Shown in pieces: positions 1-64,000 of a stretch of 64,000 nucleotides of DNA. How positions within the stretch are numbered: the first letter of the stretch is position 1; every line of letters begins with the position of its first letter. Below the pieces are notes generated by a model, which worked only from the letters and a program-made list of their open reading frames with translations, made no database searches and was not told the origin of the DNA. The DNA comes from Prosthecobacter sp. (GTDB lineage Bacteria > Verrucomicrobiota > Verrucomicrobiia > Verrucomicrobiales > Verrucomicrobiaceae): assembly GCA_030827515.1 (NCBI GenBank), contig JAUREI010000001.1, forward strand, positions 1 to 64,000, read 5' to 3'. The translations under genes and the position numbers were made by a program.

Positions 1-972
1 CTCGTCCTTCAGATGGGCGGCGGTTTCGGCGGCCGCGGCATCGAGTGCGGCATTCACCTTGGCCTCCTCGCCCTTGATTTCAGCCAGCAGGGCCGTGCGG
101 GCGGCAGTCAGGCTGTCAAGCACCCCGGACAGGCGGGCTGACTCGGCGCGGCGCCAGGCGAGCTGGTCTTCCTGGATGCTTTTGGCGCGTGGCCCAAGAC
201 CGATGATGCCGCTACGCTGGCCGTTGACCTCGCGCTCGAACTCGGTCTGCCAGTGGTTCAGTTCGCCGGCGATCTTCTGGTTCTCGGTCCCCTGCTTGGC
301 GAGTTCGGCCTCAAGTGCTGCCAGGCGTTGGCGGGGGGCGGCGGTAGCCTCGGCGATCTTGGCATCCCGCTCGGCGCGCGCCTTGAGCTCCTCCTCGTTG
401 GGGGGCGCCTCGCCGGCAGTCGCCGGTTTGTCGAGGAAAGACGCGCTGAAGGTCGCATCCCATGCCTCGCGCTGGACGGCGATCTGGGCCTCCAGGGGCG
501 TGATCTTGGCCTCGACGGCAGACCGGCTCTGGGTGGTCGACTGGCGCACAGCCTCGATTTCCTGCTGGCGCTCCTGTTCAATGACGGCCGAGACAGTGTC
601 GCGGAAGAGCAGCAAGGTCAGCGGGTGGGCAATCGTGACCCCCATGAGGGTCGCCACCACTAGGCGCAGGGCAAACTGGGCGAGCTTACGAAAAATGTTT
701 TGGTAGGCGCGATAGGTGGCGAGCAGGGCGCGGTCGACCGTCAGGATAATGAAGGACCAGACCAGGGACACGGACGCGATGACCCACCAGTTGTCGGTGA
801 GGGTCGAAAGCGCGTAGGCGCATGCAATGAAGGCAAAGAAGCATGGGACGAGCACGGTGGCGCCGAAGGCGACGTACTTGCGCCGTTCCCAGGCGGGGCA
901 GGCTTCCAAACTGTCGGTGGCGGCTCCGGAGAGCCAGAAGAAGATCCGTTCCAAGCGTGAGGTGGTGTGCAT
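1..972 (-). CDS. DUF4407-like membrane protein, C-terminus truncated by left window edge
   Basis: Reading the minus strand from ATG at 972 gives an open frame to the edge: MHTTSRLERIFFWLSGAATDSLEACPAWERRKYVAFGATVLVPCFFAFIACAYALSTLTDNWWVIASVSLVWSFIILTVDRALLATYRAYQNIFRK..., then a long coiled-coil-like Ala/Glu-rich segment. TM segments and layout match DUF4407. Absent from the ORF track because no stop lies in the window. Confidence 0.75.
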   Translation of the reverse strand, partial: MHTTSRLERIFFWLSGAATDSLEACPAWERRKYVAFGATVLVPCFFAFIACAYALSTLTDNWWVIASVSLVWSFIILTVDRALLATYRAYQNIFRKLAQFALRLVVATLMGVTIAHPLTLLLFRDTVSAVIEQERQQEIEAVRQSTTQSRSAVEAKITPLEAQIAVQREAWDATFSASFLDKPATAGEAPPNEEELKARAERDAKIAEATAAPRQRLAALEAELAKQGTENQKIAGELNHWQTEFEREVNGQRSGIIGLGPRAKSIQEDQLAWRRAESARLSGVLDSLTAARTALLAEIKGEEAKVNAALDAAAAETAAHLKDE

Positions 973-1042
973 GGGAGCCGGTCGCGCCAGCGCCACAAAA
1001 TGCGGGTTCGGCACACGAAGTCAAAGCCAACTTGTCTCTTCC

Positions 1043-2302
1043 TCAGACGGCAACCGGGGCGGCGGGCAGGCGGATCGTGAAGCGGGTTTCCACGCCCGGC
1101 GTACTGACCAGTTCAATCGTGCCGCCATGGGCCTCAACGGTTCGGCGCACAATGCTCAGGCCGAGACCGGTGCCCTTGATTTCGGGCGAATGATGCTTGT
1201 GTCCGCGGTAAAAGCGCTTGAACACAAAGGGCAGGTCGTGGGCCGGGATGCCAATTCCGTTGTCGCTAACCACCAGCACACAGCCTTCCGGGGACCATTT
1301 GCCGCTGACCCGGATCAGCAGGCCGGGATTCGGGTTTTCCTTGATGGCATTCTCCAGCAGGTTGGTGAAGACCTGATCCCAGTAAAAGCGGTCGCCGACA
1401 AGGACAGCGTCCTCTTCCGGGAAATCCATTTCCACCCGGGTGTCGCGTCCCTCCAGCATGGGCGCCAGATGGTCAAGCGCGTCCTGGACGCAAGCCCGCA
1501 CGTTGAACGGCTCCAGGCTGAGCGCCGAAGCACCATTCTCCAGGCGCGAAATGGTGAGCAGATCCTCAATGATGCGCAGGATGCGCTTGCCATGCTTCTC
1601 CATGACCGTCAGACAGCGCGCACGACTTGCCTCATCCCGGATGACCCCGCTCTGGAGCGATTCGATGTAGCCGTTGATCAGGGTCAGGGGCGTCCGGAGT
1701 TCGTGCGAGGCGTTGGCGACGAAATCACGGCGAATCTGTTCGGTCATCGTCTGCTCGGTGATGTCATAGACCATCAGCCAGACACCGCGTTCGGCCTTGG
1801 CGGGCAGCGGCGCGGCCTCAACGAGATAGTGGCGTGTTCCGAGCACGCCCCCGTCCTGAACGGCCTGGTGTTCGATATCACGGACGTAGCGCCGCTCCTC
1901 GCGCAGGGCGGATTGCGCCAGTTCCGAAATCTGGTGATCGGCCAATTCCTCAAGCAGGGTGCGTCCACGCCGGATGGTCGCCTTGTGCATCAGTCGCTCC
2001 ATGCTGCGGTTGCAGAACTTGATGCGCATCATCTCATCGACAATGACCACCCCCTGACGAATCTCCTGAAGCAGGGCCTCGAAGAGGCGTCGCAGATACT
2101 CCTCCCGGGCAAGGGCACCCTCCGACTCGACCAAGCCGGCAAAGCGGGCCGCGAGTATGTCCGCCTCGGCCGGTCTCAGCCCGGCCACGGTGGTGAGGCG
2201 GTCGGTCAAGCGCCGCCAGCGGCGCTCGCGTGTCCATGCCCAGGCCGCCAGGGCCAGCAGGCAAAACAACAGCAGCGGCGTCAGCGATGTCATGAACGGC
2301 AT
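1043..2302 (-). CDS. phoR: Phosphate regulon sensor histidine kinase PhoR-like
   Basis: N-terminal TM, PAS-like region, HisKA motif FVANASHELRTPLTLINGYIE, ATPase motifs (NLLENAIKE, DNGIGIP, GTGLGLSIVRRTVEAHGG). Adjacent to a PhoB-like regulator. Start assigned at MPFMTSLTPLL. Confidence 0.88.
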   Translation of the reverse strand: MPFMTSLTPLLLFCLLALAAWAWTRERRWRRLTDRLTTVAGLRPAEADILAARFAGLVESEGALAREEYLRRLFEALLQEIRQGVVIVDEMMRIKFCNRSMERLMHKATIRRGRTLLEELADHQISELAQSALREERRYVRDIEHQAVQDGGVLGTRHYLVEAAPLPAKAERGVWLMVYDITEQTMTEQIRRDFVANASHELRTPLTLINGYIESLQSGVIRDEASRARCLTVMEKHGKRILRIIEDLLTISRLENGASALSLEPFNVRACVQDALDHLAPMLEGRDTRVEMDFPEEDAVLVGDRFYWDQVFTNLLENAIKENPNPGLLIRVSGKWSPEGCVLVVSDNGIGIPAHDLPFVFKRFYRGHKHHSPEIKGTGLGLSIVRRTVEAHGGTIELVSTPGVETRFTIRLPAAPVAV

Positions 2303-2348
2303 CGAAAGGCGGCGCGACGAAAAAAGCAAGGGCCGAGCAGACCGGCGG

Positions 2349-3047
2349 TCAAACCCGTTCCAAACCGGCTGCCTCGGCGGCAAACTGATAGCCCGTGCCA
2401 CGCACCGTGACAATGTGGCGACCCGCGTCACCCAGCTTTTCACGCAGGCGCTTGATGTGTGTGTCGAGCGTGCGCGTGGCAACGTCGTCCGAGTAGCCCC
2501 AGACCTCGCGCAGCAATTCCGCGCGGGTGTGAACGGCCGTGGTGTTTTCCATGAGCACGGCCAGCAGCTTGAATTCCGTCGTGGTCAGCTCGATCGGATG
2601 ATCGTCGTGATAACACTTCATGTTCTTGCGGTCGAGCAGGAACGGTCCAACACGCAGTTCGGAAACATGGGTGACTTTCTTGGTGCGGCGCAGGATGGCG
2701 GTGATTCGCAGGGCCAGTTCGCGCGGGGAAAACGGCTTGGTCAGGTAATCGTCGGCCCCCAGTTCAAGGCCGTTGATCTTGTCGGTGACCTGGACACGGG
2801 CAGTCAGCATGATGACGGGCACTGACCGGGTGCGGCTGTCCGCGCGCAGCCTTTTGAACACGGACATGCCGTCCTGACCCGGCAGCATCAAGTCCAGAAC
2901 CACGAGATCGGGTTCGTGCTCGATCACCGCGTTGAGCACCTGCAGACCATTGGTTATGCAGACGCACTCATGACCCTCTCGCATGAGATGGAGGGTGATC
3001 AACTCCGAAATGTCGGGTTCGTCGTCAACGACCAGGATTTTGCTCAT
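2349..3047 (-). CDS. phoB: PhoB-family response regulator (REC + winged helix)
   Basis: MSKILVVDDEPDISELITLHL..., phospho-Asp region LVVLDLMLPGQDG, C-terminal winged helix ending RGTGYQF. Confidence 0.9.
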   Translation of the reverse strand: MSKILVVDDEPDISELITLHLMREGHECVCITNGLQVLNAVIEHEPDLVVLDLMLPGQDGMSVFKRLRADSRTRSVPVIMLTARVQVTDKINGLELGADDYLTKPFSPRELALRITAILRRTKKVTHVSELRVGPFLLDRKNMKCYHDDHPIELTTTEFKLLAVLMENTTAVHTRAELLREVWGYSDDVATRTLDTHIKRLREKLGDAGRHIVTVRGTGYQFAAEAAGLERV

Positions 3048-3220
3048 AGGACGATGAAATACACCAGCCCACACGGGCTCCAACAAATAGTATTTGGTGA
3101 CGAGAACGGCACAAATTACACCGTTCCGGCTTCAACCCAAGAGCTTCGTGACAGATTCGTCACCATGCACCATCTTGAGGCCGGCTCAGGCCGCTGTCAG
3201 TAAAGTTTACCGCCCCCCCA

Positions 3221-4348
3221 ATGAGGCTGCTACTGATCACCGACACCTACCCACCCGAGATCAACGGCGTGGCCCGGACATTGTCGGTCCTGGCTGGCAG
3301 CCTGCTCAAACGGGGCCATGCAGTGGAAATTGTCACGCCTCGTGAGGCGGATCCCGGCGAACCGGGCGACGCACCGATTCGACACCTGGTTCGTTCGCTG
3401 CCCCTGCCCGGCTATCCCGGCCTGCGCTTTGGACTGGCCACGCGCGGACACCTGCTGCGCCTGTTTGAGCACTTTCGTCCGGATGTGCTCTATGTGGCGA
3501 CTGAAACGCCGCTGGGACTCGCCGCGATTCTCGCCGCACGTCGTGCGGGCGTGCCGGTCGTCTCGGGATTTCACACCAATTTTCAGACCTATCTGGGGGA
3601 TTATGCACCCACCATGCTCGCCGCCTTGGCCAGGCCGTTGCTGCGAGCCCTGCACAATCAAACGGCTCGCACCCTGACGCCGAGCGCCGACACAGCGGCC
3701 ATGCTCACTTCCTGGGGAGTCAACAACGTCGGTGTGCTCGGGCGCGGCGTCGACACCCAGTTGTTCGATCCGGATCGCCGCAGCGCGGAGTTGCGCCGCA
3801 GCTGGGGCGCCGATGACAACACATCGGTGGCTCTTTATGTCGGCCGGGTGGCAGCGGAAAAAAATCTCGACCTTCTGGTCCGAGCCTTTGACGTCTTCAG
3901 GTCGGTTCACCCAAACTCGCCCTGCGTCATTGTAGGCGACGGGCCGCGACGGCCAAGCCTGCAGGCGGCACGCCCCGACCTGCATTTTTCCGGTTCCCGC
4001 ACCGGCGAGGATCTGGCACGTCATTATGCCAGCGCAGACCTCTTCCTCTTCCCAAGTGTCACCGAGACCTTTGGCAACGTCGTGCTGGAAGCCCTGGCAG
4101 CCGGCCTGCCGACAGTTGCCTATGATTATGCAGGCCCCCGCCAGTTGATCCGTCATGGCAACAACGGCTGGCTGGCTCCACTTGGCGATGAAGCGGCCTT
4201 TCTTGCCGCTGTCGAGACCGCCGCCGGTTGCCTGGACAGCCCGCAGCATCGAACCGAGGCAAGGGCCCTCGCTTTGGAGCAGGGCTGGCCGCGCGTGATT
4301 GAGCAATTTGAAAGGGAGCTGCTCGAAGTCCAGAGAGACCGCCCTTGA
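3221..4348 (+). CDS. GT4-family glycosyltransferase (Agt/SqdX/MgtA-like)
   Basis: MRLLLITDTYPPEINGVARTLSVLAGSLLKRGHAVEIVTP...; C-terminal YVGRVAAEKNLDLLVRAF and FPSVTETFGNVVLEALAAGLPTVAYDYAGP are typical GT4 motifs. Confidence 0.88.
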   Translation: MRLLLITDTYPPEINGVARTLSVLAGSLLKRGHAVEIVTPREADPGEPGDAPIRHLVRSLPLPGYPGLRFGLATRGHLLRLFEHFRPDVLYVATETPLGLAAILAARRAGVPVVSGFHTNFQTYLGDYAPTMLAALARPLLRALHNQTARTLTPSADTAAMLTSWGVNNVGVLGRGVDTQLFDPDRRSAELRRSWGADDNTSVALYVGRVAAEKNLDLLVRAFDVFRSVHPNSPCVIVGDGPRRPSLQAARPDLHFSGSRTGEDLARHYASADLFLFPSVTETFGNVVLEALAAGLPTVAYDYAGPRQLIRHGNNGWLAPLGDEAAFLAAVETAAGCLDSPQHRTEARALALEQGWPRVIEQFERELLEVQRDRP

Positions 4349-4359
4349 CGCCCGCCTGC

Positions 4360-5265
4360 ATGCCATCGTTGAATTCCGCCATGCCCGAAGACCCTGAAAC
4401 CACGTCCGCCGCCCCCTCCCAGGCTGCCAAGACCAAGTTGCGGGTTCGCACCGTCTTCGTTTCCGACGTGCACCTCGGCATGCCCGACTGCAAGGCCGCC
4501 CAGGCCTCGCACTTCCTGCGCAACACCCTTTGCGATAAACTGGTGCTCAACGGCGACATCATCGACGCCTGGCACCTGCGCCGTCTTGGCGGCTGGAACA
4601 AGGCGCACACCCATTTTATCCGCACGGTCCTGCGCAAGATGGAGAAAGAAAACACCCAGATCATCTACCTGCGCGGCAACCATGACGACATCCTCGACCG
4701 CTTCATCCCGATCACCCTCGACAACTTCCTGATCACCGGAGAACACATTCACCGCACGACCGCAGGCGACTATCTTGTCGTGCATGGCGACGGCTTTGAC
4801 CACGTCACCACCAACCACCCCTGGATTGCCCACCTCGGCGGCATCGGCTACAACCTGCTGCTTCGCGTCAACCGGGTCTACAACTGGTGGCGACGGGTGC
4901 GCGGCAAGGAGAGCTTCTCGCTGAGCCGCTGGGTCAAGCTGAAGGTCAAGTCCGCCGTCAGTTTTGTCGGCCGCTACGAGGAGCAGCTTCAGGAGCTTGC
5001 CCGCGCCAAGGGCTGCAGGGGCATCATCTGCGGCCACATCCACAGCCCGGCCGACAAGGTCATCGGTGAAACCCACTACCTCAACTCGGGCGACTGGGTC
5101 GAATCGCTGACCGCCATCATCGAGCACCTCGACGATCGCTTTGAGGTGATCACGTACGATCAATTCTGTGAGCGGACCGGCCGGGAACCCAAGGGGGGAG
5201 CCGATGTCGCCGAGGTTGCCGGCAAGTCCGGCCCGAACGAATCCGCAACGCACCCCGCCATGTAA
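4360..5265 (+). CDS. Metallophosphoesterase, UDP-2,3-diacylglucosamine diphosphatase/PlcP-like
   Basis: Calcineurin-like motifs: FVSDVHLGMPD, LVLNGDIIDAWHLRRL, YLRGNHDD, LVVHGDGFD, ICGHIHSP, YLNSGDWVES. A TTG at 4345 (overlapping the upstream stop) or ATG at 4381 are alternative starts. Confidence 0.85.
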   Translation: MPSLNSAMPEDPETTSAAPSQAAKTKLRVRTVFVSDVHLGMPDCKAAQASHFLRNTLCDKLVLNGDIIDAWHLRRLGGWNKAHTHFIRTVLRKMEKENTQIIYLRGNHDDILDRFIPITLDNFLITGEHIHRTTAGDYLVVHGDGFDHVTTNHPWIAHLGGIGYNLLLRVNRVYNWWRRVRGKESFSLSRWVKLKVKSAVSFVGRYEEQLQELARAKGCRGIICGHIHSPADKVIGETHYLNSGDWVESLTAIIEHLDDRFEVITYDQFCERTGREPKGGADVAEVAGKSGPNESATHPAM

Positions 5266-5269
5266 CTCC

Positions 5270-5968
5270 ATGCAGGACCACATCCTCACCAGCTTCGACC
5301 AGAACCTCCTCAGCCTGCGCGAGCAGGTTCTCATCATGGCGAGCATCGCCCGCAAGAACCTCGCCGGCGCGATGCGCGGGCTGATGGAACGCGACACGGA
5401 CCTGTGCAATGCCGCGATCGCGGCCGACCAGGACGTCAATGAACTGGAGAAGAGCATCGACCGCCTCGGCATGCAGATCCTTCTCAAGTTCCAGCCCACC
5501 GCCCAGGATCTCCGCCAGGTCATGGGCACGATCCGCATAGCCAACAACCTCGAGCGCATCTCCGATCAGGCGGGCAGCATCGCCAAGCGGGCGCGCGCCA
5601 TCAATCTGCTCCCGGAGATGCCGGAAACCAGCCTGATCCAGCCGGTCTACCATCTTTGCGCCCGCAACCTGGAAGCGGCCATCCAGGCCTTTAGCGACGG
5701 TGACGCCGAAGCCGCCGCCGAGATCCGCCAGCGCGACAAGGAACTGGATGCCGCCGAGAAGCATCTGGATCAGGCCCTGCTCCTGGTCATGGAGGCGCGC
5801 AATGCGCCCCTCGAGGGCTATCTGCACCTCATCTTCATCGCACGCTTCCTGGAGCGCGTCGGCGACCACTGCAAAAACATCTGCGAGGACACCGTCTTCA
5901 TCGAGAAAGCCGAGGACATTCGTTTCGACAAGGCCAAGCGTGTCGCCGTTGCGGCCCCACCACCCTGA
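5270..5968 (+). CDS. phoU: Phosphate signalling complex protein PhoU
   Basis: MQDHILTSFDQNLLSLREQVLIMASIARKNLAGAMRGLMERD...; ends with ARFLERVGDHCKNICEDTVFI, typical of PhoU. Starts 4 bp after the upstream CDS. Confidence 0.9.
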   Translation: MQDHILTSFDQNLLSLREQVLIMASIARKNLAGAMRGLMERDTDLCNAAIAADQDVNELEKSIDRLGMQILLKFQPTAQDLRQVMGTIRIANNLERISDQAGSIAKRARAINLLPEMPETSLIQPVYHLCARNLEAAIQAFSDGDAEAAAEIRQRDKELDAAEKHLDQALLLVMEARNAPLEGYLHLIFIARFLERVGDHCKNICEDTVFIEKAEDIRFDKAKRVAVAAPPP

Positions 5969-5977
5969 ACAAGGGTC

Positions 5978-6457
5978 TCAGGATTCCATGACGATGCGAA
6001 TCCTGCCGGCTGATTTGCCGGCGGATGCGAGGCTGTCAGCCAATGTCGGTCCCTGTGGGACCGGGGGCGCCAACGCGGAGGGAGGATTCCCCTGCTCCGC
6101 CTCCAGGGCGGCCTTGAGGGCACCCTCAACCATCTGGCCGCAGTGAATCTTCATCGGCGGCAGCGGACCGAGCGGGGCGCTGAGTTCCTCGGCGGAGAGT
6201 TGCAGCGCCTCCTCCCGGGTCTTGCCGCGAATCAGTTCGGTGGCCAGGCTCGCGACCGCAATGGCGGTCTGGCAACCGAAGCTTTGAAAGGTGGCCTTGT
6301 CGATCACCCTGCGCCCGTCCTGCTCGCGGAACTTCAGCCACATGCGAACCATGTCGCCGCAGTCCGGACTGCCCACCGTGCCAACGGAGTCGGCGTCGGT
6401 CATCTCACCAAGATTGCGGGGATTCTCCAGGGCTGACTGCAGTGCGTCTTCGTTCAT
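5978..6457 (-). CDS. Iron-sulfur cluster assembly scaffold, IscU/NifU N-terminal-like
   Basis: Three conserved Cys contexts: GSPDCGDMV, SFGCQTAIAVASLATELIRGKT, MKIHCGQMVEGALKAA. Confidence 0.85.
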   Translation of the reverse strand: MNEDALQSALENPRNLGEMTDADSVGTVGSPDCGDMVRMWLKFREQDGRRVIDKATFQSFGCQTAIAVASLATELIRGKTREEALQLSAEELSAPLGPLPPMKIHCGQMVEGALKAALEAEQGNPPSALAPPVPQGPTLADSLASAGKSAGRIRIVMES

Positions 6458-6476
6458 GGCCGTTCAGGGTGGATTA

Positions 6477-9400
6477 CTACGCCAGCCGTCCGCAGCACTG
6501 CTTGAACTTTTTGCCGCTGCCACAGGGGCAGGGATCGTTGCGGCCGGCAGTGACCTTCGGGCGCGCGGGTCCGGCGGCACGCGGCACGATGAGCCGGGGG
6601 CCCTCGGTGGCGGGATCATGCGGCTTTTCCTCGGAAGCCTTGCGCTGCGGCTGGGATTGGGGCTCGCCACCGGCCTGGAGGGCTAGCTGGGCCAGGAACT
6701 GTTCAAAGGCGGCAAGCTGCTGGGTGCTTTTGAAAAGGTTGCCAAGAACCTCCCCATTGATATTGCGCATGAGGTCCGAAAAGATCGAGAAAGCCTCTTG
6801 CTTGAACTCAATGAGCGGGTCCTTTTGGCCATAGCTGCGCAGCGAAATGCCCTCCTTGAGGGCGTCGAGCGCGTAAAGATGCTCCTGCCAGAGACGGTCG
6901 ATGGCGTTGAGCAGGATCATTTTCTCGATCTCCTGCAGCGCCTGAGGATTGGCACCGGCGACCTTGGCGTCATAGGCGTGCAGGATGCGGCCGCGCAGCC
7001 ACTCGCACTTGCCCTCGTAGGAAAGCCCCCGGAAATCATCATCAAGTTCGCGCAGGCCGATCGGGAAGGTCGAGTTCACCCAGTGCAGCAGTCCGTCCTC
7101 ATCCGGCACCCCATCACTGCCTTCGTCCCGCGGCAGGAATTCGTCGAGCCGTTCCTCCAGCCCCTCCTTGACGGCTTCGTCGATGAGCAGGCGCGGATCA
7201 TTGCTGTTGAGCACGTCATTGCGGCGCTCGTAAATGACCTCGCGCTGCTGGTTCATGACATCGTCATACTCGAGCACCCGCTTGCGCCAGGTGTAGTTGC
7301 GCTGCTCCACCTTCTTCTGGGCGCTCTCGACGCTGCGATTGAGCCAGGGATGCTGCAGTTCCTCCCCCTCCTTCATGCCGAAGCGCTCCATGATCTTCGT
7401 CATGCGGTCGGCGGCGCCGAAATTGCGCATGAGGTCGTCCTCGAAGCTGAGGAAGAATTTGCTCTCACCGGGATCGCCCTGGCGCGCGCAGCGGCCTCGC
7501 AGCTGGCGGTCGACACGTCTCGACTCGTGGCGCTCGGTGGCGAGAACGAAGAGACCGCCGAGTTCGGCAACCCCCTCGCCCAGTTTGATGTCGGTGCCGC
7601 GGCCGGCCATGTTGGTCGAGATGGTCACCGCACCGCGCTGACCGGCCCGGGCGACAATCTCGGCCTCCTGCCGGTGATACTTGGCGTTGAGCACCGAGTG
7701 CGGGATCTTTTGCAGCTTGAGCATTCGGCTGACCGTTTCGGATGCCTCGACGCTGGCGGTGCCGACAAGCATCGGCTGCCCCTTGGCGTGACGCTCATGA
7801 ATCATGGCGATGACGGCCGCGTACTTCTCGCGGCGGGTCTTGTAGATGCTGTCATTGTCATCGACGCGCTTCACCGGGCGGTTCGTGGGAATGGTGAGGA
7901 CGTCGAGGCCGTAGATGTCGTGAAACTCCGCCGCGTCGGTCTCGGCGGTGCCCGTCATGCCGCCCAGCTTCTGATAGAGGCGGAAGTAGTTCTGGATGGT
8001 GATCGTGGCCAGGGTCTGGGTCTCGGCGTCAATCTGCACGCCCTCCTTGGCCTCGACCGCCTGGTGCAGGCCGTCGCTCCAGCGGCGGCCGGGCATCTTG
8101 CGGCCCGTCTGGCTGTCGACGATGACGACCTTGTTGTCCTCAACGACATACTCGACGTCCTTCTCGTAAATGCAGTAGGCGCGCAGCAACTGGCTGATCT
8201 GGTGAATGCGCTGTCCCTGATGCGACAGGCGATCCTGAAGCTCGGCCTTCTTTTCCGTCTTCTGGGCCTCGGTAAGGGCTGAATCTCCGTCGATCTCGGA
8301 ATAGAGGGTGGCGAGATCCGGCAGCACGAAGGCGTCCGGCTCGTCGGGGTTGAGGAAGTTGCGGCCCTTTTCACTGAGGTCGGCATCGTGCGACTTCTGG
8401 TCCATGGAGAAGAACAATTCCTCCTTGAGGGCGAACAGGTCCTTCTTCTGGGTGTCCTCGTAAAGCTTCAGCTCGGCCTTCTCCATGGCGCGCCGGAGTT
8501 CCGGATCCTCCATGCAGCGCATCAGCGCGCGGTTCTTTGGCTGGCCGACATGAACCTGGTATAGCTTGCGGCCCGCCTCTTCAACATTGCCGGAGGCGGC
8601 CAGTTCCTTGGCTTCGGTCACCAGGCTGTTGCAAAGGGCCTGCTGACGACGGACCAACTGGTCGACCAACGGCTTGTAACGCTCGTACTGGTGGGTGCTG
8701 TCGGCACCGGCGACCGGACCGCTGATGATGAGGGGCGTGCGGGCCTCGTCGATGAGCACGGAGTCCACTTCGTCAACAATCGCAAAATAGTGGCCGCGCT
8801 GGACCTGCTGCTCGCGGCTGGAAGCCATGCCATTGTCGCGGAGGTAGTCAAAGCCGAACTCACTGTTGGTTCCGTAGGTGATGTCACAGGTGTACTGCTC
8901 GCGTCGAACGTGGGGTGGCTGGTCGTTTTGAATGCACCCGACGGTCAGGCCGAGAAACTGGTACAGATAGCCCATCCACTCCGAGTCGCGGCGCGCCAGG
9001 TAGTCATTGACCGTGATGACATGAACACCCCGTCCGGTCAGCGCGTTGAGGGTGACCGGCAGGGTGCCGACGAGGGTTTTGCCCTCACCCGTGGCCATTT
9101 CCGCGATCATCCCGCGGTGCAGGGCGATGCCGCCGATGAGCTGGACGTCGAAGTGGACCATGTTCCACTTGAGGGGCGTGTCACAAACCTGGTGTTCCTG
9201 ACCGCAGAGCCGGCGCGCGGCGTTCTTCACGACGGCATAGACCTCCGGCAGGAGGTCATCGAGCATCTTCGCCTCGAGGGCGGCAAAGCGCGGCTGGATC
9301 TCGTTCCAGGCCTCTCGCGCCCGGTCAATGCGGGCTTTGCGGTCGTCGAGAGCGGCACCGCTCCAAGCGGATTCGGCCAGGTAATCGCGTTCGAGCGACG

Positions 9401-9683
9401 GAAAATGGGGCTGCAGGGCCTGAAAGTATCCGTCGATGTGGCGCAGGCAGGCATCCACGTCCTCCTCCCCGGCAATGCGCAGGGACACGCCGCCGAGGAA
9501 ATGGGGTGTGTGAAAGGCTCTGAACTGCTGCTTCCAGGCGGCGCATTTTTCGCGCAGCGCCTCTTCGGGGAGCTTCTGCAATTCGACTTCCAGGCGGTTG
9601 ATCTCGGCCACAACCGGCTGCAGGCGGCGCACCGTGCGCTGGTTCTTGGTGCCGATGATTTTTTTGATGATCCAGTTGAACAT
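6477..9683 (-). CDS. secA: Preprotein translocase subunit SecA
   Basis: MFNWIIKKIIGTKNQRTVRRL...; MIAEMATGEGKTLVGTLPVTLNALTGRGVHVITVNDYLARRD; AGRGTDIKLG; C-terminal zinc motif CPCGSGKKFKQCCG. Confidence 0.97.
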   Translation of the reverse strand: MFNWIIKKIIGTKNQRTVRRLQPVVAEINRLEVELQKLPEEALREKCAAWKQQFRAFHTPHFLGGVSLRIAGEEDVDACLRHIDGYFQALQPHFPSLERDYLAESAWSGAALDDRKARIDRAREAWNEIQPRFAALEAKMLDDLLPEVYAVVKNAARRLCGQEHQVCDTPLKWNMVHFDVQLIGGIALHRGMIAEMATGEGKTLVGTLPVTLNALTGRGVHVITVNDYLARRDSEWMGYLYQFLGLTVGCIQNDQPPHVRREQYTCDITYGTNSEFGFDYLRDNGMASSREQQVQRGHYFAIVDEVDSVLIDEARTPLIISGPVAGADSTHQYERYKPLVDQLVRRQQALCNSLVTEAKELAASGNVEEAGRKLYQVHVGQPKNRALMRCMEDPELRRAMEKAELKLYEDTQKKDLFALKEELFFSMDQKSHDADLSEKGRNFLNPDEPDAFVLPDLATLYSEIDGDSALTEAQKTEKKAELQDRLSHQGQRIHQISQLLRAYCIYEKDVEYVVEDNKVVIVDSQTGRKMPGRRWSDGLHQAVEAKEGVQIDAETQTLATITIQNYFRLYQKLGGMTGTAETDAAEFHDIYGLDVLTIPTNRPVKRVDDNDSIYKTRREKYAAVIAMIHERHAKGQPMLVGTASVEASETVSRMLKLQKIPHSVLNAKYHRQEAEIVARAGQRGAVTISTNMAGRGTDIKLGEGVAELGGLFVLATERHESRRVDRQLRGRCARQGDPGESKFFLSFEDDLMRNFGAADRMTKIMERFGMKEGEELQHPWLNRSVESAQKKVEQRNYTWRKRVLEYDDVMNQQREVIYERRNDVLNSNDPRLLIDEAVKEGLEERLDEFLPRDEGSDGVPDEDGLLHWVNSTFPIGLRELDDDFRGLSYEGKCEWLRGRILHAYDAKVAGANPQALQEIEKMILLNAIDRLWQEHLYALDALKEGISLRSYGQKDPLIEFKQEAFSIFSDLMRNINGEVLGNLFKSTQQLAAFEQFLAQLALQAGGEPQSQPQRKASEEKPHDPATEGPRLIVPRAAGPARPKVTAGRNDPCPCGSGKKFKQCCGRLA

Positions 9684-9842
9684 GGGGAAAAGAGGGACGG
9701 TCTGCGCTGCGGGGCGCGGAATGTGGAGCCGAACATATTGAAGCGGATGAGGGACTTGGCAAGGACGAGCGGTGCGGCGATCGCCGGGGACGGACGCAAA
9801 ATCCTCCTCGCATTTCGCGCCGCCCTCCGGCATCTTGCCAGC

Positions 9843-10220
9843 ATGTCCTCACGCCATGCCTCCGCCGCCCAGCGCCGTCGCCATGCGCTGGTGGCCCAGT
9901 GGCGTGGTGTCGAAGACGGTCCCTTGCTCGATCTGCCGGTGCGCAATGCCGCGGACCTCGTCGGCGAAGTGGTCGCCCAGTCCGGCCTGGCGGAACGCAT
10001 GCGCCTTGAGGAGGTGCTGGCCGCCTGGCGCGGCATTGTCGGCGACTTCCTCTTCCAGAATTCGCGACCGGACTCGATCCAGCGCGGTGTGCTGAGCGTG
10101 CGTGTGCTCCAACCCGCGGTGCACCATGCCTTGTCCGTCGAGCGCCCGCGCATCCTGCGCCGGCTGAAGGAACAACTCAAGGGGGCCGGCATCCGGGACA
10201 TCAGGCTCAAGCACGGCTGA
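9843..10220 (+). CDS. DUF721/DciA-like protein
   Basis: MSSRHASAAQRRRHALVAQWRGVEDG...LEEVLAAWRGIVGDFLFQNSRPDSIQRGVLSVRVLQPAVHHALSVERPRILRRLKEQL matches the DUF721/DciA layout. ATG at 9843 lies inside the longer six-frame ORF 8691..10220, whose upstream part is antisense to secA. Confidence 0.72.
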   Translation: MSSRHASAAQRRRHALVAQWRGVEDGPLLDLPVRNAADLVGEVVAQSGLAERMRLEEVLAAWRGIVGDFLFQNSRPDSIQRGVLSVRVLQPAVHHALSVERPRILRRLKEQLKGAGIRDIRLKHG

Positions 10221-10229
10221 CCTTCGAGA

Positions 10230-11663
10230 ATGAACTGGAACGACTGGCTGAGACTCCTGCGCTGGCGGGCCCTCGAGGAGGGTGACGTCGAGGGGGGGCT
10301 GCTGGCCGAGGAGCGACGCCAGGAGGCGACCGCGAGAACTCGTGGAGGCCTCGCGTCGGAGCAATTGCCTGGCGATGCAGCCACGGAACGCGAGTTTGCC
10401 TTCCTGTGCAAGCGGGCCGACTGGCTCGAGCGGGAAACCCTGGGTTGGGGGGGGGGCGTGGCGCGGGTGATGGAAAGGCTGCGCATTCCCGAGGGTCGCT
10501 GGTCCTGGGCCTGCGCCGGCTGGGTCGCGGCGCTTGCCACAGGCTACGGCCTTTCCGGCCTTGGCCAGGAGGCCGAATTCAATCTTCTGGCGCTGCCGCT
10601 TGCCGGCCTTCTGATTTGGAATGCCGCCATGATCCTGCTGTCCCTAGGCATCGAACTGCGGTCGGAGCCGCAACCTCGTGCCGGACTGCTGGAATGGCTG
10701 GCCAGTGCCACCTCCGCAGGTTCCGAGGAAAGGCCGGCTGAGGGGGAGGTGCTCAGCACCAGCACGGCGGACCACCGCTTCGCCGCCCTCGCCCTGCCTG
10801 CGGCCATGCAGCGTCTGCGCGGGCGCCTGCGCGCCTGGCTGCACCTCTCGGCCGCCATCCTCGCGCTCGGCAGCATCGGCGGCCTGTACGTCCACGGCTG
10901 GTCGCGCGAATATCGGGCCGTTTGGGAAAGCACCCTGCTTGACGAAGCGGCGGCGGGACGCTTCTTCGCAACCCTGTTCGGTCCTGCCGCAAACGCGCTG
11001 GATTTGGAACTGCCTCTGGACCGCCTGCCCGCGATGCGCCGAACGGCCGGACAGACGACCCAACCGGCACCCGCCCTGCCCTGGATCCACCTTTATGCCG
11101 GCACGCTGCTCCTTGGAGTGGTCCTCCCCCGTCTTGTCCTGGCCGGCCTGGCCAGCTTGCGCACCAGACAACGCCTGCGTCACACGCTTGGACAGCTTGG
11201 CTGGCGTGGCTATGTCGTTCGAACCCTGCGTTCGGTCGAGGGCGAGCAGGTCATGGTACCGCTGCTCGTCCATGCCGCCACATCAAGCCCCGGTCATCGC
11301 GAGATCTGGGCCCGCGGCGTCCGGGAACACTTCGGTGGCCTGACACGTCCGGCCATTCTCCATGTGCCGCCGGGTGAGGAGGACGAGTTTCTTCAAGCCT
11401 GGCGACCTGAGGACAGCCGGGCCGTGCTGGTCTTCAACCTTGCCACCACCCCCGAACCCGAGTTGCACCGTCACCTTGCCGCCGAAATCCGCCGTCGGTT
11501 GATGGCCACCGGTCCCGCGGCGGACCTGACCGTGCTACTCGATGCCACCAGCATCGGCAACCGCTGGCCACCGGAAAAAACCGCCGGCCGCGAAAAACTC
11601 TGGAATCAACAACTGGAAGGCATTGCCGACACCGTCCTCATCGCCACCCGGCGCGCCGCCTGA
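10230..11663 (+). CDS. DUF2868-like membrane protein
   Basis: MNWNDWLRLLRWRALEEGDVEGGLLAEERR...FLCKRADWLERETLG..., several TM segments. Directly upstream of a DUF3482-type GTPase, the usual partner. Confidence 0.7.
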   Translation: MNWNDWLRLLRWRALEEGDVEGGLLAEERRQEATARTRGGLASEQLPGDAATEREFAFLCKRADWLERETLGWGGGVARVMERLRIPEGRWSWACAGWVAALATGYGLSGLGQEAEFNLLALPLAGLLIWNAAMILLSLGIELRSEPQPRAGLLEWLASATSAGSEERPAEGEVLSTSTADHRFAALALPAAMQRLRGRLRAWLHLSAAILALGSIGGLYVHGWSREYRAVWESTLLDEAAAGRFFATLFGPAANALDLELPLDRLPAMRRTAGQTTQPAPALPWIHLYAGTLLLGVVLPRLVLAGLASLRTRQRLRHTLGQLGWRGYVVRTLRSVEGEQVMVPLLVHAATSSPGHREIWARGVREHFGGLTRPAILHVPPGEEDEFLQAWRPEDSRAVLVFNLATTPEPELHRHLAAEIRRRLMATGPAADLTVLLDATSIGNRWPPEKTAGREKLWNQQLEGIADTVLIATRRAA

Positions 11664-11693
11664 AGCCTACCCATCCCCGACGCACCGCCCGCC

Positions 11694-13160
11694 ATGCCAC
11701 CGCCCTCCGGCATCACCCCGCCCGCCTCGGACATCGTCACGCTGAGCCTGATTTCGCACACCAACGCCGGCAAGACCACGCTCGCACGCACGCTCCTGCG
11801 CCGCGACATCGGCGAGGTTCGCGATGCCGCGCATGTCACGTTGCAGAACGAATCCCACCTCCTGCTTGAACATGACGCCCGCCTGCTGCGCCTTTGGGAC
11901 ACCCCCGGCTTTGGTGACAGCGCCCGCCTGCTGAAGCGTCTGCGCCGCGAGCGCAATCCCGTGGTCTGGTTTTTGTCGCAAACCTGGGACAGACTCACCG
12001 ACCGCCCACTCTGGTGCAGCCAGCAGGCGCTTCGCAACGTCCGCGAGGAGGCGGACATCGTCCTCTACTTGGTCAATGCCACCGAACCCCCCGAAATCGC
12101 CTCCTACATCCGCCCGGAGATGGAGGTGCTCTCCTGGGTCGGCAAGCCGGTGCTGGTGTTGCTCAACCAGACCGGACCCGCTCGTGAAGCCGCCGAGGAA
12201 GAAGCCGAAACCGCGTCGTGGCGGCAATGGTTTCGTGAGTTTGAGCTGGTGCGCGAGGTCCTCAGTCTGGATGCCTTCGCCCGCTGCTGGGTACAGGAAG
12301 ATCATCTCATGGAGACCCTTGCCCCAATGATGCCCGAGGCGAAGCAAGAGGCGTTCCGGCAACTCAAAAGGGCCTGGCAAAACCGCAACCTGGGGGTCTT
12401 CCAGCAGTCGGCCCGCACACTCGCGGAACTGCTCACGGCCGCCGTTCTCGACGGTACCGAGGTGCGCACGGAGACGCTGCTGGAACGTTTCGGCATTGGG
12501 CGGACCGAACTCAACAAGGCCTACCAGACAGCCCGCGAACAACTTTCGGTTCGACTGGCCGACCGGGTCATGCGTGCCACCAATGACATGATCCGTCTGC
12601 ATGGCCTTGAGGGCGAGGCGGCGAGGCGTCTCAGCCGTCTCACTGAGGATCAGTTTCACAACCGCCAGCAGGTGCCCGAGGCCATCTGGAGCGCCCTTGG
12701 CAGCGTGGCCGGCGGCGCCATGGGCGGACTCATCGCCGATCTCAAAATGGGCGGCATGACGTTTGGAGGGGGTGCGCTCGTCGGTGGCCTCGCCGCCGGC
12801 CTGGGGGCCTATGCCCTCATCAAAAGCTACAACCTCGTTCGCGGCGGCGATCACCGACTCCACTGGTCGCGCGAGCACTTTCGGGAACAGGTCCGGCTGG
12901 CACTGCTCGCCTACCTTGCGGTTGCCCACTACGGCCGCGGACGGGGCGATTGGCAGGAGAGCGCCGAACCCGCGCACTGGAACCGACTCGTCGAGGAGGT
13001 GGTCAACGAACACGTCGAGGGTGCCGATCGACTTTGGAGTATCGGGGTCGAACAGGGAGTCATGCCCGAGGTCCTGTCAAAGTCTGCGCTGGCCCTCGTC
13101 CACGACTGCCTTGCCTGTCTGTTGGTGCGCCTCTACCCGGCCGCCGATCTCAGTCGATGA
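11694..13160 (+). CDS. GTPase with DUF3482-like C-terminal domain
   Basis: SHTNAGKTTLARTLLRRDIGEV (P-loop), LLRLWDTPGFGDS (G3), LVLLNQTGP; Gly-rich hydrophobic C-terminal segment GGAMGGLIADLKMGGMTFGGGALVGGLAAGLGAY. Confidence 0.78.
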   Translation: MPPPSGITPPASDIVTLSLISHTNAGKTTLARTLLRRDIGEVRDAAHVTLQNESHLLLEHDARLLRLWDTPGFGDSARLLKRLRRERNPVVWFLSQTWDRLTDRPLWCSQQALRNVREEADIVLYLVNATEPPEIASYIRPEMEVLSWVGKPVLVLLNQTGPAREAAEEEAETASWRQWFREFELVREVLSLDAFARCWVQEDHLMETLAPMMPEAKQEAFRQLKRAWQNRNLGVFQQSARTLAELLTAAVLDGTEVRTETLLERFGIGRTELNKAYQTAREQLSVRLADRVMRATNDMIRLHGLEGEAARRLSRLTEDQFHNRQQVPEAIWSALGSVAGGAMGGLIADLKMGGMTFGGGALVGGLAAGLGAYALIKSYNLVRGGDHRLHWSREHFREQVRLALLAYLAVAHYGRGRGDWQESAEPAHWNRLVEEVVNEHVEGADRLWSIGVEQGVMPEVLSKSALALVHDCLACLLVRLYPAADLSR

Positions 13161-13173
13161 TCCCGAAAACAAG

Positions 13174-13204
13174 AGACCCTCCGGCATGCGTAGCCGGAGG
13201 GTCT
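13174..13204 (+). terminator. Perfect 12-bp inverted repeat, probable transcription terminator
   Basis: agaccctccggc-atgcgta-gccggagggtct, 14 bp after the GTPase stop codon. Only a weak T-tract follows. Confidence 0.65.
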
Positions 13205-13674
13205 GTTTGGCGATCCAGCAACCAACAACAGTGAGGATCGTTGGCACGAAAGTTTTAGCTGAGGAGAGCTGCAACTTCGCGGTCGCCACGAAAGACGAAG
13301 TCCTTCGCGGAACAAACACAGGTTAAAAAGTTTAAAGCGCTAGTCAACCCAACGCCTGCAGCAGCCCGCCTTTTTTTGCAAAACTCTCAGTTATTCTCAG
13401 GTTTGGGAGTCTTATTTTCCAGAAATTCTGATAATTTTACAAAGAATCGACTTGACAGCCTTGGGCATAACCCGCTGTTCATGTGAATAACTCCAACAAC
13501 TTTGCCACCCGTTCCCGAACGCCGATGTCCGGTTGCCAGATCCGAAAGATGAGTCCCGCGCCACTCGTTGTTCGCTGACGCTTGAACCCCCTTGCGCAGC
13601 CCATTTCAGACAAACCGATTGAATTGGCCTCACGTGCATGGAAGCTTCCGGCTTCAGCCCAACATCCCTCATCC

Positions 13675-15936
13675 ATGGCCCCAACCCGCCTCCTCACATT
13701 GGCCGTCTTCCTAACGGCTGCCGCCTACTCCAGCGCCAACGATTGGACCCTCTGGCGCGGCCCCCTTCAGACCGGTGTCAGCCTGGAACACTACAGCGGA
13801 CTGGGAAAACTCGAGGAGCAGCCGGCCTGGACCTACGATTCGAGCAGCCGTGGCTGCCCCGTCATTGCTGACGGCCGTGTCTTCAGCTTCGGCTACCGCG
13901 GTGAGAAGGAGGAGCTGGTCGAACTCTTGACCTGCCTGGATGAAAAGACCGGTCGCAAGCTCTGGGAGATTGAAATCAAGGACTTCATCTCAGACACGGT
14001 CTACAACCGCTACGCCATTGGCTCGCCGACGGTCGATCTGGAAACCCGCCGGGTCTACCTACTGACCGCCTACGGGGTCTTCGGATGCTGGGATTTCGAG
14101 GGCAAGGAACTCTGGCGCCACTCGCTCATGGAAGACATGGGCCGGCTGACCTTTCCGAACTCCAAGGTGGGCTGCCCTGTCATTGAGGGCGATCTCGTCA
14201 TCATCCGCGGCATCACTGCCAACTGGGGGGCGGACGGCCCCGCTGCCGACCGTTTTTACGCATACGACAAGCTGACTGGCGAACTGGTCTGGTCCGCCAC
14301 TCCAGGCGAAATCCCGCCAACCGACTCCTCTTTTTCCACCCCGGTCTTCGAAACGCGCGACGGTCGGCGCGTGTTCTACTCGAACACGGGCTGCGGCAAC
14401 CTGGTCGCCATCAACGCCCGCAACGGCAAGGTCCTTTGGCGCTACAAGGCCTGCAAGGTCGGCATCAACGCCACCCCGGTGCTCCATGGCGGGGACAAGG
14501 TGATCGTCATTCACGGCGACGAAAACGTCGACACCGCCGACAAGGGACGCATGGTCGCGGTCAAAATCCCGGAGAAGTTCACGGACGAACAGATCGTCAT
14601 GGATCCTAGCGTGGACAAGGCGGTCTGGTCCGCCAACGAACTCTGGAGAACCGCCGAGTCGGCAGGCTCAAGCTCTCCCATTTTGGTGGGTGACACGCTC
14701 TACCAAATCACCGACGGCGGCGCAGTGCTCGCCATTGACGCCCGCACCGGCAAGCAGGTCTGGTCGGCCAAAGTCTCCAACGGCAACACCCACTCCTCCC
14801 CCTGCTACGCCGACGGCCTGATTTTCGCACCCCTGATGGAAGGCAAGCTGTTCGTCCTCAAGGCCGACTCTGGCGAGGTGGTGCAGAGCTTGCAACTCAA
14901 GGGCAACTGCATCGGCGCGGCCGCCGTCTGCAACGGCCGCGTCTATGTCCACAGCACCGAGAGCCTCTATGTCTTCAACCTGCAGAACAACGGGGTGAGC
15001 GTCGATCCGGCCCCCGTGGCCGACATCCCGAAGGCCGGACCCGCCACCGCGCTCCAGGTCATCCCCGCCGAATTCGTGGTCGCTCCCGGCGAGAAGGTCT
15101 CCTTCCGCCTGCGCTCGGTCGATGCCATGGGTTTCCCGGTTGCCGAGGTAAAGAACGCTTCTTGGGAAACCTTTGTTCCCCCGACCGCCAAGGTGAAGGC
15201 CAAGATCGATGACGCCACCTTTGAGAGCGACACCCTGGTCGCCAAGGCCGAGGCCCGTCCCGGTGCAGGGGCCTTCAAGGCCAGCGCCGGCGGACTGTCC
15301 GGCACCATGCGGGGTCGCGTGCTCTTGAAGCCACCGTTCAAGGAGGACTTCTCCGGCTTCCAACTCACCGAGGAACAACCGCTTGAGGGCGTGCGCTTCT
15401 CCTACCCGCCCCTGCCCTGGATCGGGGCGCGCTTCAAGTTCGACGTTCGCGAAGAGGCCGGCGAAAAGGTTTTCGCCAAGACTTTTGACCGCCTCATTTT
15501 CCAGCGCGCCACCGTCTTTGTCGGATCCAGCAGGTCAAGCAACTACACGATTCAGGCCGACATCATGACGGACGGCAACCGCCGTGTGAAATCCGACGTT
15601 GGCGTCATCAACCAGCGCTACGCCGTTGTGCTGAAGGGCAATGCCAACGTGCTTGAGATCAGCTCCAATTTTGAGCGCCTTACCCGCACTGCCCCCTTCA
15701 AGGTGACGGCGGGCACCTGGTACATCATCAAGGCGGCCGTCAAGGACAACGGCGATGGCAGTGGCGTTGTCATGGGCAAGGTCTGGGAACGCGGACAACC
15801 CGAACCGGAGGCCTGGACTCTGGAAGCCCCCGTGCCCATGCTGCACAAGCAGGGTGCCCCCGGTTTGTTCGGCTTTACGCCCCAGAACCAGAAACGCGTC
15901 TTCATCGACAACGTCAGCGTGACCCCAAACCCCTGA
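13675..15936 (+). CDS. Secreted PQQ-like beta-propeller repeat protein with extra C-terminal domain
   Basis: Signal peptide MAPTRLLTLAVFLTAAAYSSA, DWTLWRG start motif, repeated LDEKTGRKLWEIEI / YDKLTGELVWSA / INARNGKVLWRYKA / IDARTGKQVWSAKV blades. Confidence 0.87.
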   Translation: MAPTRLLTLAVFLTAAAYSSANDWTLWRGPLQTGVSLEHYSGLGKLEEQPAWTYDSSSRGCPVIADGRVFSFGYRGEKEELVELLTCLDEKTGRKLWEIEIKDFISDTVYNRYAIGSPTVDLETRRVYLLTAYGVFGCWDFEGKELWRHSLMEDMGRLTFPNSKVGCPVIEGDLVIIRGITANWGADGPAADRFYAYDKLTGELVWSATPGEIPPTDSSFSTPVFETRDGRRVFYSNTGCGNLVAINARNGKVLWRYKACKVGINATPVLHGGDKVIVIHGDENVDTADKGRMVAVKIPEKFTDEQIVMDPSVDKAVWSANELWRTAESAGSSSPILVGDTLYQITDGGAVLAIDARTGKQVWSAKVSNGNTHSSPCYADGLIFAPLMEGKLFVLKADSGEVVQSLQLKGNCIGAAAVCNGRVYVHSTESLYVFNLQNNGVSVDPAPVADIPKAGPATALQVIPAEFVVAPGEKVSFRLRSVDAMGFPVAEVKNASWETFVPPTAKVKAKIDDATFESDTLVAKAEARPGAGAFKASAGGLSGTMRGRVLLKPPFKEDFSGFQLTEEQPLEGVRFSYPPLPWIGARFKFDVREEAGEKVFAKTFDRLIFQRATVFVGSSRSSNYTIQADIMTDGNRRVKSDVGVINQRYAVVLKGNANVLEISSNFERLTRTAPFKVTAGTWYIIKAAVKDNGDGSGVVMGKVWERGQPEPEAWTLEAPVPMLHKQGAPGLFGFTPQNQKRVFIDNVSVTPNP

Positions 15937-15954
15937 TCCGCCTCACTTCCCCAC

Positions 15955-17523
15955 ATGAAACCCAAACTGACCTTCACCTGCTCGGTGCTCGCCCTGGCCG
16001 GCACCCTCGTTCAAGCCGCCGACTGGCCCACCTGGGGCGGCAGGGCGGACCGCAACATGATCTCCGAGGAAAAGGGCCTGCCCGTCGACCTCGATCCCGG
16101 CAAGAAGAAGGCCGGCAGCGACGAGATCGACCTGGCCACCACCAAGAACGTCGCCTGGGTGGCCAAACTCGGCTCCCAAACCTACGGCACTCCCAGCATT
16201 GCCGCCGGCACCGTCTTTGTCGGCACGAACAATGAATCGCCCCGCAACCCGAATCACATTGGCGACCGCGGCATTGTCATGGCCTTTGACGAGTATACCG
16301 GCGAATTCAAGTGGCAGATGGTTTCGCCCAAACTGGGGGCCGGCAAGGTCTCCGACTGGGAATTCCTCGGCATGTGCTCGACGCCAAGCATTGCAGGCAA
16401 CCGTGGCTACGTGGTGACCAACCGCTGCGAAATTGTCTGCATCGACACCAACGGTCTCTCGGATGGCAACCAGGGCATGCAGGATGAGGCCAAATACATG
16501 GCCTCAGCCGGCAAGGACGGCAAGGTCACCCCTGTCGAACCCAACAAGACCGATGCCGACATCATCTGGGTCTACGACATGCGCAAGGAACTCGGCGTGT
16601 TCCCTCACAATATCGCGTCCAGCTACGTCCTCGTCCAGGACGGCAGGGTGTATTGCACGACTTCCAACGGCGTCGACTGGTCCCACACCAACATCCCGGC
16701 CCCGACCGCCCCGAGCTTTGTCTGCCTCGACGCAGAAACCGGCGAATACGTCGCGGAAATGAATCCCGTCGTCAGCGAGCGTGTGCTCCACTGCTCGTGG
16801 TCCTCGCCGGCCTATGGCCTCGTCAACGGCAAGCCTCAGCTGTTCTTTGCCGGCGGCGACGGCTGGGCCTATGGCCTCGGCACTGCCGACGTGAAGGAGA
16901 AGATCGACGACGAGATCAGCGAACTGCCCATTTTCTGGCAATACGACGCCAATCCGCCCGAGTATCGCAAGAGCCAGGCAGGTGAACCCATGAAGTATGC
17001 CGAGTATGACGGCCCGAGCGAGTGCATTGCCACCCCGGTTTATCATGACGGCCTGCTTTACATCGAAATCGGACAGGATCCCGAGCACGGCGAGGGCGTT
17101 GGCATGATTTCCTGCATTGACCCCTCGAAGGCCGACGGCGACATCACCGGCAAGGCCGTCTGGACCTACAAGGGTATTGAGCGCTCGATCAGCACTCCGG
17201 CAATTCACGACGGACTGCTGTACACCGCCGATTACACGGGCCGCATCTTCTGCCTCGACGCCAAAACCGGCCAGGAATACTGGGTACACGACACCAAGGG
17301 ACACATCTGGGCGAACCCCCTCGTGGCCGACGGCAAAATCTACCTCGGCAACGAGGAGGGTGAACTCTTCATCCTTGCCGAGGGCAAGGAGAAGAAGGTG
17401 CTTGCAGAAATCGAATTCTCCGCCCCCCTCAAGGGTTCGGTGGTGGCCGCCAACGGCGCCCTCTACATCGCCACGGAAACCCACCTTTACTGCTTCAAGG
17501 AAGGCGCCAAGCCCGTCCAGTAA
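15955..17523 (+). CDS. Secreted PQQ-like beta-propeller repeat protein
   Basis: Signal peptide then DWPTWGGRADRNMISEEKGLP; blades FDEYTGEFKWQM, LDAETGEYVAEM, LDAKTGQEYWVHDTKG. Confidence 0.88.
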   Translation: MKPKLTFTCSVLALAGTLVQAADWPTWGGRADRNMISEEKGLPVDLDPGKKKAGSDEIDLATTKNVAWVAKLGSQTYGTPSIAAGTVFVGTNNESPRNPNHIGDRGIVMAFDEYTGEFKWQMVSPKLGAGKVSDWEFLGMCSTPSIAGNRGYVVTNRCEIVCIDTNGLSDGNQGMQDEAKYMASAGKDGKVTPVEPNKTDADIIWVYDMRKELGVFPHNIASSYVLVQDGRVYCTTSNGVDWSHTNIPAPTAPSFVCLDAETGEYVAEMNPVVSERVLHCSWSSPAYGLVNGKPQLFFAGGDGWAYGLGTADVKEKIDDEISELPIFWQYDANPPEYRKSQAGEPMKYAEYDGPSECIATPVYHDGLLYIEIGQDPEHGEGVGMISCIDPSKADGDITGKAVWTYKGIERSISTPAIHDGLLYTADYTGRIFCLDAKTGQEYWVHDTKGHIWANPLVADGKIYLGNEEGELFILAEGKEKKVLAEIEFSAPLKGSVVAANGALYIATETHLYCFKEGAKPVQ

Positions 17524-17546
17524 GCCGGATTCCCGGCATCCCCCCG

Positions 17547-17581
17547 CGCGGGCCGGAGTCCTCTCCGGCCCGCGTTTTTTT
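17547..17581 (+). terminator. Rho-independent terminator
   Basis: cgcgggccggag-tcct-ctccggcccgcg followed by a run of seven T, 24 bp after the stop codon at 17523. Confidence 0.93.
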
Positions 17582-17619
17582 GCGTTGCATCCGGTCGCCG
17601 GGCATCCGATGGCGTGCGC

Positions 17620-18363
17620 ATGCCCGTGCGCCCCGCCCCGCTGCGCGACCCCGCGACGCTTGCCCATGTGCTGCCGTTCGCGGTGTTCCTGCTGTTGCTC
17701 GGGCTGCCCGACCTGCTGCGTATCGACAATCCCGAACTGCCATGGTTTCGACGAGCTCCGGAACAATGGGTCTATCCGCTGCAGACCCTTGCATGCGGGA
17801 TCCTGCTGCTGAACGGTCGACGCCATTACGACCTGACCCCCTGGCGCGGCCTTGGAACGGCCATGGCACTCGGTGGGGTTGGATTTTGCCTCTGGATACT
17901 GCCTGCAGAACTCCATGCCAGGCTGAACCCGGCCGAAGCGCCGGTCTGGTGGGCCTGGTTGGGGGTGAAATCACGCACCCTGGGTTTCGATCCTGGAGAC
18001 GCCCCCGCCGCCTGGCAATCGGCGGCGATCGCTTTTCGCCTGTTGCGCCTGATTGTCATTGTGCCCCTCGTCGAAGAGATCTTCTGGCGGGGCTTCCTGA
18101 TGCGCCACCTCAACGCAAACGGCCGCCGCTGGCACCAGGTCCCCTTTGGGCTGCACAGCTGGCCGGCCTTCGTCGTGGTCACCGGACTCGTCATCGTGAG
18201 TCACCAGCCGGCCGACTGGACCGCCGCCGCGGTCTGGGCCTGCCTCATGTACTGGTTGACGGTGAAACGGCGCAGCCTCGGAGCCTGCGTGGTCATGCAT
18301 GCAACGGCCAACGCCCTGCTCGGACTGCATGTCCTGCGAACCGGACAGTGGGGCTTCTGGTGA
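17620..18363 (+). CDS. CPBP/CAAX-protease-related intramembrane metalloprotease
   Basis: Multiple TM segments; FRLLRLIVIVPLVEEIFWRGFLMRHLN contains the EExxxR motif. Resembles the CAAX prenyl protease-related family (TIGR03008-like). GTG at 17614 is an alternative start. Confidence 0.82.
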   Translation: MPVRPAPLRDPATLAHVLPFAVFLLLLGLPDLLRIDNPELPWFRRAPEQWVYPLQTLACGILLLNGRRHYDLTPWRGLGTAMALGGVGFCLWILPAELHARLNPAEAPVWWAWLGVKSRTLGFDPGDAPAAWQSAAIAFRLLRLIVIVPLVEEIFWRGFLMRHLNANGRRWHQVPFGLHSWPAFVVVTGLVIVSHQPADWTAAAVWACLMYWLTVKRRSLGACVVMHATANALLGLHVLRTGQWGFW

Positions 18364-18429
18364 GGTGCGGATTGCCCGAATTGGGGGTTGCGGGAAACGG
18401 CCTCACCTCCATTGTTGCCAGCCTCCCGA

Positions 18430-19479
18430 ATGTCCTCACCCGTCAAAGTCGCCGTCCTCGGCGCAAGCGGATACTCCGGCATCGAGCTGCTGAGAATCCT
18501 GCTTCGCCACCCCAGCGCCGAACTGGTCGCTGTCACTTCGCGCACCCTCGCGGGTCGCACGCTGTCCGCGGAGTTCCCGCGTTTTCGCGGTGTGGGTGTC
18601 GCCGACCGCCTGACCTTTAGTGAACCGGACATCGCCGCCCTCAAGGCCAGTGATGCCAGCATCGCCTTTCTGGCATTGCCCCACGGCGTCTCCGTTGAAT
18701 TCGCAGGCCCCCTGCTTGAGGCTGGACTCCGAGTGATTGACCTGAGTGCCGACTTCCGTCTGCGCAGTGGCGAGGTTTACCGTGAATTCTATGGTCACGA
18801 GCACGCGGCACCGGCGCTGCTTCATGAGGCGGTTTATGCCCTCTCCGAATGGCGTCCCGATGCCATCGCCTCGGCTCGCCTGATCGCCTGCCCGGGCTGC
18901 TATCCCACCAGCATCCTGCTGCCCCTCCTGCCGCTGCTCCGGGCGGGACTGCTTGCCGACGAACCGCTTTCAGTCGCCAGCATGAGCGGCGCCAGCGGGG
19001 CCGGCCGCAATGCCAGCGTTCCCCTGCTCTTCTGCGAGGTGCAGAACAGCCTGCGCAGCTACAGCGTCCCCACGCACCGGCACCTGAGCGAAATCACCCA
19101 GGAACTCAGCCTGGCCGCCGGCCGGAACGTGCGGCTCGCCTTTGTCCCGCACCTGGTCCCCGTCTTTGCCGGCATCTGCACCACCACCTTTGCCACACCG
19201 GCCCCCGGAGTCACCGCGGACCACATAGGCAACGCCCTGCGCGCCGCATACGCGGGTCAGCCCTTTGTCCGGCTGCTTGGCCCCAATCAGTCTCCGGACA
19301 CCAAGCATGTCATGGGGACCAACTTCATCGACATTGGCTGGGCGCTCGACGAGCGCTCGGGCCGCCTCATTCTGATGAGCGCGGAGGACAACATCGGCAA
19401 GGGCGCCTCCGGCCAGGCGGTGCAAAACTTCAACCTGCTCTGCGGCTTTGAGCCGGCCGCGGGCCTGCTCTACGTATGA
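18430..19479 (+). CDS. argC: N-acetyl-gamma-glutamyl-phosphate reductase
   Basis: VKVAVLGASGYSGIELLRILLRHP; active-site region ARLIACPGCYPTSILLPLLPL; followed by argJ. Confidence 0.95.
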   Translation: MSSPVKVAVLGASGYSGIELLRILLRHPSAELVAVTSRTLAGRTLSAEFPRFRGVGVADRLTFSEPDIAALKASDASIAFLALPHGVSVEFAGPLLEAGLRVIDLSADFRLRSGEVYREFYGHEHAAPALLHEAVYALSEWRPDAIASARLIACPGCYPTSILLPLLPLLRAGLLADEPLSVASMSGASGAGRNASVPLLFCEVQNSLRSYSVPTHRHLSEITQELSLAAGRNVRLAFVPHLVPVFAGICTTTFATPAPGVTADHIGNALRAAYAGQPFVRLLGPNQSPDTKHVMGTNFIDIGWALDERSGRLILMSAEDNIGKGASGQAVQNFNLLCGFEPAAGLLYV

Positions 19480-20768
19480 CACCCATGATGGAATGCGACC
19501 CGTTTCGCGAAGTTCGGGTTCCCTTCAAAGCCGTCAAGGGCGGCATCACCGCCGCCCGCGGCTTTCGTGCCGCCGCCATCTCCTGCGGCATCAAGAATCC
19601 GGAGGCAACCCGGCTCGACCTCGCCCTGATCGCCTCGGATGCCCCGACCGTCACCGAGGCCGTCTACACCACCAACAAGGTGAGGGCCGCCTGCGTGCGC
19701 GTGTCACAGTCCCACATCCGAGAATCCGATACCCGCGCCATCATCGCCAACAGCGGCAATGCCAATGCCTGCACCGGCCCGCAGGGCATTCAGGATGCCA
19801 AGGCAATGTGCAAGGCGGCAGCTGAGGCGCTGGGAGTGCGCATGCGCCAGATCCAGGTTTGCTCCACCGGCATCATCGGCATGACCATGCCCATCGGCCG
19901 GATCACGCCGCGCGTTGCCGAGCTTGCCTCCAAGCTCAGCCCGACCGGCTCTGACGACGCCGCTGCGGCGATCATGACCAGCGACACCCGGCCGAAATCC
20001 TACTCGATCGAGGTGCCCTGCGGCTCCGGTTCATTCCGCATCGGCGGCATTGCCAAGGGTGCCGGCATGATCTGCCCGAACATGGCGACGATGCTCTGCT
20101 TCATCACCACCGACGCCAGGATCTCGGCCGACGAACTGAAGCGTGCCGTGCGCTGCGCGGTCGACCAGTCCTTCAACTGCATCACCATTGACGGCGACAC
20201 CAGCACCAACGACACCGTGGTCGTCATGAGCAACGGCCTTGCCGAGGCACCCGCCATTCGCAAGGGCAGCGACGAGGCAAAGATCTTCCGCTGCGCCCTG
20301 CACAAGGTCATGCTCGAGCTCGCCAAGATGATCGTCGCCGACGGAGAGCGCGTCACCAAGTTCGTCGAGATTCGCGTCCGCAATGCGCGCACCCACGCCG
20401 ACGCCCGCAAGGTTGCCGAGGCGGTGGCAAAATCCATGCTGGTGAAATGTTCCTGGCATGGCAGCGACCCGAACTGGGGACGCGTCATTCACGCCGTCGG
20501 CTACTCCGGCGCGCGCATTCGCGAGGAACTCATCGACATCTATTTTGGCGGCCTGCTTGCCTGCAAGGGCGGACTGACTTCGGGCACTCCCGTGGGCGAA
20601 CTGGAGAAGGTGGTTCGCGAACCACGGTTCTCGGTGACCATTGATCTCAACCTCGGCAACGCCAACCACATCGTTTACACCAGCGACCTGTCGGAGGCCT
20701 ATGTCGACTTCAACAGCAGCGAATACTCAGCCGCCGTCCATTCGCGCCGGCAAAAGGGCCTCGCCTGA
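19476..20768 (+). CDS. argJ: Bifunctional glutamate N-acetyltransferase/amino-acid acetyltransferase
   Basis: GGITAARGFRAAAISCGIK...; self-cleavage region KGAGMICPNMATMLCFITTDA; C-terminus YTSDLSEAYVDFNSSEYS. ATGA overlap with argC. Confidence 0.96.
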   Translation: MTPMMECDPFREVRVPFKAVKGGITAARGFRAAAISCGIKNPEATRLDLALIASDAPTVTEAVYTTNKVRAACVRVSQSHIRESDTRAIIANSGNANACTGPQGIQDAKAMCKAAAEALGVRMRQIQVCSTGIIGMTMPIGRITPRVAELASKLSPTGSDDAAAAIMTSDTRPKSYSIEVPCGSGSFRIGGIAKGAGMICPNMATMLCFITTDARISADELKRAVRCAVDQSFNCITIDGDTSTNDTVVVMSNGLAEAPAIRKGSDEAKIFRCALHKVMLELAKMIVADGERVTKFVEIRVRNARTHADARKVAEAVAKSMLVKCSWHGSDPNWGRVIHAVGYSGARIREELIDIYFGGLLACKGGLTSGTPVGELEKVVREPRFSVTIDLNLGNANHIVYTSDLSEAYVDFNSSEYSAAVHSRRQKGLA

Positions 20769-20774
20769 CACGCT

Positions 20775-21602
20775 TCAGCCGGCACTCTCGCGCCGGTAGG
20801 CAGCCGGCGATGTGCCGCGATACTGGCGCATCATGCGACTGAGGTAATGCCGGTTCACCAGGCCGCTCTGCTCGGCGATCTCATCAATGCTCGCATCTCC
20901 GTGGCGCAACAGGGCGCAGGCATGGTCAAGCCGGTAGTCGAGCAGGACCCGCATCGGCGGCAGCTTCAGTTCCTGCTGGAAGAGATGGTTCAGATTGCGG
21001 ACGCTGAGTCCGGCATACTTGGCAATCTGTCCGGCGGTGAGCTTGAGCGCAAGGTGTGCACTCATGAAGTCGAGGGCGCTGCGAAGGCGGGGATCGAGCC
21101 TCTGGCTCTCCCAGATCGAAACCGGCAGCCGTGAAACCGCCTCGACGACCAGAGCCGCCGCCGGCCAGGAAAAAAGGCCACCACCTTCGGCCTGGCGCAT
21201 CAGCGACCGCAGGTTGGTCCTGGCGGCCGGCGTGACGGCAAGCGGATAGAGTCCGGGGGCCGCACGGTCACCGGCGGCACCGAGGTTGAAGTGAACGTAC
21301 CACTTGCTGAAGGGGCGGTCATTGCGCCCGCTGAAGGAAGTGTGCGGAGGAATCAAATACAGGTGCCCGGGGGTCAGCGCGAACGCGGCGCCGTCGATTT
21401 CCACCTCGCCTCCCGGCTCAAGCGGCCAGTACAAGCGCCAGTAGGGATCGCTCAGACGGTGCAGTTCCCAATGCTGAAGTTCAATCTTGCGCGCTGTCAG
21501 CACGTCAACGGCACACCCCGCCAGGGCGACCGTTCGCTCGCCGACAACGCGGTGACGCGAGCCGGGCGGCACGAGACTGAGCAGGTCTGGCTGGACTTTC
21601 AT
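20775..21602 (-). CDS. AraC-family transcriptional regulator
   Basis: Cupin-like N-terminus and C-terminal HTH: AHLALKLTAGQIAKYAGLSVRNLNHLFQQELKLPPMRVLLDYRLDHACALLRHGDASIDEIAEQSGLVNRHYLSRMMRQYRGTSPAAYRR. Confidence 0.9.
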   Translation of the reverse strand: MKVQPDLLSLVPPGSRHRVVGERTVALAGCAVDVLTARKIELQHWELHRLSDPYWRLYWPLEPGGEVEIDGAAFALTPGHLYLIPPHTSFSGRNDRPFSKWYVHFNLGAAGDRAAPGLYPLAVTPAARTNLRSLMRQAEGGGLFSWPAAALVVEAVSRLPVSIWESQRLDPRLRSALDFMSAHLALKLTAGQIAKYAGLSVRNLNHLFQQELKLPPMRVLLDYRLDHACALLRHGDASIDEIAEQSGLVNRHYLSRMMRQYRGTSPAAYRRESAG

Positions 21603-21658
21603 GGTTTGCCGAATCGGACACACCATGCCGCAAAGCGGACGACTGACAAGCGCGGTCC

Positions 21659-23071
21659 TCAGGGGAAGATGCCGTGATGACGGTAACTCTCCGCCACAAG
21701 CTCCAGGGCACGCAGAAATGCCGCCGTGCGCAGATCGGGAAGCCCGCGGTCCTTCCAGAAGTGACGCAACCTCTGATAGGAACGGACCATGCTCTGCTCA
21801 AGCGCCGCGACCACCAACTCCTCCTCGGTGGGTCCATGGATGAGCCGGGCCAGCTGATCGGCCGCAAGGCGTGCGCCCGTCAGTTCCTCAACCGCCGCCA
21901 ACAACTCGCGCTTCACCAGTTCCTCGTGACGGGAAATCATGCGGTCGAAACTGACACCCGCCCGGTTCTTCAGCCACTCGAAATAGGAAACCGTGACTCC
22001 GCCGGCATTGAGGTAGAGGTCGGGCAGCATGAACACGCCACGCTGCTGCAGGATGTTCTCGCCCTCGAAATCCACCGGTCCATTCGCAGCCTCGGCAACG
22101 ATTTTGGCCCGCACCCTTGCCGCATTGGCGGCGGTGATCTGGTTTTCCAGGGCGGCGGGGACCAGGATGTCACACTCGCGTTCCAGCACCGACATGCCAT
22201 CCTCGACACTCTCGGCCCCGGGAAATTGCAGCAGGCTGCGGTTGGCCTGGCGATGCCGGAAAACCGCCTCAACATCCAGGCCATCCGGATGAAACACCGC
22301 CCCCTCGCGCTCAATGATTCCGGTGATGACGGCGCCGCCCTGGTGCTGCAGGAACCAGGCCGCATGGTAGCCGACGTTACCCAACCCCTGGACAATGACC
22401 CGCTTGCCAGCGACCCCGGGGACCAGCCCAAGGGGACGCATGTCCTCTTCAATCTCGAGGCAGGCACGGATGCCGTAGAAGACACCGAGTCCTGTTGCCT
22501 GCCGGCGGCCGGGTATGCCGTGCATGCTGAGAGGTTTGCCGGTGACGCTGGCATAGGCATCACCACTGTTGACCTTGAGGTTCTTGTAGGTGTCGGCAAT
22601 CCAGCCCATCTCGCGTTCACCGGTCCCATAATCGGGAGCCGGCACGTCGATGTCGGGACCAATGAAATTTTTTCGGATGAGTTCAGCCGTGTAACGACGG
22701 GTGACCCTCTCGCGAAAGCCTTCGGAGGCGGTTTCAGGGTCGATGCGAACGCCGCCCTTGGCACCCCCAAAGGGGACGCCGACCAAGGCGCACTTGTAGG
22801 TCATCAGGGATGCCAGGGCGATGGTTTCATCCATCGTCACATGCGGACTGAATCGAATGCCCCCCTTGGTCGGCTGGCGGTGGTGACTGTGCTCGGCCCG
22901 GAAGGCTTCGACGACCGTGATGTGCCCGTCGTCGGTCCGCACAGGAAAGCGCATGCGATAGGCCGAATTGCAGCATCCCACCTGATCAATCATTCCCTGC
23001 TCCAGCTTGGCGTAGGCGGCCGCACGGTGAAAATAGTGGGAGACGCTTTCATGGAAGGAGTCACGTGCCAT
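21659..23071 (-). CDS. gdhA: Glu/Leu/Phe/Val dehydrogenase family (glutamate dehydrogenase)
   Basis: EAFRAEHSHHRQPTKGGIRFSPHVTMDETIALASLMTYKCALVGVPFGGAKGGVRIDP; VIVQGLGNVGYHAAWFLQ; VAEAANGPVDFEGENILQQRGVFMLPDLYLNAGGVTVSYFEWLKN. Confidence 0.95.
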   Translation of the reverse strand: MARDSFHESVSHYFHRAAAYAKLEQGMIDQVGCCNSAYRMRFPVRTDDGHITVVEAFRAEHSHHRQPTKGGIRFSPHVTMDETIALASLMTYKCALVGVPFGGAKGGVRIDPETASEGFRERVTRRYTAELIRKNFIGPDIDVPAPDYGTGEREMGWIADTYKNLKVNSGDAYASVTGKPLSMHGIPGRRQATGLGVFYGIRACLEIEEDMRPLGLVPGVAGKRVIVQGLGNVGYHAAWFLQHQGGAVITGIIEREGAVFHPDGLDVEAVFRHRQANRSLLQFPGAESVEDGMSVLERECDILVPAALENQITAANAARVRAKIVAEAANGPVDFEGENILQQRGVFMLPDLYLNAGGVTVSYFEWLKNRAGVSFDRMISRHEELVKRELLAAVEELTGARLAADQLARLIHGPTEEELVVAALEQSMVRSYQRLRHFWKDRGLPDLRTAAFLRALELVAESYRHHGIFP

Positions 23072-23192
23072 GACTCTTCATGCCAGATTTCCGGCTCATG
23101 GGCAAGCCCGACCGACCATCATCGGCGAGCAAGAATGTCTGTCGGGGCGGAGACCGCGCTTTACATCCGCCCGCTCCCGTCCTGAATGCCCC

Positions 23193-24029
23193 ATGCAGTG
23201 GCTCATTCGCGGCACGATCCATGACCTGACCAGGAAGGGTCTGGTCATGGGCATCGTCAACGTGACGCCGGATTCCTTCTCGGACGGTGGCCGCTTTGCC
23301 GACACCGGACGGGCCGTCGAGCACGCCCTTCGCCTGGTGGCGGAAGGTGCGGACATCCTCGACATCGGTGGCGAATCAACCCGCCCCGGAGCGGAACCCG
23401 TTCCCGAAGCGGAGGAGATTCGGCGGGTCCTGCCGGTCATTCGAGCCGTTCGGGGACAGACACGCGCCCTGATTTCCATCGACACGATGAAGGCGTCGGT
23501 CGCGCGCGCGGCGCTCGATGCCGGAGCCGACATCCTCAACGATGTCACCGGCCTGCGCGGCGACCCTCTCATGTTGCGTCTGGCAGCTGCCAGCGACGCC
23601 GGTCTGGTCGTGATGCACATGACCGGCACGCCGCAAACCATGCAGGCGGATCCGGCTTATGCCGACGTCGTTGCCGAGGTCCACAGCTATTTTGACAGTC
23701 GCCTGGCCATCCTGGCCAAGGCCGGCATTGATCCGCGCCGCGTCGTTCTCGACCCGGGCTTTGGCTTCGGCAAGACCCTCGCCCACAACCTCGCGCTGCT
23801 CCGGGCCCTGCCCGAACTTGCCGCCACCGGCCGACCGCTCCTGGCCGGCGTCTCGCGCAAGTCCATGATCGGGCAACTTCTGGAAAGTCCGAGCCTGAGT
23901 GACCGTGACTGGCCGACCGTGACTCTCACCTCCTGCTGCCGCGAACTCGGGGCGCGCATCGTCCGGGTGCACGAGGTGAGCGCCAATGCCCAGGCCATGC
24001 GCATGACCGAAGCCGTGCTCGGAGATTGA
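23193..24029 (+). CDS. folP: Dihydropteroate synthase
   Basis: GLVMGIVNVTPDSFSDGGRF; DILDIGGESTRPGAEPV; VLDPGFGFGKTLAHNLALL; SRKSMIG. Confidence 0.95.
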   Translation: MQWLIRGTIHDLTRKGLVMGIVNVTPDSFSDGGRFADTGRAVEHALRLVAEGADILDIGGESTRPGAEPVPEAEEIRRVLPVIRAVRGQTRALISIDTMKASVARAALDAGADILNDVTGLRGDPLMLRLAAASDAGLVVMHMTGTPQTMQADPAYADVVAEVHSYFDSRLAILAKAGIDPRRVVLDPGFGFGKTLAHNLALLRALPELAATGRPLLAGVSRKSMIGQLLESPSLSDRDWPTVTLTSCCRELGARIVRVHEVSANAQAMRMTEAVLGD

Positions 24030-24030
24030 G

Positions 24031-24714
24031 TCAGCCGCGCGCGCCGAAGATCGCAGTGCCCACGCGAACCAGCGTGGCCCCCTCCTCAATGGCGACTTCA
24101 AAGTCGTGGCTCATGCCCATCGACAACTGCGGCAGAGGCGCCCCGCCGCATCGCTCCAATTCATCGCGCAACTCGCGCAGACCGACAAAGTAGGGACGAC
24201 TCTTCGCGGGGTCAGCGGCAAAGGGCGGAATGCACATCAGTCCCTGGATGTACAGCCGATCCAGGTCGTAAAGTTCCTCCAACTGCGCCTTCAAGGTTTC
24301 GGCATTGAAACCATGCTTGGAGGATTCCTCGGCGACGTTGACTTCGAGCAACACCCGGGGATGCAACCCAAGTTCGGCGGCGATGCGGTTGATGTCGCGC
24401 GCAATGTCGAGGGAATGTACCGCCTCGATCATCTCCACGCGCGGCAGCACTTTGCGAACCTTGTTCGACTGCAGCGGACCGATCAGGTGCCAGCGCAGTC
24501 CGGACGGGAGCAGCTGCTGCTTGGCAAGAATTTCCTGGACGCGATTCTCCCCAAAGAGCGACTGCCCGGCTGCAAAGGCCTCGCGCAGGGCTTCGGGCGG
24601 CTGGGTCTTCGAAACCGCCACCAGATCAACGGCACCCGACGGGCGACCGGACCGCGCCACCGCTGCGTCAATAAGCGCGTGGATTTGGCAGAGACGTTCA
24701 GCGACAGCGGACAT
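24031..24714 (-). CDS. yggS: YggS/PLPBP-family PLP-dependent protein
   Basis: VDLVAVSKTQPPEALREAFAAGQSLFGENRVQEILAKQ; WHLIGPLQSNKVRKVL; LSMGMSHDFEVAIEEGATLVRVGTAIFGAR. Confidence 0.95.
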   Translation of the reverse strand: MSAVAERLCQIHALIDAAVARSGRPSGAVDLVAVSKTQPPEALREAFAAGQSLFGENRVQEILAKQQLLPSGLRWHLIGPLQSNKVRKVLPRVEMIEAVHSLDIARDINRIAAELGLHPRVLLEVNVAEESSKHGFNAETLKAQLEELYDLDRLYIQGLMCIPPFAADPAKSRPYFVGLRELRDELERCGGAPLPQLSMGMSHDFEVAIEEGATLVRVGTAIFGARG

Positions 24715-24754
24715 GCCCACGGGTCGCACGAACCGCCAGCGGGCGCAACGTCGA

Positions 24755-25252
24755 TCAGGCGTCCGCAAGAATCGCGAGCACCTGTTCGAGGTGGGCATCC
24801 GGCTTGACCCTTGGAAGGACATCACGAATGCGGCCGTCGGATCCGATGACGAAGGTGGTGCGCTCGATGCCGAAATAGTTGCGACCATACAGACTCTTCT
24901 CCACCCAGGTGCCGTAGGCCCGGGCTATCTCATGATCTTCATCGCTGAGCAGGGCGAAAGGGAGGCCATGCTTGCGCGCAAACTTTTCGTGCCGGGAGAT
25001 TGAATCGGCGCTGACCCCAAGGACATGCGCGAGTTTGTCGAGACGTCCCCAACCGTCGCGCAGCGCACAGGCCTGGCGGGTGCATCCCGGCGTGTCATCC
25101 TTCGGGTAAAAATACAGCACCACCGGGCGGCCCCGCAGGTCGGAAAGCCGGAGGCGCTCCCCTGCAGCAATACCGGCACCGACAGCCGGTGCCGTAAAAT
25201 CCGGGGCGAACTGGCCGGCGACCGGTCGATTGGAGGGATCTGAAGATGTCAT
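24755..25252 (-). CDS. bcp: Thioredoxin-dependent peroxiredoxin (Bcp type)
   Basis: GRPVVLYFYPKDDTPGCTRQACALRDGW (CxxxxC), GVSADSISRHEKFARKHGLPFALLSDED, YGRNYFGIERTTFVI. Confidence 0.93.
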   Translation of the reverse strand: MTSSDPSNRPVAGQFAPDFTAPAVGAGIAAGERLRLSDLRGRPVVLYFYPKDDTPGCTRQACALRDGWGRLDKLAHVLGVSADSISRHEKFARKHGLPFALLSDEDHEIARAYGTWVEKSLYGRNYFGIERTTFVIGSDGRIRDVLPRVKPDAHLEQVLAILADA

Positions 25253-25345
25253 GAACAAGGACAAAAATTACGTCGCTCGGCGGTGCCTGGTTGCGACGCT
25301 TAGTCGGCGCTTTACCTGCGCCCATGTCCCGATAGGTTCATCTGC

Positions 25346-26074
25346 ATGGCTGCAACCGACTCTCTCTTTGGCAAGCTCTGGCCCGAACATCCCGAAGCCC
25401 TCGCCAGTCTTGCCGTCATTCGCCATTTCGCAGCCGGTGAGACGGTGTTCAGGGAGGGAGACAGCGGGGATGGACTCTATGTGATCGAGTCCGGGCACAT
25501 TGAGATTGCCGGCCAGATGCTCGGCCAGGGGCATCGGGTGTTCAGCCGCCTGGGTCCCGGGGAAATCTTCGGTGAAATGGCGGTGATCGAACGTCACAAC
25601 CGCTCGGCCGGCGCCATGGCCACCGAGGCCACGGTGCTGCATTTTCTCGAGCGCGACGTCATGCTAGATCTCATCCGCCGTTCCCCGGAGTTGGCGACGC
25701 GCCTGCTTCAACTCATCAGTCATCGCCTGCGCGACTTCAACCGAGTCTTCCTGAACGAGATCGTGCAGGCGGAACGCCTGGCGGTGATCGGCCAGTTTGC
25801 GCGCTCCATCATCCACGATCTGAAGAACCCGCTGCAGGTCATCAGCCTGAATTCCGAGCTGCTTGCCACACCCGGTCTTCCCGCTGAACTCACGGCTCAG
25901 GCCCCCGGCCATATCCGCGCCCAAGTTGAGCGCATCAACGACCTTGTCACCCAGATCCTCGATTTCAGCCAGGGCACCGTCGGCCGACCCCAAACCCTCC
26001 ACTACCGCCAGTTCCTTCTCGACACGCTCGATCAACTTCGCCCCGCCCTGCAGTTGACCCCGCCCTGCAGTTGA
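25346..26074 (+). CDS. N-terminal part of interrupted sensor histidine kinase (cNMP-binding domain + HisKA)
   Basis: ETVFREGDSGDGLYVIESGHIEIAG...LGPGEIFGEMAVIE is a cNMP-binding domain; QFARSIIHDLKNPLQVISLNSELL is HisKA. Stops at TGA inside the second copy of a 17-bp tandem repeat; the ATPase domain follows in another frame. Confidence 0.85.
   Translation: MAATDSLFGKLWPEHPEALASLAVIRHFAAGETVFREGDSGDGLYVIESGHIEIAGQMLGQGHRVFSRLGPGEIFGEMAVIERHNRSAGAMATEATVLHFLERDVMLDLIRRSPELATRLLQLISHRLRDFNRVFLNEIVQAERLAVIGQFARSIIHDLKNPLQVISLNSELLATPGLPAELTAQAPGHIRAQVERINDLVTQILDFSQGTVGRPQTLHYRQFLLDTLDQLRPALQLTPPCS
26041..26074 (+). repeat. Exact 17-bp tandem duplication interrupting the histidine kinase gene
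   Basis: ccccgccctgcagttga at 26041-26057 and again at 26058-26074. One copy would read D Q L R P A L Q L K Q I D C C L D G D continuously. Confidence 0.97.
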
Positions 26075-26451
26075 AACAGATTGACTGCTGCCTCGATGGA
26101 GACATCCCGGAAGTCACCCTGCAGGCTGACCCCAAGCGCCTGCGCCGGGTTCTTGCCAACCTTGCCTCCAATGCTTGTGACGCGATGGATTCGGCGGGAC
26201 GCCTCCTCGTGCGTGTGGAAAAGGTGGAGCAGGAATTGATCACCACCCTGCAGGACACCGGCCCAGGCCTTGCTGACGCCATTCTAGAGCGACTCTTCCA
26301 ACCCTTTGCCACTCATGGCAAAGCCCAGGGTACAGGCCTTGGCCTGTCGATTTGCCAGCAAATCATCGAAGAACATGGCGGCCAAATCCGCGCCCAAAAT
26401 GCCCCCGAAGGTGGCGCGATGTTTGTCTTCACCCTGCCACTGAAAACCTGA
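26071..26451 (+). CDS. C-terminal HATPase_c part of interrupted sensor histidine kinase
   Basis: RRVLANLASNACDAMDSAGRLL (N box), DTGPGLADAIL (G1), HGKAQGTGLGLSICQQIIEEHGG (G2). Only a TTG start, overlapping the upstream TGA. Confidence 0.8.
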   Translation: MKQIDCCLDGDIPEVTLQADPKRLRRVLANLASNACDAMDSAGRLLVRVEKVEQELITTLQDTGPGLADAILERLFQPFATHGKAQGTGLGLSICQQIIEEHGGQIRAQNAPEGGAMFVFTLPLKT

Positions 26452-26465
26452 GCTGGGGTCATCCA

Positions 26466-26513
26466 TGACATAAAAAATCGGCAAGGACACCTGGTACTGC
26501 CGATTTTATGTCA
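26466..26513. repeat. Inverted repeat (hairpin) downstream of the histidine kinase
   Basis: tgacataaaaaatcggca ... tgccgattttatgtca, 16-18 bp arms with about a 14-nt loop. Confidence 0.75.
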
Positions 26514-26657
26514 CGCGTTTTACGTGCAATCAGTCCTTGTTGGCTTTTTTCCAATCATTTGGATTTTTGTTAATTTTCACATCCCAAGGCACCTTGTTTT
26601 AACTTGTTTTCCTACTCTTTTCTTTTATTGTAGTATCCGAATTGACTGGGGTCACTC

Positions 26658-27290
26658 ATGAAGTCGCGAAGCAACCCGAGACATGATTATGCCCAGTGGC
26701 AGCTGGCGTTGAGTTTGTTTGAAACCCTGTTGTCCCTTTCGATTCTGGCCACCCTCGCTGTTCTGACACCCGCTGCCCTCTCCACCCTGGAAAGTTGGCG
26801 CGGCCTGACGGCCGTGCAGCAGGTCGCGGCCGACTTGGAAGCCGCCAAAATGCTGGCCTTGTCGAAGCAGCAGCCTTTCTGGGTGGCGTTCAGTGGAGCC
26901 GACAGCGCTTACCAAGTCTGCCAGCTGGCTACGGAAGCCGATGGCAGCCGTCGGTTGCTTCCGGTGGGTCCCCGGCGTCAGTTGCCAACCGGGCAGGTCC
27001 TCACTGCGACCGCCCCTGCCCTCGCCTCGGCGGGTTGCAATCTGCTGTTGGACGAAACCGCGCTCATGCCGGTCCATTTTGCCACAGGTACGGTCCACCT
27101 GCCCTGCCTCGGGTTTGGCCTGGCGGGAGAAGTCATCCACCCACCCACGAGTCGCCCGCTCCTCGCACTGGCCGAAGGGTACTACCGCCAAGGTCACGCG
27201 CGCAACACGCAGGGACGGCCTCACCGAGCCGAAGCCTGCCGGTGGCTGGCACTCCATCGGCACACGGGCACGCCCCTGATTCTGCCATGA
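26658..27290 (+). CDS. Prepilin-type protein, Verru_Chthon cassette protein D-like (GspH-like)
   Basis: N-terminal QLALSLFETLLSLSILATLAVLTPAAL hydrophobic helix; first gene of the overlapping cassette; length about 210 aa. Confidence 0.7.
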   Translation: MKSRSNPRHDYAQWQLALSLFETLLSLSILATLAVLTPAALSTLESWRGLTAVQQVAADLEAAKMLALSKQQPFWVAFSGADSAYQVCQLATEADGSRRLLPVGPRRQLPTGQVLTATAPALASAGCNLLLDETALMPVHFATGTVHLPCLGFGLAGEVIHPPTSRPLLALAEGYYRQGHARNTQGRPHRAEACRWLALHRHTGTPLILP

Positions 27291-27742
27291 ACAGAACCCT
27301 CCATGCACGTGGCCACGGCTTCAGCCTTGTTGAGACCCTGCTCACGCTGTCAGTCGCTTCCAGTGCGGTGATGGCAGTCATCGGCCTGCTTGCCATCAGC
27401 CTGAGTCTGGGACAGCAATGCCGCACCCAGACAGCGGCAGGCCAACTGGCCCAGCGTCTGGCCATGGCATGGCGCACAGAGGTCCAGCCCCCTCACCTTT
27501 TGCTGGTGGATCAATCGCTCAACGCCCTGCTGCCGCCGGAGGCCGCCGACAAGACTCAAGCTGCCTACGACACCGGTTCCCTGCATCCTGCCGCCGCTTA
27601 CTTTGCATCCATCTCCGCCCAACCTGCTCCAGCAGGGGAAACAAACGGCGCCATCCGCCTGCTGATCCGCGTCGAGTCGCCCGCCAGCGCGCCTGCCGGA
27701 CGGCGCAAGGTCCATCACTATGTCACTCTCGCCCCGCCCTGA
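27287..27742 (+). CDS. Prepilin-type protein, Verru_Chthon cassette protein B-like (GspI/PilV-like)
   Basis: MNRTLHARGHGFSLVETLLTLSVASSAVMAVIGLLAISLSLGQQ: canonical G/FSLVE site. ATGA overlap with the preceding gene. Confidence 0.8.
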   Translation: MNRTLHARGHGFSLVETLLTLSVASSAVMAVIGLLAISLSLGQQCRTQTAAGQLAQRLAMAWRTEVQPPHLLLVDQSLNALLPPEAADKTQAAYDTGSLHPAAAYFASISAQPAPAGETNGAIRLLIRVESPASAPAGRRKVHHYVTLAPP

Positions 27743-28565
27743 CCCAAACCGAGGCATCAAGGAGAAAGGCTCAACGCTGCTGGAGCTACTGTGCGCACTT
27801 TGCGCGGGGTTCCTGATCCTTCTCTGCCTGCTGGAGGGCGTGCGTGGTGCCATGGACACCTGGTGCAGTCAGACCCGGCAAGTCGATATGGATCGGGAAG
27901 CCCGATCAGCCCTGCGTCTGTTGCTGGATGATTGGCGCAGCCTCGTCAGGATCCCCGCGGACGATGAGGGAACCGCCCACCCCTTTCTTTGCATCGCCGA
28001 ACCCGAGGATACCCGTGCGTCCACACGCCTGGCGGTGCTGCGCACCCCGCCGACACCCACCGTCCCGACCGAAGAGTATGGGGGCGACCTCTGCATGGCC
28101 CTCTATGGCGTGGTCTTCACGAGCGACGACGACGCAACCTCGACCATCGGACGAGTGGCCAGCCAGAAACTGGTTCGCCGAGTCCTTTCAACCGAGGAAA
28201 CCTACCGTCGCCTGCGTGCGCACCTGCGAGACGGGCTCCCCCTGGTCTCGGAACACGACTGGCAGGAGCTGCAGCAGCATCCTGAAACCCACGAACCCGT
28301 GGCCCACCACGTCGTCCAGTTTCAGGCGAGGATTCCGCCCTCATCACTGCCTACCGGACTTGCTCAAACCGCAGAAGAACCCGTTCGGCTCGAAGTGACG
28401 CTGCGACTCACCAGTCAGGGCGTTGCCCGGATGCTTCGCAACGAGGCCGACTGGCGCGGCGATGGCCCGCATGCGCGACTCCTGCATCAGGACACCCCCG
28501 ACAACCCCAACGACGACCATGAAGTTCGCACCTACACCCTGCACCTCGCCAAGGAGGGATCCTGA
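27720..28565 (+). CDS. Prepilin-type protein, Verru_Chthon cassette protein C-like (GspJ/PilW-like)
   Basis: IKEKGSTLLELLCALCAGFLILLCLLEGV: prepilin-type site with Glu at +5. Overlaps the previous gene by 23 bp. Confidence 0.8.
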   Translation: MSLSPRPDPNRGIKEKGSTLLELLCALCAGFLILLCLLEGVRGAMDTWCSQTRQVDMDREARSALRLLLDDWRSLVRIPADDEGTAHPFLCIAEPEDTRASTRLAVLRTPPTPTVPTEEYGGDLCMALYGVVFTSDDDATSTIGRVASQKLVRRVLSTEETYRRLRAHLRDGLPLVSEHDWQELQQHPETHEPVAHHVVQFQARIPPSSLPTGLAQTAEEPVRLEVTLRLTSQGVARMLRNEADWRGDGPHARLLHQDTPDNPNDDHEVRTYTLHLAKEGS

Positions 28566-31551
28566 GAGGTCCCGGTCAGGCGGCTTCACCCTCGTTGCCA
28601 CCCTGCTTCTGCTCGCCACCCTGACCCTCATCGTCACCGGCCTGCTCGCCCTCACGACCCGCGAGACGCAAGTCACCGCGGCCTACGACGCCATCGCCAA
28701 GGCTGAACTTGCCGTTCAGGCCGGACTGGCCCAGGCTGCGAGCCGTCTTGACACGGCCCTACGCGACGAGACCTGCGTCATCTTCGCCGCAAGCCCTGCA
28801 ACACCCGATGACGAGCCGCGCCTGCCTGTTCTGCTGTCGGCCCACTTCGACCCTGTAGGCAGACTCTGGAACTACCAAACCCTTGCCTCAGGACGTGCTG
28901 ACCCTCCCCCCAGCGAACGTTTGCAAGCTCAACCCGATTCCCCCCAGAATGGCGGAGAAACGATCTGGCGGCAGCAGCCCACCCCTGAAGAGACACTCGC
29001 CCTGACCCGCCACCCGGTCGCCTCCCCTGGACAACTCGCGCCCCCAGTTGGCTGGGAAAATCTGCAGGTGCCCCTGGAAGACGGCGTGCAACTGACCGCA
29101 AGGTATTGCTACCACCTTGAGGACCTTCAGGGCCGACTGAATCTCGGGCACGCCGGCAATCTGGATGGCGAGACCCTTCGTCACACCCGCCAGCCTCCTC
29201 TTCCACATGCCGTTCCCGGGCTGCACCTTGGCCGCCCGGGTGTCCTTGACCAATCTGCCTTGTTCACCCTGCTTGAGCCTGCCGCCGAATCAGATCACTC
29301 GGACGCCGCCCGTCACTTGCTGCGCAACCGCCCGTTGCAGCTCTCGCCTGACCTCTGGAAGCAGGTCCTGCTGCAGCCCGACCCGCACTGGAACTGGCCC
29401 GGGATGCCGCCTGAACGGGCCCTCGCCCGCGACCCGATCAGCCGGCGCCTGCTTGATCCTGCCTGGCGCAGCCTGGAGGAACAAACCGTTTCACGACTGC
29501 CCGCCTACGAGGAGTTGGCCCTGATCCCCCCCGACCCTGCCTTCGCCCCCCGCACAGCAACGGCGCGCAAACTGAACCTCAATCGCCTGCTCGGGCGCCT
29601 TGAACGCGCCACCCCGGCTGAACGCCCCGCCCTGGCCCGGTCGGCCGTCGCGGAAATCGCCACCCACATTCGCAGTTTCCTGCCTGATTTTTCCCGTCGA
29701 TGCGGCGGCTACCCGCTGGGTGGCAGTGAGGATGAGCGACGGTTCAACTACCTCCAATGCCTGGCAGCCGGGATCCTCGACTATGCCGACAGCGATTCCT
29801 ACCCCCTGTTGGTGGAAGGTGCCTACCGGGGCACGGACGCCCACCCTCTCGTCACGGAACAATGGCAGCGCTACCGCTTCGAACGCACTTACACGGAAGG
29901 CGGGGATCGTTTCATCGAGTTTTCCATCAGCACCTATCTGGAACTCTGGAACCCGACCAACCTGCCGGTTCAGGGACGGGTCCAGGCCGCCTTTGAATGC
30001 CGGGGGCAACTCACCGCCGGGGCCGGCCTGTTCCAGATCGACGAGCTGCTTGAAGGCACCCATCCAGATGGGCGCGTGCACTCGGGTCTCCCTCTCCGGG
30101 AGGGAGACCAATGGTGGCACGCAAGCCTTCCCGTCGAGTTGCAGCCCGCCCAGTTCAACGTGGCCTGTTTTGAACCGGTGGTTTTCCGGCTGCGCTCCGG
30201 ACCCGCCAGCCTGATCACCCGGAGCGTGGACTACGCCGGCCCCGATGAGGGTCGCGACCGCCAAAGCCGCTACCGCCTTCGCTATGCAGTCACCGGTGAC
30301 TCGCCGGTCTTGGTGGATCAGCCCCTGCGAGCTCTTGATCGGCCAGCATGGTTCGGTCTCGACTCCGGCAGTCGCCGCCAGCGTTTTAACACCACCCTTC
30401 CCGGCATGTCTTATTCCGAAGGTTTCGGCAGCGGCCGCTACGCCGACAACCTTGGCGACCCGCGAGCCGCCTTCTTCATTGACCATCCCCAGGATCAGGT
30501 GAACTACGAAAACGGCTCCAGCCCAGGGTCACGCAACCTGCGCTTCAACATCGCCGCCGGCGCCTTCCACCGCGAGTGCCTGCCACATTTGTGGCCCGAT
30601 GGCGGCCACAGCACCATGGCCCGCAAAAACCGCATCGGCAGCAACCTTCGCAATCCGGATGAACCACCGATCCCTCCGCTGCCGCCGAGTGTCGGCCAGC
30701 ATGTTCAGCACCTCTCCAACCTGGGGCGCTTGTTCAGCGTCAGCGAACTCGGTCATGTCTTCGACCCAGTCATGTGGGATGCGAATGGCGGCAGTGAATT
30801 TGATACCCCCTCGCATCGCGCCAACGCTGACCTCACCACGACAGCCTTACCCTCTTCGAAATACTGCGGCGGTCACAGCCTGCGAATTGGCCGCCCCGAA
30901 CACCGTCGTTTTCGACCGGCGAAAAACACCTCCCCAGGGATCCTGCTCAGGGATCGTCGCTTCTGCGCGACCTCACTGCTCGATCTCTTCCACTGCGGCC
31001 AGCCCTTCAGTTCTGACGCCGCGGACCGCGAGGGAGATTATGTTCGTATCGACGGCCACATCAACCTCAACACTGCCACGCGCGACACCCTGCGGGCTTT
31101 GGCTGCCGGACGACTGGTGATGGACCCGGTCTCCATTCCTCCACGAATTAACCCGCCATGGCAGGTCCGACAGGCGGATGTTGTTGCCGACGCCATCCTC
31201 CGTGCGCGGCCTTTTCTGACGCCAGCCGAGTTACCGGAGCAACTGCTGGACGCCGATGGCGAGCTGCTTCTCGGACACAGTGAGCGAATCGGAGGCAACG
31301 AGGTTCGGCCGGAATGGAACGATGCAGCGGCCGAGGAGATTTTTGCACGGTTGTTCAATGGATCCACCGTCCGCAGCCGCCACTTCCGCCTTGTTGTCAC
31401 CGGGCAATGCTGCAGGACCACACGGAATGGCGAAGTGCGAATGCTGGCCACCCGCTCGCGTTCCTTCGACCTCTTCCTCAAGCCGGTACGCGGCAAGGAC
31501 GGCAACCTTCTACGCCATGAACTCCAGATCCTCCGTTCTCGCCAGATTTAG
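28519..31551 (+). CDS. Large Verru_Chthon cassette protein A-like (GspK/PilX-like)
   Basis: RSGGFTLVATLLLLATLTLIVTGLLAL (no Glu at +5, as in GspK) and a GspK-like motif DGHINLNTATRDTLRALAAG near the C-terminus. ATG at 28519 is the best start, overlapping the previous gene. Confidence 0.78.
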   Translation: MKFAPTPCTSPRRDPERSRSGGFTLVATLLLLATLTLIVTGLLALTTRETQVTAAYDAIAKAELAVQAGLAQAASRLDTALRDETCVIFAASPATPDDEPRLPVLLSAHFDPVGRLWNYQTLASGRADPPPSERLQAQPDSPQNGGETIWRQQPTPEETLALTRHPVASPGQLAPPVGWENLQVPLEDGVQLTARYCYHLEDLQGRLNLGHAGNLDGETLRHTRQPPLPHAVPGLHLGRPGVLDQSALFTLLEPAAESDHSDAARHLLRNRPLQLSPDLWKQVLLQPDPHWNWPGMPPERALARDPISRRLLDPAWRSLEEQTVSRLPAYEELALIPPDPAFAPRTATARKLNLNRLLGRLERATPAERPALARSAVAEIATHIRSFLPDFSRRCGGYPLGGSEDERRFNYLQCLAAGILDYADSDSYPLLVEGAYRGTDAHPLVTEQWQRYRFERTYTEGGDRFIEFSISTYLELWNPTNLPVQGRVQAAFECRGQLTAGAGLFQIDELLEGTHPDGRVHSGLPLREGDQWWHASLPVELQPAQFNVACFEPVVFRLRSGPASLITRSVDYAGPDEGRDRQSRYRLRYAVTGDSPVLVDQPLRALDRPAWFGLDSGSRRQRFNTTLPGMSYSEGFGSGRYADNLGDPRAAFFIDHPQDQVNYENGSSPGSRNLRFNIAAGAFHRECLPHLWPDGGHSTMARKNRIGSNLRNPDEPPIPPLPPSVGQHVQHLSNLGRLFSVSELGHVFDPVMWDANGGSEFDTPSHRANADLTTTALPSSKYCGGHSLRIGRPEHRRFRPAKNTSPGILLRDRRFCATSLLDLFHCGQPFSSDAADREGDYVRIDGHINLNTATRDTLRALAAGRLVMDPVSIPPRINPPWQVRQADVVADAILRARPFLTPAELPEQLLDADGELLLGHSERIGGNEVRPEWNDAAAEEIFARLFNGSTVRSRHFRLVVTGQCCRTTRNGEVRMLATRSRSFDLFLKPVRGKDGNLLRHELQILRSRQI

Positions 31552-32203
31552 CGCCATCCACTTGTTCTTGCTGTGTGCCTGCACGGTCTCTGCCCAAGAG
31601 GCGCCACCGGCTGCCCTTCGCTTCGTCAACGCCACCGGCATCGAAGAACCCCTTCTCATTGTGGTGAACGGCGACCGGCTCCAGTCCCGTGGATATTCCA
31701 GCGGTTCTGCAACCGGGCGCCTTCACCTGCCAGCCACACCCTGCCGGATTGAACTCTCCCACACGGAACTCGGCAGACACAATTTCACGCTCGACCTGCA
31801 AGCCGGTGTCGAACACATCGTCGTCGCTCATACCGTAGCCGAGACCGGGAACGGAGTTCATCCCCTCAAGTTCCGACTGGAACACCAGGTTCTGAACCCA
31901 TCTCCCGGTGAATCAACCGGCAAAAGTCGGCTGCAACTGCTGCAGACCACGATGCAGGCCCACCTCGAGTTGCGACTGGCCGGCACCCCGCTTCGCTTGG
32001 CGCGCTTGCGACCCGAAACCCTTGAGCTTCCGTCAACCAATTCAGAAATCGGCGTCTACCATGGGGATCTTCTGCTCGGGCGACTGCCATTCAGCGAACC
32101 CGGCCACGGCACCGTGATTCTGTTCACCGACACCGCCGGACATCTGCATCACGTTTTTTTCCTTGAACCCGGCACTGCAGAGGAATCGTCCGATCGGAGG
32201 TGA
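31517..32203 (+). CDS. Secreted hypothetical protein, fifth cassette gene
   Basis: Signal peptide MNSRSSVLARFSAIHLFLLCACTVSAQE; 35-bp overlap with the preceding CDS. Confidence 0.72.
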   Translation: MNSRSSVLARFSAIHLFLLCACTVSAQEAPPAALRFVNATGIEEPLLIVVNGDRLQSRGYSSGSATGRLHLPATPCRIELSHTELGRHNFTLDLQAGVEHIVVAHTVAETGNGVHPLKFRLEHQVLNPSPGESTGKSRLQLLQTTMQAHLELRLAGTPLRLARLRPETLELPSTNSEIGVYHGDLLLGRLPFSEPGHGTVILFTDTAGHLHHVFFLEPGTAEESSDRR

Positions 32204-32220
32204 CATCGCTACAAAGCAAA

Positions 32221-32246
32221 ACGGCTTTCCCTCGCGGGAAAGCCGT
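32221..32246 (-). terminator. Hairpin between convergent genes, probable terminator (best T-tract on minus strand)
   Basis: acggctttccc-tcgc-gggaaagccgt; on the minus strand it is followed by ttttgcttt. Confidence 0.75.
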
Positions 32247-32267
32247 TCGACTTGAAGAACTGACAAT

Positions 32268-32930
32268 TTACTTGGACAAGGTGCTGGCGGCCGGTGCCGG
32301 AGCGGCCGGCGCCTCAGCCATCACGTATTGTGGGGTCTGCGGGAAGGCACGATTCCAGCCCGAGCCCGGCATGTCGCTGACGGCGAACTGGTCGTTGGCG
32401 CTGCCAACCATGTAGTTTTTGGTGGGGACCACGGTGCGCTTGATGAGACAGAAGAAGCCGCTGCTGGCGGTGTGAACCGTGTTGGCATAGGTTTCAACCC
32501 CGGTGCCGACGGTCTTGCCGGCGGTGCACATGACGCGACCGGCGGCATGGTTGACGATGCCCGAGTAGGTGCTGACCTGCTCGTTGCCGAGGTCGACAGT
32601 GTCATCAGCCACGTCGAGAACCGTGTTGCTGGTCTTGTGGGTTTCCCTCGCAACGATCTGGCTGCCGTGGCGACCCGTGTCGATCACGGTGCCGGCGTAG
32701 CGGCGGGACTGCTTGCGCCCGAAAATTCCGAGAAGGCCGGCGGAGTCATCGGTGACGTCCATGGTGGCAACGGCCGTGTTGTCAATCGTGCCGTGCAAAC
32801 CCTGGCCAAAAGCTTCGTCGAGCTTCTGTTCGCCTTGGCGAGCCGCGTCGCGGGACGGGCGCTGGGCCACTTGGCTGGAAGTGCAGGAGGCGAGAACGGG
32901 AATCACCACGAGAGCGAGATATTTATTCAT
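32268..32930 (-). CDS. Putative lipoprotein of unknown function
   Basis: MNKYLALVVIPVLASCTSSQ with lipobox LASC; no recognised domain. Confidence 0.7.
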   Translation of the reverse strand: MNKYLALVVIPVLASCTSSQVAQRPSRDAARQGEQKLDEAFGQGLHGTIDNTAVATMDVTDDSAGLLGIFGRKQSRRYAGTVIDTGRHGSQIVARETHKTSNTVLDVADDTVDLGNEQVSTYSGIVNHAAGRVMCTAGKTVGTGVETYANTVHTASSGFFCLIKRTVVPTKNYMVGSANDQFAVSDMPGSGWNRAFPQTPQYVMAEAPAAPAPAASTLSK

Positions 32931-32993
32931 AAATGCACATCAAGTTTGTCTGGTTGGCTTCGGGATGTCAAAAAAAATATCGCCAAGGCAAAA

Positions 32994-34343
32994 TCATTTG
33001 CCGATGCAAAAGGACGAAAAAATGACGTCCAAAACCTCTTCGACATCGACCGCCCCAACCACTTCACCCAGCGCCTGCAGCGCCTCCCGCAGTTCCAGGG
33101 CCACAAATTCAGGCGCCAACCCTTCAAGAAGCACCCGTCGGGCCTCGGCGGTTTTATCCGCCGTTCTCTCAAAACAGGCCCGGTGACGGGCGTTGACCGC
33201 GACAGGATGCTCCTCCTGCAGTGGGCCAGCACGCAAAATAAGCTGGCGAATGGCCTCGCGCAGGGTTTCCAGACCGGCGCCATCGCGACAGGAGACGGCA
33301 ATCGCAGCCTCTCCCTGCTGCCAGCCGGGCGCCAGGCCAAGGTCGGCCTTGTTGAGCACGCGCAGATGGCGCTTTGCCAGTTCATCCGGCACTTCCACAC
33401 CGGGCTCGGGCGGCAGGCTGGCGTCGACCACCTCAAGAATCAGGTCGGCCCGCTCCATCTCGCGGCGGGTTCGTTCAATGCCCAACTGCTCAACATCGTC
33501 ACCGCTTTCCCGGAGGCCCGCAGTATCGACGAGTTTCAGGGGGAATCCGTGCACCTGTACCACCTCCTCGATCGTGTCCCGGGTGGTTCCCGCGTTGGGA
33601 CTGACAATCGCGCGCTCAAATCCGGAAAGCAGGTTGAGCAAACTCGACTTGCCGGCGTTTGGGCGGCCGCAAATGACCGTGCGCGCCCCCTGGCGCAGGA
33701 TGCGCCCCTGCTCGCTGGTGGCAATCAGGCGCTGGGCTCGGTGAATGAACGCGTCGAGCCGAGCTGCCAGGGCCTGACCGGTCTCGGGTGAGATGTCCTC
33801 TTCCGGAAAGTCGATGCAAGCCTCAACGTGTGCCAGCACTGGCAGCAACTCCTGCTTGAGAACCTCCGCTTCGCGTCCGATCGCTCCACCCAGCTGTTCA
33901 TTGGCCGCGCGCAGCGCTAGCGTGCTCTGGGCATGGATGAGATCCATGACCGCCTCCGCCTGGGTCAGGTCGAGCTTGCCGTTCAGATAGGCGCGCTGGG
34001 TGAACTCACCCGGGCCGGCAGGCCTGGCACCGGCGGCCAGCAGGGCGGCGAGCACCGTGCCGCTGACCAGCAGGCCACCATGTCCCTGAAATTCGACAAC
34101 ATCCTCACCGGTGAAACTCGCCGGGGCTCGGAACACCAGCACGAGCCCCTCGTCGACTGTCTGGCCCGACCCATCCAAGGCCTCGGCCCTGCAGGCGGTG
34201 CGGGCCGGCAAGTCGTCCAACGCCCGGCGGGCGCGCAACACAGTGCCGGCAATCTCCAGGGCTCGGGGACCCGTGACACGGATGACGCTCACCGCTGCTT
34301 CGGCCGCGGCGGTCGAAAGTGCGACAATAGTGTCCTGCAGCAT
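32994..34343 (-). CDS. mnmE: tRNA uridine-5-carboxymethylaminomethyl(34) synthesis GTPase MnmE
   Basis: DTIVALSTAAAEAAVSVIRVTGP; GRPNAGKSSLLNLLSGFERAIVSPNAGTTRDTIEE; terminal FCIGK. Confidence 0.97.
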   Translation of the reverse strand: MLQDTIVALSTAAAEAAVSVIRVTGPRALEIAGTVLRARRALDDLPARTACRAEALDGSGQTVDEGLVLVFRAPASFTGEDVVEFQGHGGLLVSGTVLAALLAAGARPAGPGEFTQRAYLNGKLDLTQAEAVMDLIHAQSTLALRAANEQLGGAIGREAEVLKQELLPVLAHVEACIDFPEEDISPETGQALAARLDAFIHRAQRLIATSEQGRILRQGARTVICGRPNAGKSSLLNLLSGFERAIVSPNAGTTRDTIEEVVQVHGFPLKLVDTAGLRESGDDVEQLGIERTRREMERADLILEVVDASLPPEPGVEVPDELAKRHLRVLNKADLGLAPGWQQGEAAIAVSCRDGAGLETLREAIRQLILRAGPLQEEHPVAVNARHRACFERTADKTAEARRVLLEGLAPEFVALELREALQALGEVVGAVDVEEVLDVIFSSFCIGK

Positions 34344-34353
34344 GGGCCGCGGG

Positions 34354-34974
34354 TCAGCGTGCCTTGCCTTCCTCCGGCTTGGCTTCCTCCGCCCCGTTGA
34401 GAGGCGTGATGATCGGACGATCCTTCATTTCCGGCCAGATCAGGTAGTCATCCCCCTCCTTGACGAAGGAAATGAGGAAAAGTTCCTCGATGCGGTCGCT
34501 GAGCGTCTCCTGAGAGGTGCGCACGGTGACGTGGATGTAGTTTTTGTCCGCTTCCTCGACGAGACCCAGGACATCGATTTTGAGAGTATCCTGCTTGCGC
34601 TTAGTGACTTCCGGTGAGGTGTTCACCCGCTGATGCCAGGCCGTACGGTCCGTGATGTAAAACTCCTGTGGAGTCAGCTTTTCAAGGTCCCGAATCTCCT
34701 TGACGCCAAAACGTTCGAGCATCTCCTGCTCGGCCGACATGGTCGGCGCCGTCTTGATAACCGCGATGGTTTCCTTCTGCTTTCGCTCAAGGGAACTGGG
34801 CAGCAGCATGCCTGCCGCCGTTTTCCAATCCTGGGCCACCACGCTCTGCAGGTATTTCTTCACAAGTCCGGCACAGGGATGGTCCAGGGGCAGCGGTCCG
34901 GCGAGCGAGGCACCAACCAGCGAGAGAAAGCCGAGGGCCACGGACAGACGGAACAGGGAGCGGGAAGAATGCAT
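34354..34974 (-). CDS. Secreted hypothetical protein
   Basis: Signal peptide MHSSRSLFRLSVALGFLSLVGASLAGPLPLDHPCAGLVKKYLQSVVAQDWKTAAGML...; no family recognised. Confidence 0.65.
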   Translation of the reverse strand: MHSSRSLFRLSVALGFLSLVGASLAGPLPLDHPCAGLVKKYLQSVVAQDWKTAAGMLLPSSLERKQKETIAVIKTAPTMSAEQEMLERFGVKEIRDLEKLTPQEFYITDRTAWHQRVNTSPEVTKRKQDTLKIDVLGLVEEADKNYIHVTVRTSQETLSDRIEELFLISFVKEGDDYLIWPEMKDRPIITPLNGAEEAKPEEGKAR

Positions 34975-35066
34975 AGGAAAGCTTTGACCGACTTGGTGTC
35001 GTAATGTTCGGGGTGAGTTTTTACTCCGCGCCCTTCGGCGCGTCAAATGGAGAAAGCAACCGGTCC

Positions 35067-36293
35067 TCAACGCTCGCGGTCCTCGAGATTGTCCCGGACG
35101 AGGCTCGCCGAGGCATCCGGCAGATCGATCCAGGGCGCACCACCCGGGAGTTTGCGTCCGCAATCGGTCAGACTGTTGGCGCTGACAAGCACCGCCCGGC
35201 AGGGGCCCGTGCTCCATACCGCCGGGCCTGACAAGCCGCTGAAGCTGTTGCCCGTCAGGCTCACATGGGACGCCCCCTTCTCCAGAAGCACGCCGGTGCC
35301 TTCATCCGTTCCCATGGGCGTCTTAGCCTCAGCCGGCCGCCGATCACCCCCGCCCACCCAGGTGTTGCAGAAGCTGTTGCCGCTGATGGACAAACGGCCG
35401 GAGTCCCCTCCCACCCGGACGCTGAACCCATGGGCAATGGTGAAGGTGTTGGCACTGACCGCACAGCCGTGGGCGTCACGCAGGTCGATGCCGCCCCCAA
35501 GGTGGTGGGCAATCACGTTGGCGCTGAGGGTGATGCCGTAGCAATCGCGGTCCAAAATGACCGCCGTGCCGGAGCATTCCTCGATCATATTGCCGCTGAG
35601 CACCGAACCGTAGGTATTTTCAATAACAACACCGTGTCGAAGGTGGTCATCCACATTGTTGCCGTTCATGCAGAGATTGAAGGAATCCACGCAGTGCAGG
35701 GCATCCAGGTTTTCCTCAAAATGGCAGGCATTGACGACGATGTCGTGGCCTCCTTGAATGTGCACCCCCGCACCCTTGTTGTAGGTCAGGATGCTGTCGG
35801 CCACGCGGGGGTCCTCGCTGCAATCGACCATGTGAATGCCATGCCCCCCGTGGTGATCGATCGACATCCCCTCGAAGTAAATCTCCTGAATGCCTTCCGC
35901 GAAGACTCCCGCGCCGCTCTGCTCCTGGCCACTGATGCGAAAATCGGCGAGCTGAACCCGCCAAAGCCGGGCTTTCTTGTCCGTGTCCAGAGTCATCGGC
36001 CGCAGGATCAGGGCCGGCTGACCGTCGGTGTTATCATTGATCAGATGGGTCGCCGCACCGGAGCCCTCGATTCGCGTCTCCGCGGTTTTCAAACGCAGTG
36101 GCTCACGAAGACGGTATTCCCCGGGCGGGATGCGGATGATACCCCCCGATTCTGGCAGGGCATCGAAGGCGGCCTGGAGATTCGGATGGGCGCCGGCATC
36201 AATGATCACGGGGCGATGAGCCACCTGCTGGGCTGCAAGCGAACCGGCAACAACAAACGGCAAAAGCAACAAGACATAACGAATGGGCGCCAT
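35067..36293 (-). CDS. Secreted right-handed parallel beta-helix (pectate-lyase-like) protein
   Basis: Signal peptide; IDAGAHPNLQAAFDALPESGGIIRIPPGEYRL; repeated N/G-rich rungs such as GVVIENTYGSVLSGNMIEECSGTAVILDRDCYGITLSANVIAHHLGGGIDL. Confidence 0.82.
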   Translation of the reverse strand: MAPIRYVLLLLPFVVAGSLAAQQVAHRPVIIDAGAHPNLQAAFDALPESGGIIRIPPGEYRLREPLRLKTAETRIEGSGAATHLINDNTDGQPALILRPMTLDTDKKARLWRVQLADFRISGQEQSGAGVFAEGIQEIYFEGMSIDHHGGHGIHMVDCSEDPRVADSILTYNKGAGVHIQGGHDIVVNACHFEENLDALHCVDSFNLCMNGNNVDDHLRHGVVIENTYGSVLSGNMIEECSGTAVILDRDCYGITLSANVIAHHLGGGIDLRDAHGCAVSANTFTIAHGFSVRVGGDSGRLSISGNSFCNTWVGGGDRRPAEAKTPMGTDEGTGVLLEKGASHVSLTGNSFSGLSGPAVWSTGPCRAVLVSANSLTDCGRKLPGGAPWIDLPDASASLVRDNLEDRER

Positions 36294-36319
36294 GGCAGGC
36301 ATACGCCGCGCCGAGGCAG

Positions 36320-37180
36320 TCATTTCAGGCGGTTGGCCCGATCGGCCTGGCGATGCAGTCCGTCCAACACCTTCGACCGTGCCTGCCATTGGAGACGCGA
36401 GGCGACCTCACCCACGCCTTCCTGCGCCCCCAACTCACCCCCTGCCTTTTGATCCAGCAGGCGCAACAGGTGCCAGCCCAGAGGGCTTTCCACCGGTCGG
36501 GAGAACCCTCCCTGCACCAGGCCGGTTGCGGCCTGCCAGAGTTCGTTCGGAAAGCGACCCGCCGACACCCAGCCCAACTCACCCGCCCTGCTTTTGCTGC
36601 GCTCATCCTCGCTGTGGGCCGTCACCAATTCCTGCCAGTCGGTCCCCTGGCGCAATCGCTGTTCAAAGTCCCTCATCTCCCCAGCGCGATCGGAACGTCC
36701 CTCCCGATGTCGTGAAAGGAACAAATGCGCCAGTTTCAGAACCCTGGGCGCGGGCGGGACCTCCGGTTGACTCACCGCCGCGGCCGGTTCAGCCAGCAGG
36801 CGCCGCTCGAGCCAAGCTTCATCCAGAAGATATTCGCGGATTCGCCGCTCCAACTCGCCACCGCCGAGACCGGCGAGCCGCAGCCGGCGAAGACGCTCCT
36901 CCTCATCCGGGAACTGTCGGTCCCAATCCGCCAGTTCACGTTCGGTCGCCTGCCCCACGTCGGGGCGAAAGCGTCGATCCTGCAACCGCTCCGCCCTCAC
37001 CCAGCGCTCGAAATCTGCCTGTCCCCGCAAAGCCGCTTCCTCCCGGCCATGGCGCCAGACCAGACCTGGCAACGGATCATGTTCAAGCGCACGCCAGGGC
37101 CGCGCGACCCAATCATGCAAGGGTTCGCGAAACTCCCACAGGAGCCCCAAAAGCAGCACGGCGGCCAGCAAAGCCTTCAC
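36320..37180 (-). CDS. PpiC-type peptidylprolyl isomerase (parvulin-like)
   Basis: LAHLFLSRHREGRSDRAGEMRDFEQRLRQGTDWQELVTAHSEDERSKSRAGELGWVSAGRFPNELWQAATGLVQGGFSRPVESPLGWHLLRLLDQ; N-terminal TM anchor. Confidence 0.82.
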   Translation of the reverse strand: MKALLAAVLLLGLLWEFREPLHDWVARPWRALEHDPLPGLVWRHGREEAALRGQADFERWVRAERLQDRRFRPDVGQATERELADWDRQFPDEEERLRRLRLAGLGGGELERRIREYLLDEAWLERRLLAEPAAAVSQPEVPPAPRVLKLAHLFLSRHREGRSDRAGEMRDFEQRLRQGTDWQELVTAHSEDERSKSRAGELGWVSAGRFPNELWQAATGLVQGGFSRPVESPLGWHLLRLLDQKAGGELGAQEGVGEVASRLQWQARSKVLDGLHRQADRANRLK

Positions 37181-38238
37181 GACGCCAGTTCCTCCAACTT
37201 GTGATGGCGATCAACCGCCCGCCATCGACGCAGGGCGGCGACCTCTCGAAAAAAGGCCTCCAAATCTCCGGAATGTCGTGCCATCAGGGCCTCAAACTTT
37301 GGCAGCAACTCATGGTAGGAGGCAATCGTGTTCAATCGCGCGTTGTTGAGCGGCAGGGCCAGCCAGCGATCCAGAAGAGGCGATCCTCCATGCCGTCGAT
37401 CCAGTGAATGCAGCCGTGTTTTCAGACGATCGAACTCGGCTTCCTTGGCACTTCGCAATGCCTCAGGCGCACGGTCGGACCCGGTTCGGTACAAATTCGA
37501 CAACCTTTCCCGTGTCGCCAGAACCTCGGCGACAAACCCACGCTCAAACTTCAGTTCCCTCTCATAGTTCGCCAGATCCTCAAGGCGTCCACGTGCGCGC
37601 AGCCATTGCCGGGCCCCCTCCTGGCCAACCGCTGTCGCCAGCGCTTCATTGAAGTCGGTGTCACCCGGCAGGTAGAGACGCTGGTGCGTCAACTCATGAA
37701 AAAGCAACTCGGCGAGCGCCGCGTCGTCGCGGCCGAGAAAGGTGTTCAGCAGGGGGTCGCGCAGCCAGCCGAGAGTCGAGTAGGCCTCGACACCTCCTAC
37801 AAAGACATCCAAGCCCCGCTTTTGCCAGCGCCCCGCCTCGGCCCGGGCCAGTTCTTCCTCAAAGAAGCCCCGGTATTTCAGACTGCCGATGAGGGGGTAC
37901 CACCAGGTCTTCGCCTCCGTGCTGAACTCAGGCGCAGCAAAGACCACCCAGACCGCATGACGCCGGCCGAGATCGGCATAACGCCCGTATTGACCGCGCA
38001 CGGGCAGCGCCAGGCTTGCCTCGGCAAAGGCGAGCTGATCGCGCGCCACCTCCAGCTTGCGGCGAACAGCCGGCGTGCAGGCCGGATCCGCCAGCACGAC
38101 CTCGACGGGACGAGCCCGATGCAGCATATCGCGCTGCCCCGCGAGCGCCTGACCGTAAAAGCTTGCCGTCGAACAGGAAACGAGTCCAAGCACGGCCGCC
38201 AGGCCGAGCACGCATCTCCATTTGCCATCGCACATCAT
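37177..38238 (-). CDS. Predicted lipoprotein aminopeptidase (COG4324-like)
   Basis: Lipobox-like GLVSCSTASFYGQALAGQRDML; SFYGQALAGQ and LLFHELTHQRLYLPGDTDFNEALATAVGQEG (HExxH-like HELTH) are characteristic. Confidence 0.83.
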   Translation of the reverse strand: MMCDGKWRCVLGLAAVLGLVSCSTASFYGQALAGQRDMLHRARPVEVVLADPACTPAVRRKLEVARDQLAFAEASLALPVRGQYGRYADLGRRHAVWVVFAAPEFSTEAKTWWYPLIGSLKYRGFFEEELARAEAGRWQKRGLDVFVGGVEAYSTLGWLRDPLLNTFLGRDDAALAELLFHELTHQRLYLPGDTDFNEALATAVGQEGARQWLRARGRLEDLANYERELKFERGFVAEVLATRERLSNLYRTGSDRAPEALRSAKEAEFDRLKTRLHSLDRRHGGSPLLDRWLALPLNNARLNTIASYHELLPKFEALMARHSGDLEAFFREVAALRRWRAVDRHHKLEELAS

Positions 38239-38284
38239 TCGGCCACTGTGAACCACAATCCCGAGCCCTCAACCCTCATCCGCC

Positions 38285-39691
38285 ATGAGCTTCATCCACG
38301 ACGATTTTCTGCTCACCACCCACGCCGCACGCCATCTCTACCACGACTTTGCCAAAAGCGAACCGCTGCTCGACTACCACAACCATCTGCTGCCCAAGGA
38401 CATTGCCGAGGACCGGCAGTTCAAGAACCTGTTCGAGATCTGGCTGGAGGGCGATCACTACAAATGGCGCGCCATGCGCTGCAATGGCGTGCCCGAGCGA
38501 CTGATCACGGGCAACGCCAGCCCCAAGGAAAAATTTCTCGCCTGGGCGCGCACCGTGCCGCACACCCTGCGCAACCCGCTCTACCACTGGACCCACCTTG
38601 AGCTGAAGCGCTACTTCGGCATCGACGAACTGCTCAGCGAGAAAACCGCCGAAGCCATCTGGGAGCAGACCGAGGCAGCCCTCGCCCAGACCTCCATGAG
38701 CGCCCGCAACATCCTGCGCACACAGAAGGTCAGAGCCCTCTGCACCACCGACGACCCGGTCGACGACCTGCGCTGGCACCGCCAGTGTGCCGACGATCAC
38801 TTCGAGGTCGGCGTCTACCCCACCTTCCGCCCCGACAAGGCACTCGCCATCCATCAGCCGGAAGCCTGGAACTGCTGGTGTGAGCGGCTCGCTGAGGCCA
38901 GCGGGATCGGGATCAACTCCTACGCCAACCTGCTGGAGGCGCTGACACAGCGCCACGCCTTCTTCCACGCCAATGGCTGCCGGCTCAGCGATCATGGCCT
39001 CAACGCCTGCCACGCCAGCTTCATCAGCGACGCCGAGGCTGAAAGCCTGTTCGACAAGGCCCGTGCCGGTCACGCCGCCAACGCGCAGGAGCAGGACCGC
39101 TTTGCCAGCAACCTCATGCTCCACGTCGGCCGCCTCAACGCCGAGCGCGGCTGGACGATGCAGCTCCACCTTGGCCCGGTGCGCAACAACAACAGTCGCC
39201 TCGCCCGACTGGTCGGCGCTGATGTCGGCTGTGACAGCATCGGTGACTTCCCTCAGGCGCAGAGCCTCAGTCGCTTCCTCGACGCGCTCGACAGCGAGAA
39301 CGCCCTGCCCAAAACCGTCCTCTACAACGTCAATCCCGCCGACAATTACGTCTTCGGCACCATGGCCGGCAACTTCGCCGACGGTACCACTCCGGGCAAG
39401 GTTCAGTTCGGTTCAGGCTGGTGGTTCGTCGACCAAAAGGAGGGCATGGAGTGGCAGATCAACGCCCTCAGCAACCTCGGCCTCCTCAGCCGCTTCATCG
39501 GGATGCTCACCGACAGCCGCAGCTTCATGTCCTTCACGCGCCACGAGTATTTCCGCCGGACCCTCTGCAACCTGCTCGGCAGCGATGTCGAAAATGGGTT
39601 GCTGCCCGACGACGACGCGCTGCTCGGTCCGATGATCCGCAACATCTGTTATGCCAACGCCAAGGCCTACCTGGGCCTGGAAAAATCCTGA
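38285..39691 (+). CDS. uxaC: Glucuronate isomerase
   Basis: FIHDDFLLTTHAARHLYHDFAKSEPLLDYHNHLLPKDIAEDRQFKNLFEIWLEGDHYKWRAMRCNGVPE; C-terminal GWWFVDQKEGMEWQINALSNLGLLSRFIGMLTDSRSF. Confidence 0.97.
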   Translation: MSFIHDDFLLTTHAARHLYHDFAKSEPLLDYHNHLLPKDIAEDRQFKNLFEIWLEGDHYKWRAMRCNGVPERLITGNASPKEKFLAWARTVPHTLRNPLYHWTHLELKRYFGIDELLSEKTAEAIWEQTEAALAQTSMSARNILRTQKVRALCTTDDPVDDLRWHRQCADDHFEVGVYPTFRPDKALAIHQPEAWNCWCERLAEASGIGINSYANLLEALTQRHAFFHANGCRLSDHGLNACHASFISDAEAESLFDKARAGHAANAQEQDRFASNLMLHVGRLNAERGWTMQLHLGPVRNNNSRLARLVGADVGCDSIGDFPQAQSLSRFLDALDSENALPKTVLYNVNPADNYVFGTMAGNFADGTTPGKVQFGSGWWFVDQKEGMEWQINALSNLGLLSRFIGMLTDSRSFMSFTRHEYFRRTLCNLLGSDVENGLLPDDDALLGPMIRNICYANAKAYLGLEKS

Positions 39692-39769
39692 AGCCCCGGC
39701 AGGTGCACCGTGGGAATCCCGGTGCGCCGGATCGGCCAAGCCCTTTCGACCCGGCACCCCGGAGCCTCA

Positions 39770-40702
39770 TCAGGCCTGCAGTTCCGCGACGGCGGCATCC
39801 AGGGTCGCGGAGTCGCGAATGGAAAGGACCTTGGCCTCGCGGTCGATCTTGCCCATCAGACCCGCCAGGGTGGCATCGGGACCTAGCTCTATGAAGAGGC
39901 GGTGGCCGGCACCCATCAGGTGGCGCATGGATTCGACCCAGCGGACACTGCCCGTGACCTGTGCCGTGAGGGTTTGTCGGATGTCGTCGGCATCGCCCAC
40001 GGGCCGGGCCTCGAAATTGCAGACCACCGGTACGGTCGGGGACTGAATGACGGCGGAGGCGAGAACCTCGGCGAGCCGCTCCTGGGCGGAGCGCATGAGA
40101 CGACTGTGGTAGGCGCCGGCCACGGGCAATGGGATGGCGCGCTTGATCCCCTTCTCCTTCGCGAGTGCGGTCGCCTTCTCGATGCCCTCGACACTTCCGC
40201 TCAGGACAATCTGGCCGGGTGCATTGAGGTTGGCGACATCGACTTCACATTCCGCAGCAAGCGCCCGAACAGCCTCCTCCTCGCCACCGATCATCGCGGC
40301 CATCGTGCCACGGGTCGCCTCGCAGGCCGCCTCCATGAAACTGCCGCGCTGGAAGACCAGGTTCAGCCCTGTGGCAAAATCGAAACTGCCCGCCGCCGCA
40401 TGGGCAGTGAATTCTCCGAGCGACAGGCCCGCCGCCGCCGTCACCTTCAGGCCCGGCACACGCTTGCGCAGAGCAGCCAGCAGGGCCAACCCATGGGCGT
40501 AGAGCGCCGGTTGGCAGCGACTGGTCCGGGTCAATTCCTCCATCGGTCCCTCGAACATCACCTGCGAAAGTGAAAACCCAAGCGCCGCATCGGCCTGCTC
40601 GAACAACTGCCGGGCAGAATCACACGAGGCGGCCAGATCCTGACCCATGCCCACCTTTTGGGCACCCTGACCGGAGAAAAGAAGAACAGCGGAGACAGAC
40701 AT
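39770..40702 (-). CDS. fabD: Malonyl CoA-acyl carrier protein transacylase
   Basis: AVLLFSGQGAQKVGMGQDLA; AAAGLSLGEFTAHAAAGSFDF (GLSLGE); GAYHSRLM. Confidence 0.95.
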   Translation of the reverse strand: MSVSAVLLFSGQGAQKVGMGQDLAASCDSARQLFEQADAALGFSLSQVMFEGPMEELTRTSRCQPALYAHGLALLAALRKRVPGLKVTAAAGLSLGEFTAHAAAGSFDFATGLNLVFQRGSFMEAACEATRGTMAAMIGGEEEAVRALAAECEVDVANLNAPGQIVLSGSVEGIEKATALAKEKGIKRAIPLPVAGAYHSRLMRSAQERLAEVLASAVIQSPTVPVVCNFEARPVGDADDIRQTLTAQVTGSVRWVESMRHLMGAGHRLFIELGPDATLAGLMGKIDREAKVLSIRDSATLDAAVAELQA

Positions 40703-40862
40703 GCGAGGAATGGTTGAAAGCCCCAGCGGAGCACCCCTGAAAAAGCATGCCCAAGGACAGGGCGCAAGCGCTGAGTTGGACCGGACGATGGCGGCCTTGC
40801 CTACGGGCGGGAAAGTTGTGAATTCAAATTGGCAACTCCCCTTCCCCCGCCATCCATGCCCC

Positions 40863-41855
40863 ATGTCCCGCCCCAACATCGCCGACCTGCCCACGGGCTT
40901 TGACGCCGGGGCCCTGCCGCCGCGCCGACAGACGCTCGTCGTGGGGGTGTCGGGCGGACGCGACTCGGTTCTGCTCCTGCACCTGCTCCTGCGCGCAGGA
41001 TGGCAAAAACTCGTCGTTGCCCACTTCAACCATGGTTTGCGTGGACGGCAATCGGGACAGGATGCCCGCTTTGTGCGTGCCCTTGCCCGGCGCCTCGGCC
41101 TGCCGCTCGAGATCGGGAGGAACGACGTGGCGCGACTGGCAAAGATGCGAAAGCAGTCGCTTGAGACCGCAGCAAGGGAGGCGCGCCACGACTTCTTTCG
41201 GGAGGTCGCCTCCCGTCATGGCACCCGCCAGATTGTTCTGGCACATCATGCCGACGATCAGGCCGAGACGATTCTGGCCAACCTCTGCCGGGGCGCAGGA
41301 CTCAACGGCCTGGCAGGCATGCGGGCGGTGCAGCCGTTCTATGGACTTGTCCTGCGGCGACCGATGCTGGGCATGGAACGAACCGACATCGACCGCCACA
41401 TTGACCACCTCGGCCTCTCCTACCGGGACGATGCCAGCAACCTCAGCGGCGAGCACCGCCGCAACCGCCTGCGCCACGAAGTGCTGCCTTTGCTCGATGA
41501 AGTCTTCGCCCGACGGGTCGCTCCCCTCTTCGTCCGCACCGGCTTTCAGGCCCGGCGTGCCGGGGAGGCCCTGGAGTCACAGGCCCGCGCCTTCCTCGCC
41601 GATCCTGCCTGCATGGATACAAAACGTCGTCTCTGCCTCAATGCCCCCTGGCAGAGCCTGCCGGCTGCCATCCAGACCCTCGTGCTGCGCCACTGGCTGC
41701 GCGACGTCTGGCACGTTCCCAATCTGGGCCATGAGGAGACAGAACAGGCTTTGGCCATGCTCGCGCCAGGTGCGGCTGCCAAAATCAACCTGCCGGGAGG
41801 CTGGCATCTGCGCCGCAAAGCCCGGTGCCTGTGGCTGGAACACGGGGATTCGTGA
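40863..41855 (+). CDS. tilS: tRNA(Ile)-lysidine synthase
   Basis: LVVGVSGGRDSVLLLHLLLRAG (PP-loop), VVAHFNHGLRG, IVLAHHADDQAETILANLCRGAGLNGLAGM. Confidence 0.93.
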   Translation: MSRPNIADLPTGFDAGALPPRRQTLVVGVSGGRDSVLLLHLLLRAGWQKLVVAHFNHGLRGRQSGQDARFVRALARRLGLPLEIGRNDVARLAKMRKQSLETAAREARHDFFREVASRHGTRQIVLAHHADDQAETILANLCRGAGLNGLAGMRAVQPFYGLVLRRPMLGMERTDIDRHIDHLGLSYRDDASNLSGEHRRNRLRHEVLPLLDEVFARRVAPLFVRTGFQARRAGEALESQARAFLADPACMDTKRRLCLNAPWQSLPAAIQTLVLRHWLRDVWHVPNLGHEETEQALAMLAPGAAAKINLPGGWHLRRKARCLWLEHGDS

Positions 41856-42004
41856 GATCCGCGAAATATTTTTTGCTAGCACGAAGTGACCCCATCCAGA
41901 GACGCGCGTCATACGCGTGCGTACGCTGGGGCGAGGGGCAGCAAATGTTTGACAGGCGGGCCGAAAGCGTCCCCTAGGTTCGCCCATTCACCCCCTTTTT
42001 TCTC

Positions 42005-44620
42005 ATGTCCAAGGCCCTCATCATTGCCGAAAAACCCAGCGTCGCCGCCGATCTTGCCCGAGCCTTGGCCAAGGCGCCGAGCATGACGCCCTTTAAAAAA
42101 GAGAAGGACTTTTACGAAAACGACAGCCACGTCATCAGCAGTGCCGTCGGTCACCTCATCGAACTGGCCATGCCCGAGGCCAACGGCAAGAAAATCGGCT
42201 GGGGTTGGACCCACCTGCCGATTCTGCCACGCGAGTTCGAACTGAAGCCCATCGACGACAGCGCCGACCGTTACAAGGTGCTGATCCGCTTGATGAAACG
42301 GAAAGACGTCGACCGCCTCATCAACGCCTGCGATGCCGGCCGCGAGGGCGAACTGATCTTCCGTTACATTGTCGAGGCTGCCGGCATCAAGAAACCGGTT
42401 CAGCGACTTTGGATGCAGTCGATGACCCAGGGCGCCATTCTCGAAGCCTTCAAGAAACTGCGCAGCGACGACGAAATGCGCCCGTTGGCGGATGCCGCCA
42501 AGTGCCGCAGTGAATCCGACTGGCTGGTTGGCATCAATGCCACCCGCGCGCTCACCGCTTTCAATTCCCGCAACGGCGGCTTTCGTCTGACTCCGGCCGG
42601 CCGTGTGCAGACACCCACCCTGACCATCCTCGCCAAGCGGGAACTGGAGATCCAGTCGTTTGTGCCGCGCACCTACTATGAAGTGCACGCCCTCTTCGAG
42701 GTCCCTGCAGGACGGTATGAGGGGCGCTGGTTCGACGAGTCCTTCAAGAAGGACGAGACCGACGAGCACCGGAAGGCCGAGCGACTATGGGATGAAGCGC
42801 AGGCGCAGGCCATCGTCGATCGTTGCATCGGCAAGCCGGGCAGGATTGAGCAGACCACCAAGCCCACCAAGCAGGCCCCCCCGCTGCTCTACGACCTGAC
42901 CAGTCTGCAGCGCGAGGCCAGCAACCGCTTTGGATTCTCCGCCCGCCGCACCCTGCAAATCGCCCAGGCCCTGTATGAGAAGTACAAGGTTCTGACCTAT
43001 CCGCGAACGGATTCCCGCTACCTTCCCGAGGATTACCTCGGCACCGTGAGCGACACCCTGAAGACTTTCGCCAGCCACGACAGCCGCAAGCAGGATGCCC
43101 TGCCCCATGAACTTGGCACACATGCCGCCACCGCGCTTGACCAAGGCTGGGTGCGCCCCACCAAGCGTGTCTTCGACACTAGCAAGGTGAGCGACCACTT
43201 CGCCATCATCCCCACCGGCCTGATCCCGCCGAAGGAACTGCCTGAAGCCGAACAGAAGGTCTTCGACATGGTTTCCCGACGCTTTGTCGCCGTATTCTTC
43301 CCGCCCGCCGAGTTCGAGGTCACCACCCGAATCACCCGGGTCGGCCAGGACGCCTTCAAAAGCGATGGCAAGGTCATGATCGAGCCGGGTTGGCTCGCGG
43401 TCTATGGCCGTCGCGCCGCCGCCGAAGCTAGTGGCGAGGGCGACAACAAGGACCGCCTCATCGTTCAGGCCCGGGATGGCGACACCGCCAGCACGATCGA
43501 CGCCAAAACCGAAGAACTGGCCACCAAGCCGCCGGCCCGCTTCAATGAAGCCACCCTGCTTTCTACGATGGAGAATGCCGGCAAATTCGTCGAGGACGAG
43601 GAACTGGCCGAGGCGATGAGCGAACGCGGCCTAGGCACGCCGGCAACTCGCGCGGCGATCATCGAGGGATTGATCCAAGACAAGTACCTCGAACGCAACG
43701 GCCGCGAACTGTTCGTCACCGCCAAGGGCCTGGCCCTGATCGACCAGATCAGCCAGATCGGCATCGAAGCGCTCAGCAGCCCGGAACTGACCGGCCAGTG
43801 GGAGTACAAGCTGCGCCAGATGGAGCATGCCCAGCTGGATCGAGCGAGTTTCATGCGCGACATCCGCAGCCTGACCACCGAGGTCGTCGAGAAAACGCGC
43901 GCCTATCTCAAAATTGCCAAGGATAAGGTCTATCCCGACTTCGAGGCCCGCTGCGGCCTGTGTGGCCAGCAGGGCTTCAAGCGAACCGAGGATCACCTCA
44001 GCTGCAAGAACCCGGACTGCAAGGTGCGCGTCTACAAGATCATCGCCGGCCGCACCCTCAGCGACGAGGAGATGCGTGACCTCCTGGAAAAACGCTTTCT
44101 GCCGCCCATGGAGGGTTTCCGCAGCCGCAAGGGCCAGGAGTTCACCGCCGGCATCGAGATCAAGGATGATGGCAAAACCGGGTTTGTCTTCGCCGGCGGC
44201 GAAAACGACCCCGACGCGCCACCGCCTTTCGACTTCAGCATCGCCACGCCGTTGGTGCCGACCTGCCCCGTCTGTGCCAAAAAGGGTCGAAAGGGCGCCA
44301 TCTACGAAACTCCCGACAACTACGTCTGCAACGTGGCCGCCGGGGATCCCAAGGCCTGCAACGCCAAATTGCCCAAAACTCTCTGCCAAAAGGAGATCAC
44401 GCCGGAGAACGCCATTCTGTTTTTCACCGACGGCAAGACTGGTCTGATCGAAGGAATGATTTCCAAGCGCGGCCGTCCCTTCAAGGCCTTCCTGAGCTGC
44501 AAGGCCGGCGAAAAACGCCTGCTCGGCTGGGAGTTCCCGCCGCGCGAGGCCAAGCCGAAACCTGAAGGTGGCACCGCTCCCAAGCGCAAAAGCCGCTTCG
44601 GAAAAAAGGACCAGGCCTGA
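42005..44620 (+). CDS. topB: Type IA DNA topoisomerase (topoisomerase III-like)
   Basis: [47 protein letters not shown] (catalytic Tyr region); [15 protein letters not shown]; Cys pairs in the C-terminal region. Confidence 0.92.
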
Positions 44621-44638
44621 CCCCCTCGCCACTCCGCC

Positions 44639-45856
44639 ATGAGCCCCTGCCCCAGCCTGACCACCGCGGAAGGACGGGAGCAACTCGCCGCATTCTACCG
44701 GGGGCAACTCGTCGACAACATTCTGCCGTTCTGGCTGCGCCACGGCATGGATGCCCGGCACGACGGCATTCTCACCTGCCTGGATCGCGACGGCAGCCTG
44801 GTCGACAGCGACAAGAGCATCTGGTTTCAGGGGCGATCCGCCTGGACATTCGCCACGCTTTACCAGCACGTCGAACCGCGCCGGGAGTGGATCGATGCGG
44901 CGGGTTCCTGCCTCAGTTTCCTGGACCGCCACGGTTATGCCACGGACGGCAAACTCTTCTTCACCGTCACCCGCGACGGTCACCCCCTGCGGATGCGTCG
45001 CTACGCCTTCAGCGAGGCCTTTGCGGCCATCGGGCACGCGGCCTATGCCCGGGCCACGGGCGATCATCACTATCATGAGGCGGCCGTGCGCGACTTTGCC
45101 TCCTTTCTGAGGCTCTCCTTTGAGCCCGGCGGCATGAGCCCGAAGGTCAACGCCCAGACCCGGCCCATGATCGGCATCGGCGCACCGATGATCGGCATCG
45201 CCACGGCCCAGGAACTGCGCGCCAACCTCGGCCATGTCGAGGTCGCCGGCCGCAGCGCCACCGAGTGGATCGACCGTTTCATCTACGAAATTGAGCGGCT
45301 ATTCTTCAAGCCCGAACTCGATGCCCTCATGGAGACCGTGGCGCCGGACGGCAGCCTGATCGATCACTTCGACGGCCGCTGCCTGAACCCCGGCCACGCG
45401 ATTGAGTGCGCCTGGTTCATCCTCCATGAGGGACGACTGCGCGGAGAAACCAGCTACATCCGCCTTGGGCTGCGCATTCTCGACGCCATGTGGCGGCGCG
45501 GCTGGGATGCCGAGCACGGCGGCTTTTTCTACTACCGCGATGTCTTCGACAAACCGGTGCAGGAATACTGGCAGGACATGAAGTTCTGGTGGCCCCACTG
45601 CGAAGCCCTCATCGCCGTCGCCCTGGCCTATCAGGTCAGTGGCGAGGACAAGTATGCGCGCCTGCACCAGCAGGTTCACGAATGGACTTTCAACCACTTC
45701 CCGGACCCGGAGTTTGGTGAATGGTACGGCTACCTGCATCGCGATGGCACTCCTTCCACCCGACTCAAAGGCAACCTCTGGAAGGGGCCCTTCCACCTTC
45801 CGCGCATGCTCGACTACCTGTCACGTCTTCTGGCTGAGCCGGCGAACGCACGCTGA
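44639..45856 (+). CDS. AGE-family (N-acylglucosamine 2-epimerase-like) epimerase/isomerase
   Basis: DKSIWFQGRSAWTFATLYQHVEPR; CAWFILHE; YWQDMKFWWPHCEALIAVALAY; EFGEWYGYLHRDGTPSTRLKGNLWKGPFHLPRML. Confidence 0.88.
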   Translation: MSPCPSLTTAEGREQLAAFYRGQLVDNILPFWLRHGMDARHDGILTCLDRDGSLVDSDKSIWFQGRSAWTFATLYQHVEPRREWIDAAGSCLSFLDRHGYATDGKLFFTVTRDGHPLRMRRYAFSEAFAAIGHAAYARATGDHHYHEAAVRDFASFLRLSFEPGGMSPKVNAQTRPMIGIGAPMIGIATAQELRANLGHVEVAGRSATEWIDRFIYEIERLFFKPELDALMETVAPDGSLIDHFDGRCLNPGHAIECAWFILHEGRLRGETSYIRLGLRILDAMWRRGWDAEHGGFFYYRDVFDKPVQEYWQDMKFWWPHCEALIAVALAYQVSGEDKYARLHQQVHEWTFNHFPDPEFGEWYGYLHRDGTPSTRLKGNLWKGPFHLPRMLDYLSRLLAEPANAR

Positions 45857-45865
45857 GGGAGGAGC

Positions 45866-46531
45866 TTAGAGCATCGTGTGCTCTAGCGCCTGCACCTCTT
45901 TCTTCACCAGAGCACCGACACGGTGCTTGGCAAGGTAGACCTGGGCGGCGTTGATGCCGAGCGCCTCGCTGGTCTTCTTCACGCCCCAGCCCTTCATGAC
46001 GTAACAGTCGAAGATCTGAAACTGACGGGGAGAGACCTTGGCCTTGACCCGCTCCAAGGCGGCGGCCGTGATGTTGTCGCGCCACTCGCGGTCCCAGATC
46101 TTTTCCAGCATGTTGTCCTTCTCGTTGGAAAGACGGTCGAGAGCTAGATTGCTGGACTCCTCACTGTCGGCGTTGCCCTGGTCAGCCAGCGAGGGCTGGC
46201 GCTTGCGCGCACGAAAGACATCGAGCACACGCCAACGGGTCATCTGCAGAAGCCATGCCTTGAAGGAACCGGCGCGGGGGTCATACTGGCCCTTCTGGAC
46301 CTGGCGGGCAATGGCAATGATGGTCTCCTGGATGACATCAAAGGCCTCTTCACGGGTCAGGCCGGCCTTGGTGGCCACACTGTAAATGAGGCGCCAGTAG
46401 GTCTGATAAAACTCATTCCAGGTGCGCTGATCCTCCCAATTGTTGAGACGCTCAATCAGGCTCTTGCGGGTCTTCTCCCACAGGCCTTTCTCTTTTTTGG
46501 CTTCTTCTGGAATGTCGGGCGTCTCCTCCAT
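45866..46531 (-). CDS. Sigma-70 family (ECF-type) RNA polymerase sigma factor
   Basis: WNEFYQTYWRLIYSVATKAGLTREEAFDVIQETIIAIARQV...FKAWLLQMTRWRVLDVFRARKR; region 4 SPRQFQIFDCYVMKGWGVKKTSEALGINAAQVYLAKHRVGALVKKE. Confidence 0.88.
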   Translation of the reverse strand: MEETPDIPEEAKKEKGLWEKTRKSLIERLNNWEDQRTWNEFYQTYWRLIYSVATKAGLTREEAFDVIQETIIAIARQVQKGQYDPRAGSFKAWLLQMTRWRVLDVFRARKRQPSLADQGNADSEESSNLALDRLSNEKDNMLEKIWDREWRDNITAAALERVKAKVSPRQFQIFDCYVMKGWGVKKTSEALGINAAQVYLAKHRVGALVKKEVQALEHTML

Positions 46532-46656
46532 TACTGGAATCCATAGTCACCGCTTGTCCGCCCATGTCAAACGGCGGATGCACCCCCTCCACCACCGTGA
46601 AAAAAAGGTTTTTCTATCGTTTTTCGCTTCTTTTCACCGCCCGACGCCTCCCGCGG

Positions 46657-46686
46657 TTGCACAGGCTCCGGCCCCGGTGCTAAAAT
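46657..46686 (+). promoter_or_regulatory. Candidate sigma70-like promoter upstream of the NAD-dependent epimerase
   Basis: TTGCAC (46657-46662) - 18 bp - TAAAAT (46681-46686), 36 bp before the ATG at 46723. Confidence 0.45.
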
Positions 46687-46722
46687 GGGCTTTCCCATGC
46701 TCCGAACTGCCGGAACCCCTTC

Positions 46723-47694
46723 ATGAAGATCCTCGTCACCGGCGGCGCCGGATTCATTGGCTCGCACACGGTCGAACGCCTGCTCCGCGATGGTGCCGGC
46801 GAGGTGACGGTGCTGGACAACTTCAACGACTACTACAATCCCGCCATCAAGCGGCGCAATCTGGCGGCAGCAGCCGACCGCATCAACCTGTGCGAAGGCG
46901 ACCTCACCGACGCCGCCTTCGTCCGCGACGTGTTCGAAAAGGGTCGTTTCGACTCCGTCATCCACCTCGCGGCCCGTGCCGGGGTTCGTCCCTCGATCGC
47001 CGAACCCGAACTCTACATCGACACCAACATCAAGGGCACCTTCCATCTTTTGGAAAACGCCCGCCGGACCGGCTGCACCCAGTTCGTTTTTGCCAGCAGT
47101 TCCTCGGTCTATGGCGTCAACACCAAGGTGCCCTTCAGCGAGGAGGACCCGATCCTGCAAACGATCAGTCCGTATGCCATGACCAAGATGGCCGGCGAAC
47201 AGATGTGCTCGAACTACAGCCACTTGTATGGACTGCGCACCGTCTGCCTGCGCTTCTTCACGGTCTACGGCCCCCGCCAGCGCCCGGACCTGGCGATTTC
47301 CAAGTTCACCCGCCTCATCGAGGACGGCCTGCCCATCGACAAATACGGCAGCGGCGGCACCGCCCGCGACTACACCTACATTGACGACATCGTCGAGGGC
47401 GTCATTGGCGCCCTTCACCTGAGCAGCGGCCCGCTCTGCCAGATCGTCAACCTTGGCGGCTCCCAGACTGTGACCCTGAACGAACTCATTGCCACCCTCG
47501 AGTCCGCCGTCGGCAAACAGGCCCTCATCAACGCCTTGCCTGACCAACCGGGAGACGTGCCCCTCACCTCGGCCGACGTCAGCAAGGCGGCGCGACTGCT
47601 CGGATTCCGCCCGCAAACGCGCGTCGCCGAGGGAGTCGCCCGCTACGTCGAATGGTTCCGTCAGATGCGTCGCGACGGCGTGGTGGTCTGCTGA
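46723..47694 (+). CDS. NAD-dependent epimerase/dehydratase (UDP-glucuronate 4-epimerase-like SDR)
   Basis: MKILVTGGAGFIGSHTVERLLRDGAGEVTVLDNFNDYYNPAIKRRNL; YAMTKMAGEQ; RFFTVYGPRQRPDLAISKFTRLIEDGLPI. Confidence 0.9.
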   Translation: MKILVTGGAGFIGSHTVERLLRDGAGEVTVLDNFNDYYNPAIKRRNLAAAADRINLCEGDLTDAAFVRDVFEKGRFDSVIHLAARAGVRPSIAEPELYIDTNIKGTFHLLENARRTGCTQFVFASSSSVYGVNTKVPFSEEDPILQTISPYAMTKMAGEQMCSNYSHLYGLRTVCLRFFTVYGPRQRPDLAISKFTRLIEDGLPIDKYGSGGTARDYTYIDDIVEGVIGALHLSSGPLCQIVNLGGSQTVTLNELIATLESAVGKQALINALPDQPGDVPLTSADVSKAARLLGFRPQTRVAEGVARYVEWFRQMRRDGVVVC

Positions 47695-47717
47695 CGCCCG
47701 AGACCACGAGTCGCGAA

Positions 47718-49007
47718 TCAGGCAAGCAGGGGTCCACGCAGCGGTTCGGCCAGGGCCGACTGCACGCTGGTCACCACCGCCTCCGCCGCCACCTCGGACT
47801 GCTCGCGGCTGACCAGGTTTTTGACCATGACCTGCGGGTATTCGGCACCGAAGACCACGGCAAATCGGGCATTCTGGTTTTCCGCAGCCTGGAACTGCTT
47901 GTTCACCTTTTGCGGGGCCATGCTGTAATCGGTCTTCACTCCTGCCCTGCGCAGGGCCTGCACAGCCGCCAGGGCCGGTGCCCGCTGCGCCTCATCGGCA
48001 ACCACCACATAGACATCAACCCCCTGCGCAGCATTGAGGTAATCGGTCAGGCGGGCCTGGGCCGACGGGGTCTTGGAAAGCAGGATGCCCAGGACCACAT
48101 CCCCCATGGCGAAGCCTGCGGCGGGCATGTCGACGCCACCATCACTGATCAGGGCGCAGAGACGGTCGTAGCGACCACCGCCTGCAACGGCACGCAGTCC
48201 ATGCCTGACATCGAAGACCTCGAATACAGTGCCGGTATAGTAGGCCAGTCCCCGAACGATGGAGGCGTCGATCTTGACGCAGTCCCACAAACCGCGCGCC
48301 GTAAGGTCGACACGCAGGTCGGTAAAGGCGGGATGGCTTTCATCGGTGCCGGCCATGAAGTCACGCACGACTTCCAACTGCAGGCCAATGGCGGTGAGTC
48401 TGGCAGCGGTTTCCTCGGGTTTGGCCCTTTCAATTTTGTCCACGATCTGCAGGAAGGCCGGCGCATGCTCATCGGCCACCCCCTGGTCGCGCAGGAACTG
48501 GTTCCAGATCTCGCGGTTGCTCAGACGGATGCGAAAATCTTCCCGCTGCAGCCCAAAGTCGAGCATCACCTCGACCGCTAGGGCGATCAATTCGGCGTCG
48601 GCCCCGGGCGAGGCATCCCCCAGGATGTCGGCGTTGAACTGGATGAACTCCCGGGTGCGCCCCTCCTGGGGTTCCTCATAGCGAAAGCAGGACCCAATCT
48701 GGAACCACTTGAGCGGCTTCTTGAAATCCCGCTGTCGGGCCGTGGCCATGCGCGCCAGTGATGGGGTCACTTCCGGGCGCAGGGCGATCTCGCGCTGGGC
48801 CTTGTCCTCGAAGCAAAACAACTGGCTGGTGATCTCATCGCCGCTTTTCTTGCGGTACAGGTCGGTGCTTTCGATCACCGGTGCCTCGTATTCGAGAAAA
48901 CCGCAGCGGCGAGCGGCGGCACGCCAGGTGTCGGTGACATAGTTGCGCAACGCGCACTCCCGGGGGAAGAAGTCGCGAAAGCCTTTGACGGTGCGGAAGG
49001 AGGCCAT
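47718..49007 (-). CDS. hisS: Histidine--tRNA ligase
   Basis: FRTVKGFRDFFPRECALRNYVTDTWR; ALRPEVTPSLARM; VRGLAYYTGTVFEVFDVRHGLRAVAGGGRYDRL. Confidence 0.95.
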   Translation of the reverse strand: MASFRTVKGFRDFFPRECALRNYVTDTWRAAARRCGFLEYEAPVIESTDLYRKKSGDEITSQLFCFEDKAQREIALRPEVTPSLARMATARQRDFKKPLKWFQIGSCFRYEEPQEGRTREFIQFNADILGDASPGADAELIALAVEVMLDFGLQREDFRIRLSNREIWNQFLRDQGVADEHAPAFLQIVDKIERAKPEETAARLTAIGLQLEVVRDFMAGTDESHPAFTDLRVDLTARGLWDCVKIDASIVRGLAYYTGTVFEVFDVRHGLRAVAGGGRYDRLCALISDGGVDMPAAGFAMGDVVLGILLSKTPSAQARLTDYLNAAQGVDVYVVVADEAQRAPALAAVQALRRAGVKTDYSMAPQKVNKQFQAAENQNARFAVVFGAEYPQVMVKNLVSREQSEVAAEAVVTSVQSALAEPLRGPLLA

Positions 49008-49060
49008 TAGAAGGGCCGGACTGATGCCCGCCAGGCCTGCAAGTTCAACCGTTTTTCCCG

Positions 49061-50122
49061 ATGCTGACCGAGCTGTTCGCGCGTGACTTCCGCTGCTTCG
49101 CGGAGTGCCGGCTGCAGCCTCACCCGGAACTGACGCTGCTGGTGGGGCGCAATGCCCAGGGAAAGACCTCCCTGCTGGAGGCGGCCTGCGTGCTGCTGCG
49201 CCTGCAGTCGCCGCGCACCACCACCCGGACCGAACTGATTCGCCTTGGCACGGCCAACTGCCTGATCGAAGGCCGTTTCAGCGAACAAGGCCTGCGCTTC
49301 GCCCAGAATGAGCGCGTGCGGCGGGTGGCCGTGGATGGCGCACCCTGCCCGCGCACGGCCGACTACCTCGCACGCAGCGGGCGGGTGGTCTGGATGGATC
49401 ACCGCGACATGGGCCTGCTGCGCGGCGGCGCTGAACAGCGGCGCCGCTACCTTGATTTTGCCGCCAGCCAGATTTTTGCCGATTACCTGCCCGCCCTGCG
49501 CGGCTACGAACGGGCACTGAGGGGCCGCAACCACGTGCTCAAACGTGATGCCACCATCTCCTGGCGGCAGGCGGATGCCTTTGCCGGGGTCATGGACGGT
49601 TTTGCGCGCGTCCTGCGCGCCCGGCGAGCGGAGCTGACCGGAGCGCTCGCCCCTGAAACCGCCCGTGCCCACGCCCACCTCTCCGCCAAAGCCGAAGCGG
49701 CGGAAATCGCCCACCTCTCCGGCCAGGAGCAGAACGATCTCGCGGCCCAGCTCGCCGGTCTTCGCGCCGAGGAACAGCGCCAGCGGGTCACCCTCGCCGG
49801 CCCCCATCGGGACGACCTTGCCCTGCGGCTCAACGGCCTCGATGCCACCGCCTTTGCCTCCGAAGGCCAGCAGCGCAGCCTGGCCGTGGCCCTCAAGGTC
49901 GCGCAGGCGCGCGTGCTGGAGGCGGCCTGCGGCATCCCTCCCCTGCTCTTGATCGACGACGTCTTCGGCGAACTTGATGCCCATCGGCGCCGCGCCCTGC
50001 TCGAACTGCTGCCTGCCGGCACCCAGAAGATCCTGACCACCACGAGTCTGGAATGGGCATCGGCCGACGGCGTCAACGGCGACGTCTGGCGCGTTGAGGG
50101 CGCGCAGGTTTACCGGGATTGA
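49061..50122 (+). CDS. recF: DNA replication/repair protein RecF
   Basis: MLTELFARDFRCFAECRLQPHPELTLLVGRNAQGKTSLLEAACVL; FASEGQQRSLAVALKVAQARVLEAACGIPPLLLIDDVFGELDAHRRRALLELL. Confidence 0.95.
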   Translation: MLTELFARDFRCFAECRLQPHPELTLLVGRNAQGKTSLLEAACVLLRLQSPRTTTRTELIRLGTANCLIEGRFSEQGLRFAQNERVRRVAVDGAPCPRTADYLARSGRVVWMDHRDMGLLRGGAEQRRRYLDFAASQIFADYLPALRGYERALRGRNHVLKRDATISWRQADAFAGVMDGFARVLRARRAELTGALAPETARAHAHLSAKAEAAEIAHLSGQEQNDLAAQLAGLRAEEQRQRVTLAGPHRDDLALRLNGLDATAFASEGQQRSLAVALKVAQARVLEAACGIPPLLLIDDVFGELDAHRRRALLELLPAGTQKILTTTSLEWASADGVNGDVWRVEGAQVYRD

Positions 50123-50131
50123 ACCCGCCCC

Positions 50132-52324
50132 CTAGGCCTGCCCGAGAAAGACCGTGCCAAGCGGGGGCAGGTCGATGAGGATGCTGTAAGGCCGCCCCTG
50201 CCAGGTGGTCTCGCCGGCCGGAAGCGGCAGCGGATTGATCATGCCACTGCCGGCGTACCCCGGGGCATCCGTGTTGAGCAGTTCACGATAACTGCCCGGT
50301 TTGGCAACACCCACGCGGTAGCCCTTGCGCGGCACCGGCGTGGCATTGACGATGACATAGACACTGCCGCCCTGCCGGTCGCGACGGACAAAGGCAAAGA
50401 TGCTGTGATCGGCGTCACCCGCATCCAGCCATTCGAAACCCGCCGCCTCATGATCGGCCTCATGGAGGGCCGGGGTGGTTCGGTAGAGCCAGTTGAGATC
50501 CTGCACCAGTTTCTGTGCAGCCGCGTGCTCCTCGCCCAGGAACAGGTGCCAGTCGAGGCTCCGCGCGTGGTTCCATTCGTTCCACTGGGCAAATTCACCT
50601 CCCATGAAGAGCAGTTTTTTCCCGGGATGCGCCCACATCCATGCATAGAAGAGGCGGAGGTTGGCGAACTTCTGCCAGCGGTCCCCCGGCATCTTGTTGA
50701 TCAGACTGCCCTTGCCATGCACCACCTCGTCGTGACTGAGGACGAGGATGAAGTTTTCATCGTAGGCGTAGAGCATGGAGAAAGTGGCTTCCCCGTGGTG
50801 ATACTTCCGGTGGACCGGCTCCTCCTGCATGTAGTGAAGGCTGTCGTTCATCCAGCCCATGTTCCACTTGAAGCCGAAACCCAGTCCACCCGCATCCGTC
50901 GGTTTGGAAACCCCGGGCCAGGCCGTGCTCTCCTCGGCGATGATCGTGATGCCCGGGTGTTTCTCGTAGCAGACACGGTTGAGTTCGCGCAGGAAATCGA
51001 TGGCCTCAAGGTTCTCGCGGCCTCCATACTTGTTCGGCACCCAGGCCCAGGGCTTGCGCGAATAGTCGAGGTAAAGCATTGATGCGACGGCGTCAACGCG
51101 CAGGCCGTCGATGTGGAATTCCTCCAGCCAGAACAGGGCGTTGGCGAATAGGAAGTTCTTCACCTCGGCACGACCGTAGTTGAAGATGAGAGTTCCCCAG
51201 TCCTGATGCTCGCCCTGGCGTGGGTCGGCGTGTTCATAGAGTGCGGTGCCGTCAAACTTGGCGAGTCCGTGGGCATCCTTCGGGAAATGTCCGGGCACCC
51301 AATCGAGGATGACCCCAAGACCGGCCTGGTGGCAGCGGTCAACAAACTGACGAAACTCGTCGGGATTGCCGAAGCGACTGGTAGGCGCGAAGTAACCGGT
51401 GATCTGGTATCCCCACGAGCCGTCAAAGGGATGCTCGGCCACCGGCATCAATTCGATGTGCGTGAAGTTGAGGGACTTGACGTAGGGGATGAGGTCATCC
51501 GCCAGTTCCAGGTAGGATTTGGGCCTGTTCCCCTGCTCTGGGATGCGCTTCCATGAACCGAGATGCACCTCGTAAACGCTCATTGGGGCGCGATAGAGGT
51601 CGGTGCGGGCGCGCTTCTCCATCCACTCCTGATCGCTCCACTGGTAACGATCGAGGTCAAAGACCAGGCTGGCTGTCTGCACGCCATGCTGGCCAAAAAA
51701 GCCCACCGGGTCCGATTTCAGCAGAAGGTGGCCCTCGGCGGTGAGAACTTCGAACTTGTAGTGGCTCAGTTCGACGATGGCCGGCAGGAAGATTTCCCAG
51801 ATGCCGCCTTCAATGCGGAGGCGCATGGGGTTGATGCGACCATCCCAGTCATTGAAGTCGCCAACCACCGAAACACGGCGGGCATTGGGCGCCCAGACCG
51901 CAAATTGCACGCCGCTGACACCGTCGATGGTGCGCGGCCGCGCCCCCAGGCATTCCCAGAGACGCTGATGGGTACCCTCCCGGAAAAAATAAATGTCCTG
52001 CTCGCCCAACAGCGGCGGAAATGAATAGGGATCGGCACTGCGGGTGACGCGACCGTCATAACCGACCACTTCCAGCTCATAGGCAAGACAACCGGGAAGT
52101 TCCGCCACAAACAGGCCGTGATGATGTTCGCGACGCATCGGCCAGGCCCCGCTGCCATCACGTGCCAGCACCCGAACCGCGTGAGCCTTGGGGAGGAAGG
52201 CTCGCACCGTCACGCCACCTCCGGGCTCCACCTGCGGGCCAAGAAACCCGAAGGGATCTCCGTGACGGGCTTCCAGGAGGGCGAGGGCGTCAGTGGAGAA
52301 ACCAGGCTCGTCGTTCAGGCTCAT
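50132..52324 (-). CDS. glgB: 1,4-alpha-glucan branching enzyme
   Basis: FLGPQVEPGGGVTVRAFLPKA; YEVHLGSWKR; HIELMPVAEHPFDGSWGYQITGYFAPTSRFGNPDEFRQFVD; GLRVDAVASMLYLDYSR; LLFMGGEFAQWNEWNHARSLDW. Confidence 0.97.
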   Translation of the reverse strand: MSLNDEPGFSTDALALLEARHGDPFGFLGPQVEPGGGVTVRAFLPKAHAVRVLARDGSGAWPMRREHHHGLFVAELPGCLAYELEVVGYDGRVTRSADPYSFPPLLGEQDIYFFREGTHQRLWECLGARPRTIDGVSGVQFAVWAPNARRVSVVGDFNDWDGRINPMRLRIEGGIWEIFLPAIVELSHYKFEVLTAEGHLLLKSDPVGFFGQHGVQTASLVFDLDRYQWSDQEWMEKRARTDLYRAPMSVYEVHLGSWKRIPEQGNRPKSYLELADDLIPYVKSLNFTHIELMPVAEHPFDGSWGYQITGYFAPTSRFGNPDEFRQFVDRCHQAGLGVILDWVPGHFPKDAHGLAKFDGTALYEHADPRQGEHQDWGTLIFNYGRAEVKNFLFANALFWLEEFHIDGLRVDAVASMLYLDYSRKPWAWVPNKYGGRENLEAIDFLRELNRVCYEKHPGITIIAEESTAWPGVSKPTDAGGLGFGFKWNMGWMNDSLHYMQEEPVHRKYHHGEATFSMLYAYDENFILVLSHDEVVHGKGSLINKMPGDRWQKFANLRLFYAWMWAHPGKKLLFMGGEFAQWNEWNHARSLDWHLFLGEEHAAAQKLVQDLNWLYRTTPALHEADHEAAGFEWLDAGDADHSIFAFVRRDRQGGSVYVIVNATPVPRKGYRVGVAKPGSYRELLNTDAPGYAGSGMINPLPLPAGETTWQGRPYSILIDLPPLGTVFLGQA

Positions 52325-53375
52325 GAATGTTTGCAAGTAGCAGAGGCTCAAGATGTTCCAAGCAGATTTTCGCCAGATCATGGATCCGCAGCAGGGTCTT
52401 GCGCGTTTGTCCGGCCGGGTCGGCCCTCCACCACTGCATGATTCGTGCCGAGACTTCCTCAGGCGACGCCGAAAGTTCAAAAAAATGCGCCCCGGAACCG
52501 AGAACTTCCCGATGCACCGGCAGGTCGGTGCACCACACCGGCAGGCGGTGCGCCACCGCCTCCAAGAGGGGCAGGCCAAAGCCCTCGCCTGAACTCGGAA
52601 AGAAAAGAGCGTCCGCAGCCTGGTACAGTCCTCGAACCTCCCCATCATCAAGCGGTGCCTGCTCGCCGAGAAAGTTCACCGCCGATCCGAGGCCCAGATC
52701 CTCCCGCAGGCTGCGCAATTCATTCAGGTAGCGAATGCCGTCGGCCTGGTGCGGATCGGGCGCGCCGGTGATGGCGCAGGCGGCATCGACCCCCGCATTT
52801 CTCAGCGCAGCCGTGACGCGGAGACTGAACTGAATGTTCTTGCGACGAATCAGGCGGGCGGGATGCGCCAGCACCAGTTCGTGTTCCCAGAGCGGCAGGG
52901 TGGCCACTTGTGCCGGCAGGCCAAGGACGGCCTGCAGGTCAATGCCGTTGGGAATCACCCGCACCGCCTCAGGCGCCAAACCGGTCGCCTTCAGGTAGTC
53001 GCGCCGGCGCGCCTCCGACACCGCCACATGGCGGGCCGCAGGAACCGGTTCCTTCCAACCGGCGGCGGCATACTGCGGATTCACCGCCGCGACGTCATGT
53101 ACCCAGTTGATCCAGCACAGGTGCGGATGGGTCTCGGACAGGGTGGTCAGTTCACGCGTCCACTCCAGATCGAAGGGCATGGTGAAGACATTGTGGACCA
53201 GAACCGCCCCACCGGCCGGATTCTCCAGCCAGGCACGAAACTGGGAACGGTCCGTGCGACTGAACAGCGTCACGTCATGCCCGAGCAGCGTCAGCGCCCG
53301 GGCCTGATCTCCCACCAACCGCTCGACCCCGCCGATCACGGGCGGCAGGGTGTAGTGGAGCAGGGCCAGGCGCAT
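52290..53375 (-). CDS. GT4-family glycosyltransferase
   Basis: MRLALLHYTLPPVIGGVERLVGDQARALTLLGHDVTLFS; ADALFFPSSGEGFGLPLLEAVAHRLPVWCTDLPVHREVLG. Overlaps the glgB start by 35 bp. Confidence 0.88.
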   Translation of the reverse strand: MRLALLHYTLPPVIGGVERLVGDQARALTLLGHDVTLFSRTDRSQFRAWLENPAGGAVLVHNVFTMPFDLEWTRELTTLSETHPHLCWINWVHDVAAVNPQYAAAGWKEPVPAARHVAVSEARRRDYLKATGLAPEAVRVIPNGIDLQAVLGLPAQVATLPLWEHELVLAHPARLIRRKNIQFSLRVTAALRNAGVDAACAITGAPDPHQADGIRYLNELRSLREDLGLGSAVNFLGEQAPLDDGEVRGLYQAADALFFPSSGEGFGLPLLEAVAHRLPVWCTDLPVHREVLGSGAHFFELSASPEEVSARIMQWWRADPAGQTRKTLLRIHDLAKICLEHLEPLLLANIHEPERRAWFLH

Positions 53376-53510
53376 GGGTTCACCTTGGCGCGCCCCATGG
53401 CTCCGGCAAAAGAAAAAGGCCGGCATCGAATGCGCAGTTGCGCTTGCGGCGGGAAATGCTCTCGTCCTGACTCCGGCCACGCGCCCCACCCTTCCAACCC
53501 GATCCCCGTC

Positions 53511-54521
53511 ATGAGCAAGAACACCGCGAAAAAAATCATCAACGACCCCCTCAAGTGCGCTGACGAACTCTTCGAAGGCCTGGTTCTCGCCTACGACGGC
53601 AAGGCCCGCCGGGTGGGCAAACGCTCGATCGTCATGAACGACCTCCGCCCGGACGCGCCCGCCCTGCTGATCGGCGGCGGAGCCGGCCATGAACCCATTT
53701 ACCACGGCTTGGTTGGCAAGGGCATGGGCGATGGCGCCGCCGTCGGCGACATCTTCGCCGCCCCGCCCCCCGACATTGTTCTGGAAGCCACCCAGGCCGT
53801 GAACCGCGGCAAGGGCGTTCTCTACCTCTACGGCAACTACGCTGGAGACGTCATGAACTTTGACATCGGCGCCGAACTCGCCGCCGACGAGGGCATTGAG
53901 GTCAAGACAGTCATCATCAACGACGACGTCTGCTCGGCGCCGCCGACCGAGAAGGGCAAGCGCCGCGGCATCGCCGGCCTGGTGCCCGTCGTCAAACTGG
54001 CTGGCGCCGCCGCCAGCCAGGTCGACAGCCTCGACGAACTCGCCCGCATCGCCCAGAAGGCCGTCGATATGACCCGCACGGTCGGCGTCTCCACCAAGCC
54101 CGGCTCCATCCCGGCCACCGGTGCACCAACCTTTGAACTGCCCGAAGAACTCATTGGCCTCGGCATGGGCATCCACGGTGAAAAAGGCGTCGGCCTGATT
54201 CCCATGTGCACTGCCGACGAACTCGCGGCCAAGCTCCTCGAACTGCTGTTCGCCGATGACCTGGAACTCAATGCCGGTGATGAGATCGTCTTCTTCGTCA
54301 ACAGCCTTGGCAGCACCCACCTCATGGAACTGCTCATCCTCCTGCGCGCCGCCCGCCCGATCCTCGAAGCCCGCGGCCTGAAGGTGCACCAGACAATCTG
54401 CGACAACATCGTCACCTGTCAGGAAATGGCCGGTGTCAGCTTCAGCGTCACCAAGCTCGACGCCGAACTGAAGCAACTCTGGGACCTGCCCTGCGAAAGC
54501 CTCGGCTACACAAAACTCTGA
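53511..54521 (+). CDS. dhaK: DhaK-domain kinase subunit (dihydroxyacetone kinase-like)
   Basis: LIGGGAGHEPIYHGLVGKGMGDGAAVGDIFAAPPPD; LYLYGNYAGDVMNFDIGAELAADEGIEVKTVIINDDVCSAPP; LGMGIHGEKG. No DhaL domain in the same ORF. Confidence 0.88.
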   Translation: MSKNTAKKIINDPLKCADELFEGLVLAYDGKARRVGKRSIVMNDLRPDAPALLIGGGAGHEPIYHGLVGKGMGDGAAVGDIFAAPPPDIVLEATQAVNRGKGVLYLYGNYAGDVMNFDIGAELAADEGIEVKTVIINDDVCSAPPTEKGKRRGIAGLVPVVKLAGAAASQVDSLDELARIAQKAVDMTRTVGVSTKPGSIPATGAPTFELPEELIGLGMGIHGEKGVGLIPMCTADELAAKLLELLFADDLELNAGDEIVFFVNSLGSTHLMELLILLRAARPILEARGLKVHQTICDNIVTCQEMAGVSFSVTKLDAELKQLWDLPCESLGYTKL

Positions 54522-54532
54522 TGACTCGCCCG

Positions 54533-54562
54533 GACCTGTGGATTCCGGCGAATCCACAGGTC
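54533..54562 (+). terminator. Perfect 13-bp stem hairpin between convergent genes
   Basis: gacctgtggattc-cggc-gaatccacaggtc, 11 bp after the dhaK stop; weak T-tract. Confidence 0.75.
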
Positions 54563-54619
54563 AAATCCAGCAAGTTAGCGGATGGGTTTGGCGATCACGA
54601 TTCGTGATCACGATGGCGG

Positions 54620-56362
54620 CTACTTCTGCCCCGCCCCGGCCTTGAACTTGGCCATGAGTTCGAGGAAGCGCTTCTGCTTGGCCTGATACTCGGGGGAACC
54701 GCGCGGGTGGCTGTCGCGCTCGACCGCCAGGGCCCGGATCTCGGCGCCGAGGGCGCGACGGGCGGTAGCGGCAGCGTTGGCCTGGGCGGCGGCCGGGGCG
54801 ACCTTGGGTTCAACATCATCCCAGTCATCCGTGCGGAAGACTGAAGCCGGAAGACCGGCGCTGTTGATGAGGTTGGCGCCCTCGGGGTTGGAAGCCCATG
54901 CATATCGCACCGCCACCGGGGCGGCAACGGCCGGGCTGCGCACGAGCAGGCTGTCCGGACCGGCAACTTCAGCCTCGCCCCAGTGCCAGACCTTGTCGGC
55001 CCCGGCGATCTCAAAGCGCTTCAGGGCAGCGCCGTCACGGGCACGCAGGCCCTTGCCGGCGTGATCGAACTGCACGCGCATGGAACCGCCCTCGACGCGG
55101 CTTTCCCGATAGAGCGGCCCGGAATAAATCATGTCGCGACCATAATCCTTGGCCAGGGCCCAGAGGGCGAGACGTTCCCCGGGATCCTTCTTGTTCTTCG
55201 GATGGATGTCATCCGCCTCGCCAACATCGTTGGTGACCGCCATGCCGGTCTTCGGGGTGGTGGCGAGTACGAGCCGCATGCGATCCTGCAGCAGCGGCCA
55301 GGGATCGGGTGTGCCGGGTGCAGTCGAAGGCGCACGGTAACCGGCGAGTTGGACATAGTAGAAGGAGAAGCTGTCGCCCCAGCGCTTTCGCCAGTCGCCG
55401 ATCATCAGCGGCAGGGATTGATCGTAAGGCACCGCTCCGGCCTTGGCATTGCCCTCTCCCTGATACCAGATCGCCCCGCGCAGGCTGTAGCCGACAAAGG
55501 GGTGAATCATCGCATTGTAAAGAACGCCCGGCTTGCCTTCGGTGTCGAGCGGGCGCTTCGGAGGCATCGGTTTCTTGGGCAGACGGCGACGTTCCTCGGC
55601 CGACTTGCCCTTGGCGGCGGCCATGGTCGCCTGCCATTCCGCGAGTTTCGTTTCGTAGGCAGCCTGAGACTTCGCGGGATTGTAGACGGCATCCTCCTTC
55701 AGCAGCGCGTCGACAAGGGCCTTGGTGCCCGGCAGCGTGTTCAGGGCCTCCCGACTGGTGAAGGTTTCGACCGGCTTGCCACCCCAGGCGGTCTTCAGCA
55801 CGCCGACCGGGACGCCGAGGTCGAGGTGGAGTTTACGGGCGAAGAAAAAGGCCACGGCCGACCAGCCTGGCACCGTTTCAGGCGTGGCCGAGGACCAACT
55901 GCCATCGATGTCCTCCTGCGGCTCCACCGCCGTCACCAGCGGCGCATTGAACATGCGCAGGCCCGGATGGTTCGACTTGGCGATCAGTTCGGCATAGTCG
56001 GGAACGCGATCCATGGTGAAAAACATGTTCGACTGGCCGGAGGCGATCCAGACCTCACCGACAAGCACGTCGCGGAGGGTGCGTGTTTCCGTACCGGAAA
56101 CGACCGTCAGTTCCGCACCGGAGGCATCGGCCGCGCCGGTTTCAATGGCAACGCGCCAGCGTCCGCCGGCATCCGCCTTGGCGGTGGCGGACCGCCCCTT
56201 GAAGTTGACGCTCACTTCTGCACTCGGAGCGGCCTTGCCCCAGACGGCGGCAGCGCGCTCGCGCTGGAGCACCATGTGGTCCGAAAAAAAGTGTGGCAGG
56301 CTGAGTTGGGCGGAAACGGAGCCGGCCAGGCTCAGCAGGAGAAGACAGAGGAAACGTTGCAT
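54620..56362 (-). CDS. Secreted sialate O-acetylesterase-like SGNH esterase
   Basis: Signal peptide MQRFLCLLLLSLAGSVSA; LPHFFSDHMVLQRERAAAVWGKA; VWIASGQSNMFFTM; GAIWYQGEGNA. Confidence 0.9.
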   Translation of the reverse strand: MQRFLCLLLLSLAGSVSAQLSLPHFFSDHMVLQRERAAAVWGKAAPSAEVSVNFKGRSATAKADAGGRWRVAIETGAADASGAELTVVSGTETRTLRDVLVGEVWIASGQSNMFFTMDRVPDYAELIAKSNHPGLRMFNAPLVTAVEPQEDIDGSWSSATPETVPGWSAVAFFFARKLHLDLGVPVGVLKTAWGGKPVETFTSREALNTLPGTKALVDALLKEDAVYNPAKSQAAYETKLAEWQATMAAAKGKSAEERRRLPKKPMPPKRPLDTEGKPGVLYNAMIHPFVGYSLRGAIWYQGEGNAKAGAVPYDQSLPLMIGDWRKRWGDSFSFYYVQLAGYRAPSTAPGTPDPWPLLQDRMRLVLATTPKTGMAVTNDVGEADDIHPKNKKDPGERLALWALAKDYGRDMIYSGPLYRESRVEGGSMRVQFDHAGKGLRARDGAALKRFEIAGADKVWHWGEAEVAGPDSLLVRSPAVAAPVAVRYAWASNPEGANLINSAGLPASVFRTDDWDDVEPKVAPAAAQANAAATARRALGAEIRALAVERDSHPRGSPEYQAKQKRFLELMAKFKAGAGQK

Positions 56363-56394
56363 GGTGGTGAAGAGCGAACGATGGACTGACGATT

Positions 56395-58974
56395 TCATTT
56401 CACATGGATCCAAAGCGGCGAAGACCAGGCCATGTTGCCGTCGGCCTGTTCGATGCGCAGGTAATAGCGGTTTTCACCCGCCAGCGGTGCCGGATCCGTC
56501 CAGACCGTGTCGACGGAAGGGGCTCCCGGCTCGAGCACGTGGTGATTCTGCTCGTTGCGCACGACGGTCAATCGCTTGACCGCGGCGGTGCCCTCGACAC
56601 GGATGCGCAGTTCCGGCTTGCCGGTGACGTCAAATACCTCACCCATGAGGTGGTCGCCGCTGCTCAGTTCGACAAAGATCTTGTCGGTGGCGGCGCAGGT
56701 GCGCCGAGCCTTGAAGCCGGCAATCAGGCCTTCCCGCGTGAACTCCTCGACATAGACGCCTCCAAACGAGGTGTGCGTGGCAATGTGGTCGCTGGAGGCG
56801 AACACCCCGAGCTTGTGACCGACAGCGAGCGCCTTCTGGTAGACGCCGTTGTTGTAGCCCTGCGGCTTTTTGAAACCGGCATCGAAGTCGGTGATGGCAC
56901 CGGGAGGCTTGGGATGCTCGTCGCCGGCGAGCCTGTGCGGGGTGTAGTTTTCCCCCTGACGCAGACCCACCGTTGGCTGCGGCAGCCCAAGCCCCTCGTA
57001 ACTGACACGCGCTCCTTGGAAGATTTCGACGGTGTTTTCATGGGTGCCGTCGATGCCGTTGTCGTAGCGGGTCCAGTCGGTGCCCATGCCCGTGGCTCCG
57101 GTGTGGCTGATGACCGCACAGGGCTTGTCATGCCGTTTGAGCAGATCCCAGAGTTCGGTCGGCTGAATGGGTTGAATGCCGGCGGCAACCGGCAAATCCT
57201 TCTGCCAGGGCGAGGCACGGTAGGTGGCACGGTTGATGTAGATCATGGGGCCGCCGCGCCGGGCGAAGACGATGTTGCGGTGGCCCCATGGGAAGGGCTG
57301 CTCGCGTTCATAGGCGTAGAGCGAGGCAAACCGGCCTGGGGCATGGAAGACATCGACCTGGCGCTGGGTGTGCCACCATTCATAAGGCGAATAGATCTTG
57401 CCGATGTCGGTGTGATCGGATGTGCCGAGGAAATCCAGGCCGGCGAGGTCGTAAGCATAGCGGTAGTGCTCGACGATGCAGCCGTCGAAACCGGTGCGGC
57501 AATTCGACAGATCGGTGTGCCGATGCAGGTCGCCCCAGACCAGGCGGTAGGTTTTGCCACCGATCGTCCAGGTGTGATGCTCGTCGAGGGCTCGTGGCGG
57601 CGTCTCGTCGTTGAAGTAGGCCTCCGGCTCGGGGCTGCGGGCAATCCCTGGCGCGGACTCTTCGGGCAGCAGGGGCCAGTCGGCATCGTGCCGGAGCTGC
57701 GCAGTGTGGATTTCAGCGATGCCACTGGCCTTGCTGATGCGGCGATCCGTGGCCCAGGATATCCAGATGCCACCCTTGGGACCAACATGCAGTTCCTGAC
57801 GACGATCCTGACCCATCGTGCTTTCCGGCAACGCCGCCGGTTCCGCCCAGCGGCCAGTGGCCGGGTCGTAACATGTCACCACGCCACGCCAAAACGTGTT
57901 GGCGAAGCTGCGATACCCCAGCCAGACCTGTCCCTCGCGGACGGCCACCGAAGGCAGATTGACAGCGAAGCCCGGACTGGGATCCGGTGCCGGCGTCGGC
58001 CGACCTTTCTCAGGGACCGGAACCTCGGTGAACACCCCCGTCGCGGGATCATAACGACCGAGCAGCAGGCGTTTGTGGGCATTGAGCCCCATGTCATTTT
58101 CATGGCCGCGTGAATCGAGCCCCCACTGGCGACGACCGCGTTCGGCGGCAATCCAGAGACCGCCCTTCTCATCGGCCGCAATGCTGGCACGGGCCTCGTA
58201 TTCGGGGGTAGCCACCAGCACGCGGTCATCCACCGCGCCATCGAGGCCCACTCGGGCAAGCCGGAGGTTGAACTCACTGCCGGCTGAGCCGTCATAGACG
58301 ATCCAGCCCCCCCTGGCATCGGTGAAGGCAAGGCGTGGCTCCCAGTTGCCGCCCTCGACCGAGGTGGAAACACGGGTGGGCGGTGACCACAGGCGGGTGT
58401 CCGGACTCCAGTGGCGTGTCCAGACCTGCGAGGTGCCGGGGCGGATCTCCTGCCAGGTCACCCAGACCCGACCGGCGGAATCCGTGCCGGCGTCGGCAAA
58501 ACTGTGCCCGGCATCTTCCGAGGCCGCCAACTCCACCACCGGACCCGTGACACCCTCCGCATGACGGCAGGCACGCAGGGTCATCACCTCGCGTTCATTC
58601 ACCTGCCCCCAAAAGGCCCAGACCCCCTTGCCACCATCGGCCGCCAGCGTCGGCTGGTGAATGACACCGGGGGCGGACATGGCCGCGACAGGCTGCCAGC
58701 CCCCCTCAGCCCGAGTCAACAAGCGCACAATGTCAGACTTGCCGTCATGCTCCACACAGACGGCCCAGAGTTTCAGGTCATCGGCGATGACGAAGTCGGG
58801 AAAGTCGCGGTGCAAGGCAGGGTCCGCCAACTTCAGGTGCTGGGCCAACGGCGCCTGCCACTGTGTTGCCACAGCTGCCACCCCGGCCTTTTTCTTTTTC
58901 GTGGCAGGTTTGTCCTGAGCCGGCAACATCAGCGGCGCGACCAGAAAAAGGGGAAGGAGAAAACGCAGCATCAT
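56395..58974 (-). CDS. Secreted DUF3604-domain (PHP-like) protein
   Basis: Signal peptide; beta-propeller-like N-terminal half; YRLVWGDLHRHTDLSNCRTGFDGCIVEHYRYAYDLAGLDFLGTSDHTDIGK; KLGVFASSDHIATHTSFGGVYVEEFTREGLIAGFKARRTCAATDKIFVEL. Confidence 0.85.
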   Translation of the reverse strand: MMLRFLLPLFLVAPLMLPAQDKPATKKKKAGVAAVATQWQAPLAQHLKLADPALHRDFPDFVIADDLKLWAVCVEHDGKSDIVRLLTRAEGGWQPVAAMSAPGVIHQPTLAADGGKGVWAFWGQVNEREVMTLRACRHAEGVTGPVVELAASEDAGHSFADAGTDSAGRVWVTWQEIRPGTSQVWTRHWSPDTRLWSPPTRVSTSVEGGNWEPRLAFTDARGGWIVYDGSAGSEFNLRLARVGLDGAVDDRVLVATPEYEARASIAADEKGGLWIAAERGRRQWGLDSRGHENDMGLNAHKRLLLGRYDPATGVFTEVPVPEKGRPTPAPDPSPGFAVNLPSVAVREGQVWLGYRSFANTFWRGVVTCYDPATGRWAEPAALPESTMGQDRRQELHVGPKGGIWISWATDRRISKASGIAEIHTAQLRHDADWPLLPEESAPGIARSPEPEAYFNDETPPRALDEHHTWTIGGKTYRLVWGDLHRHTDLSNCRTGFDGCIVEHYRYAYDLAGLDFLGTSDHTDIGKIYSPYEWWHTQRQVDVFHAPGRFASLYAYEREQPFPWGHRNIVFARRGGPMIYINRATYRASPWQKDLPVAAGIQPIQPTELWDLLKRHDKPCAVISHTGATGMGTDWTRYDNGIDGTHENTVEIFQGARVSYEGLGLPQPTVGLRQGENYTPHRLAGDEHPKPPGAITDFDAGFKKPQGYNNGVYQKALAVGHKLGVFASSDHIATHTSFGGVYVEEFTREGLIAGFKARRTCAATDKIFVELSSGDHLMGEVFDVTGKPELRIRVEGTAAVKRLTVVRNEQNHHVLEPGAPSVDTVWTDPAPLAGENRYYLRIEQADGNMAWSSPLWIHVK

Positions 58975-59073
58975 GACCGCAGGGTGAACGGCGTGGGATG
59001 GAGGAGCTTGCGAAGGAATCCGCATCCTGCACCGCCTTTTGCACCTGAGACCGGCGATCGAACTCACCCCGAC

Positions 59074-61416
59074 TCACTGCAGCACGTTTTCGCCACGATT
59101 CTCCTTCTGCTGGAGGGTCACCGGCCAGCCAGGAAACTGGTTCGACGGCTTGCCATCCGTGGCATCAATGAGGAAGCGGAAAGACTCGATGTGATAGGTC
59201 AGTTTTTCGGTGTCAAAGGTGATGAAACCGAAGCCACTGCCCTTCTCGTGCGCCTTGTCGTAGCGGTTGGGAGCCTGACCGACGAGCGGGTTGCCAACGG
59301 CATAGACGTAGGCCTTGTTGCCAAGACCCTCGATAAACTCGCCGGTGTCGGGCAGACCGTGCCGAGGCCGGTTGGCGTGCGGCATCTTCAGGTCGTCGGG
59401 CCGCCACCAGCGCGGATAACCGGCGGCGATGGCCGGTGTGCAGAACGACCAGTTGCTGTCGCGCTGCTTTTCCACGCCATACTGCACCAGAGTGGTCAAG
59501 TGCTGGTCGCCGTTGATGTGCAGGGCCATGGAGGAACGCATCAGATCGATCGTGCGATTGCGCGGAGTCTGCGGCCAACCGCCGGAATCGAGGTCGGCCT
59601 TCAGATAACCGTCGAAGCCGCCGTGATGGGTGGCGACGTTGGCCAGGACCGTCTGGCTCAGCACGGCCTTGAGCTTGTGCCCCCGCCAGTCGCCGGCCCA
59701 TTCCTTGAGGAACTGCTCCTGGCGCTCGCCCAGCAGGACCAAGCCGAGTTGATCGAGTTTTGACGTGTCGAAATCGGCGTCCAGAACGTGGTCGGCGCGA
59801 CCGCCGCCAGTGTCGACCTTCTCCGGACCACTTTTCCATTGGCGGTCGGCCAGGATGGCGAAGCTGACACCGCCATAGACCATGTCGCCGTAGTAGACGC
59901 TGATGTCCTGCAGCACCGGCTTGCTGTCATAGGGATCCGGGTGATGGGCGCAGTTCGTCTTGTGGACGGCATTGACCATGCGCGCCGGCTGAATGTAGCC
60001 CCCCTTCGAGGAGGCCCCGCTGTCGCCGACGTCCATCGGCTTGCCACCCTCTCCCCAGATGTTGCCCTGGAAGACGTCGTGATCGTCGGGCAGGCAGAGC
60101 GTGGGGGCGTTGCGCATCACCTCGCGGAAGGCCCAGCCGTGCTGGTAGAACTTGCGCAGGTAGTTCAGAATGGCGCGTTCGGCGTTGTCGCGAATGATGC
60201 CAAAACCGCCGTGGTTTTCATAGATCTGGTCTCCGGAAAAGAAGACCAAGTCGGGATCGAGCCTGACCAGGTTTTCAGCGACCGGCGCATACGGGAAGCC
60301 ATAGTCGTTCTGACAGGTGAGCGCCGCCATGCGCAGGGGTCGCCCCTCGGGATTGGCCTTGATGGTCCCGGCCCACTCGTGGTCGGTGTGGCTGCCGTCG
60401 GTGTGTTTTTCACGGTAGACAACCTTGTAGGGGGTGGCGCGTTTGGCGTCCCAGTTGGGGATGCGAAAGGTCGCCGTCCAGGCATCGGTGTCGAGCCGGG
60501 CGGTGCCGAGCGACTTCCATCCGCCGTCCTTTTCGATGCGCAACTCGACATCCGGATGGTCCTTGGCACCGAGGGGGCCGGTGAGGGCACTGAGCTTCAT
60601 GACGAACCCCTCCGCTCCCCGCGAGTCACTCAGCGAATACATGGTCCAGAGGATCGGACCGAACCGGTTGGCCTCGTTGACGGTGAAGGCGTCCCCTTCG
60701 AGGGTCCAGTTCTGGAATCGGTATCGACCTCCGGTCGCATTGCCCCCGGCCTTGCCCTTCTTGCCCTTGGCGGCACCGGCGCCGCCGGCCGCGAAGTTGT
60801 TGGCAATCGAAATGTTGCCAAGCACCTTGTCAGCCGGGACTCGATGGCTGACGCTCGCGAGAGCCGTCCCACGATCGGCGTCGGAAGCCGTCAGGGTGAG
60901 CAAGCACTCCGCCCCCTCGGTCCTGCCCTGGAGGACCAGGCGCAGGCGCGGACGGGTCGCCCCATCGGCAACAGCCGCATTCTTCGGACCCAGAATGAGT
61001 TGCCCTCCCTGCCAGCCGGCGTTGATGCCGTTCTGCACAAAACAGTTGCTGCGATGCTCGTCGATTTCGCTGCGCAGGCCGATGCGAAAACCGGCTCCGC
61101 CGTCGCTTTTCAAGGTCTCCAACCGCGTCAGGGTGACAGCCATCGAGAAGGAACCGGCCTGCGTGACCTGATGGGTGAGCGAGTGAACGCTGCGTCCAGG
61201 TCCCGCATTGAGACATTCGGCGCCGCCGTCACGCACACACCAGTCCTCCATCGGATTGGCCCAGAATTCACCGCCGAGAAAGACGCGATCGTGGGTCCGC
61301 GCCCACGGATCCACGGACGGTGCCGCTGCGGAAAGTGGCTCGCGACCCGTGAAGCTGGCGAGGGTTCCGGCAGTGAAAAGCTTGAGGCTGGTGCGTCGGG
61401 TCAGGGGCGTGCTCAT
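59074..61416 (-). CDS. Secreted PhoD-like alkaline phosphatase-family protein
   Basis: Tat-like signal [67 protein letters not shown]. Confidence 0.82.
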
Positions 61417-61475
61417 GAACCCCTGAAAACGTCCAAACCAGGCAAAACGATCAGCCTTTTTTGGTTGGATCGCTG

Positions 61476-63434
61476 TCAGGGTTCACAGAGCCTGCGCAGG
61501 GCCTCGATGTCGCCATACTTCACCGCGCCCGGCACAAAATGAACGCTCCAAGGATCGGTCAGATCGGCAAAACGAAAACCGTCCGTCTCCGCCTCCACAT
61601 CCGTCAAACCGAGCAGGGCACCGGCAGCGAGGGCGATGGGGCCGGCCCCATGGGTGCCACGCAATTGCAGTTTCTTCAGGGGGTATTCGGCACGTCCTTG
61701 CATCATGGTGACCATCGTCATGGCGTCATGAACGCGCCGGGCGAACAAGCTGGGATTGTAGCCGAAGGTGTAACCGCTGAACTCGCGAAAATCGTTGGGC
61801 TTCGTGCGCAGGTTGTCGCCCGCCTTCGGCTGTTCGGTTGCACCCTGCAGGTACAGGACCGGACAAGCCACCGCCTTGCCGTCATCCAAAAGGGCGCGCG
61901 CGGCCGGCGTCGGGCCCGATGCACCATGGATGCTTTCGCCCCCCTCCAGACTCAGCCAGAGCACGGCTTCGCCACGCCAATCTTTGGGGTAGAGAAAGGT
62001 TGCACGAACTTCCTCGCCCTGCGCCTTCAGGCGGGTGACGCCCTCCATGAGCAGATAATCGCCGCGATCCTCCTTGCTGAGCAACTCGTACTCGACCTGG
62101 TCCGCGGCAGGGGCACCGCGGCCGATGAGAACCTCCCAGGCCGTCCCCACGGTGGCACGCAGCGTCGCCTTGTCAGCCCCGTGCACGAGCGGCTCGATGC
62201 GGCTGGAATCCTGCTCACTCATCCAGGCGCAGATGGCCTCCTCGTGCGGAGTGCCAACCTGGTCGCCCTTCGGCGCGGGATGACCACCGGTCCAGACTGA
62301 CAACTCCTCACGACCGAGCACTCGGAACTCGCGCTCCTGCCCGGGGTTGTCCAGCCCGAGACGGAAATGGCGGTTGTAAAAGGCGTACATCGCCTTGCGT
62401 GAGGGCAGGTTGTAGTTGTGCGGAAACTGGGTCGCGATATGGGCGGTGATGCGGTCGGGGACACCCAGTTTTTGATACAAATCCTTCAGCTCCGGCAGGC
62501 CCTTGGTGGCAAGCTCCTTGGTCCAGTCATCAGCGGCCGTGACCCCAAGCGGGCGCGGGGCGACAAGAGCCGCGATGTCGATGTTACCCTGGCCGATGCG
62601 AAGGTGGTGGCTGTTCTCACAGGTGCAGCCCCCCTGCATGGCGGTGGAAACCATGACGCAGGGAAAGGCTGCGGCCACACGCGGATCAAGACCGGCAATC
62701 ATCATCGTCTGAGTGCCACCGCCACTGGCGCCGGTGCAGCCGATGCGGTCCGGATCAACCCCATCGAGGGTGAGAAGGAAGTCAACCGCACGCAGTCCAT
62801 TCCAGGTCTGCAATCCAAAGTAGGTCTGCAGGCGAAGGTCGGCCGACGGGCTGAGGAAACCTGTTTTGGCGGCACCATGGCGGTGTGCGGTGAACTGCAC
62901 GGAGTCGGCATAACCGAGCATGTCATACAGAAAGGCCGCGCAGCCCATGCGCGCGAGCTGGATACAGCGTGCCTGAAGGGGCGAACGCGCGGCGCACTCC
63001 AATTCCTCGGCACCGGTGTCGAGTTCCTTCTTCGTCGCCGGCGAACCCGCACCGCGGTCCATGAAACGGCCGTCCGGCCAATGGCCATGCGGACAGAGCA
63101 CGGCGGGCATCTTCGCCGGCCGCTTTTTCGGCAGATACAGGCTGCCGGTGACAAAATGTCCCGGCAGACTCTCGAAGAACACCCGGTCGACCGTGTAGTC
63201 ATCTTCCTCGACACGACCGTGGATGACGGCGTTGAGCGGGGTTTTTTCCGGCATGGGCCAGAGACCCGCGGCGACGGCCACTCGGCGCTCAATCTCGGTG
63301 CGGCGCGCCGGCCAGGCCTCCTTCGAGGCGACCGGGGTCATGGGGAAGTAGCCGTTGAGGTCGCGCATTTCGCGCGTGGGCGTCTGGGCCTCGGCAAGAC
63401 CGGCGGCGAAGAGAAAGAGGAGGAAGGGCTTCAT
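61476..63434 (-). CDS. Secreted alpha/beta hydrolase (acetyl xylan esterase/dienelactone hydrolase-like)
   Basis: Signal peptide [40 protein letters not shown]; nucleophile elbow [28 protein letters not shown]. Confidence 0.82.
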
Positions 63435-63508
63435 GGAGGCAGATCAACCCCATACGCCGGCCGCCGCACCGATTCATCAGCGCGACGCAGAAGTTCTGCG
63501 CCACCGGC

Positions 63509-64000
63509 TCAGTTGAGCGGCTTCAACTCGGGCAGAACGAACTTGCCATCCTTGCGGATCAGCTTGCCATCGAAGCGAATTTCGCCGCCCCCATATTCGG
63601 GGCGCTGGATGCAAACGAGGTCCCAGTGCACCTGGCTGCGATTGCCGTTGTCGGCAATGCCCTCGTAGGCCTGCCCCGGAGTGAAATGGAAGCTGCCACC
63701 GATCTTTTCGTCGAAAAGGATGTCGCGCATCGGCTCGCGGATTTCGCGATTGAAGCCGATGGCGAACTCGCCGATGTAGCGGGCGCCCTCGTCGCTGTCG
63801 AGGATGCGGTTGATCGCCTCGGTGTTGTTGGCCGTGGCCTTGACGATGCGGCCCTTGCTGAATTCCAGGCGCACGGAGTCGAAGGCGATTCCCTGGTAGA
63901 TGGTCGGCGCGTTGTAACTGATGATCCCCTCGACACTGTCGCGCACCGGCGCGCTGAAGCATTCACCGTCGGGGATGTTGTGGCGGCCGCCGCAGGCGAT
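63509..64000 (-). CDS. M29-family aminopeptidase-like protein, N-terminus beyond right window edge
   Basis: Minus-strand reading from the edge: [59 protein letters not shown]...IGEFAIGFN...[18 protein letters not shown], matching the M29 C-terminal region. Confidence 0.85.

What the first reader, a model, noticed from the sequence alone, without database searches (positions are those of the whole stretch)
26658..32203. Five-gene overlapping pseudopilin cassette in GspH-I-J-K order with a secreted fifth partner
Four consecutive ORFs carry prepilin-like N-termini with overlapping starts and stops (4, 23 and about 47 bp), matching the Verru_Chthon D-B-C-A cassette of unknown function. The order and features parallel T2SS minor pseudopilins: GspH-like, GspI-like (GFSLVE), GspJ-like (GSTLLE), and a large GspK-like protein lacking Glu+5 but carrying an INLNTA motif. 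No major pilin, ATPase, secretin or prepilin peptidase is present here. A fifth gene (31517-32203), a signal-peptide protein, overlaps the large ORF by 35 bp, suggesting a conserved stoichiometric partner. Inference: a stand-alone pseudopilus tip complex that loads onto a shared T2SS/T4P machine, possibly for a specific cargo.
Basis: partly seen in the sequence, partly recalled or inferred. Interest (0 to 1): 0.7.

Follow-up and report, generated by a model that had tools for sequence, protein, structure and literature searches.

The report
Five-gene pilus-tip cassette with fixed partner
Four pilin-like proteins resembling the tip of a bacterial secretion pilus travel as a fixed set with a fifth exported protein in Verrucomicrobiales bacteria, apart from any pilus machine, so they are probably an interchangeable tip for machinery encoded elsewhere in the genome.

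Summary
The gene structure is confirmed: five co-directional overlapping ORFs at 26658-32203, four with prepilin N-termini and one with a signal peptide. Filing them under Verru_Chthon is not supported. All NCBIfam hits are far below cut-off, and the large protein aligns with Verru_Chthon A over only 53 N-terminal columns. Canonical Verru_Chthon is a separate element, present in 62 of 68 family genomes and elsewhere in this one. The set corresponds to GspH-I-J-K: Glu5 is present in H, I and J and absent in K, and K carries a GspK-type NxNTA motif. The fifth gene, E, is a real partner. In 68 family genomes E and K occur in exactly the same 13, and every listed E match lies at the cassette. Order H-I-J-K-E recurs in four lineages of Verrucomicrobiales. 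E is predicted as a signal peptide plus two beta-sandwich domains. The genome has a separate T2SS with its own H-I-J-K, one prepilin peptidase on another contig, and no PilY1 match. Best reading: an alternative type IV filament tip complex, with E in the slot PilY1 fills in M. xanthus. Tip assembly, machine sharing and cargo are inferred, not shown.

The parts
26658..27290 (+). H: GspH/FimU-like minor pseudopilin, 210 aa, Glu5, Ala at -1
   Evidence: sub-cutoff ComGD 19.7 bits, PF12019 GspH E=0.051; orthologues in A3; Glu5 in 25 of 25 parsed
27287..27742 (+). I: GspI/PilV-like minor pseudopilin, 151 aa, GFSLVE
   Evidence: sub-cutoff TIGR02598 23.3 bits, gspI E=0.016; A5; Glu5 in 23 of 24 parsed
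27720..28565 (+). J: GspJ/PilW-like minor pseudopilin, 281 aa, GSTLLE
   Evidence: no NCBIfam hit; assigned by orthologue alignment A4 and position; Glu5 in 26 of 28 parsed
28519..31551 (+). K: oversized GspK/PilX-like tip pseudopilin, 1010 aa, no Glu5, INLNTA motif
   Evidence: GspK NF037980 in 11 of 12 members, best 1.4e-9, all of the window copy below cut-off; T2SSK in 6 of 12, PilX_N in 7 of 12; motifs
31517..32203 (+). E: signal peptide plus two tandem beta-sandwich domains, 228 aa
   Evidence: AF2 pLDDT 86.2; DUF4397 in 2 and PEGA in 3 of 12 members, no hit in the window copy; co-occurs with K in 13 of 13 genomes
32219..32248 (.). 13-bp hairpin between E and the convergent gene at 32268-32930, possible terminator
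   Evidence: consensus match only

Best explanation
The locus encodes an alternative tip (priming) complex for a type IV filament machine. H, I, J and K are processed by the single prepilin peptidase found, which is on another contig. K lacks Glu5 and so would sit at the extreme tip above J, I and H. E is exported by a type I signal peptide and would dock on K, occupying the slot that PilY1 holds over PilX in M. xanthus, where three FimU-PilV-PilW-PilX-PilY1 clusters share one machine. The complex would start a pseudopilus or pilus on shared machinery and present E and the large K ectodomain at its tip, for substrate contact or for pushing a particular exoprotein. Shown here: gene content, order, overlaps, motifs, the K-E co-occurrence, the separate T2SS cluster with its own H-I-J-K, the single peptidase, and the predicted fold of E. 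Inferred: processing of these pilins, tip assembly, K-E contact, machine sharing, and any cargo.
For: Glu5 present in H (25/25), I (23/24) and J (26/28), and in none of 31 parsed K proteins (the few odd cases look truncated or mis-parsed, two of the K ones included). NxNTA-type motif in K of 27 of 32 loci by the pattern used. GspK profile in 11 of 12, T2SSK in 6 of 12, PilX_N in 7 of 12 K members. E and K in exactly the same 13 of 68 genomes, every listed E match at the cassette. E start overlaps K by 17 nt in most loci of f1, g11 and f2. Cassette order kept in four lineages, with one rearranged K-H-I-J-E clade. T2SS cluster with its own H-I-J-K-L-M-D on C273. One prepilin peptidase, on C304. 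Machine genes near only 2 of 32 cassette loci. No PilY1 match in the genome. E model confident. Precedent for several minor-pilin clusters on one machine: PMC7541494.
Against: No complex prediction or interaction data. The K model is poor (pLDDT 58, pTM 0.49) and has no PDB match at E<=0.001, so a GspK fold is not shown beyond the N-terminal region and the motif. K against the genome's own GspK gives only E=0.12, at the motif. Nothing shows that E is at the tip rather than a periplasmic helper or a substrate. Which of the genome's several secretins and ATPases would be used is unknown. E has no PilY1 homology.
Confidence: 0.6

Rival explanations
1. E is not a tip component but a periplasmic chaperone, adaptor or small secreted substrate of the four pseudopilins.
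For: Foldseek lists the AlgF N- and C-domains, though only at E about 0.1. Two E copies in L032, L035 and L039, which suits a substrate or adaptor as well as a tip part.
Against: Perfect co-occurrence with K and a recurrent K-E overlap fit a stoichiometric partner, but do not exclude a chaperone.
Confidence: 0.22
2. The cassette is a divergent Verru_Chthon cassette with the same unknown role.
For: Same four pilin classes; canonical A also lacks Glu5 in the consensus and has an invariant NxNTA. The Verru_Chthon A profile reaches 1.5e-8 in the best of 12 K members.
Against: Window copy far below all cut-offs; only 53 N-terminal columns align profile to profile; canonical order is mostly A-B-C-D; the E profile matches only the 13 genomes with K, while canonical A is in 62 of 68.
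Confidence: 0.12
3. The set serves a type IV pilus for DNA uptake or adhesion rather than secretion.
For: PilX_N in 7 of 12 K members, best 7.1e-5; PilT-like ATPases on C90 and further secretins on C149 and C189, which by my reading are of the Amuc_1098 pilus type.
Against: NxNTA and the GspK profile point to the T2SS type. This differs from the best explanation mainly in which machine is used.
Confidence: 0.06

Closest known systems
T2SS minor pseudopilins GspH-I-J-K
   Same: Order, Glu5 pattern, K without Glu5, NxNTA motif in K
   Different: K about three times larger; no machine genes at the locus; constant extra gene E; the genome has another T2SS H-I-J-K set
FimU-PilV-PilW-PilX-PilY1 minor pilin clusters (M. 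xanthus, PMC7541494)
   Same: Four minor pilins plus one signal-peptide non-pilin protein in one cluster; PilX without Glu5; several clusters can share one machine
   Different: E is 228 aa with two beta-sandwiches and no PilY1 domain; machine sharing not shown here
Verru_Chthon cassette (TIGR02596/02598/02599/02600)
   Same: Verrucomicrobial four-prepilin cassette of unknown function; A also lacks Glu5 and has NxNTA
   Different: Window copy fails all cut-offs, homology limited to the N-terminal helix of A, different order, no E, very different distribution

Membership tests
Verru_Chthon cassette | Scores over TIGR02598 (B) and TIGR02600 (A) cut-offs | tested here: not met
   23.3 of 51.4 bits and 16.8 of 332.3 bits
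Verru_Chthon cassette | Scores over TIGR02596 (D) and TIGR02599 (C) cut-offs | tested here: not met
   neither listed at E<=10 for the H or J protein
Verru_Chthon cassette | Full-length homology of the large protein to A | tested here: not met
   53 aligned columns only
T2SS minor pseudopilin set GspHIJK | Glu5 in H, I, J and absent in K | tested here: met
T2SS minor pseudopilin set GspHIJK | GspK equivalog or T2SSK score over cut-off | tested here: not met
   22.4 of 130 bits; T2SSK in 6 of 12 members only at E 0.0015 or worse
T2SS minor pseudopilin set GspHIJK | Encoded with T2SS machine genes | tested here: not met
   machine genes near 2 of 32 loci, none in the window
T2SS minor pseudopilin set GspHIJK | I-J-K tip complex | not testable with these tools
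   no multimer prediction offered
PilY1 | C-terminal PilY1 domain (PF05567) | tested here: not met
   no match in E or in the genome
DUF4397 / PEGA | Pfam score over cut-off in E | tested here: not met
   window E has no hit; other members match at best 4.6e-5 (DUF4397) and 3.3e-4 (PEGA)

The most novel reading that the evidence does not exclude
A modular tip kit: Verrucomicrobiales carry several interchangeable tip cassettes (canonical Verru_Chthon, this H-I-J-K-E set, the T2SS set) that share core filament machinery, each with its own non-pilin or exoprotein partner, so that tip swapping would decide which large exoprotein or surface contact the machine handles.
Probability: 0.3. Interest if true: 0.75.

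Novelty: new variant of a known kind. Interest (0 to 1): 0.55.

Why it matters
If right, it adds a non-pilin tip partner unrelated to PilY1 to the type IV filament superfamily, and gives a testable reason why these genomes hold more minor-pilin sets than one machine needs. Full-text searches for 'Verru_Chthon', for 'PEP-CTERM' with 'pseudopilin', and for 'DUF4397' with 'pilin' returned no paper on such a cassette in the held library; that library lacks most subscription papers.

Tried and rejected
Filing under Verru_Chthon: rejected on cut-offs, profile comparison, order and distribution. Whole-protein fold match for K: model too poor, Foldseek gave nothing at E<=0.001. Profile search of the PDB with K: one hit at E 0.78. 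With E: amphiphysin and Bin1 chains at 1.5e-4 to 5e-3, over about 50 residues, not followed up. A shared cargo theme of nucleases and 5'-nucleotidases near the cassette: the neighbours proved diverse, so it was dropped as a general rule; a Pfam tally of the neighbours was not run. My guess, written into the notebook, that window E starts at a GTG giving the common 17-nt overlap was wrong: the codon there is GTT. Restriction to the order: K was not found outside Verrucomicrobiales in 291 phylum genomes at E<=1e-15, but only two candidates per genome were scored there, so this is a weak negative.

Full report
Observation. Five co-directional ORFs at 26658-32203 overlap by 4, 23, 47 and 35 nt. 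H, I and J have prepilin motifs with Glu5; K has GFTLVA without Glu5 and INLNTA; E has a signal-peptide-like N-terminus. A whole-genome search with K finds one copy in this genome.

What it is not. NCBIfam gives B 23.3 bits against a cut-off of 51.4, A 16.8 bits against 332.3 (positions 1-56 of 1296), and no TIGR02596 or TIGR02599 hit. hhalign of K orthologues against canonical Verru_Chthon A aligns 53 columns only. Canonical A is elsewhere in this genome (contig C283, 924 bits) and in 62 of 68 family genomes; K is in 13 of 68.

Conservation. In family f1, loci L032-L036, L038 and L039 and the window hold homologues of H, I, J, K and E; L037 starts inside J at its contig end. Profiles from these find the set in order H-I-J-K-E in f1, f2, f3 and genus g11, with one rearranged K-H-I-J-E clade, L033, L034 and L036. 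In the order, 90 of 289 genomes have a K match at E<=1e-10; weak and fragmentary matches are included. Not every K locus has E: L042, L052/L099, L053, L098, L106, L111 and L113, all lower-scoring, gave none. The K tree keeps f1 and f3 as single clades and f2 in two, which fits mostly vertical descent with loss; this was not tested against a species tree.

E. In the 68 family genomes the E profile matches exactly the 13 that have K, always at the cassette. Genomes are related, so the count of possible arrangements printed is not a p-value. E starts 17 nt inside K in most f1, g11 and f2 loci; f3 loci lie within a few nt of K, and the window overlap is 35 nt. AF2 gives pLDDT 86.2 with a helix at 6-24 and two blocks of strands. 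The best Foldseek matches are the tandem extracellular domains of PepT1/PepT2 (E 1.8e-7 to 9.5e-6, 10-14% identity), a fold resemblance only.

K. GspK, T2SSK and PilX_N profiles match many members below cut-off. The AF2 model is weak, so the ectodomain is undefined.

Machine. Secretin domains lie on five contigs. Eight T2SSE-type matches pass the cut-off, on six contigs. One prepilin peptidase was found, on C304. C273 carries a GspH-like ORF at the contig end, then I-like, J (T2SSJ E=0.0015), K (T2SSK_1st 2.6e-11), a PilN-like L, M and GspD in order; the I and J calls rest partly on position. Search of 32 cassette loci with the genome's own ATPases, GspF and secretins finds machine genes in two, L034 and L112. 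No PilY1 match was found in the genome.

Model. M. xanthus has three clusters each of FimU, PilV, PilW, PilX and PilY1 that share one major pilin and machine; [quoted passage not shown] The H-I-J-K-E set has the same layout, with E in the PilY1 position. That is an analogy; E is not a PilY1 family member.

Side observation. I took 20 canonical Verru_Chthon loci from the score-ordered list. Twelve of them follow, or in L156 run on from, a co-directional large ORF of exoprotein type next to A. Nine of the twelve have a VPEP...RRRR tail or its like; two of the large ORFs were scanned and both carry PATR repeats. In the control loci 31 of 414 genes have an upstream neighbour of at least 800 aa. 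The loci are not a random sample, several come from the same genome, and the control genes come from other contexts, so the binomial values are indicative only.

Noticed in passing
L149-L156, L159, L165 (canonical Verru_Chthon loci): Cassette A lies next to large ORFs with PEP-CTERM-like tails (VPEP...RRRR; VPES in L153); two scanned ones carry PATR autotransporter repeats.
   Followed up: partly
L156 (minus strand), 2074-aa ORF: A PEP-CTERM exoprotein reads in frame without a stop into Verru_Chthon A; fusion, read-through or sequence error not resolved.
   Followed up: no
L034:10029-16001 and L036:2-6484: In the K-first clade a giant protein with choice_anch_I, LTD and 5'-nucleotidase C-terminal domains ends 6-9 nt before K; L033 has a 533-aa fragment in the same place.
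   Followed up: partly
L032, L035, L039: Two tandem copies of E in three genomes.
   Followed up: no
L017 (G036:C201:553-1197): The E match in this draft genome contains one TGA stop.
   Followed up: no
L125:10250-13271: Another cluster of prepilin-like ORFs in the same genome, including a 645-aa one with a hydrophobic N-terminus and no Glu5, with no NCBIfam hit.
   Followed up: no
window 26470-26515: By eye, an imperfect inverted repeat (TGACATAAAAAATCGGCA / TGCCGATTTTATGTCA) in the gap upstream of H; the repeat finder did not list it.
   Followed up: no
genus g12 of family f2: None of the listed g12 genomes (2.2-3.3 Mb, possibly Akkermansia by size, not checked) has a K match at E<=1e-15.
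   Followed up: no
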